Assembly (NCBI GenBank): GCA_027310365.1
Contig: DAIDAY010000005.1
Coordinates: 1 to 43,705 of the forward strand
Reading direction: 5' to 3'
DNA: 43,705 nt
Origin: a bacterium
Lineage (GTDB): Bacteria > Patescibacteriota > Minisyncoccia > UBA6257 > GWB1-50-10
Positions 1 to 43,705 of the stretch are shown one piece after another. The translations under genes were made by a program, and so were the position numbers. Each line of letters starts with the position of its first letter. Position 1 is the stretch's first letter. The notes under the pieces were generated by a model that was given only the letters and a program-made list of their open reading frames with translations, made no database searches and was not told the origin of the DNA.

Positions 1-127
1 GGAGTTCTTTATTGCTAACGGCTCTTTTCGACCATACCGCCTTGATTTTTAAAGCCAAAATGGGTTAGGTCTCTCTTACTAAGTCGTGCCGTAAGTATAA
101 CACTTTCCGTGTTTTTTACCATAGCAA
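1..127. repeat. Exact 127-bp direct repeat, copy 1 (other copy 28970-29096)
   Basis: Base-by-base identity with 28970-29096; identity ends at 127 (next base a vs c). Confidence 0.97.
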
Positions 128-142
128 ATACCAGCCAGACAC

Positions 143-166
143 AAAAAAGCCAGTATGTGTTCTGGC
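143..166 (-). terminator. Intrinsic terminator candidate
   Basis: On minus: GCCAG-AACACATA-CTGGC followed by TTTTTT. Confidence 0.5.
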
Positions 167-174
167 AAAAAACA

Positions 175-202
175 TTGACTTATTTATTCGTCTTGCTATA
201 CT
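175..202 (+). promoter_or_regulatory. Sigma70-type promoter candidate
   Basis: TTGACT-N16-TATACT. Confidence 0.6.
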
Positions 203-230
203 AAGCATACAAAGTGCCGAAAGGCTCCGA

Positions 231-256
231 GAAACCCCGCCAAAAGCGGGGTTTCG
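231..256. terminator. Hairpin between the plus-strand promoter and the PemK-like gene
   Basis: GAAACCCCGC-caaaa-GCGGGGTTTC, 10-bp stem. Confidence 0.55.
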
Positions 257-261
257 AGTTT

Positions 262-652
262 CTATAGAAAAGATTTTAATTTTTGTTTTATTTCATCAAA
301 AAGTTTGTTTGGTATATCATAAAGCTTTCTTTTTAATCTTTTAACACTAATCAATTTCATTTGTGCTAAAATAGCGGAAACTTTTTGATTATTTGAATCG
401 GTAAAATTAAAATAAAAATCAAAATCTTTTTGTTTAGTTGAAAGTGATATAGCCCAAAACATATGATTATTAAATTTTTTAATAATTAAAACAGGACGAG
501 AAAAATTATCACCTGAACCGTTTTGTTCAAAACCAATATTTCTTCCAATGTTACTCCATCCAAACTTCTCCTTCTTTTGGAAACTTTTCAGAATCATTTT
601 TCTCTTCTTCAATTTTCTTTTTTAAGTTATTCCATAGATCAAAATCTTTCAT
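262..652 (-). pseudogene. PemK/MazF-type toxin-like protein, frameshifted
   Basis: ATG at 652 gives MKDFDLWNNLKKKIEEEKNDSEKFPKEGEVWME*; homology continues in another frame as SNIGRNIGFEQNGSGDNFSRPVLIIKKFNNHMFWAISLS. One extra G near 556-557 explains the shift. Confidence 0.75.
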
Positions 653-711
653 AGAAAGATTTTACCATTTTTGTGTTCCTTTTTCTACTTGCTCGCCCAA
701 AACCCAAAATC

Positions 712-912
712 CGCCGTGCCTTCTCCCGCACCCTCCGGCACGGCGTGAATCTCCCGCCAGCATTTCAAAAATCAGTCTCGGTTTTGCGAATCCTTCCTCC
801 CACAAAATTGCTTCGCAAAACCGAGTCCATTTTGTATTTTGAACACTCCGCACTTTCCATACTTAGAAAGCTCTGTGCTTCGCACAGAGACACGCTAACG
901 CGCGGAGTGTTC
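712..912. repeat. Cluster of inverted repeats/hairpins
   Basis: CGCCGTGC/GCACGGCG (712-719/738-745); CTCGGTTTTGCGAA/TTCGCAAAACCGAG (777-790/812-825); GAACACTCCGC/GCGGAGTGTTC (841-851/902-912) enclosing CTCTGTG/CACAGAG (871-877/883-889). Confidence 0.8.
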
Positions 913-1004
913 TTTTCGCTCGTAATAAGTTCGTGCAAATGATATAATGAGTTCACCTAAAGAGAGATTGCTGGAATTAGAAATATGCCACGACGCATGG
1001 ATGC

Positions 1005-1607
1005 AAAAAGATCGTTTATGCATCTTCCACCGCCGTCTACGGCGGAACACCTGCTCCGTACTTCGAAGACAAGGGACTTGAACCCTTGAACCCCTACGGG
1101 CTTTCAAAGAAGATCCTCGACGAGAAGGCAATGTCGTTTGCGGCGACGCACCCGGAAATTACCGTCGTCGGTCTCCGTTATTGCAACGTGTACGGCCCCC
1201 GCGATTCGCACAAGGGAGCGCGGGCGAGCATGATCTACCAGCTCGCGAAGCAAATAGCAAAGGGGAACCCCCGTATTTTCAAAAATGGCGAACAAAAACG
1301 CGACTACATATACGTGAAAGATGTCGTCCAGGCAAACCTCCTCGCGCTTAACGCGAAAGAAAGCTGCGTCGTAAACTGCGGCGCGGGCGAAGCAACATCA
1401 TTCAATGATGTGATCACAATTCTTAATCAAACCATGGGTTTCAACCGCACACCGGAATATATCGACAATCCGTACGCAGACCGATATCAAAACTTCACCC
1501 AATGCGATATGATGCGGGCAAAGGAAAAGATCGGATTCGTCCCGCAGTACCATGTCCGAGAAGATATTGCAGATTACCATCAGAGTGGCTTTCTCAATTT
1601 CTCGTGA
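1005..1607 (+). pseudogene. hldD: 5'-truncated NAD-dependent epimerase (ADP-L-glycero-D-manno-heptose-6-epimerase-like)
   Basis: KIVYASSTAVYGGTPAPYFEDKGLEPLNPYGLSKK... has the SDR YxxxK motif and C-terminus, but the N-terminal Rossmann region is absent and a stop (TAG 978-980) lies in frame upstream. Confidence 0.7.
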
Positions 1608-2120
1608 GAAATAATTTTCTCTGCAGCTTCAAAAATATCAACTACTGAAATATCAGCGTCAGGCGATGCTTTTAGAGAACCGACGAAGACGGTTGTGACG
1701 CCCGCTGCCCTGCCGACCTCAATGTCTTTTACATGATCACCGACAAAGAATGACTTCGAGAGATCAACATCAAACTCGCCGGCTGCCTTGAGGATGAGGA
1801 ATGGCTTCGGTTTCCGACAAACGCACTGATCTTCAGGCGCATGGGGGCAGTAGTATATTTTCTCGAGCCGGACATTTTGCTTCCGGAGAAGTCCGGTGAT
1901 TTTATCATTCACCGCAATCGTGTCAGACTCCGGGAAATATCCCCTTCCGATACCCGACTGGGTTTGTCACAACAAGGAGGAGAAATCCCGCCTGTTGCAA
2001 TCTTGCGAGGCTCTCGACGGCACGCGGCACAAAAACGATTCTTTCCGGATCGTGAAAATAGCCGCTGTCTTCAATGATTGTTTTATCGCGATCGAGAAAA
2101 ACCGCCTTATGATTCCCCAT
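1580..2120 (-). pseudogene. gmhB: D,D-heptose 1,7-bisphosphate phosphatase-like (HAD family), frameshifted
   Basis: MGNHKAVFLDRDKTIIEDSGYFHDPERIVFVPRAVESLARLQQAGFLLLVVTN then, in another frame, QSGIGRGYFPESDTIAVNDKITGLLRKQNVRLEKIYYCPHAPEDQCVCRKPKP. A single extra C near 1963-1965 explains it. Confidence 0.75.
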
Positions 2121-2693
2121 TTTCAAGCCACTGGTCGACGAGCTCGCACAAAATGTGCATCGTGAGTTCGTGCATCTCCTGGATACGCGCTGTAATAGAT
2201 GAATTGACGATAAACGGGATGTCCACCAGTTTCCCCATGCGGCCGCCGTCTTTTCCCCCAAATCCGATGGTCATGATGCCCATTTTTTTGCAGTTTTAAC
2301 CGCTTGAATGATGTTTTCTGAGTTGCCGCTTGTTGAGAGGGTGATGAGAACATCGTCCTTCCGTCCCACCGCCTCAATCTGCTGCGAAAACAATTTATCA
2401 AAACCAAAATCATTCCCAATAGCAGTCATAGTTGCAACATCGGTCGTCAGTGCTTCCGCTCGGAGAGGTCGACGGTCATGCTTGAAGCGGCCTCGCCACT
2501 CCCTGCCCAATGGATACAGTCAGCGGCTGATCCACCCCGTTGCCCCGCAGAGAAAAAGCGTTCCGTCACGCTTTACAAGATCAAATAGGACACCGCGCAG
2601 TTTAAGAATTTCTTGGATTTGTTGCTCGAGTCCCGCGAGCGCATCACGGTGTTCCCCGAGAAGTTGCCGCGCGAATGCTTCGATCTCTTGCAT
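2107..2693 (-). pseudogene. gmhA: Sedoheptulose-7-phosphate isomerase-like, multiple frame disruptions
   Basis: MQEIEAFARQLLGEHRDALAGLEQQIQEILKLRGVLFDLVKRDGTLFLCG... GRFKHDRRPLRAEALTTDVATMTAIGNDFGFDKLFSQQIEAVGRKDDVLITLSTSGNSENIIQAVKTAKK / MGIMTIGFGGKDGGRMGKLVDIPFIVNSSITARIQEMHELTMHILCELVDQWLENGES spread over several frames. Confidence 0.75.
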
Positions 2694-2706
2694 AATTGTT
2701 AAAAAC

Positions 2707-3318
2707 TTACTTCAACCCCGCGATGGCCGTCGCTACATTTCTGTCGTCGGGCCAATATTTCAAAATCTCTTGCCCGATCGCCTTGGCATCGGCGCTTTTC
2801 CCCTCGGCGAGATACAGCGAGAACAAACCGTAAAGGAACTGCGGCCGGTTGGGGCTCAATTGGATCCCCTTCTTGTATAATTGCTCGGCGGCAGAGAGCA
2901 TATCCGGCTTGTTGTACTTCTCCGCATAGGCGGATATGATCGACGCCTCTATTAAGATATCTTGGCTGTAATTCAGTCCCTTTCCGCCCAAAGGATCAGA
3001 ACTCAATTTCTGAACGGTATAGCTCACGAGGGGTGTCGCAACGCTCTCAGGGAGGTTCTGTTTCTGATCACTGATCAAACTCAAGGTGTTGTTCCCGAAA
3101 AACCGGATTATTTCCGGCTGACCGACCGGCGACCAGAAGTTCATGGCATCGTCGAACGGCCTCAAGTAAGCTTGGAGCGTCGTCGCTTGTTGAGATGATT
3201 GCATGGCCGAAATATAGAGACTTCCCTTCACGTACGGGAGGTAAGCGGAAGTGTAGAGCAAAGCCAAGGCAATGATGGTTATGCCAAGGGCGATAAGTTG
3301 TTTTACTTTAGTGCTCAT
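2707..3318 (-). CDS. TPR-containing protein resembling the C-terminal part of CPR O-antigen ligase-type proteins
   Basis: One N-terminal TM, FWSPVGQPEIIRFF, TPR-like C-terminus; lies downstream of the O-antigen ligase ORF. Confidence 0.6.
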   Translation of the reverse strand: MSTKVKQLIALGITIIALALLYTSAYLPYVKGSLYISAMQSSQQATTLQAYLRPFDDAMNFWSPVGQPEIIRFFGNNTLSLISDQKQNLPESVATPLVSYTVQKLSSDPLGGKGLNYSQDILIEASIISAYAEKYNKPDMLSAAEQLYKKGIQLSPNRPQFLYGLFSLYLAEGKSADAKAIGQEILKYWPDDRNVATAIAGLK

Positions 3319-3383
3319 TTCTTTTAAAATTCCAAACCACAAATTCCAAATAACAAATAAATTTCAAATTCAAATAATTAAAT

Positions 3384-3675
3384 TCACTTGCTTTTTTCTA
3401 TAATCAACGAGAATATCTTTTTTAATTGTGTTGCTTCTCCTAAAAGCTGCTCACTCTTATCCCTAAATTTACCAGGATTGGTATCTATCAACAATCTCGA
3501 CCATAGCATGCTTTCTTTTGCTTCTTTTCTGCATATTTTAGCTCTTAAGTTGCTTAACATATTCAATGTTACTGATACTCCTCGGTAATTCTTTGCAAAA
3601 ACCAGCAACAAACCTCGCGAACCTGTAAGTTCTATTCTCTAAATCAAATATTCTTGGAGTTAGTGTTCCGATCAT
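3384..3675 (-). pseudogene. Four-helix-bundle protein (23S rRNA intervening sequence family), internally deleted/frameshifted
   Basis: MIGTLTPRIFDLENRTYRFARFVAGFCKELPRSISNIEYVKQLKS* in one frame, then AKICRKEAKESMLWSRLLID in another; the usual GSVGANYIEA segment is missing at the junction. Confidence 0.7.
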
Positions 3676-3681
3676 TGGTTA

Positions 3682-5025
3682 TTATTTGTGATTTGTTGTT
3701 TGGTTATTGGTGCTTTGCAGTTCGTGGTTCGACAGTGCCAAAAATACAAATAAGCTGATGTACATCGGGAGAACGTCGAAGAGCGTCGCGCCGGTCACGA
3801 GATAGCCAACGGGCATGGCGAAGAACAAGCTCCGAGCGACTAACGACCGATAACCGACGACTGACTCGCTGTGTTTTTTGTTGGTTTTAAAGAACTGGAC
3901 GTAGTACAGAACGAAAACGGCGAGGTATGCAGCGAGGCCGACGAGGCCGGTCTCCGAACCGTAGTCGAGGATGATGCTGTGCGCCCGGTCGAACCACGTT
4001 TCCCCGCCCTCGACGGGATCGAAGTGGCGCGTATCGAAATACTTGTCGAAAACGACGCTGAAGTTTTCCGGACCCCAACCCACCAGCGGCCTGGATTGAA
4101 TCCCCTTCACGGCGCTCACCCACGTCCAAATGCGCGTGGCGCCGGATTGCAGCGAGATGTCGGCAAAGCGCCCAACCACAGGGAGGTTTTTGACGAAACT
4201 GCTGTTCCGGAAATTAACAAATAACCCCAAACTAATGACTAATAACAAGAGTACACCGACAAAAACAGCCTTGATTTTTTTTGTCGGCCAAGTAAAAGCC
4301 AGATAGATGAGCACCATGGCAGCCCCCGCAGCGAATCCAAGGAACGCCCCGCGGGTTTGAGACAAAAGAAAAACCGCAAAGAAAAAGGCGGCGAGAAATC
4401 CGTACCAGGAATTGACATTAAGTATCTTGTGTTGAGTATTTGAGGAGCTGGCGTTCAGCATGAGATACAACGCGAAGAAAACAGTGAAGATCATGAACTG
4501 TCCGGTATAGTCGGGATTTCCCAGACTCCCCTGGAACCTGGTATTCAAGGAGAAGCTCGGGCCGATGAAACCGTTCGATCCGGCGAGAAGTCCGTAAACG
4601 ACGACCGAAGCGGCCGCGACGAGCATGAATTTCAGCATTTTTTTCCAGTCTTCTTTGTGGCGCAGAAGCACTGTCAGCAAAAAGAAAAAGATAAAGAGAT
4701 GGAGCAGCTGCACCCCGCTTTCTCCCCTTTCGAAGTTTCCCCAAAAAGCAGCCCAGGGGTCGTACGCCAAAAACGAAGCGAGGAGGAATATGACAACCCA
4801 AATCGTTACGCCGATCGCAAGCGGCTTCTTAAGCGATTTCCACTCGATGCGGATTTTCCCCGACGCCCACGCCCAAACAAAGAAGATAAGCGAAAGATCG
4901 ACGACGGCTCTGAAGAAAGCGTATTTCCCGACAATAAAGGGGAAAAGCGTAGAACTTGAAACAATAAAAATGGCGAAGGGCGCCAGAAACAGGAAGAAGC
5001 GAGAAAGTTTCACCGAGGTACTCAT
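3682..5025 (-). CDS. O-antigen ligase family protein (multi-TM)
   Basis: 447 aa polytopic protein with SQTRGAFLGF, VGWGPENF and FDRAHSIILDYGSETGLVG motifs. Confidence 0.85.
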   Translation of the reverse strand: MSTSVKLSRFFLFLAPFAIFIVSSSTLFPFIVGKYAFFRAVVDLSLIFFVWAWASGKIRIEWKSLKKPLAIGVTIWVVIFLLASFLAYDPWAAFWGNFERGESGVQLLHLFIFFFLLTVLLRHKEDWKKMLKFMLVAAASVVVYGLLAGSNGFIGPSFSLNTRFQGSLGNPDYTGQFMIFTVFFALYLMLNASSSNTQHKILNVNSWYGFLAAFFFAVFLLSQTRGAFLGFAAGAAMVLIYLAFTWPTKKIKAVFVGVLLLLVISLGLFVNFRNSSFVKNLPVVGRFADISLQSGATRIWTWVSAVKGIQSRPLVGWGPENFSVVFDKYFDTRHFDPVEGGETWFDRAHSIILDYGSETGLVGLAAYLAVFVLYYVQFFKTNKKHSESVVGYRSLVARSLFFAMPVGYLVTGATLFDVLPMYISLFVFLALSNHELQSTNNQTTNHK

Positions 5026-5077
5026 TTATCGATTTACCAATGGTAGCATACCTTTCAAATATTTGGGAGGCTGAGGC

Positions 5078-5327
5078 TCACAGCAAGCTTTTCTTTATTC
5101 TCTGTTTGAGCTGGCCCAGAGTACTTCCATATTTTTTCAAAGTCGATTCTCTTAGTCTGGCATCTTTTGAAGACAGAAAGGCTTCATAATACACCAGTCG
5201 CCACGGCCTACCAACTTTTGTATATTCTGACCTGCCATGATTATGCGCTTCACGTCGTCCTCTCGAATCTGATATATATCCAATGTATATGCCCTGTTTT
5301 ATTCTGCAAAAGATAGACGCAAAACAT
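5078..5327 (-). pseudogene. GIY-YIG nuclease family protein, frameshifted
   Basis: MFCVYLLQNKTGHI + (frame shift) + YIGYISDSRGRREAHNHGRSEYTKVGRPWRLVYYEAFLSSKDARLRESTLKKYGSTLGQLKQRIKKSLL*; consistent with a 2-nt loss in a TA run. Confidence 0.8.
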
Positions 5328-5400
5328 ACCTTTATGATAAAACCAAACCCCGCCGGTCTATAGACCGGCGGGATTAGAGAAGTTTACGCTACTTCCAAAA

Positions 5401-8400
5401 CTAGTTGGTCAAGTTGGTCAAGAGAGGTCCAGCGATAGGCAAAGTGACATTCGACGGCAAACCACTCAAGTTCTGAGTCGTACCATCACTCCACGTAATA
5501 GCCGTAACCGATATTTGGTACGTGCCATTGTTGTTCGTGGCAGTCACTGTGTTGCTACCGGAGGTAACCTGACCGATCAACGTCCTTGTGGTACCAGCCG
5601 GAATATCCCAGGTCGACGTACCGTTACCAATGGTAACTGCGATCGCCGTGGAGCTCGAGATGGTCGCTGTACCGAGCGGTGTGCCGGTATTCTGAGAATC
5701 AAAGAACTTCAATGCGATGGTCGTCGTAGCGCCTACAACAGAACCAGATTGCTGAAGCGTCAGGGTCTTTATGTAGACATCGTTGCCTCCCGCCGCGGCT
5801 CCAACGTTCAAAGCGAACACATTGTTGCCGGTAGCGGACGCTGACGAAACCTGCGATACCGTTCCTCCACCGATCGACGAGAGCAAAGCCCTGTAGACGG
5901 TGATGTTGTTACCCGCAGCGCCAAGAGCTGTGACGTTGGTCGTCGAAGCTCCCGTCGCGAGGTTCGCAACATAGGATACCACCTGGAAGGAGTGCTGCGT
6001 CGCTTCAGCGGACGTCGCAACGTTGTATGAGACAGCATTACCCGTCAAGCTGACCGTCGCATATCCGTTCTGGGGTATCGTGATCGGCGTACCGAAGACG
6101 AAGGTTGTCGAACCGTTCGTCAAGGACTGCTGCGTGTTCAACGTCTGTCCGTTGTAAACCAACGAGAAGGTGTTGAAAGCATTCGGCACGCTGTTGACCG
6201 TCGTCGTGCCGCTGTTGGCAGCATCCGCGACCGTCAACTGGGTGACCGTCACCGGACCACCCGCGTTACCGTTCAAGCGGTAGATGGCCAAGGTGTTGTT
6301 GTTAACACCCATGCCCATCGTGCTCGAAGCAGGAGACGTCGGGTCGAGCGTGACGCCCGCGAGGACGTTACCCTGCGAAACCGCGATTGACTGCTCGCTC
6401 GGAGCGTTCGACAAGGAAACAGAGTTGTTTCCCGCCGTCGCGTTCACGCTCGTCAGGTTCGCGAAGATCTGTGAAGTGGTCGATGCACCGTTGGACAGTG
6501 AGCCGTAAACATTCACCACGACCGAAACATTCGGCTGGATGGTGATCGGCGAGGAACCGTTGAAGGTATAGACGCCGTTTCCGCTCACGCTACCCTGTGC
6601 GACGCCGACCTGGTTGCCGCCGATCGTCACATACAAGTTGGACAACCAGCCGGACGGAACGCTCGAAGGAACGGAGATCGTGACACCGCTCAAGAGAACA
6701 GGATTGACCTGTCCCGCCTGAAGGACGAAAGAAGCGATCTGCGCATTCGATGATCCCGCCAAAACAACCGGATTGCCGAAGGATCCGTTCTGGGAAGCCG
6801 TCAGGTTCGAGGAATTAGCCAAGACCTGAAGGATCGGAGACGACTGCGTCACTGCGCCGGTTGAGACGTAGTTGGACTGGGATTGACCCGTCAAAGAGAC
6901 GGATACACTCAAATCCTGACCATTCGCCACACCGGTTCCAACCGTACCCTGGACAACCAAGGTTTGGGTCGTATTGGCCGGAATCACGTAATTCAGGTTT
7001 TGGAACGGTATCGAAGACGACGTCAGAGAAGTCTGCGTCGTGCCCAATTGCGCTCCGTTGATCAAAACCTGAACGTTCTGAACATTGGCCAATTGAGTCG
7101 TCGAAGCGCCAACCGATCCGTTGATCGTGAAGGTCAAGTTCTGCAAGCGAATGTTGTCGCCCGAGGCCAAGACCGTGAACTGACCGAGGATCGAGTTGGA
7201 ATTACCCGCTACGAGGTAAAGCGAGGTGGAAGAGGCCGCATTCACGACCAATCCGCCCTGCTGGACCGAGACGTAGCTCAAATTCTGCACATTGAAGATT
7301 CCAGCGCTCTGACCATTCTGCGGCGGCTGCGTAACACCAATGCCGACACCGTACATATTATCAACAGCCTGGATGTCTCCAGCCTGCTGAACCGTCGCCT
7401 GGAAGTAGTACCCGACACCGCCCGTCACATCAGCATAGAGCTGAAGCGTCGCGGCCTGACCCGCGGCGAGCATCAAAGGCGCGCTCGAGAGATCAAACTG
7501 GGCGACATTGCCGTTCAATGAAGGGAGTGCGGCGCCGACCTGCGTCGAGCCGTTCACCAACTTCAAGTTCTGGAGGTACTGATTCGGGAGCGATCCCGTC
7601 ACCGTGAACCTCAAGCTCGTCACTTTGACCGGGTTGTTGCCCGCGGTCAGCGTGAACTGGCCGATCAAATTGTTCGTCTGACCGGCATTCACCGTCGTCG
7701 TCGCGCTCGTATTCTGGAACGTCAACGTCGCCAGATTGGAGACATTGACGAGCGACAAAGCGTTGCCGCTCACCGGGAAGCTGCCGGAGACAACCGCCGA
7801 TGAACCGACATCGGACGATTGCGCGACGGATAATTGGATGATGTGGCTCGCCGCGTTCGAGTTATTGTAGATGTCAGCCTTGACGACGATTTCCTGCGTC
7901 GAGTTCGCCGGAACCGTGAAGAGTCCGGTACCGTTCGAGAACGCGATCTTTCCGTTGGAAATACTCATATTGGTCGCAACGCGAGTATTCCCCTGGTAGA
8001 GATAGACGTTCTGCAAATCGGCATCCTGGGACAAACCGGAGCGGGTTACCGTTAAACCAGTAACCGTTACCGGCTGCGCACCAGCGGTGAAGTTCAAGGC
8101 GAGCATCGGGACGGCAATTGCGCCGACCGCGATGTTGCCGGCCGCCGGATTGTCGGAGGCCACGCTGACAACGAGCCCACTGCCGGACGGAACGGTAACA
8201 ACCGGTCCGTTACCGGGCGTGGAAACACCGCTCATCGAGTTAACCAGAGCACTCGTTTTGGCTCCGAAATAACCGGCCGCGGGCGAGATGCTGTTCGCAG
8301 CCTGGAATTTCGCGAGGGCTTTCGCCGTCGCCGGGCCGAAGTACGTTGACTCGTTGCCCGGAGAACCGGCGCCGCTCGCGGCTACCGCATAACCCTTGGC

Positions 8401-8715
8401 ATTCAGGAATTTCTGGAGAGCCTGGACGTCGGTCCCCTTTGAACCCACGGTGAGGGCGCGAGTAAAGGTGTACGACGAAACAGCGCTCGACCCACCCGTC
8501 GTTCCGGAAACAGCCTGACCCGTCAACGCAGCTTGAACATTGTTGATGGTATTTTGATCAGCTCCAAACGATTGGAGGAGGGCCAAAATGGACTGAACCT
8601 GATTCTGGGCGAGACCAGCAGCCGAAGCCAAAGGAGCAAGACTGGAGCCAGCAAACCACAAGGCCGTGGCAAAAACCAATCCCACTGAAACTGCTTTTCG
8701 ACTGAAACTATTCAT
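5401..8715 (-). CDS. Large secreted surface protein with N-terminal peptidoglycan-binding domain and beta-rich repeats (putative S-layer-type)
   Basis: 1104 aa, signal peptide, LTVGSKGTDVQALQKFLNAKGY...YFGPATAKALAKFQ, then Ser/Thr/Asn/Val-rich repeats. Confidence 0.8.
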   Translation of the reverse strand: MNSFSRKAVSVGLVFATALWFAGSSLAPLASAAGLAQNQVQSILALLQSFGADQNTINNVQAALTGQAVSGTTGGSSAVSSYTFTRALTVGSKGTDVQALQKFLNAKGYAVAASGAGSPGNESTYFGPATAKALAKFQAANSISPAAGYFGAKTSALVNSMSGVSTPGNGPVVTVPSGSGLVVSVASDNPAAGNIAVGAIAVPMLALNFTAGAQPVTVTGLTVTRSGLSQDADLQNVYLYQGNTRVATNMSISNGKIAFSNGTGLFTVPANSTQEIVVKADIYNNSNAASHIIQLSVAQSSDVGSSAVVSGSFPVSGNALSLVNVSNLATLTFQNTSATTTVNAGQTNNLIGQFTLTAGNNPVKVTSLRFTVTGSLPNQYLQNLKLVNGSTQVGAALPSLNGNVAQFDLSSAPLMLAAGQAATLQLYADVTGGVGYYFQATVQQAGDIQAVDNMYGVGIGVTQPPQNGQSAGIFNVQNLSYVSVQQGGLVVNAASSTSLYLVAGNSNSILGQFTVLASGDNIRLQNLTFTINGSVGASTTQLANVQNVQVLINGAQLGTTQTSLTSSSIPFQNLNYVIPANTTQTLVVQGTVGTGVANGQDLSVSVSLTGQSQSNYVSTGAVTQSSPILQVLANSSNLTASQNGSFGNPVVLAGSSNAQIASFVLQAGQVNPVLLSGVTISVPSSVPSGWLSNLYVTIGGNQVGVAQGSVSGNGVYTFNGSSPITIQPNVSVVVNVYGSLSNGASTTSQIFANLTSVNATAGNNSVSLSNAPSEQSIAVSQGNVLAGVTLDPTSPASSTMGMGVNNNTLAIYRLNGNAGGPVTVTQLTVADAANSGTTTVNSVPNAFNTFSLVYNGQTLNTQQSLTNGSTTFVFGTPITIPQNGYATVSLTGNAVSYNVATSAEATQHSFQVVSYVANLATGASTTNVTALGAAGNNITVYRALLSSIGGGTVSQVSSASATGNNVFALNVGAAAGGNDVYIKTLTLQQSGSVVGATTTIALKFFDSQNTGTPLGTATISSSTAIAVTIGNGTSTWDIPAGTTRTLIGQVTSGSNTVTATNNNGTYQISVTAITWSDGTTQNLSGLPSNVTLPIAGPLLTNLTN

Positions 8716-9135
8716 TTTTGTTTTTTTTATTTTTTATTTGACTTTTTACTGTTTACCCCGTCTTTTTGGGACGGGACCGACCTTTGGTTTGTTTTTTTTG
8801 GAATACCGCCCTGCGAACCTTTTCGACCCCACCGCAAATATTTCAAGATTCAAATATTTAAAGCGGGAAGCCCACCGACGGTACTAGTAACTTTGGATCG
8901 GGTAAGTCAACCGCTCCCGCTCAGGCTGCTTCCGGGTCGTCGCCCCAGTTTGAGCCTTCGCGGTGCCGGTTTGCTTACCTTTTTTGCATGTGCCGACGAA
9001 AACGAAACCCTCGTTTCCGGAAGCGAGGGTAGGGCTAAACAAACTGCTCATCTCAAAAAGAATGCCCGCCGTGAGGCGGACAAAAACACGCAGTTTCCTT
9101 AGCGGCAAAGACCTCACTTCTCAGCCACTAACTTG
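8716..9135 (-). ncRNA. Long structured 5' leader or separate ncRNA upstream of the 1104-aa surface protein
   Basis: ~420 nt between a near-consensus promoter and the start codon; hairpins CCCTCG/CGAGGG and CCGCC/GGCGG, CCCGTC-ccaaaaa-GACGGG near the gene; no convincing ORF. Confidence 0.45.
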
Positions 9136-9141
9136 AAATCC

Positions 9142-9169
9142 ATTATAACAAAATACGCTGAACTTTCAA
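9142..9169 (-). promoter_or_regulatory. Strong sigma70-type promoter
   Basis: TTGAAA-N16-TATAAT on minus strand. Confidence 0.75.
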
Positions 9170-9427
9170 CAATCGGCGCTTTCCTCTCCTTGGCTGTCAA
9201 TAAATAAAACGAGGAAATATATGAAACGTTACTCAGGAACAGACAAAGAGATAATACGAGAAAAGTTAGTTTTTATGCAGGCTTTTGGCGGTTACCATGA
9301 GTTATTCGGCTTTATGGCGAGTTTAGCCTGACTGCCACTGGCAGCAAATCCACGCTCCTTGAAGGTATCTCCTCGGCGGATAGACGATTCAACGTCTTTC
9401 CACCTCTTTACAACATCTTCCATCCGG

Positions 9428-10195
9428 TTATAGCTTCCAGCTCACCGTGACCAAAATAAGCGAGGAGATAACGATAAAAATAGTCATTTCCCGGAAGACG
9501 AAATTGAGGTTCAGGAGGCCGTTTTCTTTGGCTAAAACCATGTCGCGAGATATGAGAAAAAGGAGGGTGACGAGGGCGGCGGCATTCACGAATCCCAGCG
9601 GAAGATACCTTGCGAGAAATCCGACCTCCGCCGAGGCTAATCCGAGCGCAAATCCCGCAATGCGGGTTTTCCGGGACTCAGGAAGGCCGAAAACGCGCGA
9701 AAATTCCCTGAAGAGAAAATACACTACGGCAAAACTGAACACTATCCAAAATAATTCGCTCCACAAGGGAACTCCGGAAAAGGGCGGGCGACGCAGGAAA
9801 AGAGCGACGAAAAAGGAAAGGGTGAGAACCGTGCTGTGGAGGGCGTACGTAAACGAACGCATCGAGAAGAGCGAGTTCATAAGGCCGAAGATTATGAAGA
9901 CGATTCCCGCATAGGTGAGGAGGGGGATAACAACGAGAAGCCCCGGAGGAACCTCGGCCACGATGAGAAGAAAAACGATCTGGGCGAGCCAGAACGAAAA
10001 CCGGAAGTTTTTCTTTTCCGTTTTTTCGGAAAGATACATCCAGAGGGCGATAAAGAGAAACCCCAGAACGGTGAAAAAGGAAAGACCGGCGGCAAAAACG
10101 AGGAAGAGCGCAACCGCTCCGGCGGCCGCTTTGCCCCCGCATCGAGAAAAGACTGCGGAGTTCGCGTGTTCTTTCATCCATGGTACTATTCGCAT
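9428..10195 (-). CDS. Polytopic membrane protein of unknown function
   Basis: 255 aa, about 7-8 hydrophobic segments. Confidence 0.65.
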   Translation of the reverse strand: MRIVPWMKEHANSAVFSRCGGKAAAGAVALFLVFAAGLSFFTVLGFLFIALWMYLSEKTEKKNFRFSFWLAQIVFLLIVAEVPPGLLVVIPLLTYAGIVFIIFGLMNSLFSMRSFTYALHSTVLTLSFFVALFLRRPPFSGVPLWSELFWIVFSFAVVYFLFREFSRVFGLPESRKTRIAGFALGLASAEVGFLARYLPLGFVNAAALVTLLFLISRDMVLAKENGLLNLNFVFREMTIFIVISSLILVTVSWKL

Positions 10196-10271
10196 CGGGT
10201 ATCAAATAAACGCCACCGGTAAATTTTCCCTACGTTCCGACTCAAACGCTTGCCTTTTCTCGGTGCGGGGG

Positions 10272-12905
10272 TTACTGATTGACCCCCACTTTGTCCGACT
10301 TATCAATGAAGATGGTAACTTCTTTGCCATCCTTGAGAAGCCCCTTTATCATCTTATCGGCCAGTGTGTCGACTACCACCTTCTGAATGAGACGCTTGAT
10401 CGGCCGTGCGCCGTAATTCGGGTCGAATCCGTTCTTCACGATGTATTTTTTCACTTCCGGCTTCACGTTTAGCGCGATACCGCGCGCCGCAAGCCGCCGC
10501 TCCACCTCCGCAAGCTGGATGTCGACGATCCGTTCGATGTCTTTGGGGGCAAGGGACTTGAAAACGACTATCTCGTCCAGCCGGTTCAAAAATTCGGGCT
10601 TGAAAGTTTCCCGGAGGGATTCCATCGCCCGCTCCTTGAATCGCTCTTCCTTCTCCTCGACTTCCCGCGACTCGCCGCCCGAAAAGCCCAAGCCGGACAT
10701 CTGCTTGAAGTAGGCGCTCCCGACGTTCGATGTCAGGATAATGACTGTATTCCTGAAATTGACCGCTTTCCCCTTGCTGTCGGTCAGCCTCCCATTGTCC
10801 AAAACTTGGAGAAGGATGTTGAAAACCTCGGGATGCGCCTTTTCGATTTCATCGAAAAGAATGAGGCTGTACGGCCGGTGCCGGACGATTTCAGTCAATT
10901 GCCCCCCTTCTTCGTGGCCGACGTATCCCGGCGGAGAGCCGATGAGGCGCGATACCGTATGCCGTTCCATGTATTCCGACATGTCGATCCTCACGAGCGC
11001 TTTCTCGTCATTGAACATGAACTCCGAAAGGGCCCGCGCCAGCTCGGTTTTTCCGACGCCGGTCGGCCCCAGAAACAGGAAAGAACCGGACGGCCGGTCC
11101 TCGTCCGCCAAGCCGACCCGCGAGCGCCGGAGCGCACGCGCGACCGCCTCGATGGCTTCCGCCTGGCCGACGACTCTCTCGCCAAGTTCCTCTTCCATTC
11201 TCGAAAGCTTCTGGATTTCCGATTCCAGCATTTTGGAAACAGGAATGCCCGTCCATCGCGAAACGACCGTTGCGATGTCTTCTTCGTCGACGACTTCTTT
11301 GATGAACTGGCGCCCCTTTTTATTTTCTCCGCCCGAAGCATTTTCAACCTTGGCGTATTCCTTTTCGGCCTTGGGAAGCTCGCCGTACCGGATCTCGGCA
11401 ACTTTGTCGAACGCTCCCTCGCGCTCGGCTATTTCGGCCCCTCTTCTCAAATCTTCTATTTTTTTCCTCAAATCATGGAGGCCGCTCGCGCCTTTTTTCT
11501 CGCTTTCCCATCGGGCGGAAAGTTTCGCATCTTCGCTCTTCAATTTCTTGAGTTCCGCATGAATCTCCCTGAGCCGCACAGGCGTTTTCTTCGATCTGTC
11601 TTTCGCCCGGGCGGACTTTTCTATCTCGAGCCGCGCGATTTCTTTCCGCAGCCGCTCGATTTCCGAAGGAATGCTGTCCGACTCGAGCCGCCGGGCTGCG
11701 GCAGCTTCGTCAATGAGATCGATCGCCTTGTCCGGCAAGAACCGATCGGTGATGTACCGCGCGCTCAAATTCACGGCCGAGACGATCGCCGAGTCGGTGA
11801 TTTTCAAACCGTGGTGCATTTCATATTTTTCTTTGAGTCCCCGGAGAATGGCTATGGAATCTTCGATGGAGGGTTCTTCCACAAAAACGGGCTGGAAACG
11901 CCGCTCGAGCGCCATGTCTTTCTCAATGTATTTCTGATATTCCTTCAACGTCGTCGCGCCAACCGCATGGAGTTCGCCCCGCGCAAGAGCGGGCTTCAGG
12001 AGATTCGAAGCGTCCACCGCTCCTTCGGCGGCGCCGGCACCCACGATCATGTGGATCTCATCGATGAAGAGAATGATTTTCCCTTCCGCGCGCTCTATTT
12101 CTTTCAAAAAAGCCTTCAAGCGGTCTTCAAATTCTCCCCGAAATTTCGTGCCGGCGACCAAAGACCCGAGATCGAGCGCGATAACTTCTTTGTTTTTTAA
12201 AGGTTCCGGAACGTCGCCCGCGACGATTTTTTCCGCCAATCCTTCCACGATGGCGGTTTTCCCGACGCCGGGCTCTCCAATGAGGACGGGGTTGTTCTTC
12301 GTGCGCCGGGAAAGAACCTGCATCACGCGTCGCAGCTCTTCTTCGCGGCCGACGACGGGGTCCAGTTTCCCCTGCCGCGCTTTTTCGGTGAGGTTCACGG
12401 CATATTTCTCCAAAACCTGGAATTTCGACTCGGGCGTCTCGTCGGTCACCCTCGTCGCTCCCCTCACCTCGCGCAGAATTTTCCCCAAAGAATCCTTCTG
12501 CACTCCGAACCGCAGGAGCAACTCCGCGGCAAGGGAAGGGACCTCGACTAAAGCCGAAAGAAGATGCTCGCAGGAAACGAATTCGTCCTTGTGCCGAAGG
12601 GAAATTTCGCCCGCCTTGTCGAGAATCCTGATAATCTCTTGCGACAGATACATCTGACTCACGGCGCCGCCCGAAGAAAAAACTTTCGGCAGCGCCTCGA
12701 GATTCCGGTACGTCTCTTTCTCGAGATTGGGGACGTCCGCGTTCGCCCGCTCGAGGATCGGATGCACGAGCGTCGTCTCGTCATCCAGAAGCGCCGCAAG
12801 GAGATGGAGAGCTTTCAACTCTCCGTGGTTGTATCTGGCGACGATTTCCTGCGCACTCTGGAGCGCTTCCTGCGCCTTGATGGTGAAACGCTGAAAATTG
12901 GGCAT
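10272..12905 (-). CDS. clpB: ATP-dependent chaperone ClpB
   Basis: Clp N-domain, two AAA+ modules ([31 protein letters not shown]), middle coiled coil. [15 protein letters not shown] start preferred over the 12989 start. Confidence 0.95.
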
Positions 12906-12999
12906 GATGGTTAAAATTTCTGAATCCTCATTTTTCAATAAATCCTCATGACTCATCTGAGCAATGGCAAAGCGTCGGCCATGAGACATTCTTATGATG

Positions 13000-13053
13000 C
13001 GTTTATAATACTCTTCTCAGCAAAAATTAGCAAGGAATCAATCCGAGTGCTAA
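13000..13053 (-). promoter_or_regulatory. clpB promoter overlapping a degenerate CIRCE-like operator
   Basis: TTAGCAAGG-N9-GAGTGCTAA at 13027-13053 (CIRCE consensus TTAGCACTC-N9-GAGTGCTAA); minus-strand TTGCTA-N17-TATTAT overlaps it. Confidence 0.6.
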
Positions 13054-13059
13054 TCGTGC

Positions 13060-14328
13060 TTACTGCCCTGTGGGGCGCTCTTCAAGAGTGACGTTTACCG
13101 TTATTGTTTTACTGCCCCGCTCTACCTGGAGCGTCACCGTATCGCCAACGCTGTATTTCCCGATAAGCGAAAGGAGGGGGTTATTTTCGTCAACGTTCGT
13201 CCCGTTGACCGAAAGGACGATGTCTTCCGCCTGGAGGCCGGCTTTCGCCGCCGGCGATCCGGGAACGATCGCGGGACCGGCATTGTCTCCCCTCAAGAGC
13301 GCGCCGCGACCAACGGACAGATTCTGCTGCTGTGCAACATCGGGAGTTATCGCGAGATACCGCACGCCCACGTACGGCGTTTTGATGGTGCCGCTCTGCT
13401 TCACCGACTCGATATCCTTTTTTACCTGGTTGATGGGGATGGCGAACCCGATACTCTGCGCCCCCGAGACGATCGCCGTATTGATGCCGATCACTTCTCC
13501 TTTCAAATTGAGCAGGGGGCCGCCGGAATTCCCCGGATTGATGGCTGCGTCGGTCTGGATGACATTCTGGAGGGTTTCCGATCCGAAACCGGCGCCGGAA
13601 GCAGTAACGGTTCTCGACAGTCCCGAAACGACGCCGGCGGAAACCGTGTTCCTAAATTCACCCAAGGCGTTCCCGATTGCGATGGCGGTTTGACCCAGCT
13701 GCAATCCGTCCGAATTTCCCAGAGTAACCGTCGGGAGATTCGCCGCGCGTATCTCAACGACGGCGACATCCTGGACCGGGTCCCTTGCGAGGACGGTTGC
13801 CGTGTATTTCTTGCCGTCGTTCAAGAGGACGGTGTAATCGGCCGCCGTATCGGACACCACATGCTTATTGGTGACGATAAGCCCGTCGGAAGAAACGATG
13901 AACCCCGACCCGCCGCCCACTTTCTGTTTCTGCGTCCCTTTTTGGCACGGCGTGTAGATTTGGAAATTGTCGCCGCTGCCGCCGAAAAATTGCTGGAACT
14001 CCGGCGGGAGATTCGAAAATGGATTCAGGGATTGGGAACATTGCTCGATGACGGGAACATCTTTGGCAATGACGATGGAGACGACGGCGGGAGACGCTTT
14101 CTTGACCGCGTCCACGACCTGCGTTTCATAGTCGACGGTCGGCTGGTACGCTTGAACCGGCTGGCTCGCCGGCGAAGCGACGGAGGAGGTTGATGATTTT
14201 CCCGTCAGAAAGCTCCAAATGCTTCCCAGGACATCCGCGTTCGCCGTTCGTGAACTCGCAATCGATCCGACGAAGCCTCCCCCCAAGGCAGCGATTATCG
14301 CCAAAGAAATTATTTTCTTGTTAGACAT
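13060..14328 (-). CDS. S1C family trypsin-like serine protease with PDZ domain (HtrA/Deg)
   Basis: TNKHVV, QDVAVVEI, NPGNSGGPL catalytic motifs; C-terminal PDZ. Confidence 0.93.
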   Translation of the reverse strand: MSNKKIISLAIIAALGGGFVGSIASSRTANADVLGSIWSFLTGKSSTSSVASPASQPVQAYQPTVDYETQVVDAVKKASPAVVSIVIAKDVPVIEQCSQSLNPFSNLPPEFQQFFGGSGDNFQIYTPCQKGTQKQKVGGGSGFIVSSDGLIVTNKHVVSDTAADYTVLLNDGKKYTATVLARDPVQDVAVVEIRAANLPTVTLGNSDGLQLGQTAIAIGNALGEFRNTVSAGVVSGLSRTVTASGAGFGSETLQNVIQTDAAINPGNSGGPLLNLKGEVIGINTAIVSGAQSIGFAIPINQVKKDIESVKQSGTIKTPYVGVRYLAITPDVAQQQNLSVGRGALLRGDNAGPAIVPGSPAAKAGLQAEDIVLSVNGTNVDENNPLLSLIGKYSVGDTVTLQVERGSKTITVNVTLEERPTGQ

Positions 14329-14345
14329 ATTCTCTTGCGCAAAAA

Positions 14346-15134
14346 TTACCTGATCTCGTACTGCAACGTTACCGAAACGCGGACTTCCTCGGATCCCGCC
14401 TCTATCGAGGGGGCGGGCGCCGCTGCCGATACCGACACTCCCGCGCCAAAGACCGATTTCTCGTTGTATGCGTACCGAGGCTGCGGCACGTTCTGATTCG
14501 TACCGATGGTCAGCAGCCGTCCCACGCTGAAGCCTCCCTCTTTCGCAATTTCCTGGGCTTCCGCCTGGGCCTTTCGGATCGCCTGGCTCCGGGCTTCCGC
14601 CTGAACTACCGTCGGATCATCGATTGTGAAGGTGAGCGACGAAACGTCGTTCGCGCCGCTACCGACGACTCCGGAAAGGATGTCGCCGATTTTTGAAAAA
14701 TCCCTGATTTTCACGTCAGCGCTCTGGCTCACGGTATATCCGACGATTGTCGGCGGCGGACAAGGCTGTACGCTGCTATAGGCAGTGGAACAATACTGGT
14801 AGCGGGGCGAGATGCTGTAATTGGACGTCTGGATGTCCTTTGCGTCGACTCCCTTGCTTTTCACAAAATCAACAGCTTTGTTCATCGCAGTCGTGTTCTG
14901 CGTTTGAAGCGACGCCAAATCTTTGCCGCCTTGCGTCGTCACGCTGAAGGTGAACTCGGCGACGTCCGGCACGGCCGTCGCCTTACCGTCAGCACTGACG
15001 GTAAAACTGCGGTATGACGACGGCTGGACGGCGCTCTCATACGTGCCCGCGGCGGAAATCGCTGCATACCCGACGGCGAGGACCGACAAAAGAACTGCGA
15101 CATAGAGGTACCCCCTTACTTTTTCCGTGTTCAT
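14346..15134 (-). CDS. SIMPL (DUF541) domain protein
   Basis: MNTEKVRGYLYVAVL... VSADGKATAVPDVAEFTFSVTTQG ... IQTSNYSISPRY. Confidence 0.85.
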   Translation of the reverse strand: MNTEKVRGYLYVAVLLSVLAVGYAAISAAGTYESAVQPSSYRSFTVSADGKATAVPDVAEFTFSVTTQGGKDLASLQTQNTTAMNKAVDFVKSKGVDAKDIQTSNYSISPRYQYCSTAYSSVQPCPPPTIVGYTVSQSADVKIRDFSKIGDILSGVVGSGANDVSSLTFTIDDPTVVQAEARSQAIRKAQAEAQEIAKEGGFSVGRLLTIGTNQNVPQPRYAYNEKSVFGAGVSVSAAAPAPSIEAGSEEVRVSVTLQYEIR

Positions 15135-15192
15135 TTTCGCATTATACAACAAATGAACGGCAAATGGCAGCGTCGTGCACCTCGATCGCACC

Positions 15193-16605
15193 TCAGATTA
15201 TCTTACCAATTCTTCTGATTGCTTCATCCACCTCCTTTCTCGTCGTTTGAAGCCCAAAGCTGAACCTGACGCTTCCTCTCACTCGCTCTTCCGGAAATCC
15301 CATCGCGGACAGAACGTGCGACGGGGTGAATGCCCTTGCGGAACAGGCCGATCCGGCTGATGCCGCAATGCCCACCCTATCGAACCTTATCAGCATATCG
15401 CCGGCGTACTCGGCGGGAAAAGAGACGTTCAGAATATGGGGCGCTCCCCCCGCAACTGCATCCCGGCAGCCGTTGATGCGCGTCTCCGGGGCGATGTTTT
15501 TCAGTTGTTTCCAAAAATACTTTTTCAGAGCTGCCACTTTCCCTCTTTCTTGCCGCCTGTTTTTCTCCGCACGTTCAACGGCTTCCGCAAAACCGGCGAT
15601 CAAGGGAACATTTTCCGTCCCCGACCGAAGACCGAATTCCTGGCCGCCGCCGGTCACCAGAGGATCAAGGATAGAGGAATTACGGGGGAAAGTTTCACCG
15701 CCGTTGTTCCGTTCCCCCCGCCGCACACAGAGAGCTCCGATTCCCTTGGGGCCGCAAACTTTTTGGCCAGAGATCGTCATAAGATCGACGCCAAGTTTTT
15801 CCATCGCGCAGTCGAAGTACATCAAAGCCTGCGCGGCATCGGTGTGCAGGAGCGGATACGCTGCCTCCGCAACGCCAAAGGAGCGGCTATGTTTTGGCAT
15901 GCTGCCGTTTATCGCCGATGGGTCATTTGAAATCCGGGATTTGACATTCCTAAAATTCCTCACTATCTCAGAAATTTCAGATATCGGCTGAATCGAACCG
16001 ATCTCATTATTCACATACATCACGGAAACGAGGATTGTTCTCTCATCGAGCTCGGCTTCGAGTTTCTCCAGATCGACCATTCCTTCCTTGTTGACCGGCA
16101 CCAGGACAAGCTCGACGCCATCTTCCGCTAAATCATGCGCCGTTTCGAGAACCGACTCGTGCTCGATGGCGCTCACAACGATCTTCGGTTTTAACCAGCT
16201 ATCCCGGTTGAACGGCGCAACATGCTCCGAACGGAATGTCTCAGAGGTGCGGCCGGCCCGGTCATCGGAAGAGCGGGCGCGCCGGGAGCCAATGCCGATT
16301 TTTTCCGCGGGAGAAAAAAGACGGCCGGTTCCGCGAAGAATATGACGAGCCGCCGCAACCACCCCGCGAAGCGCCAGGTTGTTCGCTTCCGTCGCCGAAC
16401 CAGTAAAAATGACCCCCCGGAAATCAGTGCTTACCGCTTTCGCAACGATCTCGCGCGATCGGTCGACGGCAGCCATCGCTTCCTGGCCGAACGAGTGGAG
16501 CGCACCCGGATTCCCGAACTTTCCGGAAAAATACGGAACCATCGCTTGTAAAACCTCACGCCCGACGGGGGTGGAGGCGGCGTAGTCCAAATAAATCTTT
16601 TTCAT
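15193..16605 (-). CDS. Cysteine desulfurase (NifS/IscS family) with two extra segments
   Basis: YLDYAASTPVGREV, SATEANNLAL, HTDAAQAL, SAGSACSARAFTPSHVL. Confidence 0.9.
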   Translation of the reverse strand: MKKIYLDYAASTPVGREVLQAMVPYFSGKFGNPGALHSFGQEAMAAVDRSREIVAKAVSTDFRGVIFTGSATEANNLALRGVVAAARHILRGTGRLFSPAEKIGIGSRRARSSDDRAGRTSETFRSEHVAPFNRDSWLKPKIVVSAIEHESVLETAHDLAEDGVELVLVPVNKEGMVDLEKLEAELDERTILVSVMYVNNEIGSIQPISEISEIVRNFRNVKSRISNDPSAINGSMPKHSRSFGVAEAAYPLLHTDAAQALMYFDCAMEKLGVDLMTISGQKVCGPKGIGALCVRRGERNNGGETFPRNSSILDPLVTGGGQEFGLRSGTENVPLIAGFAEAVERAEKNRRQERGKVAALKKYFWKQLKNIAPETRINGCRDAVAGGAPHILNVSFPAEYAGDMLIRFDRVGIAASAGSACSARAFTPSHVLSAMGFPEERVRGSVRFSFGLQTTRKEVDEAIRRIGKII

Positions 16606-16711
16606 AAAGGGGATTGAACAACTCGGAGTTTAAAACTCAAACATCGGAACCGAAACGCCAAGCTTGATAGGCGCAAACTTCATTTTTGCATTTCGCATTT
16701 TACCCTTACTT

Positions 16712-17164
16712 TCACTCGGGGATTTCCCTTACGCCGATTTTGCGGGTGAAAAAAAGGATGACGTCCAAACCGACGGCGCTCAAGAACGCAAAGGCGAAGA
16801 GCCCCATACCGCTTAAAATGCCGAGACTCGCCACAACCCAAACGGTCGCTGCGGTCGTCAGGCTCCGCACCCTCTTGCCTTCATGGAGAATAACGCCGGC
16901 GCCCAAAAAACCGATGCCGACGACAATATTTCCAATGACGGACAAAAAGCCGCTGTTCCGCGCCACGACGTCGGGCAGGTTCCCCACCTGAACAACGGAG
17001 GGAAGCGTGAGCCCGACTATCGTGAAAATGGCTGCGCCGGATGCCACCATCAAGTCGGTTCTGATGCCAGCCTCTTTTCCCATGAGCTCGCGTTCAAGGC
17101 CGACAATGGCGCCGACGACGATCGCGACACCCAACCGGAGAAGCATATCAGCGAGAGAAAGCAT
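16712..17164 (-). CDS. MgtC/SapB family protein
   Basis: IVGLERE, GIRTDLMVASGAAIFT, GFLGAGVI motifs. Confidence 0.9.
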   Translation of the reverse strand: MLSLADMLLRLGVAIVVGAIVGLERELMGKEAGIRTDLMVASGAAIFTIVGLTLPSVVQVGNLPDVVARNSGFLSVIGNIVVGIGFLGAGVILHEGKRVRSLTTAATVWVVASLGILSGMGLFAFAFLSAVGLDVILFFTRKIGVREIPE

Positions 17165-17254
17165 ACGGATTCATTATACCATTTTGAATTTTGAATTTCG
17201 GTTGGACGCCGAAGGAAGAAATCCACGAAGCAAACAATTGTACTTAAAATTCCC

Positions 17255-17836
17255 TCATGCGTACTTTGGATTGGTTTCCTTAACGCCGGCTTCGTGGTTC
17301 ACATGCCGGGCGAGAGCGAAGAAGAGGCTGGAAAGCCGGTTCAAAAATTTCAGAGATTCCGGCGACACTTTCTCCCGCTCGCTGAATTTCACGACAGTCC
17401 GCTCCATGCGGCGCGCGAGAACCCGCGCGAAATCCAGTTTCGCCCCGAGCGGGCTCCCCCCGGGGATGATGAAGCTGTGAATCGGCGGGATTTTGACATC
17501 GATCTCCACGATCACGCTTTCCATGAATGCCGTTTTTTCCCCGTCTATTTTCTTGAAATCTTTCGCCGAATATCCGAAACCGACTGCGGCGACTTCCGCC
17601 TGGAGCATGAACAAACTTTCTTCCACAAAAACCAAAATCTCGTCGAGCGTCAGCTTTTTGATTTTAAAATCTTCTTTGGGTTTTATTGCCGACCGGCAGA
17701 CGCCGATCCACGTGTTCAGCTCATCCAAATCGCCCAACGCATCGAAAAGAAGCGAACTTTTCGACAGGCGCTTGTTGCCGTAGAGGCTCTTTCCTCCGTC
17801 TCCCCGGCCGGTGTAGAAAGTGGTCTTCATCAGAAT
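17255..17836 (-). CDS. PduO-type ATP:cob(I)alamin adenosyltransferase
   Basis: TGRGDGGKSLYG...KSS..FDALGDLDELNTWIG; RRMERTVV; FLNRLSSLFFALAR. Confidence 0.87.
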   Translation of the reverse strand: MLMKTTFYTGRGDGGKSLYGNKRLSKSSLLFDALGDLDELNTWIGVCRSAIKPKEDFKIKKLTLDEILVFVEESLFMLQAEVAAVGFGYSAKDFKKIDGEKTAFMESVIVEIDVKIPPIHSFIIPGGSPLGAKLDFARVLARRMERTVVKFSEREKVSPESLKFLNRLSSLFFALARHVNHEAGVKETNPKYA

Positions 17837-18406
17837 TCTCCCTTCCGTCATTATATACCTTCCCTGGCCGGCAGAAACCACCTCAGCATCCGGAATCCGC
17901 AGAAAACGCCGAACGCGAAAAACGCCGCGTAACCGACTTCATTCAAAGACTCTCCGGCCCGGGATGACGATGGCCAGCTTCGGCGACAATAGATTACTTT
18001 TCAGATAAATCGCCAACGCAAAGATTCTGGCTCTCACCCATTCCATGGTGGAAATTCTTTTATTCCCTTTGGCGTTATTAAGCGTGTCAGCAGCATCATT
18101 TCTTACGATCACCAGACGGCAAAAACAAGTTTTAGACTTCATAACTAGCTACCAAAGGCGGAAGGGATACGCCCCGACCGGGCGAAACGCGGCAGAGAAC
18201 GGAAACGCTGGCTTGCCCGCATAGCGGGCGAGCCCAGAGAGTTCCGTTCGGATATTTTCAAACAGACGCCACTGATAGGCATTTTCCGAGAAGGCTCATA
18301 TTGAACTCATCAAGAGTCTTTTGATTTGGTTTCATGGGCATAGGAACCACCATGACGTTACGGTGGGCAACAACTGTTTGCGGCTTTACAATTAGCATCA
18401 AGCGAG

Positions 18407-18447
18407 TTGACAATTACATCTGGGTTACTTGTCAATCTATTGACAAT
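18407..18447. promoter_or_regulatory. Inverted/direct repeat cluster, operator-like
   Basis: TTGACAAT at 18407, perfect palindrome TTGTCAA-tcta-TTGACAA at 18429-18446. Confidence 0.5.
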
Positions 18448-18475
18448 TATTGTTGATAGTGTACCATGACATCAA

Positions 18476-19549
18476 ATGACCAACCAAGAAAGGAGAATCC
18501 TAGATTTAATAAGGTTTAAGAAAAGCATAAGAGCAAAGGACGCCGTTTCCTTGCTAAAGGTGTCACGACAATACGTGAACATCCTCCTGAATGGCTTAAT
18601 CGCTCAAGATAGAGTTATAAAAATCGGCTCAACGAGAAATGCTTTCTACGTTCTGCCTGGGTACGCTAGCCAGCATCTAGAAATATTTCCCTCTCGCATT
18701 GCTAAGAGATATAAAAACGCCAACCTTGAAGAGCACATAGTTTTGGATCAAATCGAAAACAAATGCCCCCTCATCTTAAAACTCTCCGAAAACATCAGGA
18801 GCATATTTACCTATGCCTTTTCGGAAATGTTCAATAATGCCATCGAACATTCTCAATCAAAGTACATTGATGTGGAGGTAGTCCTAGCGAAAAGCAATCT
18901 CAATTTTCTAGTTACGGATTACGGCGTAGGTGTTTTTAGAAACATTATGAAAAAGAAAAACCTTCGATCGGAATTGGAAGCCATTCAAGAATTACTCAAG
19001 GGTAAGGCAACCACCAAGCCTCAGGCTCATTCTGGGGAGAGTATTTTCTTCACCTCTAAAACTGCCGATGTATTCATTCTCGATAGTTATGGCCACCAAC
19101 TGGTTGTGAACAACAAAGAGAACGATGTGTTTGTTGGAAAGCCGAAAATATTCAGAAAAGGTACGCGGGTCTCGTTCAAATTGAGCACCAATAGCGTGAG
19201 GCATCTCACGAGCGTTTTCAGGAAGTACACCGACGTAGCATCAGATGGCGACCCGAGTTTCGACAAAACGGAGGTAAAGATAAAATTGCTCACCGGTGGG
19301 AGCATCTATGTTTCCAGATCTCAAGCGAGAAGGGTTCTGGCCGATTTGGATAAATTCAAATCGATAATCTTCGATTTTGATGCCGTCCCTATGATCGGCC
19401 AGGCATTCGCCGACGAGATATTCAGAGTCTTCCACAACAAATATCCTGATGTAAAACTCAGATACGCGAACACCAATGAAGCGGTCAAATTCATGATAGA
19501 CAGAGTAGCGGGACACAACCCCCGTAGGCCGAATCTTTTTGGCGATTAA
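18476..19549 (+). CDS. wHTH - HATPase_c (GHKL) - STAS-like (DUF4325-type) fusion
   Basis: N-terminal wHTH; N-box SEMFNNAIEHSQSK; VTDYGVGVF; SGESIFFTSK; C-terminal IIFDFDAVPMIGQAFADEIFRVF. Confidence 0.75.
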   Translation: MTNQERRILDLIRFKKSIRAKDAVSLLKVSRQYVNILLNGLIAQDRVIKIGSTRNAFYVLPGYASQHLEIFPSRIAKRYKNANLEEHIVLDQIENKCPLILKLSENIRSIFTYAFSEMFNNAIEHSQSKYIDVEVVLAKSNLNFLVTDYGVGVFRNIMKKKNLRSELEAIQELLKGKATTKPQAHSGESIFFTSKTADVFILDSYGHQLVVNNKENDVFVGKPKIFRKGTRVSFKLSTNSVRHLTSVFRKYTDVASDGDPSFDKTEVKIKLLTGGSIYVSRSQARRVLADLDKFKSIIFDFDAVPMIGQAFADEIFRVFHNKYPDVKLRYANTNEAVKFMIDRVAGHNPRRPNLFGD

Positions 19550-19574
19550 GACCGATGAGTAAACATCCTATCCT

Positions 19575-20333
19575 ATGAATATATTTGAAAAATTGGTCGG
19601 GGAGGTGAAACTGATATCCAGATTCTTGAATCGATCCAACTCCCCCTCAAATAAGGCTTCGTTGAAAAGTTCTACTGGTAACATTGTCCAACAAGCGGGC
19701 CGTGATCTGAATATCGGCGTAGGAAATAATGAGTTCATTTCAAACCTGGAAAAGAGAGTTATGTATAGACTATATAAAAAATATCTTGAGGAAAACAAAC
19801 TTTTCCAATGGAAGTTTACCGACGCTTGTGGAACACTGGGCATAGCTGACGGGTCGTATGTTGGGACTTTAAATGACAGTAAGTACGTTAAGCTCGATGG
19901 CGAGTATCTTGTACTGACGAGCGATGGCATACGCTACATGGATAGTCGTTTTAACCAGAATAGGCCGCGCATTGACTTAGACGGTAGCCTAGCGGTTATT
20001 GGTAGCGGCGATGGTAATTTTATCCAATTTCGGGTGAAAAACGCCGGTCCCGTTATTGCCGCTCACATCACATTTCAGTTGAAATCGGATGAAACGGAAA
20101 CTCCGCTAGTTTTGATCAGTGAAAAACTTCTTGTCGAGAAATCGTCGAACTATATCCAGTATCGTTATACCGACACCGACTTTTTTAGAAAAGAACTCGG
20201 CAAACCGCGTATAGTATTCAATTACAGAGATCAGGATGGCAACGACTTCGTTTCGGGATGGTATATCCCGCAGAGAAAGAGGGCTGACGGAAATTTTAAT
20301 ATTGATCATTTGGGGGATTACTTTGGAGACTAG
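19575..20333 (+). CDS. Uncharacterised protein with N-terminal TGNIVQQAGRDLNIG motif
   Basis: 252 aa, 25 nt downstream of and co-directional with the wHTH-ATPase gene; no family recognised. Confidence 0.6.
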   Translation: MNIFEKLVGEVKLISRFLNRSNSPSNKASLKSSTGNIVQQAGRDLNIGVGNNEFISNLEKRVMYRLYKKYLEENKLFQWKFTDACGTLGIADGSYVGTLNDSKYVKLDGEYLVLTSDGIRYMDSRFNQNRPRIDLDGSLAVIGSGDGNFIQFRVKNAGPVIAAHITFQLKSDETETPLVLISEKLLVEKSSNYIQYRYTDTDFFRKELGKPRIVFNYRDQDGNDFVSGWYIPQRKRADGNFNIDHLGDYFGD

Positions 20334-20432
20334 GTTCGCTACAGCTCTCCACGAATGTATTTCTCCACATCTAGCAAACTCAAATCTCTCGGGATGAAGC
20401 GCGCAATCTCTCTTTCCTAGCTGAGCCGAGTA

Positions 20433-20675
20433 TTACCTCACCGACGAGATGAGATTATGGAATAGGTCGTTGATGGATACACCGTAGATCACGGAGAGCC
20501 TGGCTGCGCTTATCAAACTCGGTATCGTCTCCCCGTTCTCCCATTTGGAGATCCAGGTACCATCCTTGAATCCCAAGAGCTTGCCAACTGCTCCTTGGGT
20601 CAGACCATGGTGCTCACGACACTCTCGGAGAGAGTTCGGTACTCCCCGGTATTTTTTGTAGTTCATACCTTTCAT
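20433..20675 (-). CDS. XRE-family helix-turn-helix regulator
   Basis: LRECREHHGLTQGAVGKLLGFKDGTWISKWENGETIPSLISAARLSVIYGVSINDLF; ATG start at 20675 preferred over TTG at 20687. Confidence 0.85.
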   Translation of the reverse strand: MKGMNYKKYRGVPNSLRECREHHGLTQGAVGKLLGFKDGTWISKWENGETIPSLISAARLSVIYGVSINDLFHNLISSVR

Positions 20676-20792
20676 GGTACGAATCAACTATCCACTGCAT
20701 AAGGCGGACAATATTGCCGGAAACGACAAGTTTTATTTGAGGGCTACATTGCCGCTTGAAGCATTGAATAATGCAGGAAAAGTTCGATTCCC

Positions 20793-20830
20793 ATCACCCC
20801 TCTTTGGCCTAGGGTGGTGGGCATTTTTCA
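20793..20830 (+). terminator. Terminator-like hairpin
   Basis: CCCATCACCC...GGGTGGTGGG followed by CATTTTTC. Confidence 0.5.
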
Positions 20831-20885
20831 AAAAGAGCTCATAACGATCAAGTCTTTTCAATTCGACTTGAGTAGATACTCAAAG

Positions 20886-20957
20886 GGTGCCTAGAGAGAA
20901 TCGAACTCTCAATACCGGCTCCACAGGCCGAAGTTTTACCATTAAACTATAGGCACC
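20886..20957 (-). tRNA. tRNA-His(GTG)
   Basis: GGTGCCTATAGTTTAATGGTAAAACTTCGGCCTGTGGAGCCGGTATTGAGAGTTCGATTCTCTCTAGGCACC; anticodon GTG; G-1:C73-type 8-bp acceptor. Confidence 0.95.
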
Positions 20958-21082
20958 ATGTCGGTCACGATTTCAAAAAAACCTTTCGGGTTTCAAGTGA
21001 TAGAAGTTTTAAATTGTCTAACTACACTTGGCAGTTAATAAAACCTCTCCTTCTTTTAAGGATAAACCCATTATGGTATTCT

Positions 21083-21116
21083 GTGAAGCCCCTGCGCTTA
21101 CGCGCAGGGGCTTCAC
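21083..21116. terminator. Strong bidirectional hairpin
   Basis: GTGAAGCCCCTGCGC-ttac-GCGCAGGGGCTTCAC, 15-bp perfect arms. Confidence 0.6.
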
Positions 21117-21198
21117 AAGGATGAATATGATATATTAAAAATGCCGCCGTCCGATATGCCGTGAACGGCATGTCTTTTTCGGCGGCCGCTGATAAATC

Positions 21199-21948
21199 AT
21201 GGGAGGACTTTTAGATAATCTCGGGCAACTCGTTTTGGCTTACCAAGCATGGAGCCGCTACTTAATAGCGCTCGGCATCGTGATCCAGGGCGAAGTTACC
21301 GTTTTAGTCTCGATGTACCTCGTCATCAACGGCAGCTTGGGGTTTTTCGATTTCTTCGTTCCGGCCCTTGCGGGAATCCTGATCAGCGACTATTTCCTCT
21401 ACTTCTTCGGCAAGCTCATGCGAGGCACGCGCTTCGGATGGCGGATATACAAAAAACTGAAACAAAACAAAACCGCCCAATTTTACACCTACTATATCTC
21501 CCAGAACCTCAAAAAGATCATCGTCATTTCGAAGTTCCTCATCGGCACCAATCTCCTGATGGTCCTCGCCGCCGGCTGGACGAAGGTGAAGTTTGGAAAA
21601 TTCGCGCGGTCGCAAATCCTCGCGACGCTTTTCTGGCTTGTGGGCGTAACCGCCGTTTCTTACTTCCTCGTCGGCGGGGTGTATTTCCTGAAAGTTGAAA
21701 AAATTTTCAAGCAGGTCGAGATAGGGATCGCGGCCATACTCCTTGTATTGATCGGCGGAGAAATCTTCCTGAAAAAAATTTTGGGAAAGGCCTTGACGTT
21801 CGAACCGAGGGCGAAAGAAATCGGAGAAAAATTGAACGCCGAACTCGAAAACGAAATGGAGCGGTATTTTCACCACGAACAGACCTCAAAGGTAAAAAGC
21901 GAGAACGCCGAAGACATCTTCAAGAAAGACGGGAATGGAAATGCGTAG
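21199..21948 (+). CDS. DedA family membrane protein
   Basis: GEVTVLVSMYLVINGSLGFFDFFVPALAGILISDYFLYFFGK...SKFLIGTNLLMVLAAG. Confidence 0.8.
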   Translation: MGGLLDNLGQLVLAYQAWSRYLIALGIVIQGEVTVLVSMYLVINGSLGFFDFFVPALAGILISDYFLYFFGKLMRGTRFGWRIYKKLKQNKTAQFYTYYISQNLKKIIVISKFLIGTNLLMVLAAGWTKVKFGKFARSQILATLFWLVGVTAVSYFLVGGVYFLKVEKIFKQVEIGIAAILLVLIGGEIFLKKILGKALTFEPRAKEIGEKLNAELENEMERYFHHEQTSKVKSENAEDIFKKDGNGNA

Positions 21949-22093
21949 AACCCACCTGCAATCTTTTTTCTCGCGATAGCTTTCCGCCCCCGCAAAACAA
22001 CGCGTCGTCTTTTCCCGGCGCACGTTGGTCAACAACGTTAGCATTTCCTCCAGAGACAAGGTGGAGGAAGGACCCCCCGCTCTTCCTAAGGCT

Positions 22094-23257
22094 TTATTTC
22101 CCAACCATCGCGCCGCCGAAGAGCGATCCCAACACATCTTGAAGCGGCTTCGCATTGAAAGGTACGAGGATTTCTGGCGTGTTGTTGTAATTCGTGATCG
22201 CGAGCTTCATCGCATTACCACGAATATCGGATATAAGAAGTTTCCGTATGAGAAAATCGCTCTTCCCAATCCAGATTTCCCCTCTGGTGTTTACGTATAT
22301 GCTCCCGAATGCGTTCGTGCTTGAGGCAATAGGCAGCGAAGTCGATGAAACACCCACGACACTCCCAATGTTCAAAGCGAGTTTTTGCAACGCGACGATA
22401 TCGGGCTTGAAGCTGTAGTGGTAGGTGTTGACGCCATCTACGGTTTCGGCGGGAAGGCTCTCTACGTCCTTAAAGAGGGATGCATTTCTTACGAAGTCTT
22501 TCACTTTTGTTGTCTTTTCGGGCGTGAGACTGAGCGTGGTGGTCGGCACTTGGATTGTAAGTCCAGAAAGGAAAAGGGTTTTTGCAAGATCGCTCGATAG
22601 ATCAATCTTAATCCACTGGTTAGCGATCATGTTAAAACTTATGGGACCGATTGAGGTCCCGGGATTTATTTTGAGGTACAAAAATTTATCGGAAGAAATT
22701 ATCTCACTATCCACAACGAGAGGAAAAGAAGTTCCAACTCCCATATTCCCTTTTATCGTGAGACGGTACGCTGAGTTTTGGGGGTTTTGGAAACTGAAAT
22801 CTCCCGAAAGCGTAACGGTGGCGCTGCGGGCGGAGGTGGCTGGGGACGAAGTTGGAGTTTCGAGAGTTCCATCAAGCGAGAAAGAAAACGACTTGACCGT
22901 CGTCATTTCCATCATCGTCTTTTGAAGAACCTCGGGTGGAGTCGGACCCGTGAATTTTTCATATGCGTACCCTCCACCGGCGATGAGAATTGCAGCGAGG
23001 GCGATGCCACCGATCACTGCTTTTGTTTTTTTGTTTTCCGTTTTTTTCCCTTCTGAACTTTGCCATTGTCCGGCTGCCGCCATTTGCGGCGTCGGTGAGT
23101 CACCAGAAAAAAGGGGGGCTTTCGCCATTTCAATGAAACCGAGAAGGGTGCGATAATCCCAGCCGATCCGAGCCAGCTCCTCAATAATTCGCTCTTGACT
23201 TACCCCCTCTCTCAGTCGATCCCGAATATAACGAACTGCCTCCTCTTCTTTCGACAT
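22094..23257 (-). CDS. Membrane-anchored hypothetical protein with lipoprotein-like beta domain
   Basis: N-terminal helical region, one TM, then beta-rich LppX/LolA-like C-terminal region. Confidence 0.6.
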   Translation of the reverse strand: MSKEEEAVRYIRDRLREGVSQERIIEELARIGWDYRTLLGFIEMAKAPLFSGDSPTPQMAAAGQWQSSEGKKTENKKTKAVIGGIALAAILIAGGGYAYEKFTGPTPPEVLQKTMMEMTTVKSFSFSLDGTLETPTSSPATSARSATVTLSGDFSFQNPQNSAYRLTIKGNMGVGTSFPLVVDSEIISSDKFLYLKINPGTSIGPISFNMIANQWIKIDLSSDLAKTLFLSGLTIQVPTTTLSLTPEKTTKVKDFVRNASLFKDVESLPAETVDGVNTYHYSFKPDIVALQKLALNIGSVVGVSSTSLPIASSTNAFGSIYVNTRGEIWIGKSDFLIRKLLISDIRGNAMKLAITNYNNTPEILVPFNAKPLQDVLGSLFGGAMVGK

Positions 23258-23299
23258 TTTCGCGTTTCATTGTATCACAATACAGTGAACATGAAGAGG

Positions 23300-23480
23300 G
23301 ACAGTGGATAGCCTGACCTGCTTTTTCTTTGAGAGCCGCTCCCGGGAGCGTGAGATGGAAACGCTCCTCGTTGTACCAGTGAAACCAGTCGGGAAGCGTT
23401 TGTCCTTCTCGCCGCGGATTCAGGCAGAACCCTCGTCCATAGGCGCCCTCATTCCACCTTGCCATACAGAGGTTCATGGC
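23300..23480 (-). pseudogene. C-terminal remnant of an rve-type transposase/integrase
   Basis: PDWFHWYNEERFHLTLPGAALKEKAG resembles the C-terminal WYNxxRPHxxL motif of IS3/IS481-type transposases; no upstream DDE region. Confidence 0.5.
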
Positions 23481-23546
23481 CAAATGATAAGCATGATATA
23501 CTAAAAGGAAAAAGGTCGAAGAGAGATGGTTTGCATTCATACATCA

Positions 23547-24110
23547 ATGAATAAGCTTATCGTCGGAGGCCTGACCGGAATCATCGTATTCGCGGGAACG
23601 TCAGCCTTCGCTCAAACAGTTGCAACTCCCCAAGCATCACCCCAGGCGGCAACGGCGCCATTTTCCCCATCACCGAGCCCGCAAGCCTCGGTTTCTTGCG
23701 CACCGAATTCAATAGCATGCTTATCAATTCAGATAGCTAATCTCACGAACCGCATAGCGGCGCTCGAACAACGCGTCGCCGCGATCGCAGGAGGCAAAAC
23801 AACAGCGGCGCCCGCCCATGGCGGCACGCAGGCCGGCGCCATAGAGCAGGGATCAAGCGGCCAGAGCGTCCAAACGGTTCAGCAATTTCTGAAAGCCGAA
23901 GGATCATTCACTTACCCGACGGCGACCGGCTATTACGGCTCGGCCACCACGAATGCTGTGAAAGTTTTCCAAGCAAAGAACGGACTCGCGCCAACTGGCG
24001 TAGTCGATCAGCCGACGCTTCAGAAAATGAACACGATGGTCCAACAAGTTGCACCGACACTCAAAGCCAGTGTGCAGAGCATGACGACACAGATAGCGCC
24101 GACCCAGTGA
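23547..24110 (+). CDS. Secreted peptidoglycan-binding domain protein
   Basis: Signal peptide; SSGQSVQTVQQFLKAEGSFTYPTATGYYGSATTNAVKVFQAKNGLAPTGVVDQPTLQKM. Confidence 0.85.
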   Translation: MNKLIVGGLTGIIVFAGTSAFAQTVATPQASPQAATAPFSPSPSPQASVSCAPNSIACLSIQIANLTNRIAALEQRVAAIAGGKTTAAPAHGGTQAGAIEQGSSGQSVQTVQQFLKAEGSFTYPTATGYYGSATTNAVKVFQAKNGLAPTGVVDQPTLQKMNTMVQQVAPTLKASVQSMTTQIAPTQ

Positions 24111-24145
24111 AGCTCTCCGCCCTCAAGCACGAGAGCTTCTCGGAT

Positions 24146-24174
24146 TGGACAAAGACGGGAAATTGAAATATAAT
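24146..24174 (+). promoter_or_regulatory. Promoter of the intron-containing tRNA-Phe
   Basis: TGGACA-N17-TATAAT. Confidence 0.65.
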
Positions 24175-24195
24175 CGAGCAGCCAAAAATACATAG

Positions 24196-24474
24196 GCCGT
24201 GGTAGCTCAGTGGTAGAGCATTCGCCTAAACTCTTTGGGCACCGGTTCAGTAATGAGCCGGAGAAAACTGGGTGAATTCGGGGAAACTTCGCACGAACAA
24301 TCCCGAGCCGAGCCCCAATACAGGATTGGGGAAGGTGTAGAGACTATCCTTTCGAGGAGTACTCCGACAGGTGAGTCGGGGGAAGCGCCCAGCTCCGCGC
24401 AAGCGGATGATGATATAGTCCAACTTCGCAGGAAGAGCGATTGGTCGGGGGTTCGATTCCCTCCCGCGGCACCA
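24196..24474 (+). tRNA. tRNA-Phe(GAA) interrupted by a group I intron (exons 24196-24227 and 24432-24474; CCA encoded)
   Basis: Joined exons: GCCGTGGTAGCTCAGTGGTAGAGCATTCGCCT|GAAGAGCGATTGGTCGGGGGTTCGATTCCCTCCCGCGGCACCA; loop CTGAAGA; 7-bp acceptor and 5-bp T stem intact. Confidence 0.88.
24228..24431 (+). other. ORF-less group I intron (204 nt) in tRNA-Phe
   Basis: P1: exon GCCU / IGS GGGC with terminal U-G pair; P10: CUCUUU (intron) / GAAGAG (3' exon); terminal omega G at 24431; P7-like AGACTATC...GATATAGTCC. Confidence 0.88.
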
Positions 24475-24554
24475 ATACAGAACGAATTGGTTCGAATTTG
24501 GTCATATTATTGCACCAAGACAAAACTCACCAACTCATTCAAAATGAACAAGCG

Positions 24555-25313
24555 ATGGGTAATAATCTCTTAGAAGTTAAAGACTTGTCTGTCGTCCTGG
24601 ACGGCAAGCACATCATCCAAAACATTTCCTTCGGTTTGAGGTCGCAGGAAGTCTTGGCTGTTATCGGCCCGAACGGCGCCGGGAAATCGGCGCTCCTCAA
24701 AACCATCACCGGCATCGTCAAAAAAACAAGCGGTGAAGTCGTGTTCGCGCCGGGGGTAAAAATCGGTTACCTCCCCCAGCGTTTCCACGTCGATTTCTAT
24801 CTTCCCATGACCGTCAAAGAATTCTTAAGGCTGAAGCCGGACCACAAGTATTCGCTCGGCGAGGTATTGAAACTCGTCGACATTCCCGAAATATGGCTCA
24901 ATCAGAATCTTGCGACGTTTTCGAGCGGGCAGCTGCAGAAGATACTGCTCGCGTGGGCCATCATCGATCAGCCGGACATTCTCCTCTTCGACGAACCGAC
25001 CGAGAACGTCGACATCGTATCGCAGGAATCCATCTACGACCTGCTCCACGAACTCCAGGATGCACTGGGAATCTCGGTCATCATCGTCTCCCACGACTTG
25101 AATGTGGTCTACAAGTACGCAAACGCCGTTTTGTGCCTCAACGAAAAAATGCTCTGCTACGGAGAGCCATCGTCGCTGACGAACGAAACGCTTTCAGCGC
25201 TCTACGGCGACCATGCCTTCTTCCACCACCACCATTTTGGAGAGCATCGCAACACCAACAACGAGAACGGCGAAACCTTAGGTTCCCCGTCTTCAATAAA
25301 TTCCAATGATTGA
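24555..25313 (+). CDS. Metal ABC transporter ATP-binding protein (ZnuC/MntB-like)
   Basis: GPNGAGKSALLK, LATFSSGQLQKILLAWAI, DILLFDEPTENVD, His-rich C-terminus. Confidence 0.88.
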   Translation: MGNNLLEVKDLSVVLDGKHIIQNISFGLRSQEVLAVIGPNGAGKSALLKTITGIVKKTSGEVVFAPGVKIGYLPQRFHVDFYLPMTVKEFLRLKPDHKYSLGEVLKLVDIPEIWLNQNLATFSSGQLQKILLAWAIIDQPDILLFDEPTENVDIVSQESIYDLLHELQDALGISVIIVSHDLNVVYKYANAVLCLNEKMLCYGEPSSLTNETLSALYGDHAFFHHHHFGEHRNTNNENGETLGSPSSINSND

Positions 25314-25337
25314 ATCCAGTCTGAAATTTTTCAAACG

Positions 25338-26096
25338 ATGAACCTGTTCGCTCTCACGGTACTCTCCGGCATCTTCGTTGCAGCGGCCAGCGGCTTGGTT
25401 GGCTCCTTCCTGATTCTCCGCCGGATGGCTTTGATGTCCGATGCCATGTCGCATGTCGCCCTCCCCGGCATCGCCGTCGGCGTCCTTCTCCGCTTCAATC
25501 CGCTCCTCGGCGGCCTCGCCTTCCTCTTTCTCGGCGTCTTGCTCATCTGGCTCATCGAAACGAAAACGAAACTCGCAGCCGAATCGGTCACGGGCGTCAT
25601 GTTCGTGACCGCTCTCGCCATCGGCGCCCTCCTCATACCGCAGCAGGACCTCCTTGAGGCATTTTTCGGAAGCGTTGAAAAAATAACGGCGACTCAGCTG
25701 CTTTTTCAAACGCTCATCGCCGTCGGCATCATTGCGTTCATCCTCGTTTTCATGAAAAAACTGACGCTCTTCTCGATCGCCCCGGATCTTGCGACGTCGA
25801 TCAAGCTGTCTCCGGTCAAGCTTGAACTGGTTCTCCTGACGCTCATCGCGCTTACCATCACGATCGGCATCAGCTTCGTGGGCATCCTGCTGATGAGCGC
25901 CATCGCCATCATGCCGGCCGCAGCGGCAAGAAATCTTGCGAGAAGCTTCACCCAATTCATCGCCCTCTCCGTCACCTTGGCCGCGGTCTCGCTGACCGCG
26001 GGGCTGGTAATAGGATTTTTCTATCCCTCCCTTAATCCGGGAGTCGTAACCGTGCTCGCAAGCTCATTGCTCTTTTTGATCAGTTTGATTCGATGA
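25338..26096 (+). CDS. Metal ABC transporter permease (ABC-3, ZnuB-like)
   Basis: Polytopic; RRMALMSDAMSHVALPGIA; adjacent to ATPase. Confidence 0.88.
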   Translation: MNLFALTVLSGIFVAAASGLVGSFLILRRMALMSDAMSHVALPGIAVGVLLRFNPLLGGLAFLFLGVLLIWLIETKTKLAAESVTGVMFVTALAIGALLIPQQDLLEAFFGSVEKITATQLLFQTLIAVGIIAFILVFMKKLTLFSIAPDLATSIKLSPVKLELVLLTLIALTITIGISFVGILLMSAIAIMPAAAARNLARSFTQFIALSVTLAAVSLTAGLVIGFFYPSLNPGVVTVLASSLLFLISLIR

Positions 26097-27185
26097 AAAC
26101 ACCGCCGGATCGTACCTGTTGTCCGGATTCCACGCCATCCACGTGTCGCCGAAGCCCGCATCCTTGATCGCCCGTATCTCATCCTGCACTTTGGAGCGGT
26201 CATAGACGGCACCCAGATTGAAATCCTGTATCCAGGGACGGATGACGAGGGTCGAACTTGCCGGAAGAAATTTTTTTCCCGATTCCAGGGTGCGCAAAAC
26301 GACCCGATACGGCTCCTCGGCCGGATTTTCGAATCCGAAATTGCCAGACGCGTAGTGCGAGGGATACACCATGGGAGAAACGACATCGAAGTATCGAGCC
26401 GCATCGCTGGCTCTCTGGCCGACCCCCAAACCGCCGTCGTTGATGAAGCTATAAGCAAAAAGATCGACGGATAAAACCAATCCCGGCCGTTCGCGGCGAA
26501 TCGCCGCCGTCAAAGAGTCGAAGAAATCGCCGATGACTTTCGTCATCGAAGCCTTGCCGTCGTAGACCGGGTAAGCAATCCCCGCGACATTTCCCTCCGA
26601 CGGGAACCGGACATAATCAAAATTCACCTCGCGGAATCCTTCATCGAACGCCTCTTCGGCAACTTTAACCGTGCGATCCCAAACTTCACGGCTCGACGGA
26701 TCAACCCACCGGTACGCTCCCCCGCCGCTCGTCCAGAGCGTTCCCGATGCCGTACGGAGCGCGAGATCGGGACGCAAGGCCGCAAGCGCGTTGTCCTGGA
26801 AGACAACGATGCGGGCGATGGGATAGATGCCTTCATCCAAAAACCGGCGGACGATTCTTTTCATTCCTGCTCCAACGTATGTCCCATCGCCGTCTTTGAT
26901 GTTTATGACAACCGCGTTCAAAATCCCGGATGATTTGATGACGCCGATCATCTCCCCGACCCGCTTCGGCGAAGAAGCAACGGCGGCAGTCAGATACACC
27001 GCGCGCACATCGGAGGGAGAAACGGAAACCGCCGGAGAAGATGAGGGTGCCGAGGATGAACGCACGGAGACGTTCACTTTTGATGCGGGTGCGGAGGCAG
27101 GCCTGGAACTTTCACGGAAACCAAAAACGACAACCGCAATGCTTACAACCAACATGACACTATTGACCAGGAATTCTTTTTTCAT
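26064..27185 (-). CDS. Putative glycoside hydrolase (DUF4015-type TIM barrel)
   Basis: VRAVYLTA...VVINIKDGDG...REVNFDYVRFPSEG...LSVDLFAYSF...YFDVVSPMVYPSHY. Confidence 0.8.
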   Translation of the reverse strand: MKKEFLVNSVMLVVSIAVVVFGFRESSRPASAPASKVNVSVRSSSAPSSSPAVSVSPSDVRAVYLTAAVASSPKRVGEMIGVIKSSGILNAVVINIKDGDGTYVGAGMKRIVRRFLDEGIYPIARIVVFQDNALAALRPDLALRTASGTLWTSGGGAYRWVDPSSREVWDRTVKVAEEAFDEGFREVNFDYVRFPSEGNVAGIAYPVYDGKASMTKVIGDFFDSLTAAIRRERPGLVLSVDLFAYSFINDGGLGVGQRASDAARYFDVVSPMVYPSHYASGNFGFENPAEEPYRVVLRTLESGKKFLPASSTLVIRPWIQDFNLGAVYDRSKVQDEIRAIKDAGFGDTWMAWNPDNRYDPAVFSSNQTDQKEQ

Positions 27186-27537
27186 TCTCTCCTTATTTGT
27201 CGGGGTGCTCAGAGTTAAACGTCGCTTCGCTCCCCAACACCTTGCGATTTTAGTATTCCACGACAGCCTGCCTGTGCAAGCAGGTGATGGGGAAAATCCC
27301 CCGGCTTTCCAACCTTTTCCCATTCGATTTCTGGCACACGCAAAGCAGTTTATGTGCTCCTTGGCCAGAGCTTCGTTGTGCATTTATTAAACCATAGCAG
27401 AGTCTATTTCCAAAACCGCTAACGCACCCTCTCCCGCGCGCCAAAATACCGCCACGCAAAGCGTAGTGCTTTTCACAAAGGAAAAGTGCGGGAACCTAAA
27501 TACAAAAATGAAGCTCCTGCTAGGTTAGAATTAATTC

Positions 27538-28850
27538 TTAATCTTCATTATCCTCGTATTGTATTTTTGATGTATCAACTCCAGTTAAATCAATGCTTGG
27601 ACCAGGAAGATATGTCCAGTCGCCAGCGTATTTTTGGGACATTGTTTCTCCAACCAATCTCAATTCATCTTCAGTAAGAGAACCGGTTTTCATTTTATTC
27701 CTAAAATTAGAAATTTTTTCCCCAAAAAAGATTAAATCTTCTTTTGGTAAGTCTAACACGCTATCACCGCCAACAAGCGAAGATGTTTTTACATCGCCAG
27801 CTTCCTCTTCGTAATATGAATAAAAATTTTGAATAACAGTTGTGAGATTTTTTTTCCGCTATACCAACATTTACCATGGACAGCACCATAAGGAGTTTCT
27901 ACGTCAAAATGTGAGTGTGGTTGGTCACTAAACATATAAAGTCCTTTTCTCTCAATAACTTTTGGTAAATTTTTTACAACTGCTTCTTTTGTTTTTTCCC
28001 ACTGTTCTTTTTTCTGCTTCATCTTCTTTTTAAGATCTTCGTCATTTTCTAACTCAAAAAATTTTATTGTCTCTTCGGCTCTTTCAAAATAAAATGAATT
28101 GATAAGTTTACTCGCGCAGATTTTTGCTTTCTCTCGATTAATAGGGAAAAGCTCCTTGAGTTCTTCTGGTGTAACTTTAAATAATTTCGCATAGTCGGAA
28201 TAAATACTTTGATACATACCAACGGCTTCAAGCCCATTATTCATTGCATCTTCTAATGCTTTGTTAAGTTTATCGATTCCTTCTTCGCTAGAAAAAATAT
28301 CAAGGACTTCTTTACTTAAATATTTCTGTCTTTCAATTTTAGTTTTTAAAATTGCAGATTCCTCAGATGTTGGATACAAAACTTTACCTTTTGGCGAATG
28401 TTCAAATTCCCCTTTCCCCTCTGGGACAACCTTAGGTAGTTCCTGTTCTTCCCTTGAACTATAATACCCATCTCTTCCGTATTTACCCGTCTTAATTTCA
28501 CCCTTTACCCTTCCCGCGTAAAAATCAAGAAAATAATCTACCCCCTCTTTTGGGAGACCAAGTTCGTAATCTTCTGTATGAGCAATAACCCGAAGCGCAA
28601 ACGGAATTTGCCATCCTATGGCATCTTTCTTTGCTTGGTCCGCTAGAACTTTATATTTTTTGTCGACAAAGTCTTGTAGATACTTCCTTATCTGACCAAA
28701 ATTTTTTCTATCAAGGGCTTGTTCCTTTTCTGCGTCTTGATATTCCGAATGTGTTTTAATCTTTTCTAATAATTTGTGACGTTCTTCTTTATTCGACTCA
28801 CCAACCAATAAATCTCTTACGTTTTCGCGATATTCTCTAAAATTTTTCAT
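27538..28850 (-). CDS. Low-GC hypothetical protein split by a frame change at an A8 run (353-aa ORF plus downstream frame)
   Basis: At minus-strand GGAAAAAAAATCTC (T8 at 27848-27855) a -1 shift gives ...CWYSGKKNLTTVIQNFYSYYEEEAGDVKTSSLVGGDSVLDLPKEDLIFFGEK..., joining both ORFs (about 455-460 aa). Confidence 0.6.
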
Positions 28851-28885
28851 AACATTTTTAATTATTTAGAAATCTGGAAGGAAGC

Positions 28886-29060
28886 AAAAAACTCCCAGCC
28901 AGACGACATTCCCGAAGGAATGCTCATATCAGTTTCCTGATATGATACCGTTAACGTCAACCCTGACTAGGAGTTCTTTATTGCTAACGGCTCTTTTCGA
29001 CCATACCGCCTTGATTTTTAAAGCCAAAATGGGTTAGGTCTCTCTTACTAAGTCGTGCCG
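28886..29060 (-). ncRNA. Structured ncRNA with own promoter and terminator
   Basis: Extended -10 TGTTATACT; CAUUCC-UUCG-GGAAUG and AUAUCAG-GAAA-CUGAUAU hairpins enclosed by AACUCCUAGUCAG/CUGGCUGGGAGUU (13 bp with G-U pairs), followed by a TTTTTT run. Confidence 0.65.
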
Positions 29061-29096
29061 TAAGTATAACACTTTCCGTGTTTTTTACCATAGCAA
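28970..29096. repeat. Exact 127-bp direct repeat, copy 2
   Basis: Identical to 1-127. Confidence 0.97.
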
Positions 29097-29222
29097 CACT
29101 GGACATGAAACTCCCCGAGCTTACACTTGGGGTTATGTGCGCGGAACTAAATTTTACCCTGTAGCAAGTTTCGCTTTGCTTCGGGGCCTCCCACCCCAGA
29201 GGAGAATTTGGCTTGCTGCTTT

Positions 29223-29292
29223 CGGGCCGCTGGGAATCGAACCCAGTCTACCTGCTCCCAAAGCAGGCGTACCACCATCATACGCCGGCCCG
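29223..29292 (-). tRNA. tRNA-Pro(TGG)
   Basis: CGGGCCGGCGTATGATGGTGGTACGCCTGCTTTGGGAGCAGGTAGACTGGGTTCGATTCCCAGCGGCCCG; anticodon TGG. Confidence 0.93.
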
Positions 29293-29379
29293 GCGACAAC
29301 CAAGTTCACTCCGGGGATTCACCCTGTTGTTTACATCCTACCCGTGAAAATATATATTGTAAATGAGTTTCCAACATAT

Positions 29380-29451
29380 CTCCCCGTAGTTCAACGGACA
29401 GAACACACGCCTTCTAAGCTTGGAATGGGGGTTCGATTCCTCCCGGGGAGA
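29380..29451 (+). tRNA. tRNA-Arg(TCT)
   Basis: CTCCCCGTAGTTCAACGGACAGAACACACGCCTTCTAAGCTTGGAATGGGGGTTCGATTCCTCCCGGGGAG; anticodon TCT. Confidence 0.92.
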
Positions 29452-29467
29452 CTACGAAAAAGATTTA

Positions 29468-31021
29468 TTATATCTCTTCAAAGAGTTCCGGCAGCAAACT
29501 TTGCCCGTTCATTTCGTTCGGTTCCGGTATTTTCATAAGGTCAAGAACGGTCGGCGCAACATCCGAGATCATGCCGATGACGGGGAGGGGCGAGAGCGGC
29601 TGGATCGGTTTCTTTCTCAAAAAATCCTTGCTGGCGAGATAGAGCGGCACGGGATTGGGGTCATGCTTCGTTTCCAGTTCGCCGGTTGCAAGATTAAGGA
29701 GAACCTCGGCATTGCCGTGATCGGAGGTTATAAGCACCACATGGTCGAGGGGGAGCGCCGTTTCGATAAGGCGTTTCATCTCAGCATCAATCGTTCTCAC
29801 TGCCGCAATGGCTGCTTCATAGTTGCCGGTGTGGGCCACCATATCGGGATTGGCGTAATTCGCCAAGATAAAATCGAAAGTTCTCTCGGAGAGCGCCGCG
29901 ATGATTCGGTCGGTGATGGGCTTCGCCATCATCGCCGGGTGGTCATCGTAGTGGATCGTGTTCTCGGAGGGGATAAGGATCCGATACTCGCCGGGAAATG
30001 GATTTTCGCGGAGACCGTTGAAGAAGTACGTGATGTGGGCGTATTTCTGCGTCTCGGCAATCCTAAGCTGCATTTTCCCGTTATCCGACAACACTTCACC
30101 GAGCGTCTTCGGGACGAAACCGTCGGGGAAGGCGACTGGGACCTTGAACGCATGGTCGTACGAAGTCATGGTTGCAATGAAGAGGTTCTCGATTTTTTTC
30201 ACGGGAAACCGCGAGAAGCTCGGATCGATGAATGGCTGGACAATCTGGCGCATCCGATCTTCCCGAAAATTGAAGAAGATGACGGTGTCGTTATTCCCGA
30301 TGGGATGGGGGGAGATGATCGACGGTTCCAGATATTCATCGTTCAAATTTCTGCCGTAGGCATCCTCCGTTACCTTTCCGATCGTCGTCGCGGAACCGCC
30401 GGCGCCGGTCAAAATGCCGTAAACCGCTTCTGTTCTTTCCCAATGTTTATCCCTGTCCATGGCATAGTATCGTCCCGAAACCGTGGCAAGCTTTCTCTCC
30501 ACGCTGATGCCGGTATCCCGACCGAGCCGATCGAGGAGGGTGAGAAAGGACCGCGGAGCACTGTCGCGACCATCCGAAAAGAGGTGCAAGAAGAATGTAT
30601 CGACTCCCGCTTCCTCCGACATTTTAATAAGCGCCTCCAGATGCCCCAAGGATGCATGAACGTTCCCCTCCGAGAGAAGTCCGACGAAATGGACGGCTGA
30701 CTTTTTTTCCTTCGCATGCCGGAAAGCATCGCGGAACACCTTATTTTCAAAAAATGCCCGGCTTTTGACCGCCGCAGAAATTTCCGGGAAATGCTGGCTT
30801 ATGACACGGCCGGCACCCATCGTCAAATGACCAACCTCGCTGTTTCCTTCCTCATCGTACGGAAGGCCGACCGCGATACCCGAAGCCTGGAGCGCACCGC
30901 CGGGAAAGCGGGCGTGAATGTATTTCATGGTCTGGAGATCGGCTTTATAAATCGGATTTGATTCATCCAAGGAACCAATCCCCCACCCATCCAAGACAAC
31001 CAAAACAACCGTCTTTTTCAT
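29468..31021 (-). CDS. gpmI: 2,3-bisphosphoglycerate-independent phosphoglycerate mutase
   Basis: VVLVVLDGWGIG, GNSEVGHLTMGAGRV, FSDGRDSAP, ITSDHGNAE. Confidence 0.95.
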   Translation of the reverse strand: MKKTVVLVVLDGWGIGSLDESNPIYKADLQTMKYIHARFPGGALQASGIAVGLPYDEEGNSEVGHLTMGAGRVISQHFPEISAAVKSRAFFENKVFRDAFRHAKEKKSAVHFVGLLSEGNVHASLGHLEALIKMSEEAGVDTFFLHLFSDGRDSAPRSFLTLLDRLGRDTGISVERKLATVSGRYYAMDRDKHWERTEAVYGILTGAGGSATTIGKVTEDAYGRNLNDEYLEPSIISPHPIGNNDTVIFFNFREDRMRQIVQPFIDPSFSRFPVKKIENLFIATMTSYDHAFKVPVAFPDGFVPKTLGEVLSDNGKMQLRIAETQKYAHITYFFNGLRENPFPGEYRILIPSENTIHYDDHPAMMAKPITDRIIAALSERTFDFILANYANPDMVAHTGNYEAAIAAVRTIDAEMKRLIETALPLDHVVLITSDHGNAEVLLNLATGELETKHDPNPVPLYLASKDFLRKKPIQPLSPLPVIGMISDVAPTVLDLMKIPEPNEMNGQSLLPELFEEI

Positions 31022-31078
31022 TGATTGTATTGTAGCCGAGTTACCGCTCACCAGCTACTCCTTGACTATCCCACATAA

Positions 31079-31236
31079 CGTGAGTATCGCCGCAATATCC
31101 TCCCGACACCGGTCGTTCAGCGACTCCTGCGGCCACTGCCGCCCTGCGCTTTCACCGCAGTCGATCCGATTTCATCGGATACCAAGCCCATTGCGGTTCC
31201 GGCATCTGCCGCACAGACATTGCGGCGATGCTCACG
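31079..31236. repeat. Structured repeat element, copy A
   Basis: Arms CGTGAGTATCGCCGCAAT/ATTGCGGCGATGCTCACG (17/18); core CCTCCCGACACCGGTCGTTCAGCGACTCCTGCGGCCACTGCCGCCCTGCGCTTTC shared with copy B. Confidence 0.8.
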
Positions 31237-31284
31237 GGTGGAGATTCAAAGCGAGCCCAGCACCCCGCGTGAAGGTTAATACTT

Positions 31285-31314
31285 GGGCGACCTGCCTGCG
31301 CAGGCAGGTCGCCC
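31285..31314. repeat. 30-nt perfect palindrome containing CCTGCCTGCGCAGGCAGG
   Basis: GGGCGACCTGCCTGC|GCAGGCAGGTCGCCC. Confidence 0.9.
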
Positions 31315-31426
31315 CGGAGACAGCCCGAGCGAGGGGCGCTGCGAGCATAATTTGTAAGTTATGGGTCTTTAGTTTACAATCAAGATACAAAGTCGATGAA
31401 CAATAATTGTTATATTTTAAAGCATT

Positions 31427-32944
31427 ATGGAATTCACCGCATGGACAGTGGGCGGTTTGCTGGGTATTGGCATCGGATACGTCATAAGACTTTCCGTTGC
31501 GAAAAAACTCCAAAATTCATTAGAGCGGAAGGCCGAAGCTGAGCTCGAAGCCGCCAAGTCGCAGGCAAAGGAAATCGTCCTTGAAGCGAAAGATAAAGCG
31601 TCGCAAGTTCTCACCGACGCAAACAAAGAAGAACGGGAGCGCAAGCAGGAACTCCGACAGTTGGAAGATCGTCTCCTGAAACGCGAGGATTCCCTTGATC
31701 TCAAGATGAAGGAGCTGGAGCGCGAAGAAAAATCGATCAAGACGAAGGAAACCGAAGTAAAAGAACAAGAAGGAGAGATCGAGAAAATCCGGCAACGGGC
31801 CCTTTCCGAACTCGAAAAAGTTTCGGGACTCTCGCGGGAAGATGCCAAGAAAATGGTGTTCGAGGAAATTGAGTCTTCTTACCGAAAAGATCTGGCGGAG
31901 TCGGTGGCGCGCCTGGAAAAGGAACGGCACGAAGCAACTGAGGCGAAAGTGAATGAAATCATAACGACGGCGATACAGCGGTACGCGAGAAGCGGCGTCG
32001 CCGACATCACGACGAGCATCGTGAATCTCCCCGACGAAGAGATCAAGGCGAAAATTATCGGAAAAGAAGGGAGAAATATCAGAACATTCGAGCGGCTCAC
32101 GGGCGTTGAAGTCATCGTCGACGAGACGCCGGACAACGTTATTCTCTCTTCGTTTGATCCGATGCGGCGCGAGTTGGCCAAGATGGCGCTCGAAAAACTC
32201 ATCAAGGACGGCAGGATCCATCCGGCAAAGATCGAGGAGAAGGTCGAGGAAGCGCGGCAGGAATTGGAACAACGGGTGCAAAAAATCGGCGAAGAAGCGG
32301 CTTATGAGGTCGGCATTGTCGACCTGCCGAAAGAAATCCTCCGCCTTCTCGGCCAGTTGAACTTCAGGACAAGCTACGGCCAAAATGTCTTGCTCCATTC
32401 GATCGAAATGGCGCACATAGCCGGCATGATGGCGCAAGAACTCCATCTGAACAGCGAAGCAACAAAGAAGGGGGCGCTGCTCCACGATATCGGCAAAGCC
32501 ATCGACCACGAGGTGGAAGGAACCCATGTTGAAATCGGAAGGAAGCTTCTTAAGAAATACGGCATCGCCGAGAATGTCATTCAGGCGATGGAATCGCACC
32601 ACGAAGAGTATCCCTACTCGACACCCGAATCATATCTTGTGGCGGCCGCCGACATCATATCGGCAGCCCGGCCCGGTGCGCGGAGAGATACCCTCGAGAA
32701 GTACGTCAAGCGCCTCGAAGACATAGAAAAAGCGGTCAACAGTTTCGACGGCGTCAAGCAATCGTATGCCGTCTCGGCCGGAAGAGAGGTCAGGGTTTTC
32801 GTGGTACCGGAAAAGATAGACGACTTCGGGGCCTTGGAGCTCGCCAAGAAGATTTCAAACAAAATCCAAACCGACGTTCAATACCCCGGCGAGATCAAGG
32901 TAACGGTCATTCGAGAAGTGCGCGCGGTTGAGTACGCGCGTTAG
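31427..32944 (+). CDS. rny: Ribonuclease Y
   Basis: N-terminal TM, coiled coil, KH domain (GKEGRNIRTFERLTGVEVIVDETP), HD domain (LLHDIGKAIDHE). Confidence 0.95.
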   Translation: MEFTAWTVGGLLGIGIGYVIRLSVAKKLQNSLERKAEAELEAAKSQAKEIVLEAKDKASQVLTDANKEERERKQELRQLEDRLLKREDSLDLKMKELEREEKSIKTKETEVKEQEGEIEKIRQRALSELEKVSGLSREDAKKMVFEEIESSYRKDLAESVARLEKERHEATEAKVNEIITTAIQRYARSGVADITTSIVNLPDEEIKAKIIGKEGRNIRTFERLTGVEVIVDETPDNVILSSFDPMRRELAKMALEKLIKDGRIHPAKIEEKVEEARQELEQRVQKIGEEAAYEVGIVDLPKEILRLLGQLNFRTSYGQNVLLHSIEMAHIAGMMAQELHLNSEATKKGALLHDIGKAIDHEVEGTHVEIGRKLLKKYGIAENVIQAMESHHEEYPYSTPESYLVAAADIISAARPGARRDTLEKYVKRLEDIEKAVNSFDGVKQSYAVSAGREVRVFVVPEKIDDFGALELAKKISNKIQTDVQYPGEIKVTVIREVRAVEYAR

Positions 32945-33016
32945 AAACGTAGTGACAGAGAGGCGGATTTGCTATAATGTCTTCAAGAAAGAAAGGTCGC
33001 CAACTAAACCCAAACC

Positions 33017-33292
33017 ATGAAGAAAGACGGACTCGTAGAAGCTGTCATGAAAGCAGCCAGCACGGAGACGAAAAAACAGGCTCAGCAAGCCGTGGAAGCT
33101 GTCTTTGATGCAATCGTAAAATCGCTTTCGAGGGGAGAGGAAGTGGCAATAGCCGGATTCGGGACGTTTCGCGTCGCGAAGAGGGCAGCCAGGATGGGTA
33201 TCAACCCGAAGACAGGAGAGAAAATCCAGATAGCCGCTTCGACCAAGCCGAAATTCAGGGCCGGAAAGCTTTTGAAGGAGGCTGTGAAATAA
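33017..33292 (+). CDS. HU family DNA-binding protein
   Basis: VAIAGFGTFRVAKRAARMGINPKTGEKIQIAASTKPKFRAGKLLKEAV. Confidence 0.95.
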   Translation: MKKDGLVEAVMKAASTETKKQAQQAVEAVFDAIVKSLSRGEEVAIAGFGTFRVAKRAARMGINPKTGEKIQIAASTKPKFRAGKLLKEAVK

Positions 33293-33435
33293 GGTTATCA
33301 GGAGTAGAAGGAATCAACCTTGAAGATATTCTGCAGTTCGCGTTGCAATCAGATTTGATACTTCCGCAAGGTGCGACGAACAAGCTGAGTCGAAGCACTC
33401 CGGCGACGAGGAGCAAATCCGCAACAACCCCTCGG

Positions 33436-33543
33436 GATACTGGCAAATTTTCCTGAGCACCAAGAGCGACGACGAAGGTGCACAAGTGAGAGCGATACAT
33501 CGAGGAGGAACAAAGCGGTCATTCGGGAAAATTTGCCAGTATC
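33436..33543. repeat. 18-bp perfect inverted repeat with a 72-nt loop
   Basis: GATACTGGCAAATTTTCC (33436-33453) / GGAAAATTTGCCAGTATC (33526-33543). Confidence 0.85.
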
Positions 33544-33580
33544 GCGGACGGAAATATCTTCAGGGTGGATGCTAAAACAA

Positions 33581-33608
33581 AAATCCGCCTCACCGGCGGA
33601 TTTTTGTT
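33581..33608 (+). terminator. Intrinsic terminator
   Basis: AAATCCGCC-tcac-CGGCGGATTTTTG. Confidence 0.75.
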
Positions 33609-33629
33609 TATATTTATTTCACTTTTCCC

Positions 33630-34601
33630 CTATTGCTGCAGCAATTTCCTCACGAGATTGCTGATATCAATAAAGTTTTGGTACGCATCCTTGATTTTCG
33701 CCAAGGAGGCGTTCACCAAATCTTTGATTGATGCGGGTGAAGAGGTTCCGGCAGCGCCGCCGGCGTCCGTGCTGGAACTCGTCGTTGCTTGCGCTAAGCC
33801 TGCCTGCGCAGGCAGGCTGAGCGAAGCGGTTGCAGTCGATGAGGGAACAACGAAAGACGAAACATTATCGGCAGCCGAGGTCGCGCTCGTTGCCACTGTC
33901 GACGTCGAAGCGCTCGACGTCGCACCGCCAACATACTTCGAAAGGAAAAGATTGTACGCCTGGGTGTTCAAATCCTTCGCCGCCTTCACGTCGTTGGAAG
34001 CCCCGGCGAGCATGCCACTGATCGTCTTTTGATCGCCGGGCTTAAACGTCAACGAAGAAAGGTCTTTCCTGATGTTGCTCAGCCGTTTTTGAGAGATCTC
34101 GATGGCCGACGATTCCTGCCGGACCAGAAGAAAATCCTGCACTTGATTCACGAGCGGCGTATACTCAGCATCCCGCCACGACTTGAAGTCTTCCGCAATC
34201 GCCTTGACCCCCGGAAGGTCCAAAGACGAACTGCCCGAGACGAGCTGCCGTTCCGAATCGAAATAAACAAGGGCGGCGGCCAACCTGTCCGTTGAACTGG
34301 ACACCCACGCGCTGTAGTCGGGATTTTTGTTAACCGTCAGGAGCTTCAGCTCAAGGTCCTTTGCTTCCGCCGTCGAGAGATCGAACACTTGCTGCATGGC
34401 ATTGATTCTCAGAGCGACGTCGTTCACGTTCCCCTGGTCCTTTGCATTCACCAGGCTGTCGAGAGCATCCTTTGCGCCCCGAAAAACCTGGCTCACCGGA
34501 CTCGAGTCGTCGGCAAAAACAGTTCTTGCCAAACCGAGGCTCGCAACGGCAAAAATCGACATCATGGTGAATAATTTTTTCGTATGTTCGTACATGCTCA
34601 T
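33630..34601 (-). CDS. Secreted helical hypothetical protein (DUF5667-like)
   Basis: 323 aa, signal peptide, helical; third gene after sigma and anti-sigma-like genes. Confidence 0.6.
   Translation of the reverse strand: MSMYEHTKKLFTMMSIFAVASLGLARTVFADDSSPVSQVFRGAKDALDSLVNAKDQGNVNDVALRINAMQQVFDLSTAEAKDLELKLLTVNKNPDYSAWVSSSTDRLAAALVYFDSERQLVSGSSSLDLPGVKAIAEDFKSWRDAEYTPLVNQVQDFLLVRQESSAIEISQKRLSNIRKDLSSLTFKPGDQKTISGMLAGASNDVKAAKDLNTQAYNLFLSKYVGGATSSASTSTVATSATSAADNVSSFVVPSSTATASLSLPAQAGLAQATTSSSTDAGGAAGTSSPASIKDLVNASLAKIKDAYQNFIDISNLVRKLLQQ
33792..33822. repeat. CCTGCCTGCGCAGGCAGG palindrome inside the 33630-34601 CDS
   Basis: CGCTAAGCCTGCCTGC|GCAGGCAGGCTGAGCG; encodes LPAQAGLA on minus. Confidence 0.85.
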
Positions 34602-34614
34602 ATTTCGCGGCGGG

Positions 34615-35079
34615 CTATTGCAAAACTTGATTCAATAAATCGTCAACTTGGCTGCCGTTTCCGGCGACGGTCATGCTTGCCATCATCAGACTTTCGGACT
34701 GTAAAATATCGGGATTCAAATGCAACGCCGCATTGCTGGTCACAGCCGAAAGCGTTTTATTGATCGTTTGATTGATCTGGTTGTTATAACTCACTTCACT
34801 CAGGGCTATGTTGATGTTCATAGCATTCAACTCCTTGTTCAGCGCCTCGGCGCTGGCAATGGGCACTTGCCCGCTCCGCGCGGGAATGAAAAGATAGCCG
34901 AGAATGAGCAGAAAAACGACCGCAAACGACATGGCCCAGGCGGTGACGTGCGATCCAAAGAAGATCACTCTCTTCTCTTTCTCCAGCGAGAGAATCAAAA
35001 CCCGGCTCTTCCGAAGGAAAGACTCATCGGGTTCGATCTCCCTAAATTTCTTCAGTTGTTTTTTTAAATCTTGATCCAT
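34615..35079 (-). CDS. Single-TM protein, anti-sigma-like
   Basis: 154 aa, one central TM, overlaps the end of the sigma factor gene. Confidence 0.55.
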   Translation of the reverse strand: MDQDLKKQLKKFREIEPDESFLRKSRVLILSLEKEKRVIFFGSHVTAWAMSFAVVFLLILGYLFIPARSGQVPIASAEALNKELNAMNINIALSEVSYNNQINQTINKTLSAVTSNAALHLNPDILQSESLMMASMTVAGNGSQVDDLLNQVLQ

Positions 35080-35611
35080 GCTTCTCGATCTCTTTTCTCA
35101 GTTGCTTCAACGCCCGATGCTGGATGACCCTGACGGCCCCTTCACTCTTTTCAAGCGCACGGGCTACTTCTCTGTTGGAAAAATCTTCGATGAATTTCAT
35201 GATGAGGACATCCTGATAAACCGGCTCCAGCTTCGACAAGCATTCTTTTACCGCAATCATGTCGGAGTCGAAATCGATCTTTCCGGCGATATCGGGATCG
35301 ACGGAAAAACGTTCTTCCGCAATCGTCTCAATGTCGTACGTTGGCCGCACGGTTCTCCAATGATCGATGACGGCATTCCGCGCCACCTTATAAAGGTAGC
35401 TCATGAACGGCACGCCCCGGTCATCGAAGTTTTCCATGTTCTTCCATGCACTCAAAAACACTTCGTGGGTCAGATCTTCGGCGTCGCTTTTCTTGCCGTT
35501 GAGCTTGAGAAAAACGTACCGATAGACCTTCGGGGCGTACTTATCGTAGAGTTCGCCAAAGGCGACCCCTTCGCCTTTTTTTGCCTTCTTAAGGAGCTTA
35601 TCGTCCTCCAT
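35042..35611 (-). CDS. ECF-type RNA polymerase sigma factor
   Basis: AFGELYDKYAPKVYRYVF...DAEDLTHEVFLSAWKNM...YQDVLIMKFIEDFSNREVARALEKSEGAVRVIQHRALKQLRK. Confidence 0.92.
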   Translation of the reverse strand: MEDDKLLKKAKKGEGVAFGELYDKYAPKVYRYVFLKLNGKKSDAEDLTHEVFLSAWKNMENFDDRGVPFMSYLYKVARNAVIDHWRTVRPTYDIETIAEERFSVDPDIAGKIDFDSDMIAVKECLSKLEPVYQDVLIMKFIEDFSNREVARALEKSEGAVRVIQHRALKQLRKEIEKHGSRFKKTTEEI

Positions 35612-35788
35612 AATTTAAAACGAGATTTTTACCATTTTGTTTCTGAAGCCAATGAAAAGGGTGTAACGGCCCGTAACGAAGGTTACAGAAATAGTAACAG
35701 CTTGCCGCAACGGAGTAAACTCCTCGACTAATCGTTCCGTTTCCGATATCCGAAGACAACCTTAAGAAAACCGAGAAAATAAGGCAGT

Positions 35789-36496
35789 GTGCCATCGGAC
35801 AGCCGATCAGTAACTTCTTCTCCGAATTCTTTTCCCGATACCGTTAGTAACTTTGATTACTTAATTGTTATGGGTGGCCCACAAAGTCCTGTAACAACCG
35901 AAACGGAGTGTTCCCACTTTCGCGCTAAAGAGGAAATAGCGTTTATTAGAAATGCCATAGCTAAAGACAAGTTTTTACTCGGGATTTGCCTAGGCGCACA
36001 ACTTATTGGAGAAGCGTTGGGCTCTAAATTTGACCAGAGTCCTAATCGGGAAATTGGCGTTTTTGATTTAACCCTAACTTCTGACGGGAAAAAAGATCCT
36101 ATCTTTTCTACTTTCCCCGAGGTATTCCCTGTCGGGCACTGGCATGGGGATATGCCTGGATTGACATCAACAACCGCTATACTAGCTACCAGCAAGGGTT
36201 GTCCGAGACAGGTAGTTAGGTATTCCCCTAAAGTTTACGGCTTCCAATGTCATTTTGAGTTTACCCCTGCTTCAATTGAAGGGATGATAGAAAACTGTTC
36301 AAATGAACTAGAGCAATACAAGTCATTACCCTATATTGAAAACGCTGAAACTCTAAGAAAACACGACTATGCTCCTATTAACAATTTGTTGTTCAAGTTT
36401 TTGGATGATATGCAATCAATTTACGAGGCTGAACAACCGAAAAATAATCTATGCTACAGTTTATTCCTAAAACCGACCAGTTTATTTGCGTTGTAA
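35789..36496 (+). pseudogene. Type 1 glutamine amidotransferase-like protein, probably N-terminally truncated
   Basis: FDYLIVMGGPQSPV...LGICLGAQLIGEALG...YGFQCHFEFT; GTG start and short N-terminus. Confidence 0.6.
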
Positions 36497-36887
36497 ATAA
36501 GAAAATAGTACCAGCGAAATTATTAAACGCTTTGGGTCATATGATGGCTGGGTTGGTTTATCAGCATAGAGATAACTTTGCTCCTATGCGATTTAGGGAT
36601 TTTATTGATATGTCAAAATCAATTCATCCTGCAACCTCTGAAAACGCCTTTATAGTGTTAAGAGCAGAGAATAGTAACCAAATAAGAACGCTAAGGAATA
36701 AACTTATTGAGCAAAGATACCTTTTACCGACTTTACGAATGTAATGGTTCCAGGTGATTATGTCACTCAATAGGAAGAGTTTGATAAGACTCCAGAAGAG
36801 AACTTAGAATATTATGGCGTATGTTTTTTTATGAACAAAGAGAAGTCTCGTGAATTGACCAAAAAGTTTTCCCTTTATATTGAGTAA
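36451..36887 (+). pseudogene. DUF2000 family protein with frameshift and nonsense codon
   Basis: VNKKIVPAKLLNALGHMMAGL...NSNQIRTLRNKLIEQ then IPFTDFTNVMVPGDYVTQ*EEFDKTPEENLEYYGVCFFMNKEKSRELTKKFSLYIE* in another frame; TAG at 36771-36773. Confidence 0.75.
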
Positions 36888-37057
36888 CTATTCATCCAAC
36901 CTATATAAACTATAAAACTGTGTGATTGAGGTCTGACTCCGGTATCCAGTCTCCAAAACATCCAGGCTAAAACAATTTTACTGAAAATTAGGGCTCGAAC
37001 TCGGGGAAAACTTGATTTGAAGGGGAGATTTTAAACCACAACAAAACCATTCTCATA

Positions 37058-37131
37058 TGGAGCGGGTAAGGGGAGTTGAACCCCTCTCAACAGGTTGGAA
37101 ACCTGTGGTAATGCCGATATACGATACCCGC
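37058..37131 (-). tRNA. tRNA-Gly(TCC), CCA encoded
   Basis: GCGGGTATCGTATATCGGCATTACCACAGGTTTCCAACCTGTTGAGAGGGGTTCAACTCCCCTTACCCGCTCCA. Confidence 0.94.
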
Positions 37132-37377
37132 CGTTCTCTCTATTGTAGAACAAACCATCCCTCAACAACAAGACGAACGAGCTGGAAAATAAGCACGAGA
37201 GATGGTAGAGTCATGAGTGATAAACCCCGCACCTTTCAGGGGCTGCGGGAACCACCAACCGAAGATTCACGTAATGCGTCACATGAAAAACCATCAAGGT
37301 CATAAGCGAAGTGAGGGTTCATATGCCGATGAGGCTATGATCCTTTGAACGTGCGGGATGAAACCATGGAAGGATTA

Positions 37378-37848
37378 ATGAAAAAAATAGAAAAAATCGT
37401 CGTCGGAAGCGGCGTCGGAAAGAAATCTCAGGAAGATCACTTTGAAGACAAAATGCTCCCCGAGATGGAAAGCGATTTCGCGAAAATCACTGGACAGAAA
37501 CCTTCGCGCCGACCGGCCAAACAATCCATCGCCGGATTCAAAATTCGGGAGGGACAAATCGTCGGTCTCAAGGTGACGCTCCGAGGGAAACGGATGCGCG
37601 ACTTTTTGAATAAAGTCATCAATCTCGCCCTGCCTCGCGTGAAAGACTTTAAGGGACTGGACGGGAAAAACGTCGACATGAACGGCAACTTGAACATCGG
37701 GTTAAAGGATCAAACAGTTTTCCCCGAAATCGAATTGGAGAAAACCAAGGTCATATTCGGCGTTCAAATCACCATCGTTCCCAGGATAAAAATCCGCGAA
37801 GCAGCGATTGATTTATACCGTAAACTTGGGGTACCATTGAAGAAATAA
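37378..37848 (+). CDS. rplE: Ribosomal protein uL5
   Basis: [30 protein letters not shown], spc operon order. Confidence 0.93.
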
Positions 37849-37855
37849 AAAAACT

Positions 37856-38041
37856 ATGGCGAAGACCTCCACATACGAACGATCGAGGAAAAAGCCGAAA
37901 TTCACCACGAGAGCGGTGAACCGGTGTTTTCGGTGCGGAAGGAAACGAAGCTATATGAGAGATTTCAATTTATGCCGCATCTGCTTCAGGGAACTGGCGA
38001 GCAAGGGTCAGATACCGGGAGTGAAAAAAGCTAGCTGGTAG
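37856..38041 (+). CDS. rpsN: Ribosomal protein uS14 (zinc type)
   Basis: [25 protein letters not shown]. Confidence 0.93.
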
Positions 38042-38080
38042 AGCGAAATGCTTAAACATTTAAATATTTAAATATTTTCC

Positions 38081-38452
38081 ATGTACATCGATCTGGTGAT
38101 TAAAATTAAAAATGCACAGAAGGCTCGGAAAGATCTTTTGAAAACACGCCATTCAAAAGTCGACGAGGCGATCATTGATGTTTTGGCGAGGAAAGGGTTT
38201 GTAAAAAGTTCTGAGGTGAAGGGAAAAGGATATAAAAAATATGTGGAAATCGTCTTGGGGGGAAAACGCGAAATTCAGGGAGTCAAGATTTTGAGCAAGC
38301 CATCGGTCAAAAAATACATCGGTTACCAGGATATCAAGCCGGTCAAAAACGGCTTCGGAACGCTCGTCATTTCAACGCCGCGAGGGATCATGACCGGGAG
38401 CGACGCCAAGAAGGCGGGCGTCGGCGGCCAATTACTCTTTGAAGTTTGGTAA
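38081..38452 (+). CDS. rpsH: Ribosomal protein uS8
   Basis: LGTLVISTPRGIMTGSDAKKAGVGGQLLFEVW-type C-terminus. Confidence 0.93.
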   Translation: MYIDLVIKIKNAQKARKDLLKTRHSKVDEAIIDVLARKGFVKSSEVKGKGYKKYVEIVLGGKREIQGVKILSKPSVKKYIGYQDIKPVKNGFGTLVISTPRGIMTGSDAKKAGVGGQLLFEVW

Positions 38453-38642
38453 GGAATCAGTTGAAGAATTTGAGGAAAAGCTGTAGAATTTTTCATCATC
38501 AAGTCTTACCCTCCCGCGTAATCCCGGATATCCAAATAAACAATCCAATGAATAATAATCAGTCGAAAATAAAATCGCGTATCCTCTTCCAGCAGTGTGG
38601 GGATGCTTGTTTCTGAAGCTGGTAAATTTCGATAAACTTCGC

Positions 38643-39197
38643 ATGTCTAAAATAGGAAAACAATCCATAACGATGCCCGACGACGTGACCGTAACCGTGA
38701 ATGACGGCGTCGTGACGGTAAAAGGCGGGAAAAACGAGCTCAAAGTTCCAGTCCTTCGCGGCGTCATCGTTTCTCTGAATGGCAAAACCGTTACGATTTC
38801 CCTTGGCGCGAAAACCAAGCAGGCAAGAAGCAGTTGGGGAACCATGCGAGCGCTTATCCAGAACGCTGTTACGGGAGTCGTCAAGGAATTCGAGAAAACT
38901 CTCATTTTGGAAGGCGTCGGCTATCGCGTTCAGAAAGAAGGCGATAATCTTAATCTGAATATCGGTTTTTCGCACCCGATAAAATACTTGGCGCCGGAAG
39001 GCATCGCGTTCGAAGTGGATAAGAACTCCAGGGTGAAAATCAAGGGAGCCGACAAAGCGCTCGTGGGAAGAGTGGCGGCGGAAATCCGAAAGATAAAAGA
39101 ACCGGAACCGTATAAGGGGAAGGGATTTCATTATGATACCGAAATTGTAAGGAGGAAAGCGGGCAAGAAAGCGGCGACAACCGCCTCCGCAAGCTAA
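38643..39197 (+). CDS. rplF: Ribosomal protein uL6
   Basis: MSKIGKQSITMPDDV...EPEPYKGKGFHYDTEIVRRKAGK. Confidence 0.93.
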   Translation: MSKIGKQSITMPDDVTVTVNDGVVTVKGGKNELKVPVLRGVIVSLNGKTVTISLGAKTKQARSSWGTMRALIQNAVTGVVKEFEKTLILEGVGYRVQKEGDNLNLNIGFSHPIKYLAPEGIAFEVDKNSRVKIKGADKALVGRVAAEIRKIKEPEPYKGKGFHYDTEIVRRKAGKKAATTASAS

Positions 39198-39200
39198 AAA

Positions 39201-39614
39201 ATGAGGAAAGTGAAATCAGCCAATAGGAAAGCGAAGAGAAGAGCGCGGCGCGTACGCGTCAAGTTGCGAGCGACCTCATCGAAGCCGCGGCTTTCCGTTT
39301 TGAGAAGCAATAAACACATCCATGCACAAATCATCGATGACGCGAAGGGCAAAACGCTCGCGGCCGCTTCATCGCTTGAAATCGCTGGAAAGAAGAAAAC
39401 GACGAAAACCGGCGCGGCGAAGATGGTCGGCGAAGCGCTCGCCAAAAAAGCCATCGCGCTCGGCATCAAAGAAGTGGTTTTCGACAAGGGCAAGTATAAA
39501 TATCACGGTCGCATTAAAGCTTTGGCAGACGGAACGAGGGAAAACGGCTTGCAGTTCTCATCCCATGAATCTCGTGAGAAATCGCGTACGCGCATCAAAG
39601 GAATAAAACAATGA
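39201..39614 (+). CDS. rplR: Ribosomal protein uL18
   Basis: [30 protein letters not shown]...[28 protein letters not shown]. Confidence 0.93.
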
Positions 39615-39662
39615 ATAAATCATCAATGAAAATGGTCAAAAACAATAAACGCAAAGCGCAGG

Positions 39663-40202
39663 GTGCGTATGCGTGCCACTTCTAACGAGATGAATCCACG
39701 ACAATCACACGGCAGTCCGCGTTTCGCGAAGCCGAAAAGCGAGTACCAGGAAAAAGTTATCGAAATCAAACGGGTGACCAGAGTCATGGCCGGCGGGAAA
39801 AGGATGAGCTTTCGGGCGACGTTGGTTTTAGGCGACAAGAAGGGAAAAGTGGGACTCGGCATCGGCAAGGGCCTCGATGTTGCTGCGTCGGTTGAAAAAG
39901 CAAAACGACAGGCGCAAAAAAATCTCATTACGGTCAACCTGAAAGAAGAAAGGACTATCCCGCATGAAATCGATGAAAAATACAGCGCCGCAAGAATACG
40001 GATCAAACCCGCCAAAAAGAACCACGGGCTCATTGCCGGCGGATCCGTCCGCACGGTTCTCGAACTTGCCGGCGTGAAAGACGTCTCGGCAAAAATTCTC
40101 GGCCGGACGACGAACAAATTGACGAATGCCATGGCGACCATCAGGGCACTCAAGCGATTTAACGGAGAAAAAACCAAAACCGATGAGCATGCAACTACAT
40201 GA
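39663..40202 (+). CDS. rpsE: Ribosomal protein uS5
   Basis: EIKRVTRVMAGGKRMSFRATLVLGDKKGKVGLGIGKG. Confidence 0.94.
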   Translation: MRMRATSNEMNPRQSHGSPRFAKPKSEYQEKVIEIKRVTRVMAGGKRMSFRATLVLGDKKGKVGLGIGKGLDVAASVEKAKRQAQKNLITVNLKEERTIPHEIDEKYSAARIRIKPAKKNHGLIAGGSVRTVLELAGVKDVSAKILGRTTNKLTNAMATIRALKRFNGEKTKTDEHATT

Positions 40203-40608
40203 ACTGCGGCCCGCGCATCGCGGCAAAAAAATAAAGAGGGTAGGCAGGGGAGGGAAACGTGGTACAACTTCCGGGAAGGGCCAAAAAGGACAGCGGGCCC
40301 GTGCCGGGCACCGCATCAGGCCCGCAGAGCGGGATATGATCCAGCGAATCCCGAAACTTCGGGGTGTCAAGAATATCTCGCTGAAAAAGGCTGCCGCGGT
40401 GGTCAAGACGAGTGACCTTAAAAAAATCGCCGAAAACCAGAAGATTTCTCCGGAAATACTCGTCAAAAAAGGTATAATAAAAAGCAGGAAGGAACCCGTG
40501 AAAATCCTTTTCGATGAGAATCCCGAAGGATCTTTCGAGATTCAGGGCATTAAACTCTCGGCAAAAGCCAAGGAAGCTGTGGAGCGGGCGGGAGGTAAAA
40601 TGCTCTAA
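40183..40608 (+). CDS. rplO: Ribosomal protein uL15
   Basis: MSMQLHELRPAHRGKKIKRVGRGGKRGTTSGKGQKGQRARAG. Confidence 0.94.
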   Translation: MSMQLHELRPAHRGKKIKRVGRGGKRGTTSGKGQKGQRARAGHRIRPAERDMIQRIPKLRGVKNISLKKAAAVVKTSDLKKIAENQKISPEILVKKGIIKSRKEPVKILFDENPEGSFEIQGIKLSAKAKEAVERAGGKML

Positions 40609-40725
40609 CGTCAATGCATCCCGCGAGAAACCACAAACTTATGCAGAAAATAACTACGAACGAAGTTGCATCGACCTCATGTCGTAGGCGGTCGCTTCTA
40701 AAAAAGGCGTTTTGTTTCCAACGGG

Positions 40726-41997
40726 ATGAATAAATTTCTCCAAATTTTTAAAATTCCGGACCTCAGGAAAAAGGTCTTGAGTGTTCTCTTTTTGCTTTTT
40801 GTTTTTCGTCTCTTCGCGGCGATCCCGATTCCCGGCATTAATGTTTCCCAACTCCAGCAATTCTTGTCTTCCAACCAGCTTTTTGGATTCCTTAATATCT
40901 TTTCCGGCGGCGGCATCTCGAATCTTTCCATCATGATGCTCGGCGTCGGCCCCTACATCACGGCGACCATCATCATGCAGCTTTTGACGATCGTCTTTCC
41001 GCAACTCAAGAAAATCTATTATGAAGAGGGAGCGCAGGGCCAGGCGAAATTCAACAGGATCTCGCGGTACATCACCGTGCCCTTGGCCATGCTTCAGGCC
41101 TACGGTTTTTTGAACCTTCTGACTTCCCAGAAAGTTCTGAGCCCGCTGCCGTTTTCATCACTCATCGCGAACGTTCTCGTCATCACGGCGGGCAGCGTAT
41201 TTCTCATGTGGATCGGCGAACTGATCTCGGAATATAAAATCGGGAACGGCGTTTCTCTCATCATTTTCGCGGGCATCGTGTCGCGCTTGCCGCAGGAAAT
41301 CGGGACGATGTTTTTCAACTACAATCCGGCGATGCTCCCGACGTATCTCGCGTTCGTCATCCTTGCCGTCATCGTCATCGCGGGCGTTACGTTCATCAAC
41401 GAAAGCGAACGGAAGATACCGATATCATACGCAAAACAAGTGCGTGGAATGAAGATGTACGGTGGCGTCTCGACGTATTTGCCGCTCAAAGTAAACCAAG
41501 CGGGCGTCATCCCGATCATTTTCGCGATTTCTCTTCTGCTTTTCCCGCAATTCTTCGCCCAAGCGGCGGCAGTCGTCTCACCGAGCCTTTCGCTTACGCT
41601 CAACGGATGGTCTTCGAGTTTTTTCAATAACATACCGATCTACAGTTTGGTGTACTTCCTGTTAGTCGTCCTCTTTACGTATTTCTATACGGCCATAACT
41701 TTCGATCCCGAGGAAATCTCCAAAAATCTTCAGCGGAGCGGTGGATTTATTCCGGGCATCCGACCGGGCGAAGCGACCGCCGAAACGATAACGAAGACGA
41801 TTCATCGCATAACGTTTTGGGGAGCCTTGTTCCTGGGCTTTGTCGCGATACTGCCGAACCTGACGCAGATGGCGACCGGTATCGCTTCCTTGACGATCGG
41901 CGGCACGGCGCTCCTCATCATTGTTGCCGTGGCGCTCGAGACCATGAAGGCCGTTGAATCTCAACTCACCATCAGGGAATACGAAGGCATCATGTAA
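40726..41997 (+). CDS. secY: Preprotein translocase subunit SecY
   Basis: FRLFAAIPIPGIN, polytopic, QSQLTIREYEGIM-type C-terminus. Confidence 0.96.
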   Translation: MNKFLQIFKIPDLRKKVLSVLFLLFVFRLFAAIPIPGINVSQLQQFLSSNQLFGFLNIFSGGGISNLSIMMLGVGPYITATIIMQLLTIVFPQLKKIYYEEGAQGQAKFNRISRYITVPLAMLQAYGFLNLLTSQKVLSPLPFSSLIANVLVITAGSVFLMWIGELISEYKIGNGVSLIIFAGIVSRLPQEIGTMFFNYNPAMLPTYLAFVILAVIVIAGVTFINESERKIPISYAKQVRGMKMYGGVSTYLPLKVNQAGVIPIIFAISLLLFPQFFAQAAAVVSPSLSLTLNGWSSSFFNNIPIYSLVYFLLVVLFTYFYTAITFDPEEISKNLQRSGGFIPGIRPGEATAETITKTIHRITFWGALFLGFVAILPNLTQMATGIASLTIGGTALLIIVAVALETMKAVESQLTIREYEGIM

Positions 41998-42009
41998 CGT
42001 ATCCAATAC

Positions 42010-42696
42010 ATGAACAAAAGCGCCGTCATCATTTACGGTTCGCCGGGTTCCGGCAAGGGAACGCAAGCCGAACTTCTCGTGAGACAGTACGGCTTTTTCC
42101 ATTTCGATACAGGCCAATACCTCCGTCGGCTTCTGAACGACCCCAAAAACAAGAACAATAAAGAAATGCAGAAAGAAAAGAAATTGAACGATGAGGGAAC
42201 GCTCAACACGCCGACGTTCGTTCTGAAGAGGGTACGCCAAGAAACGCGAAAAATCTCCCGAACGGGATTAAGTGTCGTCTATAGCGGATCGCCGCGGACG
42301 CTTTTTGAAGCGTTCGGCGACGCGAAGCACGAGGGTCTACTCGCTTTACTGAAGGAAGAATATGGGCGCAAGAACGTCTATATCATCGAACTCGTGGTGA
42401 AACCGAACGCCGCCGCAAAGCGGAATGCCGGCCGACTGATGTGTTCCGTGTGCGGTTTGCCAATCCTCGCGGCCTCGAAGGCGAAAACGTGCTCATTTTG
42501 CGGAGCATCGGCGAAAAAAAGAATCGACGATGATCCGAATCTTTTCGCGCACCGCCTCGACCAATACCGTAAACGCACCGTTCCCATCGTTGCGAAAGCG
42601 TTGCAACGAGGATACAAAATTGCAAAAGTGAACGGAGAGCCTGCGCCCTATAAAGTCCACCGGAAAATCGCCGCACTTTTGCGTTTTGACGAATAG
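42010..42696 (+). CDS. adk: Adenylate kinase (zinc-type LID)
   Basis: GSPGSGKGTQAE; CSVCG...CSFCG. Confidence 0.9.
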   Translation: MNKSAVIIYGSPGSGKGTQAELLVRQYGFFHFDTGQYLRRLLNDPKNKNNKEMQKEKKLNDEGTLNTPTFVLKRVRQETRKISRTGLSVVYSGSPRTLFEAFGDAKHEGLLALLKEEYGRKNVYIIELVVKPNAAAKRNAGRLMCSVCGLPILAASKAKTCSFCGASAKKRIDDDPNLFAHRLDQYRKRTVPIVAKALQRGYKIAKVNGEPAPYKVHRKIAALLRFDE

Positions 42697-42699
42697 CGA

Positions 42700-43464
42700 A
42701 TGATTCTCCTCAAAAAAGACAACGACATCGAGGGTCTGCGGAAATCCGGGAAGATTCTGGTGAACATTCTTCTTGCCCTCAAGGGAATGGCCGCCCCAAG
42801 CGTCAATCTCCTGGATTTGGAAAACAAAGCTGGAGAAATGCTGAAAGAGGCCGGGGCTTCGTCCGCATTTCTCAATTATAAACCTGAAGGAGCGGCAAAG
42901 CCGTATTCGGCGGTTGTGTGCGCTTCGTTGAACGATCAAATCGTACATGGCGTTCCGGTTGATCGGGAATTAAAGAACGGCGATATTTTGAAAATAGATT
43001 TTGGGGTGGTTTACGAGGGGTACGTCACGGACGCCGCCGTGACCGTAGGAATAGGAAAGATAAGTGAGGAAGCAAAAAGCCTTATAAGGACGACGGAAGA
43101 AGCCTTAAACGAGGGTTTAGCGGCCGCCAGAGCCTCAAAAGCGCGTACGGGAGACATCGGCTGGGCGATCGAAAATACGGCTGAAAAGAACGGCTTGAGT
43201 GTCGTCGAGGGGCTGACTGGCCACGGTGTCGGGTTCAAACTTCATGAAGACCCCATCGTTTACAACTACGGCAAGAAAGGGGAGGGAATGCTTTTGAAAA
43301 AAGGATTGGTGATTGCCGTCGAGCCGATGCTATCGGCTGGTTCAGCGCAAACCATCCAGGCGAAAGACGACAGCTTTTACACCAAGGATGGATCGCTTTC
43401 GGCTCACTTCGAGAAAACGATCGCCGTGACCGAGAACGGCATCGAAATTCTCACCGCGTTCTAG
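42700..43464 (+). CDS. map: Type I methionine aminopeptidase
   Basis: LKNGDILKIDFGVVYEGYVTDAAVTVGIG; GLTGHGVGFKLHEDP; VIAVEPML. Confidence 0.95.
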   Translation: MILLKKDNDIEGLRKSGKILVNILLALKGMAAPSVNLLDLENKAGEMLKEAGASSAFLNYKPEGAAKPYSAVVCASLNDQIVHGVPVDRELKNGDILKIDFGVVYEGYVTDAAVTVGIGKISEEAKSLIRTTEEALNEGLAAARASKARTGDIGWAIENTAEKNGLSVVEGLTGHGVGFKLHEDPIVYNYGKKGEGMLLKKGLVIAVEPMLSAGSAQTIQAKDDSFYTKDGSLSAHFEKTIAVTENGIEILTAF

Positions 43465-43465
43465 A

Positions 43466-43608
43466 GGAGCAATGACATTACCCTCCCGGCACCGGGCGTT
43501 CAGTGACTCCTGCGGTCACTGCCGCCCTGCGCTCTCGGTTCAAAAACCCTTGCGGGTACCAAGCTTTTGAACCTCCGAGAGCTGCCGCACGGGCAATGTC
43601 ATTGCTCC
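43466..43608. repeat. Structured repeat element, copy B
   Basis: Arms GGAGCAATGACATTACCC/GGGCAATGTCATTGCTCC (17/18); core CCTCCCGGCACCGGGCGTTCAGTGACTCCTGCGGTCACTGCCGCCCTGCGCTCTC; inner stem CTCTCGG-TTCAAAA/TTTTGAA-CC-TCCGAGAG. Confidence 0.8.
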
Positions 43609-43705
43609 CCATACATACACTGCGACTCGTCCCAGGAGACGGTTTAGCCAGAGAGATTTCTTTTCCCCAAGAGATAATCAAACAAAGTGTGATACTGTAT
43701 AACAG

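Follow-up and report, generated by a model that had tools for sequence, protein, structure and literature searches.

A group I intron at U33|G34 of tRNA-Phe(GAA), recurrent in the CPR, with a predicted hairpin shared by the intron tail and the anticodon stem

Known bacterial hosts of group I introns include tRNA-Leu, tRNA-fMet, tRNA-Ile, and tRNA-Arg. The introns of Azoarcus tRNA-Ile(CAU) and Agrobacterium tRNA-Arg(CCU) are small and ORF-less, like the bacterial tRNA intron described here, but have another host tRNA and site and, in the classical cases, the IC3 architecture. The known 34/35 tRNA intron is also ORF-less and of similar size, interrupts an essential tRNA within its anticodon loop, and builds P1 and P10 on the anticodon arm, whereas here the host is tRNA-Phe, the site is 33/34, and two extra helices, P7.1 and P7.2, are situated between P7 and P3'. 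Most of the described bacterial and plastid tRNA group I introns reside at 37/38 (PMC4033280). According to the tRNAscan-SE authors, group I introns in tRNA-fMet and tRNA-Ile2 are known to make annotation tools overlook the host tRNA (PMC8450103), and the tRNA-Phe introns can hide their hosts likewise. In the same radiation as our locus, the CPR, group I introns are frequent in RNA genes; the published survey, however, concerns 16S and 23S rRNA, and the word tRNA is absent from its text (PMC11270868). Some tRNAs of circularized genomes, nearly all of them CPR, are stated to have group I introns and to be hard to detect; these are introns of the same kind, the relevant passages of that paper giving no host, site, or structure (PMC8172020). 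Thus CPR tRNA group I introns are already mentioned in print, and the new elements are the host tRNA, its insertion site, the recurrence throughout the CPR, and a predicted hybrid hairpin spanning the 3' splice site. In the open-access papers searched, no report of a tRNA-Phe host, a 33/34 site, or such a hairpin was found, and priority is uncertain.

The window, that is, the whole analyzed stretch of 43,705 nt, contains the interrupted gene at 24196-24474 of the forward strand, which also carries all other features listed below unless noted. When long introns are allowed, ARAGORN reports here a tRNA-Phe with anticodon gaa and an intron of length 204 at position 33, and without introns the gene is not reported. 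The 5' exon (24196-24227, tRNA positions 1-33), delimited by ARAGORN and by exon pairing, ends at U33; the intron occupies 24228-24431; and the 3' exon (24432-24474) contains the G34A35A36 anticodon, the T arm, the acceptor strand, and the encoded CCA (24472-24474). As the first-pass annotation had proposed, the halves join into a complete tRNA-Phe with CCA, and ARAGORN places the junction identically. The joined exons form a cloverleaf with the GAA anticodon, with 7/7 pairs in the acceptor stem, 4/4 in the D stem, 4/5 in the anticodon stem, where a U27·U43 mismatch is found, and 5/5 in the T stem. The encoded CCA is absent from the congeners L136, L158, and L162, and occurs in 20 of the 67 tRNA-Phe precursors considered below. 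The proposed upstream promoter corresponds to a promoter-like site TGGACA-N17-TATAAT at 24146-24174, recognized by consensus match only (11/12 positions); two such sites were found in the region, with 0.4 expected. The blastn alignment of the window with L136 starts at 24145, and the -10 region of L136 is weaker. The gene is preceded by a gene for a protein with a peptidoglycan-binding domain and followed by genes for an ABC transporter ATPase and an ABC-3 permease. Further downstream, a LOOT RNA (RF03000, 49.7 bits) is located at 28907-29040 on the reverse strand, upstream of two tRNA genes.

By all the defining features that a sequence can show, the window intron is confirmed as a group I intron, predicted to be self-splicing. 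The Rfam model RF00028 matches 24218-24442 with 51.9 bits, only just above the gathering score of 50; the E value, calculated over the whole window, is 1.8e-10. Independent tests upheld the Phe(GAA) host, the insertion between U33 and G34, and the length of 204 nt. Helices P1, P2, P3, P4, P5, P6, P6a, P7, P7.1, P7.2, P8, and P10, placed by hand, all pair in the window. The P1, P10, and terminal G of the first-pass annotation could all be placed. P1 (24224-24240) is formed by the exon end GCCU (24224-24227) and the internal guide GGGC (24237-24240) and ends with the U33·G pair that marks the 5' splice site; 100% of its alignment cells are paired, with compensatory changes between exon and guide. 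In P10, CUCUUU (24231-24236) forms six base pairs with GAAGAG of the 3' exon (24432-24437; 96.4% paired), and the terminal G is at 24431. The P2 hairpin (24242-24261) has eight base pairs, all with both-side changes; the 5' strand of P3 (24268-24274) pairs with 24386-24392 (99.7% paired); P4 (24278-24306) consists of 24278-24282/24302-24306 and is capped by a short P5 (24288-24290/24295-24297); and the adjacent P6 and P6a (24307-24336) comprise 24307-24309/24334-24336 and 24313-24318/24326-24331, respectively. Of the P7-like pair AGACTA/TAGTCC noted earlier, the five pairs GACUA (24342-24346)/UAGUC (24416-24420) stand and make the P3/P7 pseudoknot, whereas the flanking A and C do not pair. Between P7 and P3' lie P7.1 (24347-24350/24355-24358) and P7.2 (24362-24368/24375-24381), which together (24347-24381) define what we call the A-type architecture and which we take to be an IA-like trait, unlike the classical IC3 tRNA introns. 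The P8 hairpin (24394-24407) was placed by hand and by the alignment. Folded alone, the window precursor recovers the acceptor, D, and T arms, P1-P6, P7.1, P7.2, P8, and the 3' hairpin discussed below, the single-sequence folding program being unable to draw the pseudoknots P7 and P10. The intron was rightly described as ORF-less, the longest listed ORF touching it (24235-24573) having a TTG start and running through the tRNA. As for a homing endonuclease, no ATG ORF longer than 68 aa was found in any of the 67 tRNA-Phe introns.

The pattern of P7', terminal G, and tRNA-Phe 3' half, which occurs once in the window and with a mean of 0.00 in its shuffled versions, was found in 70 contigs from a collection of 84,980 species. 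In 66 of them, as well as in the window, the intron is at U33|G34, preceded by a 5' half that pairs in the acceptor stem, D arm, and anticodon stem (the terminal G, being required by the pattern, is not independent evidence in these relatives); in the other four, the 5' half was not found on the examined stretch. All intron-bearing contigs whose record names a lineage are from the CPR, including Yanofskybacteria, Wolfebacteria, Liptonbacteria, Giovannonibacteria, Moraniibacteriota, Gracilibacteria, Berkelbacteria, and Peregrinibacteria, and those titled merely 'bacterium' presumably belong there as well. A viral collection gave 0 contigs with the same pattern. In a phylum-wide sample, the tRNA-Phe intron is present in 6 of 380 genomes, the window's genome included. 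Within the GTDB family, RF00028 matches were found in 28 of 42 genomes, the tRNA-Phe intron in 11 (again counting the window's), an uninterrupted tRNA-Phe in 25, and neither form in six; the ten intron-bearing genomes other than the window's showed no uninterrupted copy. The Val, Pro, and Gly labels of L140, L172, and L187 were replaced by tRNA-Phe after the exon test. The ARAGORN labels Thr(TGT), Ser(CGA), and SeC of several introns proved to be misplacements, the hosts being read as tRNA-Asn(GUU) interrupted at 35|36 or as tRNA-fMet from P1, the terminal G, and exon pairing, and the RF00028 matches L059, L069, L073, L074, and L084 were dismissed as tRNA introns, being located in rRNA genes.

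P1 has at least four base pairs in 67/67 precursors, the script having looked only for a G opposite U33. Pairing between exon and guide reaches 90.7% with own exons and 74.5% when exons are swapped, and that in P10 91.3% and 86.6%, respectively, 0 of 1,000 swaps being as high in either case. In an alignment of 56 precursors, 90.1% of cells are paired, both-side changes are seen in 45 of 79 pairs, including those between exon and guide in P1, and the covariation score is 0.361 versus 0.131 after shuffling, a control that ignores relatedness. When the partners are slid by 1-3 columns, pairing falls to at most 49%; this control keeps relatedness but favors a structure derived from one member of the alignment. 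In the conserved core P3-P8, helices P3, P4, and P6a covary, whereas the strands of P7 are complementary but invariant and thus supply no covariation evidence for P7 itself. A change from C-G to U-A in P10 links the intron with tRNA position 37. The covariation of P1 and P10 with the exons across species is as expected if splicing is under selection.

The window's genome is an assembly of 747 kb with 45 Rfam tRNA matches. According to ARAGORN, none of these matches is a second tRNA-Phe, and a search of the genome with the spliced sequence, extended to E 10, retrieved only the two halves in the window and weak matches to other tRNAs. Hence the earlier argument that the cell, if it has no other tRNA-Phe, would depend on splicing of this one holds as far as the assembly shows. 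RF00028 has five matches in the genome: one in the window, one in a tRNA of contig C84, and three weaker ones on contig C3. The C84 gene (L039 2728-2994), labeled SeC by ARAGORN, was reassigned by P1 (CUGU/GCAG), the terminal G, and exon pairing to a tRNA-Asn(GUU) interrupted at 35|36, which is the only Asn tRNA found in the genome. The C3 matches (C3:9000-24000, L047), two of about 40 bits and one of 24, lie in a 23S rRNA gene region.

We conclude that the locus is very probably a group I ribozyme inserted at U33|G34 of an apparently sole tRNA-Phe(GAA), with predicted guanosine-dependent self-splicing. The interrupted gene could instead be a dying or non-functional copy, with an intact tRNA-Phe in an assembly gap and translation independent of splicing. 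The genome is indeed in 84 contigs, at an estimated completeness of 98.8%, and a few other isoacceptors, for instance, Gln(UUG) and Ser(UGA), are also absent from the ARAGORN tRNA list. The empty search for a second copy, the lack of an uninterrupted gene in the ten intron-bearing relatives, and the covariation of P1 and P10 with the exons nevertheless make this improbable, as do four species of the window's genus, in which the exons are identical while the introns differ by about 8-10%. The anticodon loop also houses protein-spliced introns (PMC4033280), and insertion there could point to removal by a tRNA splicing endonuclease as in archaea, the group I core being a relic. However, the endonuclease family PF01974 has no match in the genome (four archaeal controls were positive), the site is 33/34 rather than the canonical 37/38, and both the guide pairings and the catalytic core show conservation and covariation, so that we regard protein splicing as extremely improbable. 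Chance, a pseudogene, and a protein-spliced intron were all considered as explanations and rejected.

Most of the CPR tRNA-Phe introns lack a P9 hairpin, and their tail is predicted to pair with the 3' strand of the anticodon stem. Introns with at most 20 nt between P7' and the terminal G are too short there to accommodate a separate P9 hairpin. Among 50 such introns, 27 have a tail that pairs at 5/5 positions with exon positions 39-43; when exons are swapped, the mean is 9.5 and the maximum 16. In the 17 introns whose 3' stretch is longer, a P9 hairpin is mostly visible and no full five-pair match occurs. In 29 of 46 introns, the predicted fold has a GGAA tetraloop that contains the 3' splice site; the mean energy of the tail-exon folds is -7.3 kcal/mol with own exons versus -4.7 kcal/mol with swapped ones, and 0 of 200 swaps reached the observed value. 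The tail-exon columns are 74.6% paired, compared to 63.1% after shuffling and at most 56% after sliding. The analysis of the tail pairing as a whole was chosen after the data were seen. In the window, the candidate hairpin (24426-24440), proposed from folding and from covariation in the relatives, consists of intron UCGC (24426-24429) and exon GCGA (24437-24440, tRNA positions 39-42), its 7-nt loop containing the terminal G 24431 and G34; having fewer pairs than most relatives, it is a weaker instance, the hairpin being strongest in B-type introns such as L128. The complementarity might be only a residue of exon co-conversion, or of an insertion that copied part of the 5' strand of the anticodon stem, in which case the hairpin would have no function, while the remainder of the splicing model would stand. 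The tail is indeed often the same as exon positions 27-31, with agreement at 163 of 215 positions across 43 introns. Nevertheless, 41 of the 52 differences still pair, 36 of these being C to U opposite G (a count inflated by selection of the 43 introns for pairing), and the energy advantage of own exons, the drop in covariation when columns are slid, and the absence of full matches from introns with a P9 hairpin also speak against a residue, which we therefore consider unlikely.

Under the self-splicing model, the precursor would fold with the acceptor, D, and T arms already formed. The exon end GCCU would pair with the guide GGGC in P1, and an exogenous guanosine bound in P7 would attack after U33. 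With the 5' strand of the anticodon stem engaged in P1, the 3' strand is left partly unpaired, and before the second step the intron tail may hold it in the hairpin across the 3' splice site. P10 and the terminal G would then bring in the 3' exon, U33 would join G34, and ligation would restore the anticodon loop CU-GAA-GA. Exon position 39 in the window, and positions 37-39 in many relatives, are shared by the hairpin and P10, so that the hairpin would have to open at least partly for exon ligation; the order of the steps is likewise a prediction. The chances seem to us evenly balanced that the CPR tRNA-Phe introns form a lineage that has replaced the P9 hairpin by a joint hairpin of intron tail and anticodon stem, in which a GNRA tetraloop often contains the 3' splice site, such that an element built by the host would first retain the 3' exon and afterwards give way to P10. 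We know of no description of such a 3' splice-site switch in group I introns.

On the SecY tree, at least seven changes of intron presence or absence are needed among the scored genomes. In one species of the window's genus, the tRNA-Phe within the same His-Phe-Pro-Arg neighborhood is intact and has an anticodon arm unlike that of the intron-bearing congeners, and the nearest intron outside the genus, in a Liptonbacteria genome, is accompanied by the same unusual anticodon arm as theirs. A-type introns are found in the window's genus and B-type introns in the neighboring genus g16. Given this patchy presence and the different subtypes in neighboring genera, repeated gain or loss at this site is probable, and the data suggest that, on more than one occasion, the intron was gained along with flanking exon or the gene was transferred as a whole. 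In the intron tree, many branches of which are poorly supported, the B-type is a supported clade (SH-aLRT 99) inside the A-type, three tRNA-Asn introns are placed weakly among the A-type, and the fMet introns of the family form separate lineages; the trees give no direction of transfer. The patchy presence within genera, with no encoded endonuclease, raises the question of how the tRNA-Phe introns move.

A single-copy tRNA for both Phe codons thus appears to be ribozyme-dependent in a lineage of reduced genomes. As this dependence recurs across many CPR groups, the absence of tRNA-Phe from CPR annotation can be a failure of detection. The 67 precursors, with their natural exon variation, also constitute a test bed for the reading of tRNA exons by group I introns.

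Several further introns were observed. The tRNA-fMet genes of three family members (L060, L062, and L071) seem to bear group I introns, at U33|C34 in L060 and L062. The tRNA-Asn intron of the family member G041 (L056 1238-1663) contains a 141-aa ORF, whose HNH match is just below the Pfam cut-off (E 0.00043). In B-type introns (L128, L163, L173, and others), GUGAGUCCCAACAAUAAUC is conserved in a single hairpin between P7 and P3', which replaces P7.1 and P7.2. Finally, a repeat-like sequence CTTCGCTNNAGCTWYGGATTGCAAGCAAGCT is common to L141 6330-6360, L149 5736-5766, and L174 2008-2038, and in L141 and L174 it lies within the P6 region of the intron.
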